Source: Oceanimonas pelagia
GTDB taxonomy: Bacteria; Pseudomonadota; Gammaproteobacteria; Enterobacterales; Aeromonadaceae
Reading direction: 5' to 3'
Length of the DNA: 64,000 bases
Assembly: GCF_030849025.1 (NCBI RefSeq)
Contig: NZ_CP118224.1
Location: 2,030,001-2,094,000 of the forward strand
Shown: positions 1 to 64,000 of the stretch, one piece after another
Position numbering within the stretch: position 1 is the stretch's first letter
Layout of the letters: every line of letters begins with the position of its first letter
Notes under the pieces: generated by a model
Databases searched by the model: none
Told to the model about the DNA's origin: nothing
What the model saw: the letters and a program-made list of their open reading frames with translations, nothing else
Translations under genes and position numbers: made by a program

Positions 1-10
1 CCTGCGAAAG

Positions 11-86
11 TGGTGGGTGATACTGGGCTCGAACCAGTGACCCCCTCCTTGTAAGGGAGGTGCTCTCCCAGCTGAGCTAATCACCC
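11..86 (-). tRNA. tRNA-Val (anticodon UAC)
   Basis: The minus strand folds as a 76-nt tRNA with an encoded CCA end. The acceptor begins GGGTGAT and pairs with ATCACCC, the D arm is standard, the anticodon loop is CTTACAA (anticodon UAC) and the T arm contains GGTTCGAGCC. It is the last of three tandem tRNA genes downstream of cpoB, as in the E. coli lysT-valT region. Confidence 0.97.
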
Positions 87-118
87 TGGGAAGTACTTTT
101 TACAAAAAGCACCAAAAC

Positions 119-194
119 TGGTGGACGCTACTGGGATCGAACCAGTGACCCCCTCCTTGTAAGGGAGGTGCTCTCCCGGCTGAGCTAAGCGTCC
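119..194 (-). tRNA. tRNA-Val (anticodon UAC), second copy
   Basis: This is a 76-nt minus-strand tRNA with encoded CCA. The acceptor is GGACGCT and the anticodon stem-loop and T arm are almost identical to the neighbouring Val gene, again with anticodon UAC. The acceptor stem differs (GGACGC instead of GGGTGA), so the two genes are isoacceptor paralogues rather than a perfect duplication. Confidence 0.96.
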
Positions 195-201
195 GGGAAT
201 C

Positions 202-277
202 TGGTGGGTCGTGCAGGATTCGAACCTGCGACCAATTGATTAAAAGTCAACTGCTCTACCAACTGAGCTAACGACCC
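202..277 (-). tRNA. tRNA-Lys (anticodon UUU)
   Basis: This is a 76-nt minus-strand tRNA with acceptor GGGTCGT/ACGACCC, anticodon loop CTTTTAA (UUU), T arm GGTTCGAATCC and encoded CCA. It is the first gene of the Lys-Val-Val array read from the promoter at 318-345. Confidence 0.97.
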
Positions 278-317
278 GGCCTGGTGGGTGGCTGCTGCCC
301 CCTGCCAACGGCGGCCT

Positions 318-345
318 ATAATACGGATTTAATTGTGTGACGCAA
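318..345 (-). promoter_or_regulatory. Probable promoter of the tRNA-Lys/Val/Val operon
   Basis: On the minus strand a TTGCGT -35 and a TATTAT -10 are separated by 16 nt. They are followed by a GC-rich stretch (AGGCCGCC), which resembles the discriminator of stringently controlled stable-RNA promoters. It lies about 40 nt upstream of tRNA-Lys and downstream of the cpoB stop. Confidence 0.6.
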
Positions 346-417
346 CAGCTAAATTGTCATTTTGTTTTGTTTGCTCAAGGAACAAGCGACTCTCACAAAA
401 TTCCGTCAATCCGCCGT

Positions 418-1179
418 TTATTTCATCGCATCCAGGTTTTCCTGAGCCAGCCGGGCGGCGCTGCTGCTGCCATATTCGCTCAGTATTTGCTCGAAGTACT
501 GCCGTGCCTGGGCATCGTCCTTTTGCTCCCGGGCAATCAGCCCCAGTTTCAGCAGCGAGTCGGCCCGCTTGTTGGACTTGGGATAGGCTTCCACCACCCG
601 GCCAAACTGCGCCTTGGACTGATCAAAGCGCTTCTGGGCATAGAGCAGCTGTCCCAGCCAGTAATGAGCATTGGGCACATAGGTGGACTGGGGATACTGG
701 GTAATAAAGCGGGCAAAGGCCGGAATGGCGGCATTGTAATCCTTGTCCTGCAACACCAGATTCACCGCCCGATCGTAGGTGGCCTGTTCGTCGCCGGCCG
801 GCTCGGGCGAAGCAGAAGCCGCGGTCTGGCTGGGCGCCGGTTCCGCCTCGGCACGGGGAGCTGCCTCCGGTGCGGCCCGGGGCGCCGACGCCGCTTCCTG
901 CTGCGCCGCCAGCATGCTGCGCTGGCGCTCAATCACCTGCTCCAGCCGGTAGCTCTGCTCTTCCAGCAGGCCGCGCAATTCGCTCAGCTCCTGCTGCATG
1001 GCGTTGAGCTGGCGTTGTTGATCGATCTGCGCCTGAGCCCGGGCACTGAAGCTCCGCTCCAGCTCGGCCAGGCGCTCGTTAACGGAGCCGCTGCCACCCA
1101 CGCTGGCCACCGGGGCCTGAGCCCAGCTGGCGGTGGATAAAACAGCGGCCATCGAAATGGCCGCGAATTTAATCATCAT
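418..1179 (-). CDS. cpoB: Cell division coordinator CpoB (YbgF)
   Basis: Periplasmic TPR protein that in E. coli coordinates Tol-Pal-driven outer-membrane constriction with PBP1B during division. The 253-residue product starts with a signal peptide (MMIKFAAISMAAVLS, cleavage likely near AWAQA). A short coiled coil follows (residues about 30-90, rich in Q/E/L, the trimerisation segment), then an Ala/Pro/Glu linker. The C-terminal half (about 125-253) holds TPR repeats, with 'DYNAAIPAF', 'YVPNAHYWLG' and 'RADSLLKLG' marking successive helices. It is the last protein gene of the ybgC-tolQRAB-pal-cpoB operon. Length and order match the family. Confidence 0.95.
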   Translation of the reverse strand: MMIKFAAISMAAVLSTASWAQAPVASVGGSGSVNERLAELERSFSARAQAQIDQQRQLNAMQQELSELRGLLEEQSYRLEQVIERQRSMLAAQQEAASAPRAAPEAAPRAEAEPAPSQTAASASPEPAGDEQATYDRAVNLVLQDKDYNAAIPAFARFITQYPQSTYVPNAHYWLGQLLYAQKRFDQSKAQFGRVVEAYPKSNKRADSLLKLGLIAREQKDDAQARQYFEQILSEYGSSSAARLAQENLDAMK

Positions 1180-1195
1180 GTAACCGAATCAGTCC

Positions 1196-1723
1196 TTAGT
1201 AAACCAGTACCGCGCGACGGTTCTTGGCAAAACCGGCTTCGCTGCGGGAGGTATCAATCGGCTTCTCTTCACCGTAGCTGACGATGGCCAGCTGGGAACC
1301 GCTTACACCCAGGCTCTGCAGGTAGCTGGTCACGGCCTTGGCACGACGCTCACCCAGCGCAATGTTGTACTCGGGCGTACCGCGCTCATCGGCGTGGCCT
1401 TCCACCAGAATGCTGACATTGGGGTTGGAGCGCAGGAAACTGGCATGAGCTTCCAGCACCTGGGCGTAGTGACCGCTTACTTCGTCCTGGTCGAATTCGA
1501 AATAAATCACGTTTTCGCGACGCAGGGCTTCATACTGCTGACGCATCTGCTCGTCGGCGGACAGGGCGCCGCCGTTCTGGGCACCACCAGTGTATGCGCC
1601 ACCGTCCTGATAGCTGCCATCGGCGCCGGACATGCTGTCGGCATCGCCGGTTGAGCTACATGCAGCCAGGGTCAACATGGGAAGTGCAACCGCCAGACTC
1701 TGAAGCAGTTTTTTCATTTGCAT
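1196..1723 (-). CDS. pal: Peptidoglycan-associated lipoprotein Pal
   Basis: Outer-membrane lipoprotein that anchors the membrane to peptidoglycan and is moved by TolB. The 175-residue product has a lipoprotein signal ending in LTLAAC (lipobox, Cys at 22). A Gly/Ser-rich linker with GAYTGGAQNGG follows, then a C-terminal OmpA-like domain. The peptidoglycan-binding signature is visible as VEGHADERGTPEYN followed by ALGERRAKAV. The first ATG is preferred because AAGGA lies 7 nt upstream. It sits between tolB and cpoB. Confidence 0.97.
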   Translation of the reverse strand: MQMKKLLQSLAVALPMLTLAACSSTGDADSMSGADGSYQDGGAYTGGAQNGGALSADEQMRQQYEALRRENVIYFEFDQDEVSGHYAQVLEAHASFLRSNPNVSILVEGHADERGTPEYNIALGERRAKAVTSYLQSLGVSGSQLAIVSYGEEKPIDTSRSEAGFAKNRRAVLVY

Positions 1724-1749
1724 GGTTTTTCCTTAAGAAAAAGCAATTA

Positions 1750-3051
1750 CTAGTTTAGAAACGGTGACCACGCCGGTGAGCGGACATCGCCGCTGCGCGC
1801 CGGCAGCCTGGCCTTGAATCGACCATCCATAGATACCAGCGACAGCACCTGACGGCCCTGATAGGTGGTACTGTAGATGATCATGGTGCCGTTGGGCGCC
1901 GGGCTCGGGGACTCATCCAGCCGTGTTTCGGTCAACACCTGCAGATAACCACCGTCCAGCTCCTGTCGGGCAATCCGGTATTGCCCCTGGGAGCGGCTGA
2001 CCAGCACCATATTGCTGCCGTCTGCCGTGACCCTGGGGCCCAGATTCATGTCTCCCTCAAAGGTCACGCGGCGGGCATCGCCGCTGCCCGGCTCGGTACG
2101 GTAGACCTGTGGCCGGCCGCCCCGCTCGGAGACAAAATAAATACTTTTTCCGTCCGCCGACCAGGTCGGCTCGGTATCGATTGTGCGGTTATTGGTCACC
2201 CGGGTCAACTGGCGACTGGCCAGATTGAGTACGTATATTTCGGGCTGACCATCCCGGGACAGTACCAGCGCCAGCCGGCTGCCATCGGGGGACCAGGCCG
2301 GGGCACCGTTTATGCCCGGCTGGGAGCTCACCACCTGGCGCTGCTGGCTGTAAATGTCCTGCACCACGATTTCGGCCTTCTTGTTTTCAAAGGACACATA
2401 GGCCAGCTTGCGGCCATCCGGCGACCAGGCCGGTGACATCAGCGGCTCGCGGGAGCGCAGCAGCACCTGCTCGTTAAAGCCGTCGTAGTCGGCAATCATC
2501 AGCTGGTAGGGATACTGGGCACCGTGCTGCACGTTGACGTAGGCAATACGGGTCAGAAACGCACCCTTGATACCGGTCAGCTTCTCAAACACGATGTCGG
2601 CAATGCGGTGAGCATACTGGCGCAACTGGGCGGCAGGCACGGTGGCGCTGCGGCTTTCCAGCAGCCTGGCGCCGTTGCCGCCCAGCACGTCGGCCAGCTC
2701 AAAGCTGATCCGATACTGGTTGTTGCCCGCCGGCGCTATGCTGCCCACCACCACGGCTTCCGCCTGACGTGAACGCCACAGCATGGGCTCCAGCTGATCG
2801 GCCCGGGACACCCGCTGAGGCAAGGCATTCCTGTCCAGCGGCCGGAACATGCCACTGTTACGCAGGTCATTGCTGATCACCTCGGACAATTCCTGAGGCG
2901 CGGCACCACCACCGGTCCATTCAAAGGGCACCACCGCCACCGGCCGGGCGCTGTCTATGCCGCCGGTAATCACTATGTCCAGCGCCGCCTGGGCGCGTCC
3001 TGCCAGCATCAGCAGCGGCAGCCATAACCACAACCATCGTTTTGTCATCAT
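1750..3051 (-). CDS. tolB: Tol-Pal system protein TolB
   Basis: Periplasmic beta-propeller protein that cycles between Pal and the TolA/OmpF side of the Tol machine. A signal peptide ([20 protein letters not shown], cleaved near AQA) is followed by the alpha/beta N-terminal domain (about 25-165). WD40-like PD40 blades then recur, each with variants of P-x-W-S-P-D-G-x-x-L-A ([45 protein letters not shown]). About 433 residues is normal. The ATG at 3051 overlaps the tolA stop (TGATG); an in-frame TTG one codon upstream is less likely. The N-terminal TolA-box region follows [11 protein letters not shown]. Confidence 0.96.
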
Positions 3052-4292
3052 CAAAGCCTCGGTATCAGGGTCAAATTCAGATTTTGCAGCTGTTTGTTCA
3101 CGTCCGGATCCTTGGGCATGGGCAGGGTGCCGGTTTTACGAATGGCCAGCTCCGCCGAGCGGCACACCTCCGCATCCCCCTGGCCCTGGCCTATGGTCAG
3201 AATAAGGCCATCGGGCGCCACCCGCACGTTAATACGGCACTGCTTGCCTACCATGGTCGGCCCCACAAGCCAGTTGCGCTGAATGGCGGCGATGATCATG
3301 CCGGTATAGCGATCGACCTCGCCCTGCGATGCCGCACTGGAGGAGGATCCCGGCGGCGCCGAGCCCATCAGCGACTCCAGATCCTTCATCGCCTGCTCGG
3401 CTTCCGCCTTTTTCCTGGCTTCTGCCGCCTTGCGGGCCGCCTCGGCTTCCGCCTGCTTCTTCGCCTCCGCCGCCTTGCGCGCCGCCTCGGCTTCCGCCTG
3501 CTTCTTCGCTTCCGCCGCCTTGCGCGCCGCCTCGGCTTCCGCCTGCTTCTTCGCTTCCGCTGCCTTGCGTGCCGCCTCGGCTTCCGCCTGCTTCTTCGCC
3601 TCCGCCGCCTTGCGCTCGGCCTCGGCCTTCTTCCTGGCCTCCTCCGCCTTGCGGGCCGCTTCGGCTTCTGCCTGCTTCTTCGCTTCTGCTGCCTTGCGCG
3701 CCGCCTCGGCTTCCGCCTGCTTCTTCGCTTCCGCCGCCTTGCGCGCCGCCTCGGCTTCTGCCTGCTTCTTCGCTTCTGCTGCCTTGCGCGCCGCCTCGGC
3801 TTCCGCCTGCTTCTTCGCTTCCGCCGCCTTGCGCGCCGCCTCGGCTTCCGCCTGCTTCTTCGCTTCCGCCGCCTTGCGCGCTTCTTCGGCCTGACGTTGC
3901 TGCTCCAGCACGCGCTGGCGTTCCGCTTCGGCCTTGGCCTGTTGTTGAGCCACCACCTTTTGCTGCTCGGCCTGGCGCGCCGCTTCTGCCGCGGCGGCCT
4001 GCTCCGCCGCCTTGCGGGCGGCTTCTTCGGCGGCCTGGCGCTCGGCGTCGGCCTGAGCCTGTTCGGCGGCCTGCTGGGCGCTGCGTTGGGCCTGCATTTC
4101 GGCCAGGCGTTCGGCCTGGGCCGCGACCATGCCGTCGTCAATCATGGTGGCTTCGATAATGGACGCCGCCTGGGTGGGCCGCTTAGGGGTGCTGAAATTC
4201 ACCCCCACCAGGAACAGCACGCCGACCAGCACATGCAGCCCCAGCGAAATTACCAGCGCCTTGCGAATGCTGCCGTCTTCGTTTCTGAACAC
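3051..4292 (-). CDS. tolA: Cell envelope integrity protein TolA
   Basis: Inner-membrane protein that links the TolQR motor to TolB-Pal. It is 413 residues long. A single N-terminal TM helix (about 13-32, [14 protein letters not shown]) is followed by a very long Ala/Lys/Glu helical domain II. The C-terminal domain III (about 325-413) has conserved Cys in KQCRINVRV and AEVCRSAE. Domain II carries nine exact copies of a 15-residue unit ([15 protein letters not shown]), five then four around a variant block, encoded by near-identical 45-bp DNA repeats at about 3430-3880. The family tolerates length change here, so the copy number is probably variable between strains. Confidence 0.95.
3430..3890 (-). 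repeat. 45-bp tandem repeats in tolA domain II
   Basis: Nine near-perfect 45-bp units encode the Ala/Lys/Glu heptad-like helix of TolA. They are interrupted once, at about 3605-3650, by a diverged segment. The variation between units is mostly synonymous (tccgcc/tctgct), which suggests repeated unit duplication with drift. The unbroken open frames on the opposite strand are a by-product of this repeat. Confidence 0.9.
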
Positions 4293-4295
4293 GCC

Positions 4296-4721
4296 TTACT
4301 GCTCCGGTTGGGTCATCAGGCCCACGCTGGGCACACCGGCCGCCTTGAGGGTGGCCATTAACTGAATAACGGCGTCATAGCGCACATTGGCATCCCCCTG
4401 CACCACCACCGGCGCCTTGGGGTTGGTAGCCAGCTTTTGCTGCACCATTTCGGCCAGCGCCAGCAGATCCACCGCCTCGTCCCGGGTCTCGCCCACATCG
4501 AGAAAATAACGACCCTCGGCATCCACCGAGGTCACCAGCGGCGTTTCGCTGTCGTCCGGCAACAGCTCGGCTTCGGCCTGAGGCAGATCCACCTTGACCC
4601 CCTGAGTAATCACCGGCGCCGTGGCCATAAAGATGATCAGCAGCACCAGCATCACGTCGATATAAGGCACCACGTTGATATCGGCCACGCGTTTGCGCCG
4701 CTTGCGCTGATAGCTCTGCAT
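4296..4721 (-). CDS. tolR: Tol-Pal system protein TolR
   Basis: ExbD/TolR-family inner-membrane subunit of the proton-driven TolQR motor. The 141 residues comprise a short basic cytoplasmic N-terminus (YQRKRRKRVADINVVPYIDV), one TM helix (about 21-42) and a periplasmic dimerisation domain. The TM Asp in 'PYIDVMLVLLI' is the expected proton-carrying residue. The start codon overlaps the tolQ stop (TAATG), which indicates translational coupling. tolA follows after 3 nt. Confidence 0.96.
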   Translation of the reverse strand: MQSYQRKRRKRVADINVVPYIDVMLVLLIIFMATAPVITQGVKVDLPQAEAELLPDDSETPLVTSVDAEGRYFLDVGETRDEAVDLLALAEMVQQKLATNPKAPVVVQGDANVRYDAVIQLMATLKAAGVPSVGLMTQPEQ

Positions 4722-5401
4722 TACTGGTTACCCGTGGTCACTTGCCGGTTGAGAATGGTGGAAAACTCATCCATGAAGTTGGCCAGGTGGTTTTCCAGGC
4801 GCTCCACCTGATAGCTGAAACGGTTGTAGGCGATGACCGCCGGAATGGCGGCAAACAGGCCCATGGCGGTGGCGATCAGCGCCTCGGCAATGCCCGGCGC
4901 CACCATGGCCAGGGTGGCCTGCTTGATCTCCGACAGGGCGATAAAGGCGTTCATGATGCCCCATACGGTACCGAACAGGCCGATATAAGGGCTGATGGAG
5001 CCGATGGTAGCCAGTACCGACAGGTTGGTTTCAAGCCGGTCTACTTCCCGGGACAGGGCCACCCGCATGGTGCGGTAGGTGCCTTCAAGAATGGTGTCCT
5101 GCGGGCGGCCCTGCTTTTGCAGGCGCACAAACTCGCGAAAGCCGGCATGAAAGATCTGCTCCATGCCCGCCAGGCTGTCGCGGCGGGCGTTGGACTCGTG
5201 GTAGAGCCGGCTGAGATCGGCACCGGACCAGAACTTGTCTTCGAACTGTTCGGCGTCGGCCCGGGCCGAAGTCAGCACCTTGCGGCGATTGATGATCAGC
5301 GCCCAGGACAGCACCGACATGCCCACCAGACCCAGCATCACCAGTTTGACCAGCAGGCTGGCCTGAAGAAAAAGACCAATAAACGAAATATCAGCGTGCA
5401 C
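4721..5401 (-). CDS. tolQ: Tol-Pal system protein TolQ
   Basis: MotA/TolQ/ExbB proton-channel component of the Tol motor, 226 residues with three TM helices (about 15-38, 135-158, 170-195). The conserved '[23 protein letters not shown]' region is present, as is the polar TM segment '[21 protein letters not shown]'. Translation starts at a GTG inside the 3' end of ybgC (11-nt overlap), so it is coupled to ybgC. Confidence 0.96.
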
Positions 5402-5801
5402 CCGACAGTACTCCCATCAACGGCTCAGGAATGGCAAAAGGTTTCATTTTGGTGATATCCACACAGGCGATGACCACTTCGCCCCTCACCAGAGAAAGGC
5501 CCGCATGATCCAGAATTTCCTGCTCAAACACAATAGAGGCACGTTTGAGCATTTTCACCGTGACGGTGACTTTTAATGCATCATTGAACCGGGCCGCCCG
5601 GCGCAGATCCATTTCCACCCGGCGAACCACAAAGGCGATGCCCTGCGCCAGCAGGCCGTCCTGCTCAATGCCCAGATGACGCAGCCATTCGGTGCGGGCC
5701 CGCTCCATGAATTTCAGATAGTTGGCGTTGTAGACGATACCGCCGGCATCGGTATCTTCGTAATAGATACGCACCGGCCAGCAAAATGGCGTTTGTGACA
5801 T
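5391..5801 (-). CDS. ybgC: Tol-Pal-associated acyl-CoA thioesterase YbgC
   Basis: Hotdog-fold thioesterase that acts on acyl-CoA and is encoded at the head of most tol-pal operons; its link to Tol function is still loosely defined in the literature. The 136-residue protein shows the 4HBT active-site motif [17 protein letters not shown] (residues 13-29), with the catalytic Asp in the TDAGG element. It is probably the promoter-proximal gene of the operon, with a 166-nt gap to ruvB, which reads the same way upstream. Confidence 0.93.
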
Positions 5802-5922
5802 GCAAATCCCGGAAATCCGGCCAAAAAGATGGAATTACTATACCCAAGTCGGTGCCGTGAAAGAAGACGGCTGCGTCGGTGCACGACATTGAATGACCCT
5901 CGCGGGGCGTGAAGGGGATGGC

Positions 5923-5964
5923 GTGAGGGGAAGCTCAGACCGGAGTGCTCACTCCTCCCCTCAC
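5923..5964. repeat. Intergenic inverted repeat, family A copy 1
   Basis: A purine-rich left arm GTGAGGGGA (5923-5931) pairs perfectly with TCCCCTCAC (5956-5964). A smaller GGAGT/ACTCC hairpin sits in the loop. It ends 4 nt from the ruvB stop codon. Four further purine/pyrimidine inverted repeats of similar style occur at 7654, 11453, 26930 and 35730. Confidence 0.6.
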
Positions 5965-5967
5965 ACT

Positions 5968-6972
5968 TTATTCCGGGAGATCGAAGCCGAAATGCAGGTA
6001 GGCGCGCGGCGTGGCCAGACGGCCGCGAGGGGTGCGCTGCAAAAAGCCCTGCTGAATAAGGTAAGGCTCGATCACGTCCTCGATGGTTTCCTTTTCCTCG
6101 CCGATGGCCGCCGCCAGGTTGTCGAGCCCTACCGGGCCGCCCATGAACTTGTCGAGCACCGCCATCAGCAGCTTGCGGTCCATGTAGTCAAAGCCCTGCT
6201 TGTCCACGTCCAGCATGTCCAGGGCCAGGGCGGCAATGGCGGCGTCGATGCGGCCACTGCCCTTGACCTCGGCGAAGTCACGCACCCGCCGCAACAGACG
6301 GTTGGCAATGCGCGGCGTGCCCCGGGCGCGGCGGGCCATTTCCAGAGCGCCGTCATCGTCGATGGTCAGCCCCAGCTTGCCGGCACTGCGGCTGATGATA
6401 TGGGCCAGATCCGCCACCTGATAGAACTCCAGCCGCTGCACGATGCCAAAACGGTCCCGCAGGGGCGAGGTCAGAGAGCCGGCCCGGGTGGTGGCTCCCA
6501 CCAGGGTAAAGGGCGGCAATTCCAGCTTGATGGAGCGGGCGGCGGGGCCTTCGCCGATCATGATGTCGAGCTGGTAGTCTTCCATCGCCGGGTAGAGAAT
6601 TTCCTCCACCACCGGGCTCAGGCGGTGAATTTCATCGATAAACAGCACGTCACCGGGCTCGAGGTTGGTGAGCATGGCCGCCAGATCGCCGGCCTTTTCC
6701 AGCACCGGCCCCGAGGTGGTCTTGATGCTCACCCCCATCTCGTTGGCGACGATGTTGGCCAGGGTGGTCTTGCCCAGCCCCGGCGGACCGAAGATCAGCA
6801 GGTGATCCAGGGCCTCTTCCCGCCGGCGCGCTGCCTCGATAAAGATTTCCATCTGGCCGCGCACGTGATCCTGACCGCGATAATCCGCCAGCACCTTGGG
6901 GCGTATGGCCCGGTCGATGGCTTCTTCTTCCTGGCGGGGGGCCGGGTTGATAAAACGATCCGCTTCTATCAT
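5968..6972 (-). CDS. ruvB: Holliday junction branch migration ATPase RuvB
   Basis: AAA+ hexameric motor that drives branch migration of Holliday junctions with RuvA. The 334 residues hold Walker [10 protein letters not shown] (62-70), Walker B FIDEIH (111-116), sensor 1 in LVGATTRAG and the arginine-finger region in SPLRDRFG. The C-terminal winged helix ends with the typical [17 protein letters not shown]. It follows ruvA after 3 nt and is surely co-transcribed with it. ruvC reads the same way further upstream but is separated from ruvA by a repeat. Confidence 0.98.
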
Positions 6973-6975
6973 GGC

Positions 6976-7578
6976 TTATCCCATGCTTTTCAGGGCTTCG
7001 CGGATCAGTTGCTCCGCGTCCATGCCCGGTTTGGCAATTTTCTTCATCAGCTGCTCGGCCTGAGCCGCCTTGTAGCCCAGCGCCTGCAATGCGGCCAGGG
7101 CCTCGTCCCGGGCGCCGTCGCCGCCGGCGGCCAGCGCCGCCTCGGGGGCCGGGTTAAACAGATCGTAGCCGCCAAAACCCTTGAGCCGGTCACGCATTTC
7201 CACCACCAGCCGCTCGGCGGTCTTCTTGCCGACACCGGGCAGCTTGACCAGGGCGGTGATCTCGCCCTGCTCCACATTGTGAATAAACTGATCGGCGGTC
7301 ATGCCCGAAAGAATGGCCAGCGCCAGTTTGGGGCCCACGCCATTGGTCTTGATCAGCTCCCGGAACAGCGCCCGCTCGGTTTTGGTGTTAAAGCCAAACA
7401 GCAGCTGAGCGTCTTCCCGCACCACAAAGTGGGTCAATACGGTGGCCGTCTGGCCCACATTGGGCAACTCGTAAAAGCAGCTCATGGGCAGGGTGACTTC
7501 ATAGCCCACGCCGTTGACATCCAGCAGGATTTCAGGGGGCTGTTTTTCGACAATAATACCTTTTAACCGACCTATCAC
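6976..7578 (-). CDS. ruvA: Holliday junction branch migration protein RuvA
   Basis: Tetrameric junction-binding protein and partner of RuvB. The 200 residues have an N-terminal OB fold ([20 protein letters not shown]). Two helix-hairpin-helix motifs follow ('[13 protein letters not shown]' about 73-86 and '[13 protein letters not shown]' about 108-121). The flexible C-terminal domain III that contacts RuvB is also present. Length and domain order are standard. Confidence 0.98.
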
Positions 7579-7653
7579 GAAGGCACTCCGCTAACCCGAA
7601 CAAAACTGGGCCAAGAATAATAAATAACTGGATAAATATCCATGTATCAAAAA

Positions 7654-7722
7654 CGGGGATTCGGGAATGGGGATTAGGGATTTCAGGCTTTCCAGTCCCG
7701 AGTCACCAATCCCCAGTCCCTG
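7654..7722. repeat. Intergenic inverted repeat, family A copy 2
   Basis: A left arm with CGGGAATGGGGATTAGGG is an imperfect reverse complement of a right arm containing AATCCCCAGTCCCTG. It occupies the ruvC-ruvA gap and ends 2 nt before the ruvC stop. No coding potential is apparent. Confidence 0.55.
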
Positions 7723-7724
7723 AT

Positions 7725-8246
7725 TTACCGCATGCGACCGCGCACGGTGCCGCGCACCTGGCCGGCCATGCTGATCAGGCTCTGCCGGGTATGACCGTGG
7801 CACAGAGCCACCGCCAGGGCGTCGGCGGCATCGGCCTGGGGCGTGCCCGGCAAGCTCAGCAACCGCACCACCATGTGCTGCACCTGCTCCTTGCCGGCAC
7901 CGCCCTGCCCCACCACCGCCTGCTTGATCTGGCGGGCGGAATACTCCGCCACCTCCAGCCCGGCGTTGGCGGCGGCGACAATGGCCGCGCCCCGGGCCTG
8001 CCCCAGCTTCAGCGCCGAGTCGGGGTTTCGGGCCATAAATACCTGCTCGATGGCAAACAGCTCGGGGCGAAACTGCAAAATGATTTCGCTGACCCCGTCG
8101 TAAATTTTCTTGAGCCGGGGCGCCAGCGCCTCGTCGGTCATGCGAATGCAGCCCGAGCCCAGATACTCCATTTTATTGCCGGTCTGGCGCACCACGCCGT
8201 AACCGGTAATGCGCGAGCCGGGATCGATACCGAGAATAATGGACAT
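7725..8246 (-). CDS. ruvC: Crossover junction endodeoxyribonuclease RuvC
   Basis: Dimeric resolvase that cuts Holliday junctions. The 173-residue form starts at the ATG that gives [17 protein letters not shown]. An in-frame TTG five codons upstream falls in an intergenic repeat and is disfavoured. Acidic active-site residues are visible in GIDPG (Asp 8), 'FAIEQVF' and the C-terminal '[14 protein letters not shown]' with its paired Asp residues. It is transcribed towards ruvA, from which it is separated by 146 nt holding a repeat element. Confidence 0.97.
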
Positions 8247-8261
8247 AGGAAGAAGAGCCAA

Positions 8262-8366
8262 TGGTCACCCCCGCAAAGGCGGGGATCCAGAGAAAAGGTG
8301 TACGGCTCTGCAGACATGGCATCGTCTGCAGAGCCGCACGGGATCTCCGCCTACGCGGAGATGACA
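8262..8366. repeat. Composite palindromic element between yebC and ruvC
   Basis: Outer arms TGGTCACCCCCGC...GGATCC (8262-8288) and GGATCTCCGCC...GATGACA (8341-8366) are inverted relative to each other. Each arm contains its own small palindrome. Between them lies a perfect 13-bp hairpin, CGGCTCTGCAGAC/GTCTGCAGAGCCG (8303-8315/8324-8336). The outer-arm sequence recurs once alone at 45385-45410. It looks like an interspersed mosaic repeat. Confidence 0.7.
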
Positions 8367-8375
8367 TTCCGTTGT

Positions 8376-9116
8376 TTACAGTTGCTCGGCCAGTTCGTCG
8401 GAGATCTCGCCGTTATGGTAAACCTCCTGTACATCGTCCAGGTCTTCCAGCATGTCAACCAGGCGCAACAGTTTGGGTGCGGTGTCTTCATCCAGCTCCG
8501 ACTTGGTGGACGGGATCATGGTCACCTCGGCGTTGTCGGCGGTCAGACCGCTGGCATCCAGCGCATCCTTCACCGCACCGAACTCGTCCCACTGGGTGTA
8601 CACGTCGATGGAGCCGTCCTCGTTCACCACCACATCATCGGCCCCGGCTTCCAGCGCCGCTTCCATCAGGGTTTCCTCGTCGGCTTCGCCGTAGCTGATC
8701 ACCCCCTTTTTCTCGAACAGATAGGCCACCGAGCCGTCGGTGCCCAGGTTGCCGCCGCTCTTGGAAAAGGCATGACGCACTTCCGACACGGTGCGGTTGC
8801 GGTTGTCGGTCATGCACTCCACCATCACGGCGGTGCCGCCCGGACCGTAGCCCTCGTAAATAATGGTTTCCAGTTGCTGGCCGTCGAGCTCGCCGGCACC
8901 GCGCTTCACCGCCCGGTCGATGGTGTCGCGGGTCATGTTGTTGGACAGCGCCTTGTCGATGGCGGCGCGCAGTCGCGGGTTGGCGGCGGGGTCGGAGCCG
9001 CCCTCACGGGCCGCCGTGGTCAGCTCACGGATCAGTTTGGTGAAAATCTTGCCGCGCTTGGCGTCCTGAGCCGCCTTGCGGTGCTTGATGTTGGCCCATT
9101 TACTGTGACCTGCCAT
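8376..9116 (-). CDS. yebC: YebC/TACO1-family translation/transcription factor
   Basis: 246-residue member of the YebC/PmpR/TACO1 family (DUF28). These proteins are reported variously as transcriptional regulators and as ribosome-associated factors relieving stalls at proline stretches. The N-terminus [18 protein letters not shown] is the family hallmark, followed by '[17 protein letters not shown]' and '[11 protein letters not shown]'-like elements (here [13 protein letters not shown]). Full length. It lies upstream of ruvC as in many gammaproteobacteria, with nudB and aspS further upstream on the same strand. Confidence 0.95.
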
Positions 9117-9130
9117 AACTTGAGTCTCCT

Positions 9131-9559
9131 TTATTCGGTGTTTATCAGCCTGCCGATGGCGTCCCGGTTGGTCCAGGAGCCGGCCCGGGCGCGGGCTTCC
9201 TCAAAGGGCAGCCAGCACTGGTCCAGGTGCTCGGTAAGCCGCACGGCTTGCGGCTCGGGCAGGCATAAACGGAATTCGTATTCCCAGTTGTGGGTCACCC
9301 CCGGGCGGTAGCGGTGCCGCCAGTGGGGATAGATTTCAAAACGCACCCGGTGCCCGGTTTCCACCAGTTGCAGGCCGTTGCCCACCACCAGGCCGGTTTC
9401 TTCCTCCAGCTCACGGGTGGCGGCCTGCAGCCGGCTCTCGCCGGCTTCCAGGCTGCCGGTCACCGACTGCCAGAAGTCCGGGTTGTCCTTGCGCTGCAGC
9501 AGCAGCACCCGATCCCGAGTATGAATAAGGATGAGGACCGACTCCGGGTGCTTGTGCAT
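9131..9559 (-). CDS. nudB: Dihydroneopterin triphosphate diphosphatase NudB
   Basis: Nudix hydrolase that removes pyrophosphate from dihydroneopterin triphosphate in folate synthesis. The 142 residues contain a Nudix box at about 36-58 ('[22 protein letters not shown]', fitting Gx5Ex7REUxEExGU). The sequence just before it ([10 protein letters not shown]) is characteristic of NudB. It is wedged between aspS (3-nt gap) and yebC (14-nt gap), the usual aspS-nudB-yebC order. Confidence 0.93.
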
Positions 9560-9562
9560 GGT

Positions 9563-11326
9563 TTACTCCGCCTTGGGCTGCTCGGTGCGAATGGCAAGCT
9601 CCATCAGTGCATCCGGGTTGGCCAGGCTGGGCGCATCGGTGAGCAGGCAGGAGGCGGTAGTGGTTTTCGGGAAGGCAATCACGTCCCGAATGTTGTCGGT
9701 GCCGGTCAGCAGCATCACCAGGCGGTCCAGGCCAAAGGCCAGGCCGGCATGAGGGGGCGTGCCGTACTTGAGGGCGTCGAGCAGGAAGCCGAACTTCTCC
9801 TGCTGCTCCTCGGCGTTGATGCCGAGCAGGCGGAACACGGTCTGCTGCATGGCATTGTCGTGTATCCGCACCGAGCCACCGCCCACTTCATAACCGTTGA
9901 TCACCATGTCGTAGGCGTTGGCCACGGCCGCCAGCGGGTTGGCCTCCAGCTCGGCAGCGGACACGTCCTTTGCGGCGGTAAAGGGATGGTGCATGGCATA
10001 GAGACGGTCGTCCTCTTCCTCGAACATGGGGAAGTCCACCACCCACAGCGGCTTCCAGCTGTTTTCGACGAGGTTCAGATCCTTGCCCAGCTTCAGGCGC
10101 AGGGCGCCCATGGCATCGGCCACCACCTTGGCACTGTCGGCGCCAAAGAAGATGGCATCGCCGTCGGTGGCGCCGGTACGGCTGACAAGCTCGGCCACAA
10201 TGCCTTCGTTGAGGAACTTGGCAATGGGTGACTGAATGCCATCCAGGCCTTTGGCCGCTTCATTCACCTTGAGCCAGGCCAGGCCCTTGGCGCCGTAAAT
10301 GCCCACGTACTTGCCGTATTCGTCGATCTGCTTGCGGGAAAGCTGAGCACCACCGGGCACGCGCAGCGCCGCCACCCGGCCCTTGGGATCGTTGGCGGGG
10401 CCGGAAAATACCTTGAAGTCGACGTCCTTCACCAGATCGGCCACGTCGGTCAGCTCCATGGCAATGCGCAGATCCGGCTTGTCGGAGCCAAAGCGGCGCA
10501 TGGCTTCGGCGAAGCTCATTACCGGGAAGGCGCCCAGATCCACACCGGCCACATCCTGCCACAGTTCACGCACCAGCCGCTCCATCACCTCACGCACCTG
10601 CTCGGCACTCATAAAGGAGGTTTCCACATCGATCTGGGTAAATTCGGGCTGGCGGTCGGCGCGCAGATCCTCATCGCGGAAGCACTTTACAATCTGGTAG
10701 TAGCGATCGAAGCCGCTCATCATCAGCAGCTGCTTGAACAGCTGGGGCGACTGGGGCAGCGCGTAGAAATAGCCCTTGTGCACCCGGCTCGGCACCAGAT
10801 AGTCGCGGGCGCCTTCCGGGGTGGCCTTGGTGAGCATGGGGGTTTCAATGTCGAGAAAGCCGTGTTCGTCCATAAAGCGGCGCACCCGGCTGGTGACCCG
10901 GGCGCGGGTCTTCAGGAAACGGGCCTGCTCGGGGCGGCGCAGATCCAGGTAACGATACTTGAGGCGCTGCTCTTCGGAGTTGTTCTGGTTGAAGTCCAGA
11001 GGCAGTGGCGCCGCCTTGTTGATGATGGTGAGTTCGTGGGCGAAGATTTCCACTTCGCCGGTGGCCATGTCCTTGTTTACCTGAGACTCGGGACGCGCGC
11101 GCACCACGCCTGTGATCTGCACGCAAAACTCGGCACGCAGGCCGGAGGCCTGGTCGTAGGCATCGGCCTTGTCGGGATCGAAAAACACCTGAACGATGCC
11201 TTCCCGGTCGCGCATGTCGATAAAGATGAGACCGCCCAGATCACGACGACGATGAACCCAGCCACTGAGGGTTACGCTCTGGCCAACCAGGGAGGCGTCT
11301 ACCTGCCCGCAATAATGAGTGCGCAT
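9563..11326 (-). CDS. aspS: Aspartate--tRNA ligase
   Basis: Class II aminoacyl-tRNA synthetase that charges tRNA-Asp. The 587 residues comprise an N-terminal OB-fold anticodon-binding domain beginning [10 protein letters not shown] with '[24 protein letters not shown]', the motif 2 region '[18 protein letters not shown]', the bacterial GAD insertion domain (about 290-420) and motif 3 '[13 protein letters not shown]'. Length matches the bacterial type (about 590). No tRNA or T-box element is seen upstream. Confidence 0.98.
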
Positions 11327-11452
11327 GGAGTCTTCCTATGATGTGCTTTGGCTGCGGCGCCCGGCCGCAGGCTTGAATTGGTCTGTAAACAGCGCGCTAG
11401 TATAATCGGAAACCCGAACAGGGGTAAAATCATGTCTTTAAAAGGCGGTAAT

Positions 11453-11520
11453 AGGGAATAGGGACTGGTAAAGGCAAAAACCGCATTCTTCTGGTGCCGA
11501 TTCCCCGGTCCCTGCTCCCT
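11453..11520. repeat. Intergenic inverted repeat, family A copy 3
   Basis: Left arm AGGGAATAGGGACTGG pairs imperfectly with CCGGTCCCTGCTCCCT at the right end (about 13 of 16 positions). It lies between the divergent aspS and yecE genes, just before the yecE ribosome-binding site. Confidence 0.5.
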
Positions 11521-11537
11521 TGGTTGAAAGGAGAAAT

Positions 11538-12380
11538 ATGCCGTTATATCTGGGCCTGAGCCAGTGGTCCCATGCCGGCTGGCCGGGCAGCCTGCTGAGC
11601 CGGGGACTGAAAAGCACCGAGCATCTGGCCGACTATGCCCGTGTGTTCAATACCGTGGAAGGCAACACCAGCTTTTACGGCATGCCCGACACCCAGAGCC
11701 TGACGCGCTGGGCCGCCATGACCGGTGACGACTTTCGCTTTACCTTCAAGTTTCCGTCCACCGTCAGCCATCAGGGCCGCCTTGGCGACAATATTGCGCC
11801 GGCGCAGGCCTTTATTGAGCAGCTCACCCCCCTGCATCACAAGCTGGGCATGCTGATGCTGCAGCTGCCCGCCGCCTGCGGCCCGGAGCAGCTCGACGGC
11901 CTGGCGCACTTGCTTGAGGCCCTGCCCGACGGCTTTGAAGTAGGCGTGGAAGTGCGCCACCCGGCCTTTTTTGCCAAGGGCGAGGCCGAGCGCCGGCTTA
12001 ACCGGCTGCTGCTGGAGCGAGGCGTCAACCGCATTATCATGGACTCCCGCACGGTGTTTGCCGTGGCTCCCGCCACCCCGGCGCTGGCGGATGCCCAGCA
12101 AAAGAAGCCAAGGGTGCCGGTGCACATCATCAGCACGGGGCATTCACCCGTGGTGCGCTTTATCGGCAATCCGGACCTCCCCGCCAACACCCCCTTCTGG
12201 CAGCCCTGGCTGCCCCGCCTGCGGGGCTGGCTGGATGAGGGCAAGTCGGTCTACCTGTTTGTGCACACCGCCGACAACGTCGAGGCACCGGCCCTGGCCG
12301 CCGCCCTCGCCGAGGCACTGGGAATGACCTTGCCCGCCTTTCCCGGTCAGATACCCGATGCGCAGGGAAGTTTGTTTTAA
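11538..12380 (+). CDS. yecE: DUF72 family protein YecE
   Basis: TIM-barrel-like DUF72 protein of unknown function, 280 residues from the ATG at 11538, which follows a strong AAGGAG 4 nt upstream. An upstream in-frame TTG is unlikely. Visible family features are MPLYLGLSQWSHAGWPGSL at the N-terminus, 'VFNTVEGNTSFYGMP', 'FRFTFKFPSTVSH' and 'SVYLFVHTADN'. In E. coli yecE also lies between aspS and cmoA. Confidence 0.88.
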   Translation: MPLYLGLSQWSHAGWPGSLLSRGLKSTEHLADYARVFNTVEGNTSFYGMPDTQSLTRWAAMTGDDFRFTFKFPSTVSHQGRLGDNIAPAQAFIEQLTPLHHKLGMLMLQLPAACGPEQLDGLAHLLEALPDGFEVGVEVRHPAFFAKGEAERRLNRLLLERGVNRIIMDSRTVFAVAPATPALADAQQKKPRVPVHIISTGHSPVVRFIGNPDLPANTPFWQPWLPRLRGWLDEGKSVYLFVHTADNVEAPALAAALAEALGMTLPAFPGQIPDAQGSLF

Positions 12381-14232
<1,852 letters not shown>

Positions 14233-14236
<4 letters not shown>

Positions 14237-14997
14237 ACAAAGCGGCCCTGTCATTGCTGATGCCCCTGTTGCTGAGCGCCTGCGCCGGCCAGTTATCCGA
14301 GCCCGAGCCCCGGCCCGATCCCGTGTCCGGCCCCGAGCTGGCGGCGGCGCTGGCCGAGCAGGAAAGCCGTCTGGTCACCGCCATGGAAGAGCAGAACTCG
14401 CGGCTCAGCACCAGTCACCATGCCTTTATGACTGCCCTGCAGCAGGAAATCCGCAACCTGAAAAAACAGATGAAAGCGGCGCCGCCGGCGGCCACGCCCG
14501 CCCCGGCCAGCGAAAGTGAGCCCGCCAGCACTCCCGACAACGAAACCCGGGACGGCAAGCTGGTGGTGGGCGAAACCGAAAGCGTGTGGCTGGACGCGGT
14601 CAACGATATGTTCCCCGCGCGCATCGACACCGGCGCCACCACCTCGTCGCTCAGCGCCCAGGACATTACCGAATTTGAGCGCGACGGCAAGCCCTGGGTG
14701 AGCTTCAACATGGCCCACGAGGGCGTGGATGAAAAACTGCCGGTGGAAGCGCCGCTGGTACGCTATGTGCGCATTCGCCAGGCCTCCGCCGAGGAGACCG
14801 AGCGCCGCCCGGTGGTGGAGCTGACCCTGCGTCTGGGCCGGCTGTCGGAAAAAACCGAATTTACCCTCACCGACCGCTCCCAGATGACCTACCCGGTGCT
14901 GCTGGGTCGTGAGTTTCTCAAAGACATCGCCGTGGTTGATATCGCCCGCCGTAATGTGCAGGGCAAGCCCAAGCGCCCCAAAACTTCTAACGAGTAA
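14233..14997 (+). CDS. Retropepsin-like 'ATP-dependent zinc protease' family lipoprotein
   Basis: 254 residues. A lipoprotein signal ends in LLLSAC (Cys 17), which places it in the periplasm on a membrane. A Glu/Gln-rich coiled coil follows (about 35-80), then a Pro/Ala linker. The C-terminal domain (about 108-250) has the aspartic-protease-like motif '[14 protein letters not shown]' and a second conserved element '[16 protein letters not shown]'. This domain matches the PF05618/RimB-type retropepsin family, often annotated as putative ATP-dependent zinc protease although the motif is that of a pepsin-like enzyme. The start overlaps the cmoB stop, and a transglutaminase-like membrane protein and an ATP-grasp ligase follow. 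A role as the hydrolase partner of the ligase is inference. Confidence 0.82.
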
Positions 14998-15002
14998 AGT
15001 CC

Positions 15003-16517
15003 ATGTACTCTCGCAAACCCTTTTATCTGATCGTGGCGGCCCTGTTTCTGGTGGGGCTGGCCCTCATGCTGCACCGCCATTTTGTGTATGAGGTGCCCTG
15101 GCTGCCCGGCGAGAAACGCCAGATCTGGTCGGTGGAAGCCAAGGTGGAGTTCGAGGCCAACGGCCGGCCGGTAAAGGCCTCGCTGGCGGTGCCCGGCAGT
15201 CAGCCCGGCTTTACCCTGATGAACGAGTCCGCCGCCTCTCCCGGTTATGGCCTGTCGTTTGTGCAAACCGAGGGCGGCACCCGGGCCGAGTGGTCCATTC
15301 GCTCCGCCACCGGCCATCAGGAGCTGTATTACAAGGTCGACATGATGCTCGACCCCTTTGCCAAGGGCCCCATCGGCAATGCGCCGCCCCAGATCCCCAC
15401 GGTGGAAGTGGCCGAGCCCTATGCCACCGCCATGGATCAGGTGCTGACCCTGGCCCGGGAGCGCTCGTCCGACAACATTACCTTTACCCGCGAGCTGCTC
15501 AAGGAGCTGAACAACGGTGGCCAGAATGCCGAACTGCTGGCCCAGCACAAGTCGGCCGGCCCGCTGTTGCTGGAAATGCTGCACCGTGCCGGCGTACCGG
15601 CCCGGCTGCTGAAGGGCCTGCAACTGGAAGACGGCCGCCGGCGCCAGCCGCTGGTGGACGTGGTGCAGGTGTACGACGGCGAACGCTACCAGATTTTCAA
15701 CCCGGCTACCGGCGATCAGGGCCTGCAGGAAAACCTGCTGCTGTGGGAATACCACTCGGCCCCGGTGCTGGATCTGGTGGGCGGCAGCAACTCCCGGGTC
15801 AGCTTCTCCATGCTGGAGCAGGAGCAGCCGGTGAACGTGGCCCTGGCCAAGAAGTTTGACCAGCCCGACTGGATCAACGTGTCGCTCTACAACCTGCCGC
15901 TGGAAGAGCAGGCGCTGTTCAAGGGCATTCTGCTGATCCCCATCGGGGTGCTGGCGGTGGTGTTCCTGCGCATTATCGTGGGGGTAAAAACCTCGGGCAC
16001 CTTTATGCCAGTGCTGATCGCCATGGCCTTTATTCAGACCAGCCTGCTGACCGGCCTGGTGGGCTTTCTGCTGATCGTGGGCACCGGTCTGGTGCTGCGT
16101 TCCTACCTGTCGCACCTCAACCTGCTGCTGGTGGCGCGCATCTCGGCGGTGATCATCATGGTCATCGGCATGATCGGCTTTTTCAGTATCGTGGCCTACC
16201 AGCTGGGCCTGACCGAGGGCATGAAGATCACCTTCTTCCCCATGATCATTCTGGCCTGGACCATAGAACGCATGTCGGTGCTGTGGGAAGAGGAAGGCCC
16301 CAAGGAAGTGCTCAAGCAGGGCGGCGGCTCCCTGGTGGTGGCGGTGATGGCCTTCCTGGCCATGAACAACGAGCTGATCCGTCACCTGACCTTCAACTTC
16401 CTCGGATTACAGCTGATCGTGATGGCGGCGGTGCTGCTGCTGGGCAACTACACCGGCTATCGCCTGACCGAACTCAAGCGCTTCAAGCCTTTGGTTGACG
16501 AGCTGAAACATGATTAA
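15003..16517 (+). CDS. Inactive transglutaminase fused to 7 TM helices
   Basis: 504-residue membrane protein. An N-terminal TM anchor (about 7-24) leads to a periplasmic domain (about 30-300). That domain contains a transglutaminase-like fold (ARERSSDNITFTRELLKELN, 'RAGVPARLLKGLQLEDGR', 'YQIFNPATGDQG') lacking an evident catalytic Cys. Seven hydrophobic segments follow from about 305 to 495, starting 'GILLIPIGVLAVVFLRIIV'. This is the Transglut_i_TM/7TM_transglut architecture, function unknown. It starts 5 nt after the retropepsin-like gene and overlaps the ATP-grasp gene by 8 nt. Confidence 0.82.
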   Translation: MYSRKPFYLIVAALFLVGLALMLHRHFVYEVPWLPGEKRQIWSVEAKVEFEANGRPVKASLAVPGSQPGFTLMNESAASPGYGLSFVQTEGGTRAEWSIRSATGHQELYYKVDMMLDPFAKGPIGNAPPQIPTVEVAEPYATAMDQVLTLARERSSDNITFTRELLKELNNGGQNAELLAQHKSAGPLLLEMLHRAGVPARLLKGLQLEDGRRRQPLVDVVQVYDGERYQIFNPATGDQGLQENLLLWEYHSAPVLDLVGGSNSRVSFSMLEQEQPVNVALAKKFDQPDWINVSLYNLPLEEQALFKGILLIPIGVLAVVFLRIIVGVKTSGTFMPVLIAMAFIQTSLLTGLVGFLLIVGTGLVLRSYLSHLNLLLVARISAVIIMVIGMIGFFSIVAYQLGLTEGMKITFFPMIILAWTIERMSVLWEEEGPKEVLKQGGGSLVVAVMAFLAMNNELIRHLTFNFLGLQLIVMAAVLLLGNYTGYRLTELKRFKPLVDELKHD

Positions 16518-17481
16518 GAACCTGCTGGCCAAATACGCCTCGCCCTTTGAGCTGGGCCGTCACGGCATTATGGGCATGAACCGGCGCAATATTTCCTATA
16601 TCAGCCGCTACAACCCGCGACGGCTGTATCCGCTGGTGGACAACAAGCTCAAGACCAAGCAAATCGCCCTGGATGCCGGCGTGACCGTGCCCGATCTGGT
16701 GGGGGTGATCGAGTACCAGCACCAGGTGTCCCGGCTGTGGGACATGGTCAAGGACTGGCCGGGCTTTTGCATCAAGCCCGCCAAGGGCTCGGGGGGCAAG
16801 GGCATTACGGTGATCGTGGATCACGATCGCCAGCGCTTTACCAAACCCAGCGGCAAGGCCGAGACCATCGAAGATCTGGAACGCCATGTGTCCAATATTC
16901 TGGCCGGACTCTACTCCCTGGGGGGGAAACCGGACGTGGCGCTGATTGAAGCCCTGATCAACTTCGACGATGTGTTCGACGGCTTCTCCTACGAAGGCGT
17001 GCCCGACACCCGGGTGATCGTGTTCCGGGGCTTTCCCATCATGGCCATGATGCGGCTGTCCACCCAGGCGTCGGACGGCAAGGCCAACCTGCACCAGGGC
17101 GCCGTGGGCGTGGGCCTCGACATCAACACCGGCCGGGCCATTCGGGCGGTGCAGTTCAACGCGCCGGTACGCTACCATCCCGACACCGGGCGGGATCTGT
17201 TTGAGCTGAAGGTGCCCTACTGGGAGCAGCTGCTCAACCTGTCGTCGTCCTGCTACGAGATGTCGGGGCTGGGCTACATCGGCACCGACATGGTGCTCGA
17301 CAAGCACAAGGGGCCCATGTTGCTGGAGCTGAACGCCCGCCCCGGCCTGGCGATTCAGACCGCCAACGCCGCCGGGCTGGTGCCGCGGCTGCGCAAGATT
17401 GAAAAGCTCGGCCGCAAAATCACCATGACCCCGGACGAACGGGTGGCGTTTTCCCGAAAGGAATTTGCCAGCGAACTTTGA
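16510..17481 (+). CDS. Alpha-L-glutamate ligase-like ATP-grasp protein
   Basis: Cytoplasmic ATP-grasp enzyme of 323 residues related to RimK. By family it forms an amide or peptide bond at the cost of ATP, with substrate unknown. ATP-grasp features include 'FCIKPAKGSGGKGITVI' (about 86-102, lysine and glycine-rich lid), 'DTRVIVFRGFPIMAMMRL' and the metal-binding 'LLELNARPGLAIQTANAAGL' near the C-terminus. It is the third gene of the retropepsin/7TM-transglutaminase/ligase set and ends in front of a strong terminator. It is distinct from the true rimK at 62103. Confidence 0.85.
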   Translation: MIKNLLAKYASPFELGRHGIMGMNRRNISYISRYNPRRLYPLVDNKLKTKQIALDAGVTVPDLVGVIEYQHQVSRLWDMVKDWPGFCIKPAKGSGGKGITVIVDHDRQRFTKPSGKAETIEDLERHVSNILAGLYSLGGKPDVALIEALINFDDVFDGFSYEGVPDTRVIVFRGFPIMAMMRLSTQASDGKANLHQGAVGVGLDINTGRAIRAVQFNAPVRYHPDTGRDLFELKVPYWEQLLNLSSSCYEMSGLGYIGTDMVLDKHKGPMLLELNARPGLAIQTANAAGLVPRLRKIEKLGRKITMTPDERVAFSRKEFASEL

Positions 17482-17498
17482 ACACACAGCTGGAAGCA

Positions 17499-17535
17499 AA
17501 AACGGTGCCGGGGTTAACCCCGGCACCGTTTTTTT
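17499..17535 (+). terminator. Rho-independent terminator after the ATP-grasp gene
   Basis: A long GC-rich stem, AACGGTGCCGGGG/CCCCGGCACCGTT with a TTAA loop centre, is followed by seven T residues. It closes the cmoA-to-ligase transcription unit. Confidence 0.93.
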
Positions 17536-17608
17536 GTAGGCCCGAATTTATTCGGGCAGACATATCAAAATGTTACCTCGTTGTCGCCCCACTAAAGTGG
17601 GGCCTACA
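17535..17608. repeat. BIME-like pair of REP hairpins with TGTAGG/CCTACA ends
   Basis: Two small palindromes lie in opposite orientation. The first is TGTAGG + CCCGAA-TTTA-TTCGGG (17535-17556), the second CCCCACTAAAGTGGGG + CCTACA (17587-17608). The outer TGTAGG and CCTACA are reverse complements, the layout of a bacterial interspersed mosaic element. It sits between convergent transcription units. A related single unit is at 59123. Confidence 0.75.
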
Positions 17609-17611
17609 GGC

Positions 17612-18547
17612 TTACATCCGTGTCTTGCGCTTTTGCCGCTGGCCGGGCTTGGGGCCCTGGCCGCGGGAGCCGGTGGGTGCCGGCTTTTTCGGGGCCGCGC
17701 CGGTGCCGGCGCCCTTGACCCGGGTGTTGTGCTTGCGCACCGCCTTGCGAATGCGGGCCACCTGCTTGTAGCGATCCGGGGCGTTCACGTCCACCTTGCT
17801 TTCCTGCTCCGGCGGCAGGCCCACTTCCTTGCGCAGGTAGTTCACCTGCTCCAGGGGCAGCTCGGCCCAGCCGCCCCGGGGCAGGTTCTTGGGCATCTCA
17901 ATCTTGCCGTAGCGTACCCGCATCAGCCGGCTCACCTGCACGCCCTGAGACTCCCACAAGCGGCGCACTTCCCGGTTGCGGCCTTCCTTCAGGGTGACGT
18001 GGAACCAGAGGTTCATGCCCTCGCCGCCGGTGTATTTCAGGGTTTCAAAGCGGGCCTCGCCGTCTTCCAGCATCACGCCCTTGCGCAGCCGTTGCAGCAT
18101 GGCCTCGTCCACTTCGCCAAACACCCGCACCGCGTATTCCCGGTCGATTTCATGGCGGGGGTGCATCAGCCGGTTGGCCAGCTCACCGTCTGTGGTAAAC
18201 AGCAGCAGGCCGGAGGTGTTCACGTCCAGCCGGCCCACCGCTACCCAGCGCGCACCCTGCAGCCGCGGCAGGCGATCAAATACCGTGGGGCGGCCTTCCG
18301 GATCCTTGCGCGTGCTTACCTCGCCTTCCGGCTTGTGATAGGCCAGCACCCGGCACACGATGTCGCTTTCGGCCTGGGTTTCCACCAGATGGCCGTCTAC
18401 CCGGATCTGCTCACTGCCGGTAACCCGGTCGCCCAGCACCGCCACCTTGCCGTTGACGCTCACCCGGCCCTGGCTGATCAGACCCTCGATTTCCCGGCGC
18501 GAGCCCTTGCCGGCCCGGGCCAGCACTTTTTGCAGTTTTTCAGTCAT
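17612..18547 (-). CDS. rluB: 23S rRNA pseudouridine(2605) synthase RluB
   Basis: RsuA-family pseudouridine synthase acting on the 23S rRNA peptidyl-transferase region. It has 311 residues from the ATG giving [20 protein letters not shown]; a GTG three codons upstream directly follows the yciO stop and is the alternative. The N-terminal S4 domain (about 3-60) is followed by the catalytic domain with '[18 protein letters not shown]', whose Asp is the nucleophile. A basic Lys/Arg/Pro tail ends the protein. It is the last gene of rnm-yciO-rluB, as in E. coli. Confidence 0.94.
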
Positions 18548-18556
18548 GATGTTCAC

Positions 18557-19177
18557 TTATTCAAAAGGGGTGAGATCGCCCGCACCTTCGCGCACGATCA
18601 CCGGGGTGTCGTCATACAGGTCCACCACCGTGGTGGGCTTTGAATCGATCACCCCGCCGTCGATAATCAGATCCACCACCTTTTCCAGCCGGTTGCGGAT
18701 TTCAAAGGGGTCGTATTCCGCCTCGGTTTCGCCGGGCAAAATCAGGCTGCAGGACATCATGGGCTCGCCCAGGGCCTCGAGCAGGGCCAGGCTGATGGCG
18801 TGATCCGGCACGCGCAGACCAATGGTCTTGCGTTTGGGGTTCTGCAGCCGCTTGGGCACTTCCTTGGTGGCCCGCAGAATAAAGGTGTAGGCCCCCGGCG
18901 TGTTGTTTTTCATCAGCCGGAAGGCGGTATTGTCGACCCGGGCGTAGGCGGACAGCTCGGACAGATCCCGGCACACCAGGGTGAAGTTGTGGTCCTTGTC
19001 GATCTGGCGAATGCGGCAGATACGCTCCATGGCGTTCTTGTCGCCCACCAGGCAGCCGATGGCATAGCCCGAGTCGGTGGGATACACCACCACCCCACCC
19101 TGGCGCACAATGGCCACGGCCTGGTTGATCAGCCGTGGCTGGGGGTTGTCTGGATGAATTTCAAAAAACTGACTCAT
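18557..19177 (-). CDS. yciO: YciO, Sua5/YciO/YrdC family protein
   Basis: 206 residues of the threonylcarbamoyl-AMP synthase fold. The start MSQFFEIHPDNPQPRLINQA closely follows E. coli YciO. Nucleotide/threonine-site segments include 'VVYPTDSGYAIGC', 'ICRIRQIDKDHNFTLVCRDL' and 'KRKTIGLRVPDH'. YciO is a paralogue of TsaC and its cellular role is not settled. It lies between rnm and rluB on the minus strand. Confidence 0.92.
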   Translation of the reverse strand: MSQFFEIHPDNPQPRLINQAVAIVRQGGVVVYPTDSGYAIGCLVGDKNAMERICRIRQIDKDHNFTLVCRDLSELSAYARVDNTAFRLMKNNTPGAYTFILRATKEVPKRLQNPKRKTIGLRVPDHAISLALLEALGEPMMSCSLILPGETEAEYDPFEIRNRLEKVVDLIIDGGVIDSKPTTVVDLYDDTPVIVREGAGDLTPFE

Positions 19178-19195
19178 GATTCCTCCCGGAATGAT

Positions 19196-20020
19196 TTACA
19201 GAAAGCGCTCCCACACAGGAGTGGCTTCTTTGGGCAGCCACAACTGGCGGCCCAGCTCCCGCCACTGGCTGGGAAAATGAAAATCGGAGCCCACGGACGC
19301 GGCCAGGCCGTATTCCTTGCTCCACTTGCCAAGGGTGGCACGTTCCTGCGGACTTTGCTGGGCCATGGACACCTCCATGGCATCGCCACCGGCCCCGGCA
19401 AAGGCGGTGAGCATGTTGCGAATCCACTTGTTCGATAAATCGTAGCGGGTGGGGTGCGCCAGCACCGCCACCCCGCCGGCCGCCTGTATGGTGTCGATGG
19501 CCTCCTCAAGGGAGCACCAGTCCGGCGGCGCATAGCCGGTGTTACCCCGGCTCAGAAACTTCTTGAATACCTTGCCCATGGAGTCGGCCGCGCCCTGCGC
19601 CAGCAGCCAGCGCGCCAGGTGGGTACGGGTAATGGCGGCCTCGCCGGCAATGGCCCTGGCGCCCTCATAGGCGCCCGGGTAACGGGCCTTTTCCAGCCGC
19701 TCCCCCATCAGCCGGGCGCGGGCATCGCGACGGGCGGCCTGGTCGGCGAGCAGCTGCGTAAGCCCTGAGTGAGCCGGATCCAGGTTCAGGCCCACCACAT
19801 GAATTTCCTTGTGCTGCCACAGCGCCGAGATTTCCACCCCGGTCACCAGCCGGATACCGTGCTCGTCGGCGGCGGCCTGCGCCTCGGCCAGCCCCGCCAC
19901 CGTGTCGTGGTCGGTCAGCGCCAGCACATCCACCTCCTTTTCGGCGGCCCGGGCCAGCAGTTCACCGGGGCTCAGGCTGCCGTCGGAGGCGGTGGAATGG
20001 CTGTGCAGGTCAATGCGCAT
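19196..20020 (-). CDS. rnm: RNase AM / 3',5'-nucleoside bisphosphate phosphatase (YciV)
   Basis: PHP-domain phosphoesterase of 274 residues. The metal-binding motif MRIDLHSHSTASDGSLSPGE begins at residue 1, followed by 'VLALTDHDTVAGLAEA', 'LVTGVEISALWQHKEIHVVG', 'GVAVLAHPTRYDL' and 'SVGSDFHFPSQW', giving the His/Asp/Glu metal ligands. In E. coli the enzyme matures 5' ends of rRNAs and hydrolyses 3',5'-bisphosphonucleosides. It is divergent from the trp operon; its start is only 20 nt from the trp -35 box. Confidence 0.92.
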   Translation of the reverse strand: MRIDLHSHSTASDGSLSPGELLARAAEKEVDVLALTDHDTVAGLAEAQAAADEHGIRLVTGVEISALWQHKEIHVVGLNLDPAHSGLTQLLADQAARRDARARLMGERLEKARYPGAYEGARAIAGEAAITRTHLARWLLAQGAADSMGKVFKKFLSRGNTGYAPPDWCSLEEAIDTIQAAGGVAVLAHPTRYDLSNKWIRNMLTAFAGAGGDAMEVSMAQQSPQERATLGKWSKEYGLAASVGSDFHFPSQWRELGRQLWLPKEATPVWERFL

Positions 20021-20040
20021 AAAAAATCCTGTGGTCGGGC

Positions 20041-20070
20041 TTGACTTGGCACCGCAAATATCGTTTAACT
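20041..20070 (+). promoter_or_regulatory. Probable trp operon promoter
   Basis: TTGACT at 20041 is followed 18 nt later by TTAACT at 20065, the same -10 hexamer as the E. coli trp promoter. The sequence GTTTAACTGTAC around the -10 resembles half of a TrpR operator (GTTAACTAGTAC) with one base missing, so repressor control is possible but not proven. trpL starts about 35 nt downstream of the -10. Confidence 0.65.
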
Positions 20071-20104
20071 GTACCCAGTTTTTCGATTAGCGAGATTGAG
20101 CGCC

Positions 20105-20155
20105 ATGTTGCAGCAAACTTCCACTCTGACCATTTGGTGGTGGCACACTCCCTGA
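20105..20155 (+). CDS. trpL: trp operon leader peptide TrpL
   Basis: A 16-residue open frame, MLQQTSTLTIWWWHTP, with three consecutive Trp codons near its end, positioned between the trp promoter and a terminator. This is the classic ribosome-stalling sensor of charged tRNA-Trp. When Trp is scarce, stalling at the TGG run favours the antiterminator; when it is plentiful, the terminator at 20203 forms. Confidence 0.95.
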   Translation: MLQQTSTLTIWWWHTP

Positions 20156-20202
20156 AGCGGGTGTGATTTGCTGTATTCATTCAACAGTCTCAGCGAACAT
20201 AA

Positions 20203-20230
20203 AAGCCCGCAACTCTGCGGGCTTTTTTAT
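20203..20230 (+). terminator. trp attenuator terminator
   Basis: The stem AGCCCGC/GCGGGCT with a 6-nt loop is followed by TTTTTATT, 47 nt after the trpL stop. Its left arm is preceded by sequence (AGCGGGTGTGATTTG at 20156 on) able to act as upstream attenuator segments. Confidence 0.93.
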
Positions 20231-20251
20231 TATCCAGTAAAAGGTGATGCG

Positions 20252-20386
20252 ATGAAACCGACCTCTTTCATTTTTTGGCGATGGCAACCCGAAAACCGGC
20301 CTGTTCAGCAACCGGCATTCGCGTCCGTCACCGACGACGACATTGCCAGCCAGGTCATCAGACAGATCCCTGATGATCAGCATTAA
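20252..20386 (+). CDS. Small 44-aa ORF between trp attenuator and trpE (hypothetical)
   Basis: An ATG at 20252 with AAGGTG 5 nt upstream opens a 44-residue frame. It begins MKPTSFIFWRWQPEN, is Trp- and Phe-rich at the start and acidic later (VTDDDIASQVIRQIPDDQH), and stops 17 nt before trpE. It is translated only after read-through of the attenuator, so it would be coupled to trp regulation. I recognise no family. It could be a coupling ORF for trpE, a regulatory second leader with two Trp codons, or chance. Confidence 0.45.
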   Translation: MKPTSFIFWRWQPENRPVQQPAFASVTDDDIASQVIRQIPDDQH

Positions 20387-20403
20387 CACATAAGGAATAC
20401 CCC

Positions 20404-21951
20404 ATGGCGCAAGGTCAGCTCCACGTTTTATTGCAAGATGCACCCTACACCGATGATCCTCTGGCGTTATACGCCGCCCTCAGCCGGCCCGGCGACAACA
20501 GCCTGCTGCTGGAATCCGCCGAAATCGACACCAAGGCGGGCACCCAAAGCCTGCTGATGCTCGACGCCTGTGTGCGTCTGGTATGCCGGAGCCGGGAAGT
20601 GACCCTCACCGCCCTCAATGCCAACGGCCTGCCCGCCCTTGAGCTGATAGCCAGTGAGCTGGGGGGCGAACGCACCGACACCCAGCTTACCGTGACCCTG
20701 GCAGAGGCCGATGCCGACCAGGATGAAGACAGCCGGCTGAAAGCGCCCTCTGTGCTGGAAACCATTCGGCTTATTCTGACCCGCTTTACCGCCGACAAGG
20801 GCCAGCAGCACCTGTTTATGGGCGGCACCTTTGCCTACGACCTGATTGCCTCCTTTGAGCGCCTGCCCGAGGTGGCCGAGGGCATCAACCACTGCCCCGA
20901 CTTCTGTTTTTATCTGGCGGAAACCCTGATCACCCTGGATCACGTGAAGGAGCAGTGCCATCTGGCCGCCTGCGCCTTTGATGCCGGCGAGCAGGCGCGG
21001 CTGCAGGCCCGCCTGAACGCGCTGGCCGCCGCCTGTGGCGAGCGTCATGCCAGCCCCGAGGCCGAGTCCGGCCTGAGCGGCAAGGTCACAGCCAGCAAGA
21101 GCGATGCCGAATTTCGCGCCGACGTGGAGCGGCTCAAGGGCAATATCGTCGCGGGTGACATCTTTCAGGTGGTGCCGTCCCGCTGTTTCACCCTGCCCTG
21201 CCCCAGCCCGCTGGCGGCCTACGGCAAGCTCAAGCAGACCAACCCCAGCCCCTACATGTTCTATGTGAACGATGAAGACTTCATTCTGTTCGGCGCCAGC
21301 CCCGAGAGTTCGGTGAAGTTTGACCATCACAACCGCCAGGTGGAAATGTACCCCATCGCCGGCACCCGCCGCCGGGGCTTTAACCCGGACGGCAGCATCA
21401 ACCTGGATCTGGACGGCCGCATCGAGCTGGATCTGCGCCAGGACGAAAAGGAAACCGCCGAGCATCTGATGCTGGTGGATCTGGCCCGCAACGACATTGC
21501 CCGCATCAGCGAGCCCGGCAGCCGCTATGTCAAGGATCTGCTGAGCGTGGATCGCTACAGCCATGTGATGCACCTGGTGTCTCGCGTAGTGGGCACACTG
21601 CGTGCCGATCTCGACGCCCTGCACGGCTATCAGGCCTGCATGAACATGGGCACCCTCACCGGCGCCCCCAAAATTCGCGCCAGCGAGCTGATACGCGAGG
21701 TGGAAGGCCAGCGCCGGGGCAGCTACGGCGGTGCCGTGGGCTATGTGAACGGCCTCGGCGATATGGACACCTGCATCGTGATCCGCTCCGCCTTTGTCAG
21801 TAACGGCCAGGCCCATGTGCAGGCCGGCGCCGGCGTGGTGTATGACTCCAACCCGCAGTCGGAAGCCGACGAAACCCGCAACAAGGCGGCGGCGGTGCTC
21901 AATGCCATCGCCCTTTCCCACGGCACCACACTGGCGGAGGTGAGCTCATGA
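20404..21951 (+). CDS. trpE: Anthranilate synthase component I
   Basis: Catalytic large subunit that makes anthranilate from chorismate, using ammonia from TrpG. The 515 residues show the tryptophan feedback motif LLLESAEID (about 33-41). The chorismate-binding domain follows, with '[11 protein letters not shown]', '[19 protein letters not shown]', 'PIAGTRRRG', '[24 protein letters not shown]' and '[13 protein letters not shown]'. AAGGA lies 7 nt before the start. The stop overlaps trpG (ATGA). Confidence 0.98.
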
Positions 21952-22544
21952 GCCAGACCATTTTCCTGCTCGACAACTACGACTCCTTTACCTACAACCT
22001 GGTGGATCAGTTCCGCGCCCTGGGCGCCACGGTGAACATTTACCGCAACACCGTGCCGGTGGCCCAACTGCTCACCGCCATGGAGCGGGCAGAGAACCCG
22101 GTGCTGGTACTCTCCCCCGGTCCGGGCAAACCCGCCGACGCCGGCAATATGCCCGCGCTGATTAAAGAATGCCTGGGCCGCTTTCCCATCCTGGGCATTT
22201 GCCTGGGCCATCAGGCCCTGGTGCAGCACTACGGCGGTACGGTGGAAAGCGCCGGCGAAATCAAGCACGGCAAAAGCTCGCTGATCAGCCACAGCGGTAA
22301 CGGCGTGTTCAGCGGCCTGACCAACCCGTTGCCGGTGGCCCGTTACCACTCCCTGGTGGGCAGCAACATTCCCGCCGGCCTTGAGGTGATTGCCGACTTC
22401 AACGGCATGACCATGGCGGTACAGGACAAGGCCAACCGGGTGCTGGGCTTTCAGTTCCATCCCGAATCCATCATGACCACGGACGGGGCGCGCCTGCTGG
22501 CCCAGAGTCTGGAATGTATTACCAACAAGGAGAACGCCGCATGA
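21948..22544 (+). CDS. trpG: Anthranilate synthase component II (glutamine amidotransferase)
   Basis: Class I glutamine amidotransferase of 198 residues that feeds ammonia to TrpE. The catalytic triad is visible as Cys 85 in 'GICLGHQAL' and the His-x-Glu of '[10 protein letters not shown]'. The protein is a free-standing TrpG, not fused to TrpD as in enterobacteria. ATGA overlaps link it to trpE and trpD. Confidence 0.97.
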
Positions 22545-23548
22545 GCCAGGCCATGGAGCAACTTTACCGGGGCGAACACATCAGCCGTGAGCAGGCCCAC
22601 GCCCTGTTTGAGCAGGTGATGAGCGGCGATATGGACCCGATCGTGCTGTCTTCCCTGCTGACCGCATTAAAAATCAAGGGCGAAACCCCGGATGAGATCG
22701 CCGGCGCCGCCAGCGCCCTGCTGGCCGCCGCCAGACCCTTTCCGCGCCCCGACTACGCCTTTTGCGACATAGTAGGTACCGGCGGCGACGGCATGAACAC
22801 CATTAACGTCTCCACCACCTCGGCGCTGGTGGCCGCCGCCTGCGGCATCAAGGTGGCCAAGCACGGCAACCGGGGCGTGTCCTCCAAATCGGGCTCTTCC
22901 GATCTGCTGGAGCAGCTGGGCATTCGCCTGGACCTGAGCCCGGAACAGGCCCGTCGCTGCCTGGACAAGACCAATGTGTGCTTTTTGTTTGCCCCCCACT
23001 ACCACGGCGGCATTCGCCACGCCATGCCGGTGCGCCAGGCGCTGAAAACCCGCACCATCTTTAACGTGCTGGGCCCGCTGATCAACCCGGCGCGCCCCAG
23101 CTTTATGGTGCTGGGGGTATACAGCCCGGCGCTGGTGCGCCCCATTGCCGACACCCTGGTGGCCATGGGTCTGACCCGCGGCATGGTGGTACACGGCAGC
23201 GGCCTGGACGAAATTGCCATTCACGGCACCACCCACATTGCCGAGATCAATGGCGACACCATCAGCGAATATGACATCACCCCCGAAGAGCTGGGGCTGG
23301 AGCGCCACGACATCAGCGCCATTGTGGGCGGCGAGCCGGCGGAAAACCGCCGCATTACCGAGGCCCTGCTGGCCGGTGAAGGTACCCTGGCCCAGCAGAG
23401 CGTGATTGCCATGAACGTGGCGCCGCTGCTGCTGATGAGCGGCCAGGTGGAAAACCTCAAGCAGGGCGTGGAGCGGGCGCTGTCCGTGTTAAGATCCGGC
23501 CATGCCATGGGCGTGGTTAAACAACTGGCGGAGTTGAGTCAATGCTGA
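22541..23548 (+). CDS. trpD: Anthranilate phosphoribosyltransferase
   Basis: Transfers phosphoribose from PRPP to anthranilate. It has 335 residues from ATG 22541, preceded by AAGGAG and overlapping the trpG stop. The PRPP-binding loop '[17 protein letters not shown]' (about 79-95), '[17 protein letters not shown]' and '[13 protein letters not shown]' mark the class. An upstream ATG inside trpG would extend the protein by nine residues but lacks a ribosome-binding site. Confidence 0.97.
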
Positions 23549-24927
23549 ATACGGTGCTCGGCAAAATCGTTGCCGACAAAAAAATCTGGGTGCAGGAACG
23601 CAAGCAAAGCCAGCCGCTGGCGAGCTTTGAGGCTGGCCTCACCCCCAGTGATCGCCCCTTTGCCGAGGCCCTGGCCGCCGGCAAACCGGCCTTTATTCTG
23701 GAGTGCAAAAAAGCCTCCCCTTCCAAGGGGCTGATTCGGGAAGTGTTTGACCTGGACGCCATTGCCGGCGTGTATGGCCGCTACGCCTCGGCCATTTCGG
23801 TGCTGACCGACGAAAAATACTTTCAGGGTCGCTTTGAGTTTGTCACCCAGGTGCGCAATCAGGTCACCCAGCCGGTGATCTGCAAGGACTTCATTATCGA
23901 CCCCTATCAGATCAAGCTGGCCCGTCATCACAACGCCGACGCCATTCTGCTGATGCTGTCGGTACTGAATGACGAAGAGTATGCCGAGCTGGCTGCAGTG
24001 GCCGAGTCGCTGAACATGGGCGTGCTCACCGAAGTGATCGACGAGGACGAAGTGGCCCGCGCCCTGGCACTGGGTGCCAAAGTCATTGGCATCAACAACC
24101 GGGATCTGCGGGATCTCTCCATCGATCTCGACCGCACCAAACGGCTGGCGGCGCTGATCCCCGACGACCGCGTGGTCATTTCCGAGTCAGGTATTCACCA
24201 CCACGGCCAGACCAAGGCGCTTTCTGCCCATGCCGACGGCTTTCTGGTGGGCAGCTCGCTGATGGCCGAAGACGATCTGGACCTGGCGGTACGCCGGCTG
24301 ATCCTGGGCGACAACAAGGTCTGTGGCCTGACACGTCCGGAAGACGCCGCCGCCGCCCATGAGGCCGGCGCCGTCTATGGCGGCCTGATTTTTGTGGCCA
24401 AAAGCCCCCGCTGTGTGGATGTGAACCAGGCGCGCACTATCATGGCCGCCGCCCCGCTCCACTATGTGGGCGTGTTTCAGAATCACGCCGTGGAGAATAT
24501 TGTCACCACCGCCACCGAGCTGAGCCTGGCTGCGGTGCAGCTGCACGGCTCTGAGGACGATGCCACCATCGCCGAACTCAAGGCCCGGCTGCCCGGCGTG
24601 GCCATCTGGAAAGCGGTGGCGGTAAGCAACGAACTGCCGGCCCTGCCGAAAAATGCCGACCGGCTGCTGTTTGATACCAAATCCGGCAACCAGAGTGGCG
24701 GCACCGGGCTGGCCTTTGACTGGGCACTGTTAAACGACATCGACAAGGCCAATGCCATGCTGGCGGGCGGGCTCACTCCCGACAACGCCGCCACCGCGGC
24801 AAGCCAGGGCTGTCGCGGCCTGGACTTTAACTCCGGCGTGGAAAGCGCCCCCGGCCAGAAAGACGCAGCCAAACTCAAGGCCGCCTTTGCCACCCTCAGA
24901 CATTACGGACGCAGGACACAAAAATGA
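23542..24927 (+). CDS. trpCF: Bifunctional indole-3-glycerol-phosphate synthase / PRA isomerase
   Basis: Fused TrpC-TrpF of 461 residues, as in enterobacteria and vibrios. The TrpC half (1 to about 255) has '[15 protein letters not shown]', '[12 protein letters not shown]' and '[12 protein letters not shown]'. The TrpF half begins at about 258 with '[15 protein letters not shown]' and includes 'YVGVFQNH', 'VQLHGSEDD' and '[20 protein letters not shown]'. It overlaps trpD by 7 nt and trpB by 4 nt. Confidence 0.97.
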
Positions 24928-26117
24928 GCTTACTGAACCCCTTTTTCGGCGACTTCGGCGGCATGTATGTACCGCAAATCCTGATGCCGGCACTGCTGCA
25001 ACTGGAGCAGGCCTTTGTGGACGCCCAGCAGGATCCGGAATTTGACCGCGAATTTCGCGAGCTGCTGGCGGAATACGCCGGCCGCCCCACTCCGCTCACT
25101 CGCGTGCGCAACCTGGCCGCCAACACCAAGACCCGCATCTACCTGAAGCGGGAAGACCTGCTGCACGGCGGCGCCCACAAAACCAACCAGGTACTGGGCC
25201 AGGCACTGCTGGCCAAGCGCATGGGCAAGACCGAGATCATCGCCGAAACCGGCGCCGGTCAGCACGGCGTGGCCACCGCCCTGGCCTGTGCCCTGCTCGG
25301 TCTCAAGTGCCGGGTATACATGGGCGCGGTGGACTGCGAGCGGCAAAAGCCCAACGTCTTCCGCATGAAGCTGATGGGCGCCGAAGTGATTCCGGTGCAC
25401 TCCGGCTCCGCCACCCTCAAGGACGCCTGCACCGAAGCGCTGCGCGACTGGGCCGCCAACTATGAGCAGGCACACTACCTGCTGGGCACCGCCGCCGGCC
25501 CCCACCCTTTCCCCACCATAGTGCGGGAATTTCAGCGCATGATTGGCGAAGAAGCCAAGGTACAGATTGTGGAGCACGAAGCGCGCCTGCCCGATGCGGT
25601 GATCGCCTGCGTGGGCGGTGGCTCCAACGCCATTGGCCTGTTTGCCGACTTTATTGAGGAAGAGAGCGTCAAACTTATCGGCGTGGAGCCGGCGGGCAAG
25701 GGCATTCACACCGGCGAGCACGGCGCCACCCTGGGTGAAGGCACCAAGGGCGTGTTCTTTGGCATGCTGTCGCTGATGATGCACGATGAAGACGGCCAGG
25801 TGGAAGAGTCCTACTCCGTTTCCGCCGGCCTCGACTTTCCTTCGGTCGGCCCCCAGCACGCGTTTCTTGCCACCACCGGCCGGGCCCAGTATGTGTCGGT
25901 GACCGATGACGAAGCCCTCGACGCCTTTCAGGCCCTGGCCCGCAACGAAGGCATTATTCCGGCGCTGGAATCTTCACACGCCCTGGCCTACGCCCTGAAA
26001 ATGGCCGAGGCCGAGCCGGAAAAAGAACAAGTATTGGTGGTTAACCTGTCCGGTCGTGGCGACAAGGACATCTTTACCGTGGCCGATATTCTGGAGCAAA
26101 AAGGAGAAATCAAATGA
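24924..26117 (+). CDS. trpB: Tryptophan synthase beta chain
   Basis: PLP enzyme that condenses indole and serine to tryptophan. The 397 residues start '[19 protein letters not shown]'. The PLP lysine is Lys 86 in '[13 protein letters not shown]', and the phosphate-binding loop '[13 protein letters not shown]' is present. ATGA overlaps exist at both ends. All catalytic regions are intact. Confidence 0.98.
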
Positions 26118-26920
26118 GCCGCTACCACCGCCTGTTCGAGCGACTGAATGCCAGCAACGAAGGCGCCTTTGTGCCCTTCGTGACCCTGGGCGACCCTACC
26201 CCCGAGCACTCGCTCAAGGTGATTGATGCCCTGGTGGCCGGCGGCGCCGATGCCCTGGAGCTGGGCATTCCCTTCTCCGATCCCATTGCCGACGGCCCCA
26301 CCATTCAGGCCGCCACCCTGCGTGCCCGCAATGCCGGCACCCGCACCCAGACCTGCTTTGACATGCTCAAACAGGTGCGGGAAAAATACCCCGAGCTGCC
26401 CATTGGCCTGCTGGTGTACGCCAACCTGGTGTATGCGCCCGGAGTAGACAGCTTCTACTCCCGCGCCGCCGAGGCCGGCGTAGACTCGGTGCTGGTGGCC
26501 GATGTGCCGCTGGAAATGGCCGCGCCGTTCAAGGCCGCCGCCGACAAGGCCGGCATTGAGAGCATTTATATCGCGCCGCCCAACGGCAGTGAGGCCACCC
26601 TGAAGGCCGTGGCGGAAATGGGCTCCGGCTACACCTACCTGCTGAGCCGTGCCGGCGTGACCGGCACCGAAACCAAAGCCGGCACCCCGGTAGACACCCT
26701 GCTGGCCACCCTGGCCAAATTCAATGCGCCGCCGTCCCTGCTCGGCTTTGGTATTTCCAGCCCCGAACAGGTGCGCGATGCCATTTCCGCCGGTGCCGCC
26801 GGCGCCATCTCCGGCTCCGCCGTGGTGAAAATCATTGAACAGCACCTGGACCAGCCCCAGGCCATGCTCGACGCCCTCACCGCCTTTGTAAAAGAGATGA
26901 AGGCCGCGACGCGCAAGTAA
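26114..26920 (+). CDS. trpA: Tryptophan synthase alpha chain
   Basis: TIM-barrel subunit that releases indole from indole-3-glycerol phosphate. The 268 residues carry catalytic Glu 49 ('[11 protein letters not shown]') and Asp 60 ('PIADGPT'), with '[12 protein letters not shown]' forming the phosphate site. It is the last gene of the operon and is followed by a terminator at 26982. Confidence 0.98.
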
Positions 26921-26929
26921 GACGTTGAA

Positions 26930-26974
26930 CGTGAGGAGTAAGGGATGAGAAAAAACTCCCCCACTTTCCTCACG
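26930..26974. repeat. Intergenic inverted repeat, family A copy 4
   Basis: Left arm CGTGAGGAGTAAGGG is an imperfect reverse complement of CCCACTTTCCTCACG. It starts 10 nt after the trpA stop and precedes the trp terminator. Confidence 0.55.
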
Positions 26975-26981
26975 ACTCAGA

Positions 26982-27014
26982 ATGGCACCAGGGTTAGCCC
27001 TGGTGCCATTTTTT
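26982..27014 (+). terminator. trp operon terminator
   Basis: A perfect 12-bp stem, ATGGCACCAGGG/CCCTGGTGCCAT, with a TTAG loop is followed by a T run. Confidence 0.94.
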
Positions 27015-27108
27015 CGGCTTCAAACGCTTCAGCTACTTTACCGCTGACCACCTATTGGCATGGCGGTTCCGGTATGGCTACAATGGCTTCCTATCGGCAA
27101 CGCCGATG

Positions 27109-27175
27109 CTTCGTATAACCTCACTGATAAGGGGTGAGGGTCTCTACCTGGAGCCGTAAATTCCAGATTACGAAG
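27109..27175 (+). ncRNA. Purine riboswitch aptamer, adenine type
   Basis: P1 is CTTCGTA (27109-27115) pairing with TACGAAG (27169-27175). P2 is CCTCAC/GTGAGG with loop TGATAAGG, J2/3 reads GTCTCTACC, and P3 is CTGGA/TCCAG with loop GCCGTAAAT. These match the purine riboswitch core. The specificity base in J3/1 (GATTACG) is T, which pairs with adenine; guanine aptamers have C there. The 3' strand of P1 overlaps a hairpin at 27173-27200, which competes with a 14-bp pairing of 27187-27200 with 27223-27236, so a switch is plausible. The following gene is an adenine deaminase, which fits the ligand. Confidence 0.92.
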
Positions 27176-27266
27176 AGAAAGTGCATAGCGCTTTTCTCTT
27201 TGTACATCGTCAATAGTCAGGCAAGAGAAAAGCGCTTGTTGATATCCCTTGAATGGAGACACAAGC

Positions 27267-28283
27267 GTGAACCAAACCACCTTTATTCAGCAACTCCCGA
27301 AAGTTGAACTGCATCTGCACATCGAAGGCACGCTGGAGCCGGAAATGATGTTCGAGCTGGCGCAACGCAACCAGATAGCCCTGCCGTTTAACACGCCGGA
27401 AGCCGTGCGCGCCGCCTATCAGTTCAGCAACCTGCAATCCTTCCTCGACATCTACTATCAGGGTGCCAGGGTTCTGATCCACGAGCAGGACTTTTACGAT
27501 CTGACCTGGGCCTATTTGCTGCGTTGCCAGGCAGATAACGTCATCCATACCGAAATCTTCTTTGACCCGCAAACCCATACCGAGCGGGGCATTGCCTTTG
27601 ACACCGTGCTCAACGGCATTGACCGGGCACTGCGTGACGGCCGGGAGCAGCTGGGCATCAGCAGTCACCTCATCATGTGCTTTCTGCGCCACCTGGACGA
27701 AGACAGCGCCTTTGACACCCTGCGCATGGCACTGCCGCACAAGGACAAAATTGTGGCCGTCGGCCTCGACTCGTCGGAGTTGGGCCATCCGCCGGAGAAA
27801 TTTGAGCGCGTGTTTCAGGAGGCGATTGGTCACGGCTTTCTGACCGTGGCCCATGCCGGAGAAGAAGGGCCGGTTGAGAACATTCACAACAGCCTTGAGC
27901 TGCTGAGCATTTCACGCATCGATCATGGTGTGCGCTGTGTGGACGATTCGGCCTTGGTGGAGAAACTGGCCCAACGTCGCGTGCCCCTCACCGTTTGCCC
28001 GCTTTCCAATACCAAGCTGAAGGTGTTTGACCATATGGATCGGCACAACATCGTTGAACTGCTGCGCCGAAATGTCTGTGTGACCATCAACTCGGATGAT
28101 CCGGCCTACTTTGGCGGCTACATGACCGATAACTTTCAGGCGGTAGCCAATAGCCATGCACTGACGCCGCAAGAACTGGCACAATTTACCCTCAATGCCA
28201 TTGAGGCCAGTTTTATCGACGACGCCCACAAGCAGCGGCTGACACGGCAAGTGCAGGACTTTATGCACCAGGCACTCGCCTAA
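27267..28283 (+). CDS. add: Adenine deaminase of the Aah1 type (adenosine deaminase superfamily)
   Basis: Metal-dependent deaminase of 338 residues starting at GTG 27267, with TGGAGA 7 nt upstream. Zinc ligands and catalytic residues are visible: His 16 and His 18 ([14 protein letters not shown]), His 196/Glu 199 (VAHAGEEGP), His 220 (RIDHG) and the Asp pair 277-278 ([11 protein letters not shown]). Segments such as '[12 protein letters not shown]', 'GLDSSE' and '[10 protein letters not shown]' resemble the fungal Aah1 adenine deaminase more than E. coli Add. Conversion of adenine to hypoxanthine is therefore the better call, supported by the adenine-type riboswitch. Automatic annotation may call it adenosine deaminase. 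Confidence 0.88.
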
Positions 28284-28296
28284 GAGATAACAGAAC

Positions 28297-28326
28297 GGAA
28301 AACGGGGCGGTTCTGCCCCGTTTTCC
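28297..28326 (+). terminator. Terminator after the adenine deaminase gene
   Basis: The stem GGAAAACGGGGC/GCCCCGTTTTCC with a short GGTTCT loop region carries its T run within the 3' arm. It may work in both directions between the convergent deaminase and DUF3883 genes. Confidence 0.85.
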
Positions 28327-28378
28327 CCTCTCCTCAGGATGGTGGGACCAGCCCCGGCTTCAAGGCTTATGTGGCAAC

Positions 28379-29212
28379 TCAGCCCACTACTGCCATAAAC
28401 TCTGTTGGCTTAAGGTTGCAGACACTTTCCAAGTTACCGCTCAAATGAAACATCCTAGGGTTGGCCTGTAGATCAAACACTCGGTACAAGTGGTAATTAT
28501 TGGAGTTTTCCCTTGAGAATTTCAATTCATTCGATGTGACGAAGAACGGAATACTTTTCCCGTACTTCGTGGCTTTCACCTCGATAAACCTATCGCTGCC
28601 ATCGGCGTTATAAGAACGAATATCATACCCGGCTAATGGGCCTACAGTTTGCGCAACATGTTCGATCCGATCCGCTAAAAAACCTTTACTTAACTTCTCT
28701 AGCCTTTCTTTTTCATAGGCGAGCGCAAATGCCTCCCCAAAGTCGCCGATGGCTTGGTTACGAGCCTCTCGCTCCAAATAGTTGACTTTGCTCACCAGGT
28801 AGTTAGCCTTCACTTCGCCTACCTTGCCTATCTTGGGTGGGTCCTCTAACACACCATCAACGTTAAACCGAGACAAAGCCACTGGGGCTTTTTCCACCTC
28901 GACGTCTAACATCTTATGCAGGGCGTCCCTTTTTGAAACAAGATTAAATACGGCTTCCGGCAATAGCGAGCGTTGGTAGTTAGTGCGTGGCTTGTAGCCA
29001 TTAATATATGGAATACCCATTTCTATCATCACCGCACTTATGTTCTGATGCTTTAATTCAATGGCACCTTCACTGCGACCATTGAGCTTAGGCTGTAGGT
29101 TCCTGCGGTGCTCAGTCTTACTATATTTTTTGCCGGCCAACTCCAAGCAGAGCATATCCAGATAATCTGCAATCGTTGCCTCTACCTCAGCCTTTGACCA
29201 CCCTCTAGACAT
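28379..29212 (-). CDS. DUF3883 domain protein (predicted PD-(D/E)XK-like nuclease), accessory
   Basis: 277 residues from ATG 29212, which follows a perfect GGAGG; an upstream TTG in the same frame is unlikely. The N-terminal part (about 4-85) is a helical module ('WSKAEVEATIADYLDML', 'NGRSEGAIELKHQNISAVM'). The C-terminal DUF3883 part (about 155-275) has 'GDFGEAFALAYEKERL', 'GYDIRSYNADGSDRFIEVKAT' and a late 'FFVTSNELKFS'. Glu 160, Asp 197 and Glu 211-x-Lys 213 fit a PD-(D/E)XK-type active site. Base composition is clearly more AT-rich than its neighbours, and it has its own promoter. A defence or DNA-repair nuclease role is inference from the family. Confidence 0.75.
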   Translation of the reverse strand: MSRGWSKAEVEATIADYLDMLCLELAGKKYSKTEHRRNLQPKLNGRSEGAIELKHQNISAVMIEMGIPYINGYKPRTNYQRSLLPEAVFNLVSKRDALHKMLDVEVEKAPVALSRFNVDGVLEDPPKIGKVGEVKANYLVSKVNYLEREARNQAIGDFGEAFALAYEKERLEKLSKGFLADRIEHVAQTVGPLAGYDIRSYNADGSDRFIEVKATKYGKSIPFFVTSNELKFSRENSNNYHLYRVFDLQANPRMFHLSGNLESVCNLKPTEFMAVVG

Positions 29213-29259
29213 CCTGCCTCCGAGTAACTGCCCTAGAAAGGACTCATTTGATTTCAATC

Positions 29260-29287
29260 ATTATAATGGGGCCGCGCGGCACGACAA
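29260..29287 (-). promoter_or_regulatory. Promoter of the DUF3883 gene
   Basis: On the minus strand TTGTCG (-35) and a perfect TATAAT (-10) are 16 nt apart, about 48 nt upstream of the preferred ATG. A consensus -10 is unusual in this GC-rich window and suggests autonomous expression. Confidence 0.6.
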
Positions 29288-29410
29288 GACGCCTTGAGAT
29301 CGGAATAAGTCCCCATGCGGCTACTTCGGGAGATCTGCGTGTTGAAGGAAAAGTGGAATAGGCCCCCATCTTTACGGGGGCAACGTGAGGTAGCCCAAAT
29401 GGCCGTTGGT

Positions 29411-29902
29411 TTAGTCCTGGCTCTCAATGCCAAAATACCGCCGGTGCAGCTCGCGGATTTCTTCGGCCAGCTCCGGCACCGGACCGGCCACGGGAATGTC
29501 GGGGGCCACATCGTTAATGGCCAGCGCCTTTACCGGTGAAGCGCCCAGTCCCCACTCCTGACACCAGGCTGAAAACTGCTCGGCGGAGCTGGCGTACACA
29601 ATACGGCCCAGTCCGGCCCAGGCGTGGGCAGCAGAGCACATGGGGCAGTGTTCACCCGAGGTATACAGAGTGCTTCGGGAGCGCTCGGTAGCACTCAGGT
29701 TTTCGGCAGCCCAGCGGGCCAGGGCGATCTCCGGGTGCCAGGTAGCCTCGCCGGTGTGAATGCGGTTGCGGTCTTCCGCCAGCACGGCGCCCTCGGCCGA
29801 CACCAGCACGGAGCCAAAGGCCATGTCACCCTCGCTCAGGGCTTCTTCGGCCAGCTCAACGCAACGGCGCAAATGGCGCAGATCCTTTTCGGTAATGCTC
29901 AC
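29411..29902 (-). CDS. Nucleoside deaminase (CMP/dCMP-type zinc deaminase fold)
   Basis: 163 residues of the cytidine/deoxycytidylate deaminase-like superfamily, in the branch containing guanine deaminases and other free-base deaminases. The zinc site is His 56-Pro-Glu 58 ('ATWHPEIAL') with Cys 86 and Cys 89 ('GEHCPMCSAA'). The HPE form in place of HAE is seen in guanine/nucleoside deaminases rather than TadA. The tail 'EIRELHRRYFGI' is also typical. The substrate is not determinable from sequence. Proximity to an adenine deaminase suggests purine salvage, but the DUF3883 gene lies between them. Confidence 0.82.
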   Translation of the reverse strand: MSITEKDLRHLRRCVELAEEALSEGDMAFGSVLVSAEGAVLAEDRNRIHTGEATWHPEIALARWAAENLSATERSRSTLYTSGEHCPMCSAAHAWAGLGRIVYASSAEQFSAWCQEWGLGASPVKALAINDVAPDIPVAGPVPELAEEIRELHRRYFGIESQD

Positions 29903-30065
29903 GTTTACCTCCTGTTCGCAAACATGGTTATTTGGTCTGTCTGCTCTCCAAGGTACTGAAGAAACTAAAAATTTAAAAGTAGATCAGCATCACTCATTTG
30001 ATTTCTGTTTTATGCTTGCATGGCTGCTCGCATTTCAAGCACACAACGAACAAACAGGAGAGCAC

Positions 30066-30821
30066 ATGTTTGATTTAACGGGCCAGGTTGCCCTGGTAAC
30101 CGGCGGCGCCAAAGGCATTGGCAAGGGCATTGCGAAAGTGCTGGCCAGTGCCGGGGCCACCGTGGTGATTGCCGATATCGACGAAACCGCCGGCAAGGCC
30201 AGCGCCGAGGAACTGGGTGCTCACTATTTTTATCTGGATGTGGCCCGGCAGGAAAGCTGCAAGCAGGCGGTAGCGGCGGTCATGCGCGACCTTGAGCGGC
30301 TTGATATTCTGTGCTCCAACACCGGCATTTTCCCCCAGTGTGATCTGGCCAGCATGACCGAGCAGCATTGGGATGAAATGCATGGCATCAACCTGAAAGG
30401 CACCTTTTTTATGGTGCAGGCGGCACTGGAGGCCATGCGTACCCAGGGCTACGGCCGCATCGTGATCACCTCGTCCATCACCGGACCGCTTACCGGTTTT
30501 CCCGGCTGGAGCCACTATGCCGCCAGCAAGGCCGGTCAGCTGGGCTTTATGCGCAGCGCGGCGCTGGAATGCGCCCGCGACGGTATTACCATTAACGCCG
30601 TGATGCCAGGCAATATTCTTACCGAAGGCCTGCTGGCGCAGGGCGAGGATTATCTGGCGCAGATGAAGGCGGCCATCCCCACCCACACCCTGGGCACGCC
30701 GGACGACATTGGTCACGCCGTCTGTTTTCTGGCATCAAGGGAAGCCCGCTACATTACCGGGCAAACCCTGGTGGTGGACGGGGGCCAGGTGCTGCCCGAG
30801 TCGCCGGAGGCACTGATATAA
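30066..30821 (+). CDS. SDR family oxidoreductase (FabG-like)
   Basis: Classical short-chain dehydrogenase of 251 residues from ATG 30066 (CAGGAG upstream). It shows the NAD(P) glycine motif TGGAKGIG (12-19), an acidic residue after beta-2 ('VIADIDE'), Ser 137, Tyr 151 and Lys 155 ('HYAASKAG'). The C-terminus 'YITGQTLVVDGGQVLPE' is standard. The substrate is unknown. It is divergent from the nucleoside deaminase and convergent with the YkvI-type permease. Confidence 0.85.
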   Translation: MFDLTGQVALVTGGAKGIGKGIAKVLASAGATVVIADIDETAGKASAEELGAHYFYLDVARQESCKQAVAAVMRDLERLDILCSNTGIFPQCDLASMTEQHWDEMHGINLKGTFFMVQAALEAMRTQGYGRIVITSSITGPLTGFPGWSHYAASKAGQLGFMRSAALECARDGITINAVMPGNILTEGLLAQGEDYLAQMKAAIPTHTLGTPDDIGHAVCFLASREARYITGQTLVVDGGQVLPESPEALI

Positions 30822-30824
30822 CCC

Positions 30825-30842
30825 GCCCGGTCAGCGCCGGGC
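30825..30842. terminator. Short hairpin between convergent genes
   Basis: GCCCGG/CCGGGC with loop TCAGCG lies in the 39-nt gap between the SDR and YkvI-type stops. There is no clear T run, so terminator function is uncertain. Confidence 0.4.
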
Positions 30843-30860
30843 AGGACAGGCAGTTTCATC

Positions 30861-31943
30861 TTAATCGTTGCCGGCCAGGGGCTGCAGGCCGGCAAACCCG
30901 GCGCGTTTCAGCCGCAGCGGCGCATACATCAGCGCCCCCACCAGAAACAGCCCCAGGTAACCGATCAGCGGATAGAAAAACGCCACCAGCTGGGTAAAAC
31001 CGGCAAAGCTGGCCACAAAGCCCACCACCAGGGTAATGATGCTGAACCGATTGGCCGCCGGCGTGCGCATTGCCACGAAACGGGCCACAAAGGCATAAAA
31101 CATGCTGGCCCCCGTACTGAAGATCATGCCAAACAGCACAAAGGCCATGGCCTTGGCCAGCCAGGGGGAAATGCCGTCGATGATCTTGAGCAGCGGCAGG
31201 GCATAACCGGCCACCAGATCGATTTGAGAGAACATGGCCAGGTGGCTGATCATGATCAGCACTCCCACCCCGGCTCCGCCCAGCAGGCCGCCCCAGCGGG
31301 CGATGCGCGCATCGGGCTCGGCCCCGCCCATCACCAGCGCCATGGCCGCGCCCACGGCAATGTTGAACGACACATAGTTCACCGCCGACACCAGCCAGTG
31401 CGGCAGGGTGGACTCCACGCTTTCGGCAATGGGCGCCAGCTCTTCAAAACTGCGCTCCATGGTGAACAGGCTGTAAATGCAGATGAGCACCAGCGCCAGT
31501 ACCAGAAACGGCGTAATGCTGCCAATCAGTGCCACCACCCGCTGCACGTTCAGCATCAGGGTGGCGCCCATCATCAGGGTCATCAGCACGCTGCCCACAA
31601 AGGGCGCCAGGCCAAACTGCTGGTGCAGGGTGGAGCCGGCACCGGCGATCATCACCACCCCCACGCCAAACAGGGTAAAGATGATCACCCCATCCACGAT
31701 CACGCCAAGGTAGCGACCGCTTATCTGATAGACCACGGTTTTATGGGAACGAGTGCCCGTGCGGCTGCCCAGCCAGGTGAGCATCATGCCCAGATAGGCA
31801 AACAGGGCCGTGGCCACCACGGCCGCCGCCGTGCCCAGGTAGCCAAAGCTGGTGAAGTACTGCAGCACTTCCTGACCGGAGGCAAATCCCGCCCCCACGA
31901 TGATGCCAATAAAGGCACTGGCTATTTTGATGATGTTCCACAT
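30861..31943 (-). CDS. YkvI family membrane transporter
   Basis: Hydrophobic 360-residue protein with about ten TM segments, starting 'MWNIIKIASAFIGIIVGAGFASGQEVLQYF'. The GIIVGAGFASGQE motif in TM1 is the signature of the YkvI/COG3949 family, distantly related to amino-acid permeases of the APC superfamily. The substrate is unknown. It is monocistronic, with its stop facing the SDR and a terminator of the next minus-strand gene just upstream. Confidence 0.8.
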   Translation of the reverse strand: MWNIIKIASAFIGIIVGAGFASGQEVLQYFTSFGYLGTAAAVVATALFAYLGMMLTWLGSRTGTRSHKTVVYQISGRYLGVIVDGVIIFTLFGVGVVMIAGAGSTLHQQFGLAPFVGSVLMTLMMGATLMLNVQRVVALIGSITPFLVLALVLICIYSLFTMERSFEELAPIAESVESTLPHWLVSAVNYVSFNIAVGAAMALVMGGAEPDARIARWGGLLGGAGVGVLIMISHLAMFSQIDLVAGYALPLLKIIDGISPWLAKAMAFVLFGMIFSTGASMFYAFVARFVAMRTPAANRFSIITLVVGFVASFAGFTQLVAFFYPLIGYLGLFLVGALMYAPLRLKRAGFAGLQPLAGND

Positions 31944-32019
31944 GATCGTCTGTTAATCCCTGTAAAAACCAAAATACAACAACACTGATGGTTAAATAGG
32001 CAAGATATGTGTTTGCCAC

Positions 32020-32055
32020 ATAATAAAGCCGGCGACCTTAACAGAGGTCGCCGGC
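32020..32055 (-). terminator. Terminator downstream of the HdhA-like SDR
   Basis: On the minus strand a GCCGGCGACCT/AGGTCGCCGGC stem with a 6-nt loop is followed by TTTATTA. It ends the serine hydrolase-SDR unit. Confidence 0.88.
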
Positions 32056-32096
32056 CGGGGCCATTACACCTTGGTAGGAAGGATCAACAATGTGGC

Positions 32097-32873
32097 TCAG
32101 TCCAAAGTTTGCACGCCGCCGCCGTTCACAAACAGGGTCTGGCCACTCACCCAACGCGATATTGGGGCGGCAAAATAGAGCACGGCACCGGCAATGTCTT
32201 CGGCTTCGCCCAGCCGTTTGAGCGGGGTGTGCGCCAGCATGCGTGCCTCGATTTCGGGGGTAAGCACAGAGGCCAGGGCGTCGGTGCGAATGGCGCCCGG
32301 CCCCACGGCGTTTACCCGAATGCCGGCGGGGCCATAGTCAAAGGCCAGGTTGGCGGTCATGTGGTTGATGGCGGCCTTGGACGAGGCATAGGCGCTGATG
32401 GCCGGGCTCTTGTTGATGGAGCTCATGGACGACATGTTAATAATGGAGCCGTAGCCGGCCTTTTCCATGTGCGGGGCACACAGCTGGGCCAGCCGCCAGT
32501 TGCTGAACACGTTCAGCTCAAAGGTACGGGCAAACTGCTCCACGGTAAGGGTGGCCGGACTTTCACGGCCGGCGCCGCCCCCGCCCACGTTGTTCACCAG
32601 AATGTTGATCCGGCCGAATTCCGCCAGGGCCTGGTTGACCAGTGCCACCAGATCGTCGTCTCTGGTGACGTTGCAGGCCACGGCCAGCGCCTTGCCTCCC
32701 TCGCGACGGATTTCCTCGGCGGTGGCCTCGGCGGCGTCGAGTTTCAGATCCGCCACCACCACGCTGGCACCAAACGCGGCCAGCATTTTACTACAGCCCT
32801 TGCCAATGCCGTTGGCACCGCCGGTAATAATGGCCACCTTGCCGGTGAGATCAAACAGTTCAGCAGGTTTCAT
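32097..32873 (-). CDS. SDR family oxidoreductase, 7-alpha-hydroxysteroid dehydrogenase-like
   Basis: 258-residue classical SDR. The cofactor motif is TGGANGIG (17-24), the active site Ser 148/149, Tyr 162 and Lys 166 ('AYASSKAAINHM'). Long similarity to E. coli HdhA is recognisable ('NVFSNWRLAQL', 'PGAIRTDALASVLTPEIE', 'WVSGQTLFVNGGGVQ'). HdhA oxidises 7-alpha-hydroxyl groups of bile acids. The substrate here may be another secondary alcohol. It is 11 nt downstream of the serine hydrolase gene and probably co-transcribed. Confidence 0.84.
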   Translation of the reverse strand: MKPAELFDLTGKVAIITGGANGIGKGCSKMLAAFGASVVVADLKLDAAEATAEEIRREGGKALAVACNVTRDDDLVALVNQALAEFGRINILVNNVGGGGAGRESPATLTVEQFARTFELNVFSNWRLAQLCAPHMEKAGYGSIINMSSMSSINKSPAISAYASSKAAINHMTANLAFDYGPAGIRVNAVGPGAIRTDALASVLTPEIEARMLAHTPLKRLGEAEDIAGAVLYFAAPISRWVSGQTLFVNGGGVQTLD

Positions 32874-32884
32874 GGAAGCTCCTT

Positions 32885-34210
32885 TCAGGGCATTTCAAGA
32901 GAAATCAGGTAATCAGCCACGGCCTGATACGCCGGCAGCGAGTAGGGATCATTGGCGCCATTGGCCGCCACCGGATGAGAGGCAAAGCGCACCAGCACCA
33001 TGTCGGCGGCGGGATCGATGTAAATGGTCTGGCCGTGCACCCCCCGGGCGGCGAAGGCACCGTTGCGGTTATGGGTTATCCACCACATGTTGCGGTAAGA
33101 CCAGCCCTTGAGCCTGTCAAAGCCGGCACGGGCAAAGGCGTTTTTACTGCCGCCACGGCGAATGTCGTCGATGGCCGCCGCAGGAATGATCTGCTCGCCC
33201 TGCCAGCGGCCCCGGTTGCGCACCAGCTCGCCAAAACGGGCCAGGTCGCGCAGGCCGGCGCTCAGCCCGCCGCCGGCAAAGGGAGTACCCAGCTCGTCCA
33301 CCTGGTAATAGGCGCTTTGCTCCATGCCGATGCGCCGCCAGATTTTTTCCGACAGCAGCTCAGCCACCGACTGGCCGGTGACCCGGGAGATCACCCAGCC
33401 CAGGGCGTCGCTGTTGATGGTTTTGTAGCCAAAGGCCTCGCCATGCTCACCCTGCTTTTGCACCCCGGCAAGATACTCAAAATAGCCCACCGGGCCGGTG
33501 TATCCTGCCGGCTTGGGCCAGGGGCTGCCGGCGGCGGAGTATTGCCATACCTCGGCGTTGGGATCGGCATAGTTTTCGCTGTATTGCAGACCCGTGGTCA
33601 TGTCCATCAGCTGGCGTACGGTGGCATCGCCAAAGGCGGAGTCTTTCAGCTCGGGCACGTATTCGGCCACCAGCCTGCTTTCATCCAGCCGGCCTTCGGC
33701 CACCAGCACGGCGGCAAGCAGGCCGGTTACCGACTTGGTTACCGACATGGCAGCGTGCTGACCACTTTCTTTCAGGGCGCCGGCATAACGCTCATACACC
33801 ACCTCCCCCCGGTGCAGCACAATCAGGCCGTCGGTGTAATTGCGCTCAAAGGCATCGGCAAAGGTGATGGGCTCATCGCTGTCCCAGGGCAGAAAGCGCA
33901 GCTTGTCGACTAACGGATCCAGACGATACTTCAGCGGCAAGGGCGCGCCCAGGCCCCGAGACACTTCCACCGTGGGCATAAACTCGCGCATGTGCGCCAC
34001 ACTGTAGCGCAGGGCGGGAAACTCAAAAAAGGAGCCGTCGGCGGCGCGCAGACGTTTTTCCGGCGGCGGCGGAAAGCCCTGCATCCAGCCCAGGGTGACG
34101 GGATCGCTGCTGCTGGCGGAAAGCGGCTCAGGCTGAGCCGTTGCCGGCAGCGCCAGCAGACTGCACAGCAGGCCGGTGGCGGCCCGTCGCATACGGAGGT
34201 GTATTTTCAT
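32885..34210 (-). CDS. Beta-lactamase-family serine hydrolase, secreted
   Basis: 441 residues with an N-terminal signal peptide ending at PATAQ. The penicillin-binding/esterase fold carries S156-V-T-K159 as the nucleophile motif and a Tyr at about 210 ('TGLQYSENY'), with 'RGVHGQTIYIDP' near the C-terminus as the third motif (HGQ). This pattern fits the 6-aminohexanoate-dimer hydrolase/EstB/class C-like group. It is probably a periplasmic esterase or amidase, not a resistance beta-lactamase. Its operon partner is the HdhA-like SDR. Confidence 0.82.
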   Translation of the reverse strand: MKIHLRMRRAATGLLCSLLALPATAQPEPLSASSSDPVTLGWMQGFPPPPEKRLRAADGSFFEFPALRYSVAHMREFMPTVEVSRGLGAPLPLKYRLDPLVDKLRFLPWDSDEPITFADAFERNYTDGLIVLHRGEVVYERYAGALKESGQHAAMSVTKSVTGLLAAVLVAEGRLDESRLVAEYVPELKDSAFGDATVRQLMDMTTGLQYSENYADPNAEVWQYSAAGSPWPKPAGYTGPVGYFEYLAGVQKQGEHGEAFGYKTINSDALGWVISRVTGQSVAELLSEKIWRRIGMEQSAYYQVDELGTPFAGGGLSAGLRDLARFGELVRNRGRWQGEQIIPAAAIDDIRRGGSKNAFARAGFDRLKGWSYRNMWWITHNRNGAFAARGVHGQTIYIDPAADMVLVRFASHPVAANGANDPYSLPAYQAVADYLISLEMP

Positions 34211-34397
34211 ATGTTCTTCACGCGCCAGATGGGGTTATGCGGGTCAGTATAGACACAGGCGTGGTTGATGCAGATGGGCAAGGGCGAGCAAAGCGCCCAT
34301 TTTGGGGGAATGAGGAAATTGCAGGCCGAGCTTTACGCCCGGCAGCATAAAAACACAGATATAGCCTGAAGTCGCAGTGGGGATTGCCGAAGCCGAC

Positions 34398-34425
34398 CGT
34401 CAAATGTCAGGGATGACATTTGACG
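34398..34425. repeat. Perfect 12-bp hairpin with GGGA loop
   Basis: CGTCAAATGTCA/TGACATTTGACG surrounds a GGGA loop. A smaller CCC-GGGGAT-GGG hairpin follows at 34431. It lies in the 276-nt gap between the divergently placed hydrolase start and the antiporter stop. The loop style suggests an interspersed repeat; no second full copy was seen here. Confidence 0.55.
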
Positions 34426-34486
34426 AGCGTCCCGGGGATGGGCCCGAAGCGTGTCGGCGGAGTGCAACCGCACTGCTGCTTCACTG

Positions 34487-35461
34487 CTACGCAGCAATCA
34501 CATTGCCGGCCAGCCAGCCGGTGTAGGCCAGGTACACCGCCAGCAAAAAGGCACCTTCAACGCGATTGATGCGTCCCGGGCGGCCACGAAAGCCAAAGCC
34601 CAGCACGAACAGCGACAGGGTCAGCGCTATCATCACCACAAAGTCGCGGTTGATCACTTCCGACACCACCGCCAGCGGGTGAATGATGCCGGCCAGCCCC
34701 ACCACCGCCAGGGTATTGAACAGGTTGGAGCCAATCACGTTGCCCAGGGCCAGATCGTGTTCATTCTTGCGAATGGCGGCAATGGAGGAGGCCAGCTCGG
34801 GCAGCGAGGTGCCAATGGCGACGATGGTCAGACCAATGATCAGATCACTCACGCCAAAGGCCTGGGCCACATTCACCGCTCCCCATACCAGAAAACGCGA
34901 GCTGATGATCAGCAGCACCAGACCGGCCACCAGCCAGAACAGCGCCTGTTTCAGGCTCATGGTATTTTCACCCAGCTCCTGCTCCTGTTCGCTGGCCATG
35001 CTGTCGTTGCCGTCACGCAGACCCTGACGAATGCTCCAGGCCATCAGCAGCACGAACACCACCAGCAACACCATGGCATCGGTACGGGCAAGCCAGCCGT
35101 TCCACAGCAGGCTGAGCGACAGCAGGGTGATCAGCAACAGTATGGGCAGCTCCTTGCGCAGCACCTGAGAGTGCACGGCAATGGGACTGATCAGTGCCGT
35201 TACCCCGAGAATGAGGCCAATATTGGCAATATTGGAGCCATAGGCATTCCCCAGGGCCAGCCCGGGGTTACCTTCCAGCGCCGCAATAATGGACACCACA
35301 ATTTCCGGGGCCGAGGTACCGAACCCCACGATCACCATGCCAATCAGCAAGGGGGGCATACCGGCATAACGGGCGGTGGCCGAAGCACCGTCCACAAAGC
35401 GGTCGGCACTCCATACCAGCACCGCAAGGCCCAGCACGATGGCGGCAACAGACATCAGCAT
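34487..35461 (-). CDS. Calcium/sodium antiporter family (CaCA, YrbG-like) transporter
   Basis: 324 residues, about ten TM helices in two inverted halves. The alpha-repeat motifs of the CaCA superfamily are visible: 'IVGFGTSAPEIVVSIIAALEGN' in the first half and 'IVAIGTSLPELASSIAAIRKNE' in the second, each with GTS-P-E, followed by 'ALGNAYGSNIANIGLILG' and 'ALGNVIGSNLFNTLAVVG'. An acidic loop lies between the halves. The gene sits behind a probable manganese riboswitch, so Mn2+ or Ca2+/Mn2+ export is likely. The Shine-Dalgarno can be sequestered in a CCCCC/GGGGG hairpin. Confidence 0.88.
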   Translation of the reverse strand: MLMSVAAIVLGLAVLVWSADRFVDGASATARYAGMPPLLIGMVIVGFGTSAPEIVVSIIAALEGNPGLALGNAYGSNIANIGLILGVTALISPIAVHSQVLRKELPILLLITLLSLSLLWNGWLARTDAMVLLVVFVLLMAWSIRQGLRDGNDSMASEQEQELGENTMSLKQALFWLVAGLVLLIISSRFLVWGAVNVAQAFGVSDLIIGLTIVAIGTSLPELASSIAAIRKNEHDLALGNVIGSNLFNTLAVVGLAGIIHPLAVVSEVINRDFVVMIALTLSLFVLGFGFRGRPGRINRVEGAFLLAVYLAYTGWLAGNVIAA

Positions 35462-35470
35462 AATGAAATC

Positions 35471-35486
35471 CCCCCTTGAACGGGGG
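35471..35486 (-). promoter_or_regulatory. Hairpin masking the antiporter ribosome-binding site
   Basis: On the minus strand CCCCC-GTTCAA-GGGGG is followed by GATTTCATTATG. The G run is the Shine-Dalgarno for the antiporter, so the hairpin would block initiation. This fits translational control by the upstream riboswitch. Confidence 0.6.
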
Positions 35487-35583
35487 TGGAAAGCAGAAAC
35501 AACAGGCTAGACAGATTCATAAGCGCTCTTGGGGCGGGACCAAAACACCGAAGACGCCTCCACCTCCCGCCCGGTTGGTGGCT

Positions 35584-35693
35584 GCGTCTCGAGTCTCATC
35601 AATCCACAGGACACTACTGCCATAAGCCTTCGGCTCAGAGATTGTTGACAGCAGTTTCGGCATTCACCGAACGATTACTCCCTCAAGAGGCGC
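35584..35693 (-). ncRNA. Probable yybP-ykoY manganese riboswitch
   Basis: The minus strand carries the conserved order GAGGGAGTA, a hairpin (TTCGGTGAATGCCGAA), CTGTCAACA, a variable hairpin with ATGGCAGTAG, then TGATGAGAC. The outer P1 strands GCGCCTC..GAG (35681-35693) and CTCGAGACGC (35584-35593) pair. Downstream GCGTCT at 35552-35557 can pair with AGACGC of P1, and a GGGCGGGA/TCCCGCCC hairpin (35532-35572) follows, so a mutually exclusive expression platform is visible. This matches the RF00080 class, which binds Mn2+. It is recognised by motif, not by a covariance search. Confidence 0.75.
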
Positions 35694-35729
35694 ATATTGT
35701 GACAGCTTGCGACGGGCAAGAAAAGGACC

Positions 35730-35804
35730 GTGAGGGGTAAGGAGTAAAGGGCGAGGAAGAAATACACCGGTGAACCTCCTCACACCTCCCTCTTTACGCC
35801 TCAC
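35730..35804. repeat. Intergenic inverted repeat, family A copy 5
   Basis: Left arm GTGAGGGGTAAGGAGTAAAG is an imperfect reverse complement of the right arm CTCCCTCTTTACGCCTCAC. It ends 6 nt from the mmsA stop and is the longest copy in the window. Confidence 0.6.
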
Positions 35805-35810
35805 CAACAT

Positions 35811-37301
35811 TCACAAACTCGGAAAGGCGAAGTCCGAAGCCTGGTGGCTGGCGCGCTCGGGCCATTTCTGGGTAATGGTCTTGCGCCGGGTGTAAAAGCG
35901 CACGGCATCGGGACCGTAGGCGGCCAGATCACCAAACAGCGAGCGCTTCCAGCCGCCAAAGCTGTGATAGGCCACGGGCACCGGCAGCGGCACGTTAATG
36001 CCGACCATGCCCACCTCGATGTGATCGCCAAACAGCCGCGCCGCTTCGCCGTCCCGCGTGAACAGGCAGGTGCCGTTGCCGTATTCATGGGCGTTGACCA
36101 GGGCAATGGCGTCTTCCAGGCTCTCGACCCGCACCACGCACAGCACCGGACCAAAGATTTCTTCCCGGTAGATGCGCATGTCGGGGGTCACCCGGTCGAA
36201 CAGGCAGCCACCGATAAAGTAGCCGCCTTCGTGGCCCGGCACCGTCACACCCCGGCCGTCCACCACCAGGGCGGCCCCGGCCTGCTCGCCGTCTGCAATG
36301 TAACCGGTAATTTTCTCCAGGTGCTCCCTGCTTATTACCGGGCCCATGTCGTGGCCGCCTTCCGTACCGGGGCCAATGTTGAGCATACGGATTTTTTCGC
36401 TCAGTTTTGCCACCAGGGCATCAGCCACCGCCTCGCCCACGCACACCGCCACCGAGATGGCCATGCAGCGCTCGCCACAGGAACCAAAGGCCGCCCCCAT
36501 CAGGGCACTGACCGCATTGTCGAGATCCGCATCGGGCAGCAGCACCGCGTGATTCTTGGCGCCGCCCAACGCCTGCACCCGCTTGCCACGGGCCGTACCC
36601 CTGGCATAAATGTGCTCGGCCACCGGGGTGGAGCCCACAAAGCTCACCGCCTTTACCCCCTTGTGCTCCAGCAGTGCCTCCACTGCCTCGCGCCCGCCCT
36701 GCACCACATTGAGCACCCCCCTGGGCAGACCGGCTTCTTCCAGCAGTTCGGCAATCAGCAAGGACGCGCCGGGATCCTTTTCCGAGGGCTTGAGCACAAA
36801 ACAGTTACCGCAGGCGATGGCCATGGGGAACATCCACAGCGGCACCATGGCGGGAAAATTGAACGGGGTAATACCGGCCACCACCCCCAGGGGCTGAAAG
36901 TCAGACCAGGCGTCGATGTCGGGGCCCACGTTACGGGTAAATTCCCCTTTCAGCAGGCCCGGCACACCGCAGGCGTATTCCACGTTTTCCATACCCCGCT
37001 GCAGCTCGCCGCGGGCGTCTTCCAGGGTTTTGCCGTGCTCCTCGGCAATCAGCCGGCAAATATCGTCGGCGCGCTCTTCCAGCAGCTGACGATAACGGAA
37101 CATCACCCGTGCCCGCTTGGCCGGGGGGGTATCGCGCCAGGCGGGAAAGGCGGCCTCGGCGGCGGCCACCGCCTGCGCCACCGTGCCGGCATCGGCCAGG
37201 GCCACTTGCGCACAGACCGCACCGGTGGCCGGGTTAAAGACATCCAGCCACTGACTGCCGCGGTGATGTTCGCCGTTGATCAGGTGAGGAATAATATTCA
37301 T
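35811..37301 (-). CDS. mmsA: CoA-acylating methylmalonate-semialdehyde dehydrogenase
   Basis: Aldehyde dehydrogenase superfamily enzyme of 496 residues that converts methylmalonate or malonate semialdehyde plus CoA to propionyl- or acetyl-CoA. The catalytic Cys is C279 in '[11 protein letters not shown]', an arrangement typical of MMSDH (the usual general-base Glu is absent, as in the CoA-dependent members). '[16 protein letters not shown]' and '[17 protein letters not shown]' are further hallmarks. It lies 79 nt downstream of an omega-amino-acid transaminase on the same strand, suggesting beta-alanine breakdown to acetyl-CoA. Confidence 0.93.
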
Positions 37302-37380
37302 GCTAAGTCCTTGTACATGTAATGATGAAAAGCCTGTCGGCTCAGCCCCATATTCAGTCGTTCCGGCGCAAACCGGAATA

Positions 37381-38733
37381 TCATGCTGCCGATGCTTTCA
37401 GCACTGCGGCCACGGCATTGAACAACTGCTCAAGCTCATCGGGGGTGGAGATAAAGGGTGGACCAAACTGCAGGGTGTCGCCGCCAAAACGCACGTAATA
37501 GCCCGCTTGCCACAGCGCAATGGCCAGCTCCATGGGCCGGCGTGCCGGCTCGCCCGGGCAGGGCGCCAGCTGCACCGCCCCGGCCAGGCCGCAATTGCGA
37601 ATGTCCACCACATGGGGCAGCCCTTTCAGCCGGTGGATTTGCTCTTCAAACACCGGCATCAGCGCCCGCACACGACCCGGCATGTTCTCTTCCACAAGGG
37701 CGTCGAGTGACGCCATGGCGGCGGCGCAGGCCACCGGGTGGCCGGAGTAGGTATAACCGTGAGGAAATTCCACCATGTAGTCCGGCCCGGGCTGCTCCAT
37801 AAAGGCCTGATAAATCTGCTCTCTGGCGATCACCGCGCCCATGGGTACCACGCCGTTGGTGAGCTGCTTGGCCACGCTCAGCATGTCGGGCACCACCCCA
37901 AAGGCCTCGGCACCAAACAGCTCGCCCATGCGCCCCAGGCCGGTGATCACCTCGTCGAAAATCAGCAGAATGTCGTGCCGGTCGCAGATCTCCCGCAACC
38001 GCTGCAAATAGCCCGCCGGCGGCACTATCACCCCGGCCGAGCCGGACATGGGCTCCACCATAACCGCCGCAATGTTGGAGGCGTCGTGCAATTCAATGAG
38101 TTGCAGCAGATGATCGGCAAGCTCTGCGCCGTGCTCGGGCTGGCCCCGGCTGAAGGCGTTTTCCGCCAGCAGTGTATGAGGCAGGTGATCCGCCTCCACC
38201 AGCTGGCCATAGTGCTTGCGGTTGGGACCCATACCACCCAGGCTGGTGCCGCCCATGTTGACCCCGTGATAGCCCCTGGCCCGGCCAATCAGCCGGGTCT
38301 TTTCCGGTTTGCCCCTGGCGCGCCAGTAGGCCCGGGCCATTTTCAGGGCAGTGTCGGCGCATTCTGAGCCGGAGTTGGTAAAGAACACCCTGGTTAAATC
38401 GGCGGGAGCCAGACCCGCCAGCCGTGTGGCCAGCTCAAAGGCCAGCGGGTGTCCGGTCTGAAAGCCGGGCGCGTAGTCCAGGGTATGGAGCTGACGGTGA
38501 ATGGCCTCAATGATTTTGGGGTGCCGGTGGCCAAGGCCGGTGCACCAGAGCCCGGACAGGCTGTCGAACAGCTTACGGCCGTTCACATCGGTAAAATACG
38601 CGCCGTTCGCTTCGGCGATCAGCCGGGGAGCAGCCTTGAAGGCCCGGTTGCCGGTAAAGGGCATCCAGAAGGCATTCAAATCCAGCTGCCGGCCGATGGT
38701 TTCCTTGCTGCTCATGCTTGCCATGGTGTTCAT
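37381..38733 (-). CDS. Omega-amino acid (beta-alanine)--pyruvate transaminase
   Basis: Class III PLP aminotransferase of 450 residues starting at ATG 38733 (AAGGAG 5 nt upstream; an in-frame GTG further out is possible). PLP residues are Asp 260 ('[15 protein letters not shown]') and Lys 289 ('[10 protein letters not shown]'). The N-terminus '[17 protein letters not shown]' and '[15 protein letters not shown]' resemble Pseudomonas beta-alanine:pyruvate transaminases. Product malonate semialdehyde would feed the adjacent mmsA. Other omega-amines are possible substrates. Confidence 0.88.
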
Positions 38734-38954
38734 CACGACTCCTTGCCGCCTCACAGATGTGATCCGATAGGCTCATCATGCTCCCCCTTGAATGCCTGTT
38801 AAATATAAACTTTATAAATCTCAGTTAAGCGAAGGCTGAACTTTACACCCGCATGCCACATGTCACGCCCCGCAGCCTTCCATCACGGGCGCACTGGCGC
38901 CGGCTTTTTGTGCTGAATATTTGCGCAATTCAGGTTTCTGAACGAGTCTTGAAT

Positions 38955-38974
38955 GGTCCTGAAAAAACAGGACC
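38955..38974 (+). other. Hairpin in the comEA-like leader
   Basis: The perfect stem GGTCCTG-AAAAAA-CAGGACC lies 38 nt upstream of the comEA-like start codon. It lacks a T run, so it is more likely a leader structure or a protein-binding palindrome than a terminator. Confidence 0.45.
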
Positions 38975-39012
38975 TGTGTGGGAACGTCTTGAAAAAGAAA
39001 AGGAGACTCGGG

Positions 39013-39300
39013 ATGAAAAAACGATTAGCCCCTGCCCTGCTGGCAATGTTGCTGGCCACCGGAGCACCGGCCCTGGCCAACGAAGCCGACGCCAAAGACG
39101 TGGTGGTTACCAGCGTCAACATCAACACCGCCACACCGGATCAGCTCGCCCAGCTATCCGGCGTCGGTCCGGCCAAGGCTCAGGCCATTGTGGAATACCG
39201 GGATGCCAACGGTCCGTTCGCCTCGGTGGACGATCTGGCCCGGGTCAAGGGCATTGGCGAAGCCACGGTGGAAAAGAACCGGCACCTGCTCAGCAACTAA
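39013..39300 (+). CDS. ComEA-like helix-hairpin-helix protein, exported
   Basis: 95 residues: a signal peptide (MKKRLAPALLAMLLATGAPALA) and a C-terminal helix-hairpin-helix module, 'VNINTATPDQLAQLSGVGPAKAQAIVEYR' (about 35-63) and 'VDDLARVKGIGEATVEKNRHLL'. This is the short periplasmic ComEA form, which in naturally competent gammaproteobacteria binds incoming DNA. AAAAGGAG lies 10 nt upstream. Without other competence genes nearby its role in uptake is inference. Confidence 0.88.
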   Translation: MKKRLAPALLAMLLATGAPALANEADAKDVVVTSVNINTATPDQLAQLSGVGPAKAQAIVEYRDANGPFASVDDLARVKGIGEATVEKNRHLLSN

Positions 39301-39319
39301 CACCGTTACGCTGACCTCA

Positions 39320-39357
39320 CTGCCCCTTTCGTGCCGTGGCCGAAAGGGGCAGCTTTG
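39320..39357 (+). terminator. Hairpin after the comEA-like gene
   Basis: A 12-bp stem CTGCCCCTTTCG/CGAAAGGGGCAG with a 9-nt loop is followed by CTTTGG. The T run is short. Confidence 0.7.
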
Positions 39358-39394
39358 GTTATGATACCGCTTTGTTTTCAACAGCGATGCATCC

Positions 39395-40300
39395 ATGTCA
39401 CACCAACAATCCATTCGCAAGGCCGTGATCCCCGTAGCCGGCCTGGGCACCCGCATGTTGCCCGCCACCAAGGCCATTCCCAAGGAAATGCTGCCGGTGG
39501 TCGACAAGCCCCTGATCCAGTATGTGGTCAGCGAGGCGGTCAAGGCCGGCATCAAGGAAATCGTACTGGTTACCCACGCCAGTAAAAACTCCATTGAAAA
39601 CCACTTCGATACCAGTTTCGAGCTGGAGGCCACCCTGGAAAAACGGGTCAAGCGTCAGCTGCTCGACGAGGTACAGAATATCTGCCCGTCCGACGTCACC
39701 ATCATGCATGTGCGCCAGGGCGAGGCCCGGGGGTTGGGGCATGCCATTCTGTGTGCCCGCCCGCTGGTGGGAGACGCCCCCTTTGCCATTTTGCTGCCCG
39801 ATGTGCTGATCGACGACGCCGCCTGCAACCTGAGCCGGGACAACCTGGCCGCCATGATCGCCGCCTTTGAGGAAACCGGGCACAGTCAGATCCTGGTGGA
39901 GCCAGTGGCCGAGGAGCTGGTGGATCAGTTCGGCATTGTCGATCTGGGCGATGCACACATCGCTCAGGGCGAGTCGGCCCCCATTGCCGCCATGGTGGAA
40001 AAGCCGTCCCGGGAAGAAGCCCCTTCAAACCTGTCTGTCGTGGGTCGTTACGTACTGCCTGCCAGCATCTGGCCGTTGCTGCAGAAAACCCCGCTGGGCA
40101 AGGGCGACGAAATTCAGCTGACCGATACCATCGCCATGCTGATGGACAGGGAGCGGGTCGACGCCCACCACATTACCGGCAAAAGCCACGACTGCGGCAG
40201 CAAGCTGGGGTACATGATGGCCAACGTGGAATATGGCCTGCGCCACAAGGAGCTGGGTGAGGGCTTTCGTCGCTACCTGCAACAACTGCAGGCTCAGTAA
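39395..40300 (+). CDS. galU: UTP--glucose-1-phosphate uridylyltransferase
   Basis: Makes UDP-glucose for LPS, capsule and trehalose pathways. The 301 residues carry the nucleotidyltransferase signature '[20 protein letters not shown]' (13-32), '[11 protein letters not shown]' and 'LPDVLIDD' with the metal Asp. '[13 protein letters not shown]' near the end completes the active site. Its stop overlaps the convergent rssB-like gene by 7 nt. Confidence 0.97.
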
Positions 40301-41274
40301 GGGGCGCGACTGGCGGTAAGTTCAATGCGTCCGCCATGGCTGCCGCTGAGGCTGAGCCGCAGCGGGAAATGGCAGGGCTGACACCAGGGGCTGGCGGTGA
40401 ACTCGCCCCGCCCCAGGGGGCCGGCATTACAGCCGGCCAGCCAGTCGCAGCCGCCCATGCCACCGTTAGCCACCTCCAGGCTGTTGCTGTCGGCCCGCAA
40501 TCTGAGCAGCATCAGATTCACGCTGGCATTGAGCTCGCTGTCAGACAACCGCCGGTTAAGATATTCCAGGGTGCGGGCCGGACTTTGCAGCATCCGGCTG
40601 GTACCACTGCGGTACTGACGCAGGGGCTCGTGCAGCAAGAATGCCACCAGCAGCATCAGCATGGGCGTGTCCTGATGCAGAGGATCAAACTCCGCCGCCA
40701 GCAACAGCAAATCCTGCCCCAGCCGCAGCGACCGGGTCAGCACCCAAGGGGTGCTGTAATGGCAGTTCAGCTGCCAGCTGCCCAGCCGCCGCTCTCCCGA
40801 TACCGCCAGCTCCTGCAGCAGCCGGGTGGCGGCCATGTCCTGTCGGCGATAAAACGCCAGATGCGCTTCAAACTCCGCCAGCTCCCGCTGCGCCTGCCGG
40901 TTGCCCGACACCAGACAGGCTCCCAGTCGCCACTTCAGCGCATGCCAGTTGCGCACCGGCTTGACCAGATAATCGGCCGCCCCGGCACGCAGCGCCGCCG
41001 CCACCTCGGCCATGCTGCCTTCACCGGAAATGGCGATGAAGGGTGTCTCCACCCGGTGCCGGCGAAACGCCGCAGGCAGGGAGTGGCCGTCAACCGCCAG
41101 CCTGCAGTTGCCCAGTACCAGCGCGGGCCGGTATTGCACCGCCAGCTGCAGCCCCCTGGCCGGGGTGTCGGCCTCCAGTACCCGGGCCCCCCACAACTCC
41201 AGATAGGCCAGCATCTGGCGCCGGAACAGCACGTCGTCGTCCAGCAATAATATGCATGGGTTTCGCATGAACAT
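40294..41274 (-). CDS. rssB: RssB-like response regulator with degenerate receiver
   Basis: 326 residues: an N-terminal receiver domain (1-120) and a C-terminal domain matching the degenerate PP2C-like part of RssB/SprE, the adaptor that delivers sigma-S to ClpXP. The acidic pocket (LLDDD, 11-14), Ser in 'FIAISGEG' and Lys in 'YLVKPV' are kept. The phospho-acceptor position reads '[12 protein letters not shown]', so Asp is replaced by Gly 55/Asn 56. It adjoins galU, as rssB does in E. coli, though convergently. The symbol is assigned by domain order and context; sequence identity in the C-terminal half is low. Confidence 0.68.
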
Positions 41275-41401
41275 GGCGAGTTCCGCAAATGAAAATGATA
41301 CCTGAATTCAGCCTAGCCGATTTCACTCACCGTGTAGTCCCGGCTGTATTCCGGCGCCGCTTTATTGGATAATGGCCGCACCATTCAAGTATCCAGGCGC
41401 C

Positions 41402-42085
41402 ATGACTCCCGCAGAACACCAGGCTCTGACCTCCCCCCGGCTTTCGCATCCCGCCCGTAGCCTTTACCTGCTTTATCTCAGGCACCAGGCACGGGGCGAG
41501 CTCACCCACCCCCTCGATTACCCGAGCCTGGGCCGGGCGCTGGCGGTGCAGGGCAAGGGCGATTACCGCTACCGGGTAACTCCGGCGGATCTCACCGCCC
41601 TGGTGGATGAACTGCAGCAGGCCGGCCTGTTGGCGCTGGAAGAACGCCCTCATCCACAGCACTATCACGGCGCCCGCTTTCGGCTGCCGTTGAAAAACCT
41701 GCAGGGGCTCACTCCCCTGCCCGCCCGCCAGTTTGCCATGTATCCCGAATGGCGGCCCGATGAGCAGTTCGAGGGCCTGGCACGGCTGTGCGGTCTGCTC
41801 GACTGCCATTTTGATGATGTGGAGCTGGGCGAATTTATCGCCTACTGGCTGGGCCGGCCGGAAGTGTTTGAAAACCAGCACCAGTGGATGCTGCGCTTTG
41901 TACGCCAGTTGAAAAACCGCCGCGCCCTGCGTCGCACTCCGGGCCTTGAGCCCCACACCGGTTATCAGCAAACCCCCCCGGTCCAGTCCGCCAGCGGCCC
42001 CAGCAAGCGGGCGCAGGAAATGATGGCAGAAGCCCGGCGTCTGGGCGGTGAGCAACAGGAGAGCCATGATGAAAAAGACACCTGA
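41402..42085 (+). CDS. dnaT: DnaT-like primosomal protein
   Basis: About 227 residues (237 if the ATG at 41372 is used; neither start has a convincing ribosome-binding site). The N-terminal winged-helix-like region reads 'LSHPARSLYLLYLRHQARGE' and 'LVDELQQAGLLALEERP'. The C-terminal DnaT ssDNA-binding domain is clear: 'QFAMYPEWRPDEQFEGLARLC' and 'EFIAYWLGRPEVFENQHQW'. In E. coli DnaT helps PriA/PriB/PriC hand DnaB to restart forks through DnaC. The dnaC homologue overlaps its 3' end. Confidence 0.84.
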   Translation: MTPAEHQALTSPRLSHPARSLYLLYLRHQARGELTHPLDYPSLGRALAVQGKGDYRYRVTPADLTALVDELQQAGLLALEERPHPQHYHGARFRLPLKNLQGLTPLPARQFAMYPEWRPDEQFEGLARLCGLLDCHFDDVELGEFIAYWLGRPEVFENQHQWMLRFVRQLKNRRALRRTPGLEPHTGYQQTPPVQSASGPSKRAQEMMAEARRLGGEQQESHDEKDT

Positions 42086-42917
42086 AGAAATGGCCGCCGA
42101 CATGGCCGAAATCGCCCGCCGTCGCCGGCAACAGCAGCGCCCGCACAAGGACACCTCCCCCGCCGCCGCCAAGGGCGAAGTGCAGCAGGTGCTCAGGCGT
42201 CTGCGGCAGCTCAGGGAAAGCGGCGGCCTGCCGCAATACGATTATCAGACCCTGCGCCAGCTGTATGAGCAGCAGGCCAATGCCGATGTAAAACAATTGC
42301 AGCAGCAGGCCAGGATACAGCGCACCGAGCGGCTGCTGGCCCAGGCCGACTTAAATTCCGACTGGACCTTTGCCAACATGGATCACCATGATCCGGCGCT
42401 GGCGCCTCATATTGAAACCGCCCATCACTTTATCAATGCCTTTGATCACTGGGAGAAAAAGGGCGGCACCGGCATTTTGATTTACGGCGATTTCGGCACC
42501 GGCAAGTCGACGCTGGCCGGCGCCATTGCCCATGAGCTGATCCGGCAGCACCAGAAGTCGGTCATTTTTCAGCAATGGGCCTCGGTGGTGGACCGGCTGT
42601 TTTTTGGCGTGATTGAAGATCAGGAAAGCCGCAACCAGTATCGCCGGGCTCTGGAAGAGGTGGATCTGCTGGTGCTGGACGAAGTGGCCGCCAACCGCAG
42701 CCGGCTGGCGGAAAGCCAGTCCAGCTTCCTCGGCCACCTGCTGCGGCGCCGGCGCAACCTGTCGAAAAGCATCATTATCATCAGCAACCACGATCCCCAG
42801 TCGCTGCACCGGGCAGTGGGGGATTTCTGCTTTGAAGCCATCAAGGCCTTTCACCCGGTAGACATTGCCCTGCGCGGCCCCAGCCGCCGGCCGGATATCG
42901 GCGATTACCGCAGTTAA
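42066..42917 (+). CDS. dnaC: DnaC-like helicase loader ATPase
   Basis: 283 residues, longer than the 245 of E. coli DnaC through an N-terminal basic coiled segment (ARRRRQQQRPHK). The AAA+ core has Walker A 'YGDFGTGKST' (140-149), Walker B 'LLVLDE' (201-206), sensor-1 'IIIISNHD' and an arginine-rich 'LLRRRRNLSKS' patch. CAGGAG precedes two tandem ATG codons at 42066 and 42069. The start overlaps dnaT by about 20 nt, so the two are coupled. It presumably loads the replicative helicase. Confidence 0.87.
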   Translation: MMKKTPEEMAADMAEIARRRRQQQRPHKDTSPAAAKGEVQQVLRRLRQLRESGGLPQYDYQTLRQLYEQQANADVKQLQQQARIQRTERLLAQADLNSDWTFANMDHHDPALAPHIETAHHFINAFDHWEKKGGTGILIYGDFGTGKSTLAGAIAHELIRQHQKSVIFQQWASVVDRLFFGVIEDQESRNQYRRALEEVDLLVLDEVAANRSRLAESQSSFLGHLLRRRRNLSKSIIIISNHDPQSLHRAVGDFCFEAIKAFHPVDIALRGPSRRPDIGDYRS

Positions 42918-43153
42918 AGCCGCCACCAGATCAGCGCCAGCAGCCCTGCTCCCAGCAACAGCTTGTTGCTCAGCCGCCGGGGCAAGCGCGCCAGCCGCCA
43001 GGCCAGCCCCACTTTGGGCACCTGCTCGGCCAGCGCCAGCCAGTCTACCTCGGTTTGCTGGCGCCGCCGGGCCTGCTGGGTCAGCAGCTTCAGGCGCAAC
43101 GCTTCGGCCTTGAGTTGCAGCAACCGCTGCTCCTCCTCCAGTTCTCTGTGCAT
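42914..43153 (-). CDS. YqjK-like small protein
   Basis: 79 residues: a charged N-terminal helix rich in Glu, Leu and Arg (MHRELEEEQRLLQLKAEALR), a basic middle and a C-terminal hydrophobic stretch 'NKLLLGAGLLALIWWRL' that could anchor it in the membrane. It is the last gene of a yqjD-yqjE-yqjK-style trio and overlaps the dnaC stop by 4 nt on the other strand. The call rests mainly on position and length. Confidence 0.65.
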   Translation of the reverse strand: MHRELEEEQRLLQLKAEALRLKLLTQQARRRQQTEVDWLALAEQVPKVGLAWRLARLPRRLSNKLLLGAGLLALIWWRL

Positions 43154-43162
43154 GTGGGCTCC

Positions 43163-43555
43163 TCAGTCCTTCATCGACCAGTCACTCATGTCGCGCCGGC
43201 CACGCAGGTAGGCCAGGTCTTCCTGTACCTCCTTCAGGGTCTGCTCCAGAAAGCGGCGCTGCCCGGCCAGATTTTTCATCATGGCCAGGCAGGCCCAGAG
43301 CATGCCCAGCAGCAGGCCCAGCGCCAGGCCAAAAAACACCCACACCCGGGCCGCCGGCGACAGCACTTCGTTCAGGCCGAACAACAGGCTGATAAAGGCC
43401 ATAAAGAACAAGGCCCCCGCCACCAGCGCCAGCACGCCAAGGCGCACCATGCGCTCCTTCTGGGCAATAAACTCGATGCGCGCCATGCGAAGGCGCACAA
43501 ACAGCAACTCAATCAGGGTGTCCAGCAGCTCTCGCAGTGGCGTCTTGCCGGCCAT
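43163..43555 (-). CDS. yqjE: YqjE-family phage holin superfamily III-like membrane protein
   Basis: 130 residues from ATG 43555, 4 nt after the yqjD stop. An N-terminal amphipathic stretch ('LLDTLIELLFVRLRMARIEF') is followed by two TM helices ('LGVLALVAGALFFMAFISLLF' region, then 'VWVFFGLALGLLLGMLWA') and a charged tail. This is the DUF1469/Holin-X layout. In E. coli YqjE is a stress-responsive inner-membrane protein of unknown function encoded next to YqjD. Confidence 0.8.
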   Translation of the reverse strand: MAGKTPLRELLDTLIELLFVRLRMARIEFIAQKERMVRLGVLALVAGALFFMAFISLLFGLNEVLSPAARVWVFFGLALGLLLGMLWACLAMMKNLAGQRRFLEQTLKEVQEDLAYLRGRRDMSDWSMKD

Positions 43556-43559
43556 GCCG

Positions 43560-43874
43560 TTAACGGCCCCGGCACAGCAGCGCACCCACCACCAGCCCCA
43601 CCAGGGCGGCAATGCCCATGGCATGATACGGCTTGCTGTGCACCAGATCGTCGGTGTGATGAGCGGCCTGACGAGTACGTTCAATCACGGCCTCCTCCAT
43701 GTCGGCATATTGCCGCTGAGCCCGCTCGAGCTGTGCCTTGAGCTTTTCCTTCAGGGCCTTTCCTTCCTTGGTGCCGTCGTCGGCCGCCGCCTGATACAGG
43801 GCTTCCGCATCCTTCAGCAGTTGTTTTACGTCGTCCATTAATGCGGCGCGTTCCGCCTCATATTTACCGGCCAT
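43560..43874 (-). CDS. yqjD: DUF883 family protein (YqjD/ElaB type)
   Basis: 104 residues: an alpha-helical N-terminal body ('DDVKQLLKDAEALYQAA', 'EKLKAQLERAQRQYADMEEAV'), the family segment 'HTDDLVHSKPYHAMGIAALVG' and a C-terminal TM helix. E. coli members tether ribosomes to the inner membrane in stationary phase. It is the first gene of the yqjDE(K) operon. Confidence 0.9.
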   Translation of the reverse strand: MAGKYEAERAALMDDVKQLLKDAEALYQAAADDGTKEGKALKEKLKAQLERAQRQYADMEEAVIERTRQAAHHTDDLVHSKPYHAMGIAALVGLVVGALLCRGR

Positions 43875-44084
43875 GTTGCCTCCTTGTGATGATATTCAAG
43901 CCAAAACCGGATACTCCCCATACACCATATGGCCTGGCGTTGCCGTTCGCCAGCCGGAACACACATTTTAGTAAAGGATGCGATCGACACCGTCGCAGCG
44001 GCCTCGCTGGCCTTCATCACTGTCTTTCCCTCACGCCGCCCTGCCCTATACTCGAACCAGCCTCAACCTGTAAAGGAGAACACC

Positions 44085-44657
44085 ATGCTTAAAAAAGTCC
44101 TGCTGACCTCCCTGTGCCTGGCCAGCACCTCGGTCCTGGCCGACTGGCAGCTGAACAATGAACTGAGCCGGGTCAGTTTTGTCACGGTAAAGAAGGAAAG
44201 CGTCGGCGAGCCCAACCATTTTGAACGGATCACCGGCCGGCTCAGCGACGCCGGCCGGTTTGAACTCACCATTGATCTGGCCAGCGTGGAGTCCGGCATT
44301 CCCATTCGCAACGAGCGGCTGGAAGAATATTTGTTTGAAACAGGCCGCTTTCCCAAACTGGTCCTGAGCGCCGATCTGTCCGGCCAGCTCGACGCCCTTG
44401 AAAGTGGTGAAGATAAAGTGATTGAAACCGACGCCAGTCTCAACCTGCACGGCAAGGAGAAGACCCTGCCCATTGCCGTGCTGGTCAGTCACAAGGGCAA
44501 TGGCGATCTGGTGGTATCCAGCTGGAAACCGGTGATCGTGCAGCAGGAAGATTTTGGCTTTACCGCCGGCATCGACAAGCTGCAGGAGCTGGCCGGTCTG
44601 CCGTCCATCACCCGCGCCGTGCCGGTGAGTTTTGTGCTGACGCTGAACAGGCAGTAA
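44085..44657 (+). CDS. yceI: YceI family periplasmic protein
   Basis: 190 residues from ATG 44085 (AAAGGAG upstream). A signal peptide (MLKKVLLTSLCLASTSVLA) is followed by a lipocalin-like beta barrel with the family features 'WQLNNELSRVSFVTVKK', 'IPIRNERLEEYLFETGRFP' and 'LNLHGKEKTLPI'. YceI proteins bind polyprenoids or related lipids, and their roles are diverse. Monocistronic and divergent from yqjDEK. Confidence 0.9.
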   Translation: MLKKVLLTSLCLASTSVLADWQLNNELSRVSFVTVKKESVGEPNHFERITGRLSDAGRFELTIDLASVESGIPIRNERLEEYLFETGRFPKLVLSADLSGQLDALESGEDKVIETDASLNLHGKEKTLPIAVLVSHKGNGDLVVSSWKPVIVQQEDFGFTAGIDKLQELAGLPSITRAVPVSFVLTLNRQ

Positions 44658-44711
44658 CCCGGCGCTGGGCCGAAAGACACCGGGCCCGGCGCCATGAGGC
44701 GCAATCTGGCA

Positions 44712-44733
44712 GGGACGGCCCGCAGGCCGTCCC
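44712..44733. terminator. Hairpin between convergent yceI and host-attachment genes
   Basis: A 9-bp GC stem GGGACGGCC/GGCCGTCCC with loop CGCA. There is no T run on either side, so termination is uncertain. Confidence 0.4.
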
Positions 44734-44743
44734 GATATTGGAG

Positions 44744-45157
44744 TCAGTCTTTTCTGCCTGAATTGGTAAAGGCGGCAAGAACTTCCTTGTAGGGCACCCC
44801 ACTCAGGTTTTTATCGATATCCCTGTTCAGTGCCTTGCGCAGGCGATCGTCCATGGCTTCGCGCAGCAGGCCCAGAAACTGGGGCGGTGCCGCCAGGTAG
44901 AAACCCCCGATCTCGTTGTGATCCAGCGCGTGCCGTACCCGGGCCATGATGTCGCGGGCAAAGCGCTGGTTCTCGGTATGACTGGCGTCGGTCTTTTCCG
45001 GTATGGCCGACACGTCTGTGGTCAGCTCGCTGGTTTTGAGCCGCGCCTCCGGGTGGGCCAGATCCATCACCTCTTCCCCCACGTTTTCAACCCAGTCCTG
45101 CCGGTAAACAACGGCCTTGGCGGCATCGGCAACCACGATCCAGTCTGGCATTGGCAT
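44744..45157 (-). CDS. Host attachment family protein (baeRF/AtsE-like)
   Basis: 137 residues of the Host_attach family (PF10116), named for Agrobacterium AtsE and related to archaeal/eukaryal release-factor-like domains. Family features are 'DWIVVADAAKAVVY' at the N-terminus, 'RFARDIMARVRHALDHNEIGGFYLAAPPQFLGLLREAM' in the middle and the C-terminal 'IDKNLSGVPYKEVLAAF'. Function is unknown; the name does not imply pathogenicity here. Monocistronic. Confidence 0.85.
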   Translation of the reverse strand: MPMPDWIVVADAAKAVVYRQDWVENVGEEVMDLAHPEARLKTSELTTDVSAIPEKTDASHTENQRFARDIMARVRHALDHNEIGGFYLAAPPQFLGLLREAMDDRLRKALNRDIDKNLSGVPYKEVLAAFTNSGRKD

Positions 45158-45384
45158 GTCACACCTCTTTCGATTGTTGGAACAGTTCGGGATGCATTAA
45201 GCGACCTAAGTATCGTCGATTCCTGACAATTTGCATGGGGGCTGAATGGCTGTAGGCCATGCCAGCTTGTCGGCCAGAACAACAGCCTGCACGCCCGCTC
45301 CTGACGCTGTGCCAAAACAATACTGAAGCAGCCCGTTTTTCTCTGCCGGCACCAACGAGGGAGGAATATAGTGCACTATGCTCT

Positions 45385-45410
45385 GGATCTCCGCCCTCGC
45401 GGAGATGACA
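45385..45410. repeat. Solo arm of the composite palindromic repeat
   Basis: GGATCTCCGCCCTCGCGGAG followed by ATGACA differs from the right arm at 8341-8366 at only a few loop positions. It lies alone, without the inner hairpin or the second arm. Confidence 0.65.
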
Positions 45411-45464
45411 GACGTTGGCTGGCTGATAAATACTCCCCCTCTGACCACAAGCCCTGCCAAATAC

Positions 45465-45494
45465 AAAAAAGCCCCGCTTTCCAGCGGGGCTTTT
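45465..45494 (-). terminator. gcvP terminator
   Basis: AAAAGCCCCGC/GCGGGGCTTTTTT with a TGGAAA loop lies on the minus strand, 27 nt after the gcvP stop. The sequence is nearly symmetric and may act in both directions. Confidence 0.92.
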
Positions 45495-45520
45495 GCTATT
45501 CCACCAGGCTACGGCAGGAA

Positions 45521-48403
<2,883 letters not shown>

Positions 48404-48544
48404 TTTTCCTTACTTCCTTCTTCGGGCCAGAGCCCGAGGGTAGACAGACGACCGGCGTTTTCGGGGGGTACTGGCCGGCAAGAGTCTGACATTGAAATGG
48501 CATGTCAGCAGCCGCGGCTGCCCGCTGTGAACGGCAGCATCAAC

Positions 48545-48567
48545 AAAGCCCCCATAACGGGGGCTTT
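48545..48567 (-). terminator. Hairpin between gcvH and gcvP
   Basis: The stem AAAGCCCCC/GGGGGCTTT with a 5-nt loop lies 7 nt after the gcvH stop, followed on the minus strand by GTTGATG rather than a long T run. It may be a partial terminator or an mRNA-stabilising structure setting the GcvTH:GcvP ratio. Confidence 0.6.
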
Positions 48568-48574
48568 GGCGAAC

Positions 48575-48964
48575 TTAATCTTCGTCGATGCTGTTTTCGT
48601 AGCCTTCGGCGTCCAGCAGCTCGTCCAGATCGGACTCGTCGGCCAGCTTGATGCGGAACAGCCAGCCGTCACCGTAGGGGTCGGAGTTCACCAGCTCGGG
48701 GCTGTCTTCCAGCGCCTCGTTCACGGCAATGATTTCACCGCTGACCGGGGCGTAGATGTCGGACGCTGCCTTCACGGACTCGGCCACGGCGCAATCTTCG
48801 CTGGCGTCCACGGTGCGACCCACTTCGGGCAGCTCAACAAATACCATATCACCCAACAGATCCTGCGCATGTTCGGTAATGCCGATCACCGCTTCACCGT
48901 TTTCTTCAACCCGTACCCATTCGTGTGAGCGGGCATACTTCAGTTCACTGGGGATATTGCTCAT
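48575..48964 (-). CDS. gcvH: Glycine cleavage system H protein
   Basis: Lipoyl carrier of 129 residues (start [16 protein letters not shown]). The lipoyl-lysine is Lys 65 in 'AESVKAASD', and the surrounding '[20 protein letters not shown]' is canonical. An upstream in-frame extension into the gcvT 3' region is not supported. It is 19 nt after gcvT. Confidence 0.98.
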
Positions 48965-48983
48965 CAGTTGTTCCTCTTGGTTC

Positions 48984-50087
48984 TTAAAACTCGGCGACCG
49001 CTTTGCCGAAACGTACAAACGTCGGTTTTACCACGGACACCGGCATCCATTTTTTGCGCAGTTCCACTTCCGCATTGTCGCCAATGGTGCGCGGTACCCG
49101 CGCCAGCGCAATGCTGAAACCCAGTGTAGGCGAGAAGGTGCCGGATGTGATCACACCCTGCTGCTCGTTGCCATCGGCATCGGTAAAGCGCACCGCGGTA
49201 CCGGCGCGCAGCACACCTTTCTCCTTCATCACCAGTCCCACCAGTTTGGGCTGGTCGCCGGCTTCGCGCTGGCTTTCCAGCGCGGCACGGCCAATAAAGT
49301 CACGATCGGCCGGCTCCCAGGCAATGGTCCAGGCCATGTTGGCGGCCAGGGGCGACACGGTTTCGTCCATGTCCTGGCCGTAAAGATTCATGCCCGCTTC
49401 CAGGCGCAGGGTGTCGCGGGCACCCAGGCCACAGGGACGTACGCCGGCTTCCTTCAGGGCATTCCACAGGGCGCCGGCCTGCTCGGCGGGCACCACGATT
49501 TCGTAGCCGTCTTCCCCGGTGTAACCGGTGGTGGCAATGAAGAGGTCGCCGGACTGCACGCCAAAGAAGGGCTTCATGCCTTCCACCGCGGCGTTTTGCT
49601 CGGGAGTAAACACGGTGGCGGCTTTGGCTTTGGCGTTGGGGCCCTGCACCGCGATCATGGCCAGTTCCGGCCGCTCGGTGAGGGTCACCTCAAAGCCGTC
49701 GGCCTGCTTCGCCATCCAGGCCAGATCCTTGTCGCGGGTGGCCGAGTTGACGATCATGCGGTAGTCGTCGTCGGCGAAGTAATAGGTAATGAGATCGTCA
49801 ATCACCCCGCCCTGCTCGTTGAGCATACCGCTGTAAACGGCCTTGCCGGGCTGGGTAAGGCGGCCGATGTCATTGGCCAGCAGGCGCTGCAGAAAGGCTT
49901 TGGCACCGATCCCCTTCACATCGACGATGGTCATGTGGGAGACGTCGAACATGCCGGCGTCCTGGCGGACGGCATGGTGCTCTTCAAGCTGGGAGCCGTA
50001 GTTGATGGGCATTTCCCAACCGTGAAAATCCACCATTTTGGCACCGGCTTCCAGGTGCTGCGGATGCAAAACTGTTTGCTGAGTCAT
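48984..50087 (-). CDS. gcvT: Aminomethyltransferase, T protein
   Basis: 367 residues. It transfers the methylene group from aminomethyl-lipoyl GcvH to tetrahydrofolate, releasing ammonia. Visible features are '[26 protein letters not shown]' and '[13 protein letters not shown]' at the N-terminus (with the catalytic Asp), '[14 protein letters not shown]' and '[16 protein letters not shown]'. It is the first gene of gcvTHP, with AAGGA upstream. Confidence 0.98.
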
Positions 50088-50418
50088 GACGCTTCCTTAT
50101 ATTCCGAGCCCGGCCAGCGAGCGATAATCCGGTATGGCAAACTGATTATACTCAAGCAAACCCGGGATAACATGGCAAGGAAGCCAAAAAAAACTAATCA
50201 GTTAAAATGGGTGAACAAAATGCAACCGGCAACAACACAGCCGCTTTAACGTGAAGAATGCAACAAAACTGGTTAAAAACACCAAAATTTAACATTTAAT
50301 TAAAATATTTTATATAAATAGGCCCCTAAACAAGCACAAGCGCAAATTTTGCGCTTGTGCACCCGTCTTAACCAGGCTTAGAAAAACTAATTACCAGCCG
50401 GGGTCGGATTAGTTTTTC
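50088..50418. other. 331-nt AT-rich leader/intergenic region upstream of gcvT
   Basis: It contains a perfect TATAAT on the minus strand at 50145-50150 with a weak -35, about 60 nt before gcvT. A markedly AT-rich tract at about 50200-50330, suited to Lrp, IHF or GcvA-type binding, follows. A GCACAAGCGC/GCGCTTGTGC hairpin is at 50334-50360. No glycine riboswitch core was recognised. Confidence 0.5.
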
Positions 50419-50419
50419 T
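50380..50419 (-). terminator. Terminator of the ubiH-ubiI unit
   Basis: On the minus strand AGAAAAACTAAT pairs with ATTAGTTTTTCT across a 16-nt GC-rich loop, directly overlapping the end of ubiI. The T run is in the 3' arm. Confidence 0.75.
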
Positions 50420-51633
50420 CAAGTATTTTCATGCCTGCGGGAAAGCGTCGGTTGCAGCCCGCCCACGCCCAGGGCATGGGCCGCCAGCCGTCGCTTGAGC
50501 GGCGTCAGCCTGTCGGTCAGGCCAAGGCCCAGGGCACGCAATGCCCTGAATGGCCCTAATTCGATGCCAAACAGTCGTTTCAATCCTTCCATGCCCGCCA
50601 GCATGGTGGCGGCTTCGGCCTTGCGCCAGCGTTCAAAACCGCGCAGCCCGGCCAGCTTGCCGATGTCCTGGCCCGCGGCATGGCGGGCCAGCAGGGTGTC
50701 GGCCAGGGCCGCCGCATCCTGCAGGCCCAGATTCACCCCCTGCCCCGCCAGCGGATGTATGGTATGGGCGGCATCGCCGATCAGCGCCCAGCGCGGACCG
50801 CAGAACTGCTGGCTGTAGCGGGCCCTGAGGGGAATGGCCGCACGCGGCCCCAGCACCCGGCACAGGCCCAGACGCAGATCGAAGGCGGTGGCCAGTTGCT
50901 TGTTGAACTCAACTTCGGATAACGCCAACAGAGCTTCGGCCCGCTCCGGGGCGCAGGACCACACCAGCGAGCACTGGTGAGGATTCGCCAGCGGCAGAAA
51001 GGCGATAATGTCGTTGCCATGAAAGATCTGCCGGGCACACCGGCCGTGGGGCTCGTCGGTTTCAAGGGTGGCCACCAGCGCGTGGTGATCGTAATCCCAT
51101 TCGAGCATGCCCGGTTGCATCTGGCTACGCAGCCAGGAGCGGGCGCCGTCGGCGCCGACCAGCAGCCGGCCGGTAATGGGGGTACCGTTGTCCAGCAGCA
51201 CAAAGGCACCGGCGTCGCTGGCAGAGACGGTGGCAGCCCGGGCCGGCAGGTGCAGGCTGATGTGCGGGCTGAGCCGCGCCCGCTCCAGCAGGTGATATTG
51301 CAGCAGCCGGTTTTCGACAATATGGCCCAGATGAGGCTGATGCATCAGTTCGGCGGAAAAACCGATGCGGGCACGGCTTGCGGCCTCCCACACTTCCATC
51401 TCGGTATAAGGGCCAAGGCGGTCGCTGTGGCCGGGCCAGGCCCCCAGGTTTTCCAGCAGGGTTTGCGAGGCCAGGTTGATGGCACTGACCCGGTTGTCGG
51501 CCACCGCGCCAAAGTGCGGGTCCGGCTCCTGCCCTTCCACCACCGCCACCTTCATGCCGCTGGGGGCCAGCGCCAGCGCCAGGCTCAGCCCCACCATGCC
51601 ACCGCCAATAATAATGATATCTGCCGCTTGCAT
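50419..51633 (-). CDS. ubiI: FAD-dependent 2-octaprenylphenol hydroxylase UbiI (VisC)
   Basis: 404-residue flavoprotein monooxygenase of the UbiH/COQ6 family, responsible in E. coli for C5 hydroxylation in ubiquinone synthesis. The FAD motif 'DIIIIGGGMVGLSLALALA' opens the protein. 'LLVGADGARSWLR' is the second (DG) motif, and 'WALIGDAAHTIHPLAGQGVNLGLQDAA' is the third (GD). It lies just downstream of ubiH (4-nt gap), the E. coli order. Confidence 0.92.
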   Translation of the reverse strand: MQAADIIIIGGGMVGLSLALALAPSGMKVAVVEGQEPDPHFGAVADNRVSAINLASQTLLENLGAWPGHSDRLGPYTEMEVWEAASRARIGFSAELMHQPHLGHIVENRLLQYHLLERARLSPHISLHLPARAATVSASDAGAFVLLDNGTPITGRLLVGADGARSWLRSQMQPGMLEWDYDHHALVATLETDEPHGRCARQIFHGNDIIAFLPLANPHQCSLVWSCAPERAEALLALSEVEFNKQLATAFDLRLGLCRVLGPRAAIPLRARYSQQFCGPRWALIGDAAHTIHPLAGQGVNLGLQDAAALADTLLARHAAGQDIGKLAGLRGFERWRKAEAATMLAGMEGLKRLFGIELGPFRALRALGLGLTDRLTPLKRRLAAHALGVGGLQPTLSRRHENT

Positions 51634-51637
51634 CAGC

Positions 51638-52828
51638 TTACCTCTTGCCCATGGCCCGCCAGGCCAGTTGACTCTTTAACGGGGAGCAGGCCGCCATGGC
51701 CGAGAGCCCCAGGTTGCGCCCGGCGGCAAGCACCGGGTGATCGTTGGAAAACAGCAGCGCCAGCGCCGTGGTGAGCCCCACCATGCCGGCCTGATCGGGC
51801 AGCCGCGCGCGGCCGTAGCCGCTGAGCACGGCGTGACTGCCGAGATCCTGCCCGGCAGTCAGGGCCCGCGCCAGGTGCTCGGTGAGGGTGGCCACATCCC
51901 GCAGCCCCAGGTTAAAGCCCTGGCCGGCAATGGGATGCAGCAGATGGGCGGCGTTACCCAGCAACACCACACGGTGCTGCCAGGGCCGGAGCGCCTCGTC
52001 CAGCACCAGCGGATAACAATGGCGCTCGCCGGTACGCTCCAGTTTGCCCAGCCGGTAACCGAACTGCCGTTGCAGGGCGGCCAGAAAGGCGGCTTCGCTC
52101 ATCGCCATCAGCGCTTCTGCCCGCCCGGGACTGACGCACCATACCAGCGAGCTGCGGCCCTCGCTCATGGGCAGCAGCGCCAGCGGGCCTTCCGGGGTAA
52201 AGCGCTCAAAGGCCCGGCCCCGATGGGGCTCGGCGGTGGCAATGTTGGCAATAATGGCGCTCTGGCCATAGTCCAGCCGGCGGCGGGGCATGCCCAGCCG
52301 CTCGCCAATCAGCGAGCGGTTGCCGTCGGCGGCCACCAGCAGGCCGGCACTGAAAGCGGCACCGGACGCCAGCTCCACATTGACCTGCTGCAATTGCTGT
52401 TCGAAACGGATAATACGGTCGGGACAATACAGGGTAATGTGCTCGCAGGCCGCCAGCCGGCGGTGCAGTTCACGCCCCGTGGGGTGCAGTTCAATCACCT
52501 GCCCCAGCGCCGGTACGCCGTATTCCTCCGCGCTCATTTCCACCCGACCAAAATGACCCTGATCGGATACCTGAATATGGGTGATGGGGGTGGCCAGAGG
52601 CGCCAGCGCCGGCCAGATGTCGAGTTGCTGCAGCAGGGTCTGGCTGTGCCAGGCCAGGGCAATGCTGCGGGCATCAAAGCCCGGGTGCAGATCCGGCCCG
52701 GGGCTGGCGGCTTCAATCAGCGCTATGTTGAGCCGGCCGCCATCGGGCCGGCGCAGCCCGGCCAGGCCCAGGGCCAGAACGGCGCCGGCCATGCCGGCAC
52801 CATTGATAACCAGATCGTAATGGGTCAT
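51638..52828 (-). CDS. ubiH: 2-octaprenyl-6-methoxyphenol hydroxylase UbiH
   Basis: 396-residue paralogue of UbiI that hydroxylates C1 of the ubiquinone ring precursor. FAD motif 'DLVINGAGMAGAVLALGLAG', DG motif 'LLVAADGNRSLIGERLG', GD motif 'VVLLGNAAHLLHPIAGQGFNLGLRD' (Asn in place of the usual Asp after Gly). It is 24 nt downstream of ygfB; the pepP gene that usually separates them is absent. Confidence 0.92.
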   Translation of the reverse strand: MTHYDLVINGAGMAGAVLALGLAGLRRPDGGRLNIALIEAASPGPDLHPGFDARSIALAWHSQTLLQQLDIWPALAPLATPITHIQVSDQGHFGRVEMSAEEYGVPALGQVIELHPTGRELHRRLAACEHITLYCPDRIIRFEQQLQQVNVELASGAAFSAGLLVAADGNRSLIGERLGMPRRRLDYGQSAIIANIATAEPHRGRAFERFTPEGPLALLPMSEGRSSLVWCVSPGRAEALMAMSEAAFLAALQRQFGYRLGKLERTGERHCYPLVLDEALRPWQHRVVLLGNAAHLLHPIAGQGFNLGLRDVATLTEHLARALTAGQDLGSHAVLSGYGRARLPDQAGMVGLTTALALLFSNDHPVLAAGRNLGLSAMAACSPLKSQLAWRAMGKR

Positions 52829-52852
52829 GACGGAGCCCTTGTTGCCGGACGA

Positions 52853-53422
52853 TCAGTGCAGGGTGGGTTGCGCCGGGGCCGGGCGGCCCTTGCCGAATTC
52901 CTCAAAGGCCATGGTGGCACCGAGCTTGAGGTGTTCGTAAAGCACCACAAAGGCGGCTTCACTTTCTTCATCTTCCTGCTCGAACTCACCGGACACCTGG
53001 GTAATGCTGCTGATGTCCTGGATCATTTCCTGCAATTCGGGCGAGGCCTTGTTCAGCTCCTGCTGCACCACGCCAAAGCCGGCGAGAAAGGCCCCGGCCC
53101 ACTCCATCATGGCGTCGAGCCGATCGTCGAGGGGCTCTTCGTCGTCGGGCAGCAACAGCTCAAAGCGGGTCTGCTCCATCAGATCATCGTAAACCCGGTT
53201 AAACAGCAGATTAACCGCCTTTTTCAGCTCGGCGGGCAGACCGAAACCGTCGTTGAGCAGCTCGTTGAAATGCTGCTGCCAGCGGGCATCGTCCCGGGCC
53301 ATGCCGCCGCAGATCAGGCCGCAAATCACCCCGTGCACTTCGGCGGCGGTTACCACCAGGTTGTGCTGCTCCAGCAGGGTGGTAAAGGCATCAAAGTTGA
53401 GGCGGGCTTTCTCGTTCATCAT
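52853..53422 (-). CDS. ygfB: UPF0149 family protein YgfB
   Basis: 189 residues of the YecA/YgfB family. Features are 'ARLNFDAFTTLLEQHNLVVTAAEVHGVICGLICGG' at the N-terminus and 'WAGAFLAGFGVVQQELN' in the middle, with a strongly acidic C-terminal third. In Pseudomonas YgfB modulates ampDh3/alpA expression; in other species the function is unclear. It is the first gene of the ygfB-ubiH-ubiI unit and divergent from zapA. Confidence 0.9.
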   Translation of the reverse strand: MMNEKARLNFDAFTTLLEQHNLVVTAAEVHGVICGLICGGMARDDARWQQHFNELLNDGFGLPAELKKAVNLLFNRVYDDLMEQTRFELLLPDDEEPLDDRLDAMMEWAGAFLAGFGVVQQELNKASPELQEMIQDISSITQVSGEFEQEDEESEAAFVVLYEHLKLGATMAFEEFGKGRPAPAQPTLH

Positions 53423-53564
53423 TTACTCGGCTGATACTATTCAAAATTACCGCAGATCCTAGCACCGTCCCTTGATGCAGACCAGCAACCCCTTGAAAGT
53501 TCTGATGGCCCACTATATATTCCCGAGACTTTATATTGCTCATTGCAAGCCACCTGAGGACCAC

Positions 53565-53864
53565 ATGACCAGAGCGGCAATCGACATTGTTATTCTCGGG
53601 CGCCCTTACAAGGTGGCCTGTCCTGCCGGGCAGGAAGATGCTCTGCACCGGGCAGCCGATATGCTCAACGAGCGAATCCGCAAGTTCAAGGAAAGCGGCA
53701 AGTCCGCAACCAACGAACAAATCGCCATTATGCTGGCGCTGAACGTCTGTCACGAGCTTGAGCTTGAAAAGGACAAGAATCATCAATATGCTGACGCCAT
53801 GGACAAGCGCATCAAGATGCTTCAGCATACCATTGAAGACGCACTTGCCAGCAAGGTAGGCTGA
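53565..53864 (+). CDS. zapA: Cell division protein ZapA
   Basis: 99-residue FtsZ-ring stabiliser. The N-terminal beta part 'IDIVILGRPYKVACPAGQEDALHRAADMLN' and the C-terminal coiled coil ('LNVCHELELEKDKNHQY', 'KRIKMLQHTIEDAL') match the family. ATG 53565 follows TGAGGA. It precedes the 6S RNA gene, a conserved arrangement. Confidence 0.95.
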   Translation: MTRAAIDIVILGRPYKVACPAGQEDALHRAADMLNERIRKFKESGKSATNEQIAIMLALNVCHELELEKDKNHQYADAMDKRIKMLQHTIEDALASKVG

Positions 53865-53880
53865 GTCCGCACAATTTGTT

Positions 53881-54062
53881 TTTCCCTGGGGTGTTCGTCA
53901 GTGGGTGGCGTCCCTGAGCCGATATCAACAGCACAGGAATCCCGCGTTGTTCGCTATTGAGCATGCTCGGCCCAGACCGAGACGCCTGCGGCGGGTACCG
54001 GGCTTCCGCCTTGAACCGACGGGTTCAAGGACTAACACTCGCAACGGCACTCCGGGGACCCA
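53881..54062 (+). ncRNA. ssrS: 6S RNA
   Basis: About 182 nt between zapA and fau. Conserved blocks of gammaproteobacterial 6S RNA are clear: GTGTTCGTCAG near the 5' end, CCCTGAGCCGATAT, GAGCATGCTCGG with CCGAGACGCCT, CCTTGAACC...GGGTTCAAGG and CACTCCGGGG near the 3' end pairing with CCCTGGGGTG. This forms the long imperfect duplex with a central bubble that mimics an open promoter and binds sigma70 RNA polymerase. The exact ends are approximate. Confidence 0.93.
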
Positions 54063-54082
54063 TTCCTTCTTCGGGCACTCTC

Positions 54083-54316
54083 ATGACCCAGCAGCAACCC
54101 AATAATCCCCTGCACGGCATCACCCTTGAAGCCCTGCTCACCGAGCTGGTGACAATATACGGCTGGGACGAGCTGGCCCGCCGGGTCAATATCAACTGCT
54201 TCAAAAACGATCCCAGCATCAAGTCCAGCCTGAAGTTTCTGCGCCGTACTCCCTGGGCCCGCACTCAGGTGGAAGAGCTGTATCTTCGTCTCAAAAACAG
54301 CCCCTGGCATCGCTGA
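54083..54316 (+). CDS. VF530 family DNA-binding protein (DUF2132)
   Basis: 77 residues starting [19 protein letters not shown], with '[19 protein letters not shown]', '[18 protein letters not shown]' and 'VEELYLRL'. This is the compact all-alpha VF530/DUF2132 fold described as DNA-binding from structure. It starts 20 nt after the 6S RNA and precedes fau; E. coli lacks it here. The upstream in-frame sequence belongs to the 6S RNA and is not coding. Confidence 0.85.
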
Positions 54317-54381
54317 CCCTTTGCCTTCAACCCGGCGTTGGGCATAAGCTCGGCTCATTCTTGTCTTCAACGGAATGAACC

Positions 54382-54960
54382 ATGACCGAACGCCATATCA
54401 TCCGCCAGCAAATCAGAGCCGCCCGCCGCCGGTTGACCCACGCCGAGCAACAGGCCGCCGCCCACGCCATTACCGAACGGGTGGCCGGCACCCCTCATCT
54501 GGCCCGGGCGCAAAAAGTGGCCCTGTACCTGGCCAATGACGGCGAGCTCGACCCCCACCCGCTGATCGACTGGTACTGGTCTCGTGGGGCCCAGGTGTAT
54601 CTGCCGGTGCTGCACCATTTCAGCCCGGGCCACCTGATGTTTTTGCGCTACGACCCCGACGCGCGCCTGATTGCCAACCGCTTCGGCATTCCCGAGCCCC
54701 GCCTCGACATTCGCCTGCTGCTGCCCAAAAATGAGCTGGAGGTAATTTACACCCCGCTGGTGGCCTTTGACGCCACCGGCAACCGCATAGGCATGGGCGG
54801 CGGCTTTTACGACCGCACCCTGGCCGGCTGGCATCAGGGGCTGGGCCCGCGCCCGGTCGGCCTGGCCCACGACTGCCAGCAGCTGCCGGAAATCCCCACC
54901 GACCACTGGGACGTGCCCCTGCCCGAGCTGCTCACCCCGGCCCGGCACTGGCGCTGGTAA
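54382..54960 (+). CDS. fau: 5-formyltetrahydrofolate cyclo-ligase
   Basis: 192-residue enzyme that returns 5-formyl-THF to 5,10-methenyl-THF. Features are 'RQQIRAARRRLTHAEQQAA', 'LYLANDGELDPHPLIDWYW' and the ATP/folate site 'NRIGMGGGFYDRTLAGW'. In E. coli it is also linked to 6S RNA (ygfA). 5-formyl-THF inhibits glycine-pathway enzymes, so its nearness to gcvTHP is metabolically sensible. Confidence 0.95.
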   Translation: MTERHIIRQQIRAARRRLTHAEQQAAAHAITERVAGTPHLARAQKVALYLANDGELDPHPLIDWYWSRGAQVYLPVLHHFSPGHLMFLRYDPDARLIANRFGIPEPRLDIRLLLPKNELEVIYTPLVAFDATGNRIGMGGGFYDRTLAGWHQGLGPRPVGLAHDCQQLPEIPTDHWDVPLPELLTPARHWRW

Positions 54961-55027
54961 AAGCCCCATGCAACCAGAGCCGGCTTTGCTATAATGCGCG
55001 GCACTTTTGCAGGAGAACAGCACAGCC

Positions 55028-55687
55028 ATGACACAAGACGAAATGAAAAAGGCCGCCGGCTGGGCGGCGCTGGAGTTCGTGACCCCGGGCAGCATTGTTG
55101 GTGTGGGCACCGGCTCCACCGTCAATCACTTTATCGACGCCCTCGGCTCCGTCCGGGATCAGATCAAGGGCGCGGTATCCAGCTCCGAGGCCTCCACCGA
55201 GCGCCTGGCAGCACTGGGCATTCCGGTGTTTGATCTCAACGACATCAGCGAGCTCAGCGTCTATGTGGATGGCGCCGATGAAATCGACGGCTCCATGGCC
55301 ATGATCAAGGGCGGCGGCGCGGCCCTGACCCGGGAAAAAATCGTCGCCGCCGTGGCCGACAAGTTCGTGTGCATCGTCGACGGCAGCAAAACCGTGGACG
55401 TGCTGGGCGCCTTCCCGCTGCCGGTGGAAGTGATCCCCATGGCCCGGGAATACGTGGCCCGGGAGCTGGCCAGACTCGGTGGCACACCCGTATACCGGGA
55501 AGGCGTGATCACCGACAACGGCAACCACATTCTGGATGTGCATGGCCTCAGCATTACCGAGCCCAAAGTGCTGGAAACCCGCATCAACGCCATTGTGGGC
55601 GTGGTCACCAACGGCCTGTTTGCCGAACGCGGCGCCGACGTGCTGCTGATCGGCACCCCCGACGGTGTGGTGCGCAAAGGCGGCTGA
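55028..55687 (+). CDS. rpiA: Ribose-5-phosphate isomerase A
   Basis: 219 residues. It interconverts ribose-5-P and ribulose-5-P. Motifs are '[16 protein letters not shown]' (phosphate loop), '[29 protein letters not shown]' with catalytic Asp/Glu/Lys, and '[19 protein letters not shown]'. Start [14 protein letters not shown] at 55028; AGGAGA lies 12 nt upstream, a somewhat long spacing. Its stop is 11 nt from the convergent modC stop. Confidence 0.97.
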
Positions 55688-55698
55688 GGCCGGCGAAC

Positions 55699-56748
55699 TC
55701 AGTTCACCAGCGCCACCGCCTTGATCAGGGCATAACAGTGCATGCCCTGATGTAATTTCAGCTGGTTCGCCGACCAGGCGGACACCTCGGCCAGCAGTCG
55801 CTGGCCGCCATTCAGCTCGCCATCCACCAGCACTCTGCCCTCACCCATGTCATGCAATGCAAGCACCCGCACCGGCAGCTGGTTCAGGATCGATACCCCG
55901 CCCACCGGCGCCAGCGCCAGACTCACGTCCGAGGCCTGTATGCGCACCCGGACCCGTTCGCCTCCGGGCCGGCGGGCATGCACCAGCCACAGGGTCTGAC
56001 CGTGAAACACAAAGGGCGTGCGCCCGTCGGCCAGCCCGGTGCCCAGCTCCCCTTCCAGCATGCTGGCCGCCCCCAGCTCCACAAACAGCGGCGAGTCGGG
56101 CCGGGCCATGGCCTGCTGCAAGGTCTCCATGCGGGTGGTTCGGCCCTGCTCCATAAAGATCACCCGGTCCGCCAGCCGCTCCACTTCGTCCGGGGCGTGG
56201 GTGACATAAAACACCGCAACTCCGGCCCGCGCTGACAGGCCTTCAATCCAGGGCAATATTTCCCGTTTGGCCCGAGAGTCCAGGGCCGACAGGGGTTCAT
56301 CGAGCAGCAACAACCGGGGCGCCGTGAGCAAAGCCCGGCCAATGGCCACCCGCTGGCGCTGGCCGCCGGAAAGCGAGGCCGTGCCCTGCTCCAGCAAAGG
56401 TTCAAGCCCCAGCCAGCCGACTATTTCATCAAAGTCCGGTCTGCTCTGCCCCTTGGGCAAGCGGCGCCAGCCATAAAGCAGGTTGTTACGCACCGACAGA
56501 TGAGTGAACAGGCTGGCCTCCTGAAACACATAACCAAAGCGGCGCCGGTGCACCGGCAGCCGGTGCAGGTTTGCGCCGTTCAGCCACAGCTCGCCATCGG
56601 CCCGCTCCAGCCCGGCCAGGCAGCGCAGCAGGGTGGTTTTGCCACAGCCGGACGGGCCGAACAACGCGGTCACCCCGCTCGACGGCTGTTCAAAGGCGGC
56701 GTCGAGGCAAAACCCTGGGCGTGAGAGCTGAAACCGGGCTTTGATCAT
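55699..56748 (-). CDS. modC: Molybdate ABC transporter ATP-binding protein ModC
   Basis: 349 residues. Walker A is 'GPSGCGKTT' (31-39), the ABC signature 'LSGGQRQRVAIGRAL', Walker B 'LLLLDEPLSALD'. A C-terminal TOBE/Mop-like domain (about 285-349) begins 'RVRIQASDVSLAL', as expected for ModC. It overlaps modB (ATGA). Confidence 0.96.
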   Translation of the reverse strand: MIKARFQLSRPGFCLDAAFEQPSSGVTALFGPSGCGKTTLLRCLAGLERADGELWLNGANLHRLPVHRRRFGYVFQEASLFTHLSVRNNLLYGWRRLPKGQSRPDFDEIVGWLGLEPLLEQGTASLSGGQRQRVAIGRALLTAPRLLLLDEPLSALDSRAKREILPWIEGLSARAGVAVFYVTHAPDEVERLADRVIFMEQGRTTRMETLQQAMARPDSPLFVELGAASMLEGELGTGLADGRTPFVFHGQTLWLVHARRPGGERVRVRIQASDVSLALAPVGGVSILNQLPVRVLALHDMGEGRVLVDGELNGGQRLLAEVSAWSANQLKLHQGMHCYALIKAVALVN

Positions 56749-57425
56749 GGGTGCACCACCGAGAAGCGGCGGTTAAGGGCATACACCGTCATCAGAATGC
56801 TGAACGACAGCACCAGCAGCAACGCCGACAGGGTATGGGCCTGGCCGTATTGCAGCATTTCCACGTGATCGTAAATGGCGATGGAAATCACCTGAGTGGC
56901 GCCGGGAATATTGCCGCCGAGCATCAGCACCACGCCGAACTCTCCCAGGGTATGGGCAAAGCCCAGCACGATGGCGGTAAGAAAACCGCGCCGGGCCAGG
57001 GGCACCGCCACGGTAAAGAACCGGTTCAGGGGCGAGGCCCCCAGGGTGGCCGCCACTTCCAGCGGACGCCGGCCCATGGCCTCAAAGGCCCCCTGCAGCG
57101 GCTGCACCACAAAGGGCAGGGAATAAAACGCCGAGCCGATCACCAGGCCGGTAAAGGTAAAGGCCAGGCTGCCCCCCCCCAGGGTCCGGGACAGACCACC
57201 GATAATGCCGTGGGGCCCCAGCGCCAGCAGCAGGTAAAATCCCAGCACCGTGGGCGGCAGCACCAGCGGCAGCGCCACCACCGCCTCGACGGCGGTCTTG
57301 ATGCGGCTTTGGGTCTGACTCAGCCACCAGGCCAGCGGTGTGCCCAGCACCAGCAGCACCAGCACGGTCACCCCGGCCAGCCGCAGGGTCAGGCCGAGCG
57401 CCGCCATGTCCTGAGGCACCAGCAT
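56745..57425 (-). CDS. modB: Molybdate ABC transporter permease ModB
   Basis: 226-residue membrane permease with five to six TM helices. The EAA motif is visible as 'EVAATLGASPLNRFFTVAVPLARRGFLT'. It starts directly after the modA stop (TGAATG) and overlaps modC. Confidence 0.96.
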   Translation of the reverse strand: MLVPQDMAALGLTLRLAGVTVLVLLVLGTPLAWWLSQTQSRIKTAVEAVVALPLVLPPTVLGFYLLLALGPHGIIGGLSRTLGGGSLAFTFTGLVIGSAFYSLPFVVQPLQGAFEAMGRRPLEVAATLGASPLNRFFTVAVPLARRGFLTAIVLGFAHTLGEFGVVLMLGGNIPGATQVISIAIYDHVEMLQYGQAHTLSALLLVLSFSILMTVYALNRRFSVVHP

Positions 57426-58175
57426 TCAGTTGGCCTGCTCGATGCCGTAGCCGTAAGCCCGGATCACCGCCTGTCCCTCGGCGGAGCGCACATAATCCAG
57501 CAGCGCTGTCGTTGCGGGCGTATCGCTCAACTGCACCGCCTGCTGCACGATGGGGGCGTATTGATCGGCAGGCACCTCCCACCAGGAGCCACCGGCGTAT
57601 TCCCCCTGGCTGAACACCTGAGACTTGGCCACAAAGCCGAGCTCGGCATTGCGGCTGTAGACATACTGATAGGTCTGGCCGATGTTTTCGCCCCGCACCA
57701 TGCGCTTGCTGAAGTCTTTCCACAGCCCCATGCCGGTCAGCACCTCCTGCGCGGCCCGGCCATAAGGTGCAGTGGCCGGGTTGGCGATGGCCAGAAAACG
57801 AAAATCGCCGTGCTTGAGGGCCGTGAGCTCGTCATCAATCAGCTGGTCATCGGGACTCCACAACACCAGGGTGCCCAGGGCATAGGTAAAGCGGCTGCCG
57901 GGCACAATGACGCCTTCCTGCTCCAGCAGTGCGGGGCGGATATCGTCGGCGGAAAAGAACACATCAAAGGGCGCGCCGTTTTTGATCTGGGCATAGAGCT
58001 TGCCGGTGGAGCCGGAAGAGATCAGCACGCGGTGGCCGGTTTGCTGTGCAAACTGCTCGCCAAGCGTGGTGATGACATCCAGAAAATTGGCGGCCACCGC
58101 CACTTTGATCTCATCGGCATGAAGGGGCACGGCGGCCCCCAGCGTACACAACAGCAAAGCGGTACGACCCAACAT
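57426..58175 (-). CDS. modA: Molybdate-binding periplasmic protein ModA
   Basis: 249 residues with a signal peptide ending near 'PLHADEIKVAVAANF'. Ligand-site segments are 'VAVAANFLDVITTLGEQFAQQTGH', 'ISSGSTGKLYAQIKNGAPFDVFFSAD' and 'TALLDYVRSAEGQAVIRAYGYG'. It binds molybdate/tungstate. It is the first gene of modABC, divergent from modE, with two ModE-like boxes in between. Confidence 0.96.
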   Translation of the reverse strand: MLGRTALLLCTLGAAVPLHADEIKVAVAANFLDVITTLGEQFAQQTGHRVLISSGSTGKLYAQIKNGAPFDVFFSADDIRPALLEQEGVIVPGSRFTYALGTLVLWSPDDQLIDDELTALKHGDFRFLAIANPATAPYGRAAQEVLTGMGLWKDFSKRMVRGENIGQTYQYVYSRNAELGFVAKSQVFSQGEYAGGSWWEVPADQYAPIVQQAVQLSDTPATTALLDYVRSAEGQAVIRAYGYGIEQAN

Positions 58176-58188
58176 GACACCTTCCTAA

Positions 58189-58213
58189 CGGTTATATAGT
58201 TTCATATACAGCG
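58189..58213. promoter_or_regulatory. Probable ModE box proximal to modA
   Basis: CGGTTATATAG-TTT-CATATACAGCG is an imperfect dyad with TATAT core arms, close to the E. coli ModE operator (CGTTATATTG...CTACATAACG). It lies 13 nt upstream of the modA start codon. Confidence 0.65.
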
Positions 58214-58222
58214 ATTCAATGT

Positions 58223-58250
58223 ATCGCTGTATAATAAAAAATACAACGAT
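58223..58250. promoter_or_regulatory. Probable second ModE box in the modA-modE gap
   Basis: ATCGCTGTAT-AATAAAAA-ATACAACGAT is an imperfect inverted repeat of ModE-box style. A perfect CAGCGAT/ATCGCTG repeat (58209-58229) bridges it with the first box. It lies 49 nt before the preferred modE start. Confidence 0.6.
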
Positions 58251-58299
58251 ATTGACGTATCATGGCAACCCTGCGTTGTCACCGACCATGAGGACCAGA

Positions 58300-59076
58300 A
58301 TGGAGCTGGATATATTGCTGAGCCTGCAACAACGGGGGCGCCTGTTTATCTCCCCCAGACGGGTGCGCCTGCTGGAGTGCATTCGCGAGCAGGGCTCCAT
58401 CAGCCGGGGCGCGCAAGCGGCGGGCATCAGCTACAAGTCGGCCTGGGATGCGGTCAAGGACATGAACGAGCTGGCCGGCCAGCCTCTGGTGACCAGCGAA
58501 GCCGGTGGCAAGGGAGGGGGCGGTGCCCGCCTCACCGGTTATGGCGAACGGCTGCTGAAAATCTATGGCCTGCTGGGGCAGATTGAACGCATGGCGGTGG
58601 ATGCCCTGCAGGACGAAAGCGCGTCCCTCGACAGCCTGCTGGCGGTGGTGTCGCGCTTTGGTCTGCAGACCAGCGCCCGCAACCAGTTTTTTGCCTGTGT
58701 GCAGTCGGTGGGTCGCCGGGATCTCCGCCATCAGGTCGGCCTGCGCCTGAACGGCGGAGCGCAGCTGGTTGCGGACATTACCGAGCGCAGCTGCCAGCGG
58801 CTGGGGCTGGCGCCGGGCAAGGAAGTGCTGGCGCTGGTCAAGGCCCCCTGGGTGACCATTGAGACTGAACGCAGCGTCCCAACGCCCAACCGCCTGCCCG
58901 GCACCGTTGGTGAGGTCATCAGCGGCGAGCAGTTTAATGAAGTGCTGCTCACCCTGGATCAGGGGGGCGAGATCTGCGCCCTGCGCCCGGTCAGCGAGCC
59001 GGTGCCCGCCCGCAATGAGCGGGCATTTGCCTGTTTTGGTCCGGAGCAAGTGATACTGGCCACACTGGAAACCTGA
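58300..59076 (+). CDS. modE: Molybdate-responsive transcriptional regulator ModE
   Basis: 258 residues from ATG 58300 (GAGGA 5 nt upstream). The N-terminal winged HTH of the LysR/ModE type (MELDILLSLQQRGRLFISPRRVRLLECIREQGSISRGAQ..., about 1-110) includes 'AQAAGISYKSAWDAV'. Two C-terminal Mop/TOBE domains bind molybdate ('SARNQFFACVQSV' onwards and 'NRLPGTVGEVISGEQFNEVLL'). It is full length and divergent from modABC, which it should repress with molybdate bound. Confidence 0.95.
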   Translation: MELDILLSLQQRGRLFISPRRVRLLECIREQGSISRGAQAAGISYKSAWDAVKDMNELAGQPLVTSEAGGKGGGGARLTGYGERLLKIYGLLGQIERMAVDALQDESASLDSLLAVVSRFGLQTSARNQFFACVQSVGRRDLRHQVGLRLNGGAQLVADITERSCQRLGLAPGKEVLALVKAPWVTIETERSVPTPNRLPGTVGEVISGEQFNEVLLTLDQGGEICALRPVSEPVPARNERAFACFGPEQVILATLET

Positions 59077-59104
59077 TTTGCCCGGCCTCAGCCGGGCAAA
59101 TCAG
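59073..59104 (+). terminator. Hairpin at the modE stop codon
   Basis: A perfect 14-bp stem, CTGATTTGCCCGGC/GCCGGGCAAATCAG, with loop CTCA includes the modE TGA in its left arm. No T run follows; on either strand it could end transcription or protect a 3' end. Confidence 0.55.
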
Positions 59105-59122
59105 CAAGCATGGGGCACAGCG

Positions 59123-59139
59123 CTCCACTCAAGTGGGGC

Positions 59140-59144
<5 letters not shown>
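59123..59144. repeat. REP unit with CCTACA end overlapping the acnA stop
   Basis: CTCCACTCAAGTGGGG followed by CCTACA repeats the right unit of the BIME at 17587-17608 with few differences. Read on the minus strand, its TGTAGG contributes the TAG stop of acnA. Confidence 0.7.
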
Positions 59145-61845
<2,701 letters not shown>

Positions 61846-61971
61846 GGCTCCTCCTGGTTGATTGCCCGGCGCACGGCCGGAAGCTGATTGTTTGGGATAT
61901 CAACAAATTAGGTCTACAGTATGATGCATGGTTGCAGTGCAGGCAAAACCACCGCCGCAGGAGGGACTGCC

Positions 61972-62046
61972 ATGACCCGCCGGCACAAAATTTTTATGCC
62001 TCAGCCGCGTTTTTTCTCGCTGGCGCCGGCGGCCGCAATCGCGTAG
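61972..62046 (+). CDS. Possible 24-aa upstream ORF of rimK (hypothetical)
   Basis: ATG 61972 has a strong GGAGGG 6 nt upstream and opens a 24-residue frame beginning [15 protein letters not shown], ending 56 nt before rimK. It matches no known family. The Shine-Dalgarno is better than that of rimK. It could be a regulatory uORF or a chance frame. Confidence 0.3.
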
Positions 62047-62102
62047 ATAGTGGGCCGCATTCCGCCTTCGGGCACTCAAAGTCAAAGAGAACCGTTCCAT
62101 TC

Positions 62103-63005
62103 ATGAAAATTGCCATTCTTTCCCGCAACCCGTCCCTGTATTCCACTCGCCGGCTGCAGGCCGCCGCCGAAGCCCGGGGCCACGAGGTCAGCATCATAGA
62201 TGCGCTGCGTTGTTACATGAACATCAACGACAACAAGCCCTCCATTCACTATAAAGGCCAGGATCTGGAACACTTTGACGCCATCATTCCCCGTATTGGT
62301 GCCTCTGTGACCTTTTACGGCACCGCCGTGCTCCGCCAGTTTGAAATGATGGGCTGCTACACCCTTAACCATTCCGCCGCCATCAGCCGCTCAAGAGACA
62401 AGCTGCGCTCGCTGCAGGTGCTGTCGGGCCATGGCGTGGGCATGCCGATCACCGGCTTTGCCAACAAGCCCGATGATGTGCCCGATCTCATTCGCATGGT
62501 GGGCGGCGCACCTTTGGTGATTAAACTGCTGGAAGGCACTCAAGGGATTGGCGTGGTGCTGGCGGAAACCCGCAAGGCGGCAGAGAGCGTGCTGGAAGCC
62601 TTTATGGGACTCAAGGCCAACATCATGGTGCAGGAATTTATCGAGGAAGCCGGCGGTGCCGACATTCGCTGCTTCGTGCTGGGCGACAAGGTCATTGCCG
62701 CCATGAAACGCCAGGCCCAGGAAGGCGAGTTTCGCTCCAACCTGCACCGGGGTGGCGAAGCCCGCCTGGTGCGCATTACCCCCGAAGAGCGCAAGACCGC
62801 CATCGCCTCGGCGAAAGCCATGGGCCTGCAGGTGGCCGGGGTGGATCTGCTGCGCTCAAAGCGTGGCCCCCTGGTGATGGAGGTCAACTCGTCACCCGGG
62901 CTGGAGGGCATTGAAAGTGCCACCGGCAAGGACGTGGCGGACATGATTATTGAACACATTGAGAAGCAGGCCCATCGTAAAACCCGCAGCCGGGAGCGTG
63001 GCTGA
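62103..63005 (+). CDS. rimK: ATP-grasp glutamate ligase RimK
   Basis: 300 residues. E. coli RimK adds glutamates to the C-terminus of ribosomal protein S6 and can make poly-alpha-glutamate. The N-terminus '[21 protein letters not shown]', '[21 protein letters not shown]', '[29 protein letters not shown]' (ATP-grasp lid) and the metal site '[20 protein letters not shown]' are all canonical. The stop overlaps the next start (TGATG), which indicates coupling to the M14-type gene. Confidence 0.95.
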
Positions 63006-64000
63006 TGAGCCCGACCTTTGAACTCGCCGGCCAGCATGTGGCGCCGGGCCGGCGCCAGATCATGCAGCTGGCCCTGGCCCAGCTCTATACCCAGTCGCCG
63101 CTGACGGTGCCGGTGGAAGTGGTGCACGGCAAGCAACCCGGGCCGGTGTTGCTGCTGTGTGCCGCCATTCACGGCGATGAGCTCAACGGCATTGAGGTGG
63201 TCAACCAGGTGCTAGCCAGGGTCAACCCGGCCCGGCTCAGAGGCACCCTGGTGGCGGTGCCCGTGGTCAACGTGTTCGGCTTTATTCACAAATCCCGTTA
63301 CCTGCCCGACCGGCGCGATCTCAACCGCTGCTTTCCCGGCTCGGAAAAAGGATCTCTGGGGGCCCGGGTCGCCCATTTTTTTGTGGATGAGATCGTCAGC
63401 AAATGCAGTCATATCATTGATCTGCACACCGGCGCCATTCACAGGTCCAACCTGCCTCAGATCCGGGCCCAGCTCGACTGCCCGGTTACCCGGCAAATGG
63501 CGGAAAGCTTTGGCGCCCCCATTATTCTGGATGCCAGCATTCGTGACGGCTCGCTGCGGGCGGTGGCTGAGGCCCGGGGCGTGCCGGTGATCCTGTATGA
63601 AGCCGGCGAGGCGCTGCGCTTTGACGCCCTGCCGATCAAGGCCGGGGTGCGCGGCGTGCTCAGGGTGATGCGCAGCCTGGGCATGCTCAAGAGCACCACC
63701 GCCAAACCGGTGGCCACACCCATCATTGCCCGCAGCAGCACCTGGATACGGGCCGAGCACGACGGCCTGCTGCACCTGGATGTGCGACTGGGAGATCGCA
63801 TTCGCAAGGGGGATTGTCTGGGCACCATCAGCGCCCCCCTGGGAGCCGAGCAATGCAAGGTCATTGCCCCGCGCAGCGGCATTGTGATCGGCAGCCTGAC
63901 CATGCCCCTGGTGAACGAGGGAGACGCCGTCTGCCATATTGCCCTGTTTGACGAAATCAAGCAGGCGGAGCTGACGGTGGAGCGCTTTGTGGACGAGCTG
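63005..64000 (+). CDS. Succinylglutamate desuccinylase/aspartoacylase family protein (partial, runs off the window)
   Basis: 332 codons are visible and no stop is reached. The zinc carboxypeptidase-like (M14, AstE/AspA) motifs are present: 'LCAAIHGDELNGIEVV' (His/Glu metal ligands), 'RRDLNRCFPGSEKG' and 'IIDLHTGAIHRSNLPQIRA' (second His). A C-terminal beta domain follows ('RSSTWIRAEHDGLLHLDVRLGDRIRKG'). The family cleaves acyl or amino-acid amide bonds; translational coupling to rimK suggests it acts on glutamylated or N-acyl substrates, which is inference. Confidence 0.9.
   Translation, partial: MSPTFELAGQHVAPGRRQIMQLALAQLYTQSPLTVPVEVVHGKQPGPVLLLCAAIHGDELNGIEVVNQVLARVNPARLRGTLVAVPVVNVFGFIHKSRYLPDRRDLNRCFPGSEKGSLGARVAHFFVDEIVSKCSHIIDLHTGAIHRSNLPQIRAQLDCPVTRQMAESFGAPIILDASIRDGSLRAVAEARGVPVILYEAGEALRFDALPIKAGVRGVLRVMRSLGMLKSTTAKPVATPIIARSSTWIRAEHDGLLHLDVRLGDRIRKGDCLGTISAPLGAEQCKVIAPRSGIVIGSLTMPLVNEGDAVCHIALFDEIKQAELTVERFVDEL

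Follow-up and report, generated by a model that had tools for sequence, protein, structure and literature searches.

A divergent yybP-ykoY-type leader with a conserved overlapping open reading frame precedes a CaCA-family antiporter gene in Oceanimonas pelagia and its relatives

Introduction

Which metal ion is sensed by the leader of a gene annotated as a calcium/sodium antiporter, and how would the signal reach the antiporter itself? The question is raised by a minus-strand locus in a 64,000-nucleotide stretch of the Oceanimonas pelagia genome (contig NZ_CP118224.1, assembly GCF_030849025.1), which is the DNA that we examined and which we refer to as the window. A sequence-only reading of this locus had proposed that the leader is a Mn2+ riboswitch of the yybP-ykoY type, that it controls the antiporter through a hairpin masking the ribosome-binding site at the start codon, and that the better-known targets of such an RNA are mntP, alx/terC, and P-type ATPases. 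For orientation, a 2026 paper names four main types of Mn efflux protein, namely CDF, MntP, UPF0016, and P-type ATPases (PMC13274385). We describe here the gene, its leader, the relatives that share it, and a two-step form of control that the comparisons suggest.

Results

The antiporter gene and its surroundings

The antiporter gene (34487..35461, minus strand) encodes a protein of 324 amino acids with a PF01699 domain match in profile searches. The protein scores 265.8 bits against TIGR00367 (curated cut-off 179.65), which bears out the family assignment made earlier. Against NF008005, the PRK10734 equivalog that we take to be YrbG, it scored 300.8 bits, below the curated score of 432, and we did not assign it there. 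Its best solved relative is NCX_Mj (E 7e-41). When the two are aligned, the ion ligands of the Ca2+/Na+ exchanger are retained, the sole exception being D240 of NCX_Mj, which corresponds to N249. This asparagine is invariant in 30 of 30 antiporter rows, leader-bearing and leaderless alike. Judged by its sequence, the ion choice of the antiporter cannot be read, and the export of Mn2+, or of both Mn2+ and Ca2+, that had been suggested for it is plausible.

A genome search for MntP in O. pelagia found none, and the genome encodes one TerC protein and one TIGR00367 protein. The RF00080 match returned by a whole-genome scan (56.7 bits) precedes a UPF0016 (MneA-like) gene, which we identified from its two EIGDKTQ motifs; the same family motif is also described in PMC7380456.

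Between the antiporter gene and its upstream neighbor, an aldehyde dehydrogenase gene (35811-37301), lies a minus-strand leader of ~230 bases. A consensus promoter scan of the leader region gave no match. A candidate −10 element, CACAAT with an upstream TG, is located at 35696..35701 (minus strand), and is mostly kept across the 22 leaders described below, with variation at its third base; transcription would start at ~35693, the first base of helix P1. Elsewhere in the window, on the plus strand, we observed a 6S RNA (53880-54062, 112 bits) and a purine riboswitch (27091-27190, 68.4 bits) ahead of an ORF (27249-28283) that by eye resembles adenosine deaminase; the switch resembles the adenine-responsive riboswitch that precedes add in Vibrio.

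The leader recurs in related genomes

The antiporter was searched for in 61 genomes (that of O. pelagia and 60 relatives) and was present in 49. Upstream regions were compared for 30 of these 49 loci, 23 of them from the same genus, including our own. The survey of related CaCA loci that the sequence-only reading had called for recovered the leader in 22 of the 23 same-genus genomes, own included, and the 22 leaders align well with one another. The motifs GGGAGTA, GTCAACA, and TGAGAC occur exactly and in order within 400 bases upstream of the antiporter at 21 of the 23 loci, whilst one further locus, L023, has CCAACA in place of the exact motif. The single same-genus locus with an antiporter and no riboswitch leader is that of Oceanisphaera pacifica (L021, also L153). 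GGGAGTA was found upstream of none of the seven more distant antiporter loci. These seven and L021, all leaderless, are excluded from the pair counts given below. Named matches located on shared contigs put the leader-bearing group among Oceanimonas, Oceanisphaera, and Zobellella. As a separate observation, a c-di-GMP-I riboswitch (71.7 bits) lies near the CaCA gene of one leaderless relative (L030, 1010-1094, minus strand).

The aptamer is a divergent homologue of yybP-ykoY

In the window, the three motifs that had been noted are all present in the stated order on the minus strand, with GGGAGTA at 35682-35676, GTCAACA at 35649-35643, and TGAGAC third. The predicted Mn2+ aptamer spans 35584..35693 (minus strand) and comprises the closing helix P1 (35693-35682 with 35593-35584), which had also been recognized, together with P2 (35671-35666 with 35661-35656), P3 (35655-35646 with 35622-35613), and P4 (35637-35632 with 35628-35623). 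Across the window, no match to RF00080 was found at the gathering score of 45 bits, a figure that is a curator's reporting threshold and not a structural feature, and the leader is absent from the output of the whole-genome scan at E 0.001. However, a 501-base search scored it at 27.9 bits (E 7.1e-6). Across relatives, where the comparison took in 27 of the 30 loci, RF00080 matched 16 of the 22 leader-bearing loci at E ≤ 0.05 (best 34.2 bits; none of the 22 at 45 bits), and none of the five leaderless loci. The lack of an RF00080 match had been named beforehand as grounds for rejecting the riboswitch; literally, that is the outcome at the gathering score, yet for a homologue as divergent as this one it is misleading.

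The homology is best seen with a covariance model, R1, made from the 22 antiporter-leader aptamers only. Among 295 genomes of the order, R1 has matches in 11. Besides the antiporter leaders themselves, it recovers the MneA switch of the O. pelagia genome (E 4.8e-9), which exceeds the RF00080 cut-off, as well as MneA switches from the same genus (in five of the seven same-genus genomes that it matched) and from other families, at whole-genome E values of 8e-9 to 3e-13, and one switch upstream of a different CaCA gene (G110). With strict filters, an R1 search of 369 genomes of the class returned only the own genome and one UPF0016 case. R1 also matched four of 80 named CaCA loci, these being the best 80 of 575 confirmed, and the fourth of the matches is in Hahella sp. 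HN01. Homology of the aptamer to yybP-ykoY, as judged from these sequence comparisons, is close to certain.

The core of the aptamer is conserved. Every one of the 22 leaders has L1 GGGAGUA, L3 CAACA, and the 3′ GAGAC; in L023 the U that precedes CAACA is replaced by C. In the Xanthomonas structure, Mn2+ coordination and loop docking are ascribed to GGA of L1, CAACA of L3, and the 3′ GA (PMC6754395), and by our own mapping of positions these bases are kept in all 22 leaders. The likely ligand is Mn2+. We also considered that the aptamer might sense Ca2+, or Ca2+ and Mn2+ alike, with the antiporter serving as a Ca2+ exporter. The annotated family of the antiporter would fit such a role, and L3 of the window aptamer is one base longer than the Rfam consensus, so that its metal preference could differ; moreover, the mgtA aptamer of S. 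pneumoniae is reported to bind Ca2+ more tightly than Mn2+, with Mn2+ activating more (PMC9495176). We nevertheless hold this to be decidedly unlikely, given that the adenosine providing the Mn2+-specific N7 contact (PMC6754395) is invariant in the leaders, and that expression of the CaCA gene BP3410 of Bordetella pertussis is reported not to respond to Ca (PMC8546581).

Mutually exclusive helices and the predicted ribosome site of a leader ORF

As read by eye in most of the 22 leaders, the predicted ligand-free fold is made up of P2, P3, P4, a long hairpin (hairpin A), and a closing helix in which the P1 5′ strand and loop Gs pair with CCC...AAGAG. In this 60-pair structure 94.8% of alignment cells are paired, changes on both sides occur in 20 of the 60 pairs, and none of 500 shuffles scored as high on any of five measures. 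Hairpin A (35547..35595, minus strand; approximately 35595-35576 with 35564-35547), which takes up the P1 3′ strand, has both-sided changes in 12 of its 21 pairs and is part of the minimum-energy fold. Its 3′ arm is the downstream GCGTCT to which the ability to open P1 had been attributed. Within the aptamer, compensatory changes are found in one of six pairs of P2, four of ten of P3, and one of six of P4. For P1, 76.4% of cells are paired and four of ten pairs are compensatory, a count that 48 of 500 shuffles reached; its number of pair types was reached by 435 of 500 and its covariation score by one of 500. The outer P1 pairs are mostly broken outside the subgroup of the window, and P1 is the least convincing of the helices.

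A further pairing, helix B (35532..35572, minus strand), joins GGGCGGGA (35572-35565) with TCCCGCCC (35539-35532); its two strands pair in all 22 leaders, and seven of its eight pairs are invariant. Helix B crosses hairpin A and is therefore predicted to form only when P1 is held; the two cannot easily coexist. It was also present in all 15 CaCA and MneA leaders inspected, which include those of Hahella, f2/g6, f13/g17, g4, and MneA genes. Its sequence differs among them, its start lies 25 to 32 bases past that of the GAGAC/AAGACC motif, and 11 of these leaders have an exact hairpin A arm, at least six pairs long, that crosses it. That crossing helices A and B occur ahead of MneA genes too suggests a common expression platform. 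Helix B, mostly crossed by hairpin A, can be seen in the Mn2+ switch leaders L039, L041, L042, L046, and others.

The closing helix of the ligand-free fold is where gating would take place, since the AAGAG (35526..35530, minus strand) that is covered there by CUCUU from the 5′ side of P1 is the Shine-Dalgarno sequence of a short leader ORF, whose ribosome site thus falls, by position and by predicted accessibility, inside the switching region. In unforced folds, the marker pair of hairpin A has a probability of at least 0.98 in 21 of the 22 leaders (0.01 in L003) and the openness of this Shine-Dalgarno is 0.35 or less in all 22. When P1 is forced, the hairpin A marker drops to zero and helix B reaches at least 0.5 in 20 of 22 (the window, L002, being at 0.32 and L006 at 0.00). 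Predicted openness then rises in 21 of 22 and falls in L011, but attains at least 0.5 in just seven leaders, with the window at 0.42, so that the opening predicted upon P1 formation is partial. At equilibrium the ligand-free ensemble is favored by 3.3 to 19.7 kcal/mol, and the choice between states would consequently have to occur during transcription.

The compensatory changes in these mutually exclusive helices, along with the conserved metal-site residues, speak against the leader being a functionless, decayed riboswitch left by a duplicated mneA leader. Such decay would be in keeping with a score under the Rfam cut-off and with the missing leader of L021, and we consider it most improbable.

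The hairpin that had been proposed to mask the ribosome-binding site, CCCCC/GGGGG, can be located (35486-35471, minus strand), inside the leader ORF and over the antiporter's Shine-Dalgarno. However, in none of the 22 leaders do folds of this stretch clearly surpass those of dinucleotide-shuffled sequence (z-scores −1.95 to +1.52; window −0.11), which makes the hairpin a weakly supported element, and we rejected it as the main gate on account of these folds in relatives. Two terminator-like matches coincide with this hairpin and a third (35567-35550) lies in hairpin A. Together with the BP3410 transcript, which is reported to end within its riboswitch when Mn is lacking (PMC8546581), they might be taken to indicate a transcriptional attenuator like that of BP3410 in place of a translational switch. 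Three such sites compare with 2.0 expected in shuffles, though, and neither hairpin A nor helix B is followed by a long U-run, the lack of which led us to discard control by a terminator. An attenuator seems to us very unlikely.

The leader ORF overlaps the antiporter start

The unannotated leader ORF (35455..35520, minus strand) has 21 codons (MNLSSLLFLLSTPVQGGISLC). It begins with ATG at 35520, and its TGA stop overlaps the antiporter start within ATGCTGA. Its frame is conserved: the ORF that starts at the first ATG past helix B terminates at +7 of the antiporter in all 22 leaders, its length ranging from 20 to 50 codons and its stop being TGA, TAA, or TAG. The 534 in-frame codons include no stop, whereas the other two frames include 22 and 18; these other frames are also open in six and nine of the 22 rows, and because the rows are related the counts do not amount to an independent-trial probability. 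Over 14 close pairs, codon positions 1, 2, and 3 show 52, 31, and 71 differences, and the codon differences comprise 37 synonymous and 75 nonsynonymous changes, which implies that the peptide is under little constraint. Hahella sp. HN01 has the aptamer, hairpin A, and helix B together with an unrelated 34-codon leader ORF that ends in an ATGA overlap, so the arrangement persists through a complete change of peptide. Retention of the overlap while the peptide changes points to selection for the overlap and not for the peptide.

As a control, we counted out-of-frame ATG ORFs of at least 15 codons that end at +1 to +10 of the main start. With main starts estimated by script, they were found in seven of 102 other Mn2+-switch leaders (3/60 MneA, 2/22 MntP, and 2/20 CaCA); both CaCA instances are in g4, and the other six g4 leaders lack one. 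This overlap control strengthens the case for the proposed arrangement, whereas the P1 shuffles and the partial opening weaken it. Two mntP leaders (L132 and L137, f19) each carry a short ORF that opens with ATG, encodes a similar N terminus (MFTGGS...), and has a 4-base overlap with the estimated mntP start; these could be a second case of a leader ORF.

These results alter the idea that the switch controls the antiporter directly. The proposed type of aptamer is supported, but the switch does not appear to act at the antiporter's own start, and the Shine-Dalgarno that is sequestered belongs to the leader ORF. The antiporter's own Shine-Dalgarno (GGGGG/GGAGG) appears strong in many rows and the hairpin over it is no better than shuffles, so independent initiation is possible. 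The switch might then be real and the leader ORF incidental, with the antiporter starting at its own site and Mn2+ acting through transcript stability, Rho, or direct access; in E. coli, mntP is reported to be under both Rho and a translational riboswitch (PMC11647493). We think this unlikely, as the overlap and frame are kept in every leader despite the range of ORF lengths, Hahella keeps the overlap in another form against the low background of the control, and it is the leader ORF, not the antiporter, that the anti-Shine-Dalgarno faces. From the sequence conservation, coupling of the leader ORF to the antiporter is likely.

CaCA genes recur downstream of predicted Mn2+ switches

RF00080 gave 102 matches in 101 of the 295 genomes of the order, and the genes downstream of all 102 (30 loci and 72 retrieved regions) were sorted into 60 UPF0016, assigned by similarity to the MneA of the O. 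pelagia genome, 20 CaCA, and 22 others. Pfam found Na_Ca_ex in all 20 CaCA proteins and Mntp in all 22 others. Twelve of the CaCA proteins match at E ≤ 1e-57 (11 in f2/g6 and one in f13/g17), and the remaining eight, at E 1e-9 to 1e-13, all belong to g4 (Aeromonas), whose protein is a divergent Na_Ca_ex. Given that the strict scan filters miss the window's own leader, the counts from these scans are too low. With one in five census matches preceding a CaCA gene and the published case of BP3410 (PMC8546581), a CaCA target is not without precedent. The g4 loci (L049-L053, L055, L056, and L059) have a divergent CaCA without the usual GSN motifs, an over-cut-off Mn2+ riboswitch, and a similar helix B, and are possibly of the BP3410 type.

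On a tree of the antiporters, the leader label requires four changes, at least two of them forced; the tree includes three of the 20 census CaCA proteins and none from g4, its branches are long, and its bootstrap values have not settled. Hahella sits in a fork that the tree leaves unresolved, and joint transfer of leader and gene is therefore indistinguishable from a separate gain.

Discussion

We consider it probable that the leader is a divergent yybP-ykoY Mn2+ translational ON switch that acts on the short leader ORF, and through it, by translational coupling, on the CaCA antiporter. When there is little Mn2+, hairpin A would capture the P1 3′ strand, leaving CUCUU of the P1 5′ strand and the loop Gs to pair with CCC...AAGAG and so hide the leader-ORF Shine-Dalgarno. 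Mn2+ bound during transcription would dock L1 and L3 and stabilize P1; with P1 held, hairpin A would be blocked, helix B would form, and the Shine-Dalgarno would be freed. Ribosomes translating the leader ORF would terminate at the TGA in ATGCTGA, opening the local structure, and would reinitiate at the antiporter ATG. The antiporter would then export Mn2+, and possibly Ca2+ as well. What sequence and comparison establish is the homology of the aptamer, the mutual exclusion of the helices, and the conservation of the overlapping ORF, whereas Mn2+ binding, synthesis of the peptide, and the export of Mn2+ that is plausible for this antiporter are inferred. To the stricter proposal, in which the leader ORF is the direct target, the exporter is produced only by termination-reinitiation, and the TIGR00367-type CaCA protein is a Mn2+ exporter, we would give even chances.

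If the proposal is correct, Mn2+ sensing would be relayed via one round of translation, the range of known manganese riboswitches would gain one with a relay at the level of translation, and the CaCA Mn2+ export known from BP3410 would extend to the common TIGR00367 branch, whose members are annotated as calcium/sodium antiporters. In a limited search of the open-access literature, we found no report that combines a Mn2+ riboswitch with a leader ORF; PMC9426467 describes a copper leader ORF and, in the text available, only cites riboswitches. For a Mn2+ riboswitch upstream of a gene for a CaCA protein or sodium-calcium exchanger, the same search yielded BP3410 (PMC8546581) as the sole case. 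A CaCA target of such a switch is thus already known from that publication, and it is the CaCA subfamily, the translational platform, and the leader-ORF coupling that, within the limits of that search, appear new.

In Bordetella pertussis, as in the window, a Mn2+ riboswitch lies ahead of a CaCA-superfamily antiporter. The yybP-ykoY switch there is reported to drive BP3410, with Mn inducing and Ca having no effect, and strains without functional BP3410 are reported to contain about five times more Mn (PMC8546581). The two systems differ in that the BP3410 switch is described as acting through a premature stop of transcription, whereas the window switch is predicted to be translational, and the terms "uORF" and "open reading frame" are absent from the text of PMC8546581. 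The proteins differ too, the TIGR00367 antiporter of the window being 23% identical to the switch-linked CaCA protein of a g4 genome, which we took, on an assumed equivalence, to represent the BP3410 type. The mneA switch of the O. pelagia genome (L001/L046) shares the aptamer core and the positions of hairpin A and helix B, but at 56.7 bits it is above the Rfam cut-off and by the control test it lacks an overlapping leader ORF. The RF00080 matches of f2/g6, f13/g17, and g4 (Aeromonas) likewise stand directly upstream of CaCA genes, which are of types other than that of the window. A likeness for the overlap is offered by the B12 riboswitch of M. tuberculosis ppe2, which faces a leader ORF overlapping the main gene, and ppe2 is reported to be made mainly by termination-reinitiation (PMC11260477). 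That system, however, has B12 as its ligand, an OFF switch, and an AUGA overlap, and its RNA and gene are unrelated to those of the window. Set beside these systems, the arrangement described here, found in a group of marine bacteria, appears to run a known circuit for manganese detoxification in two steps.
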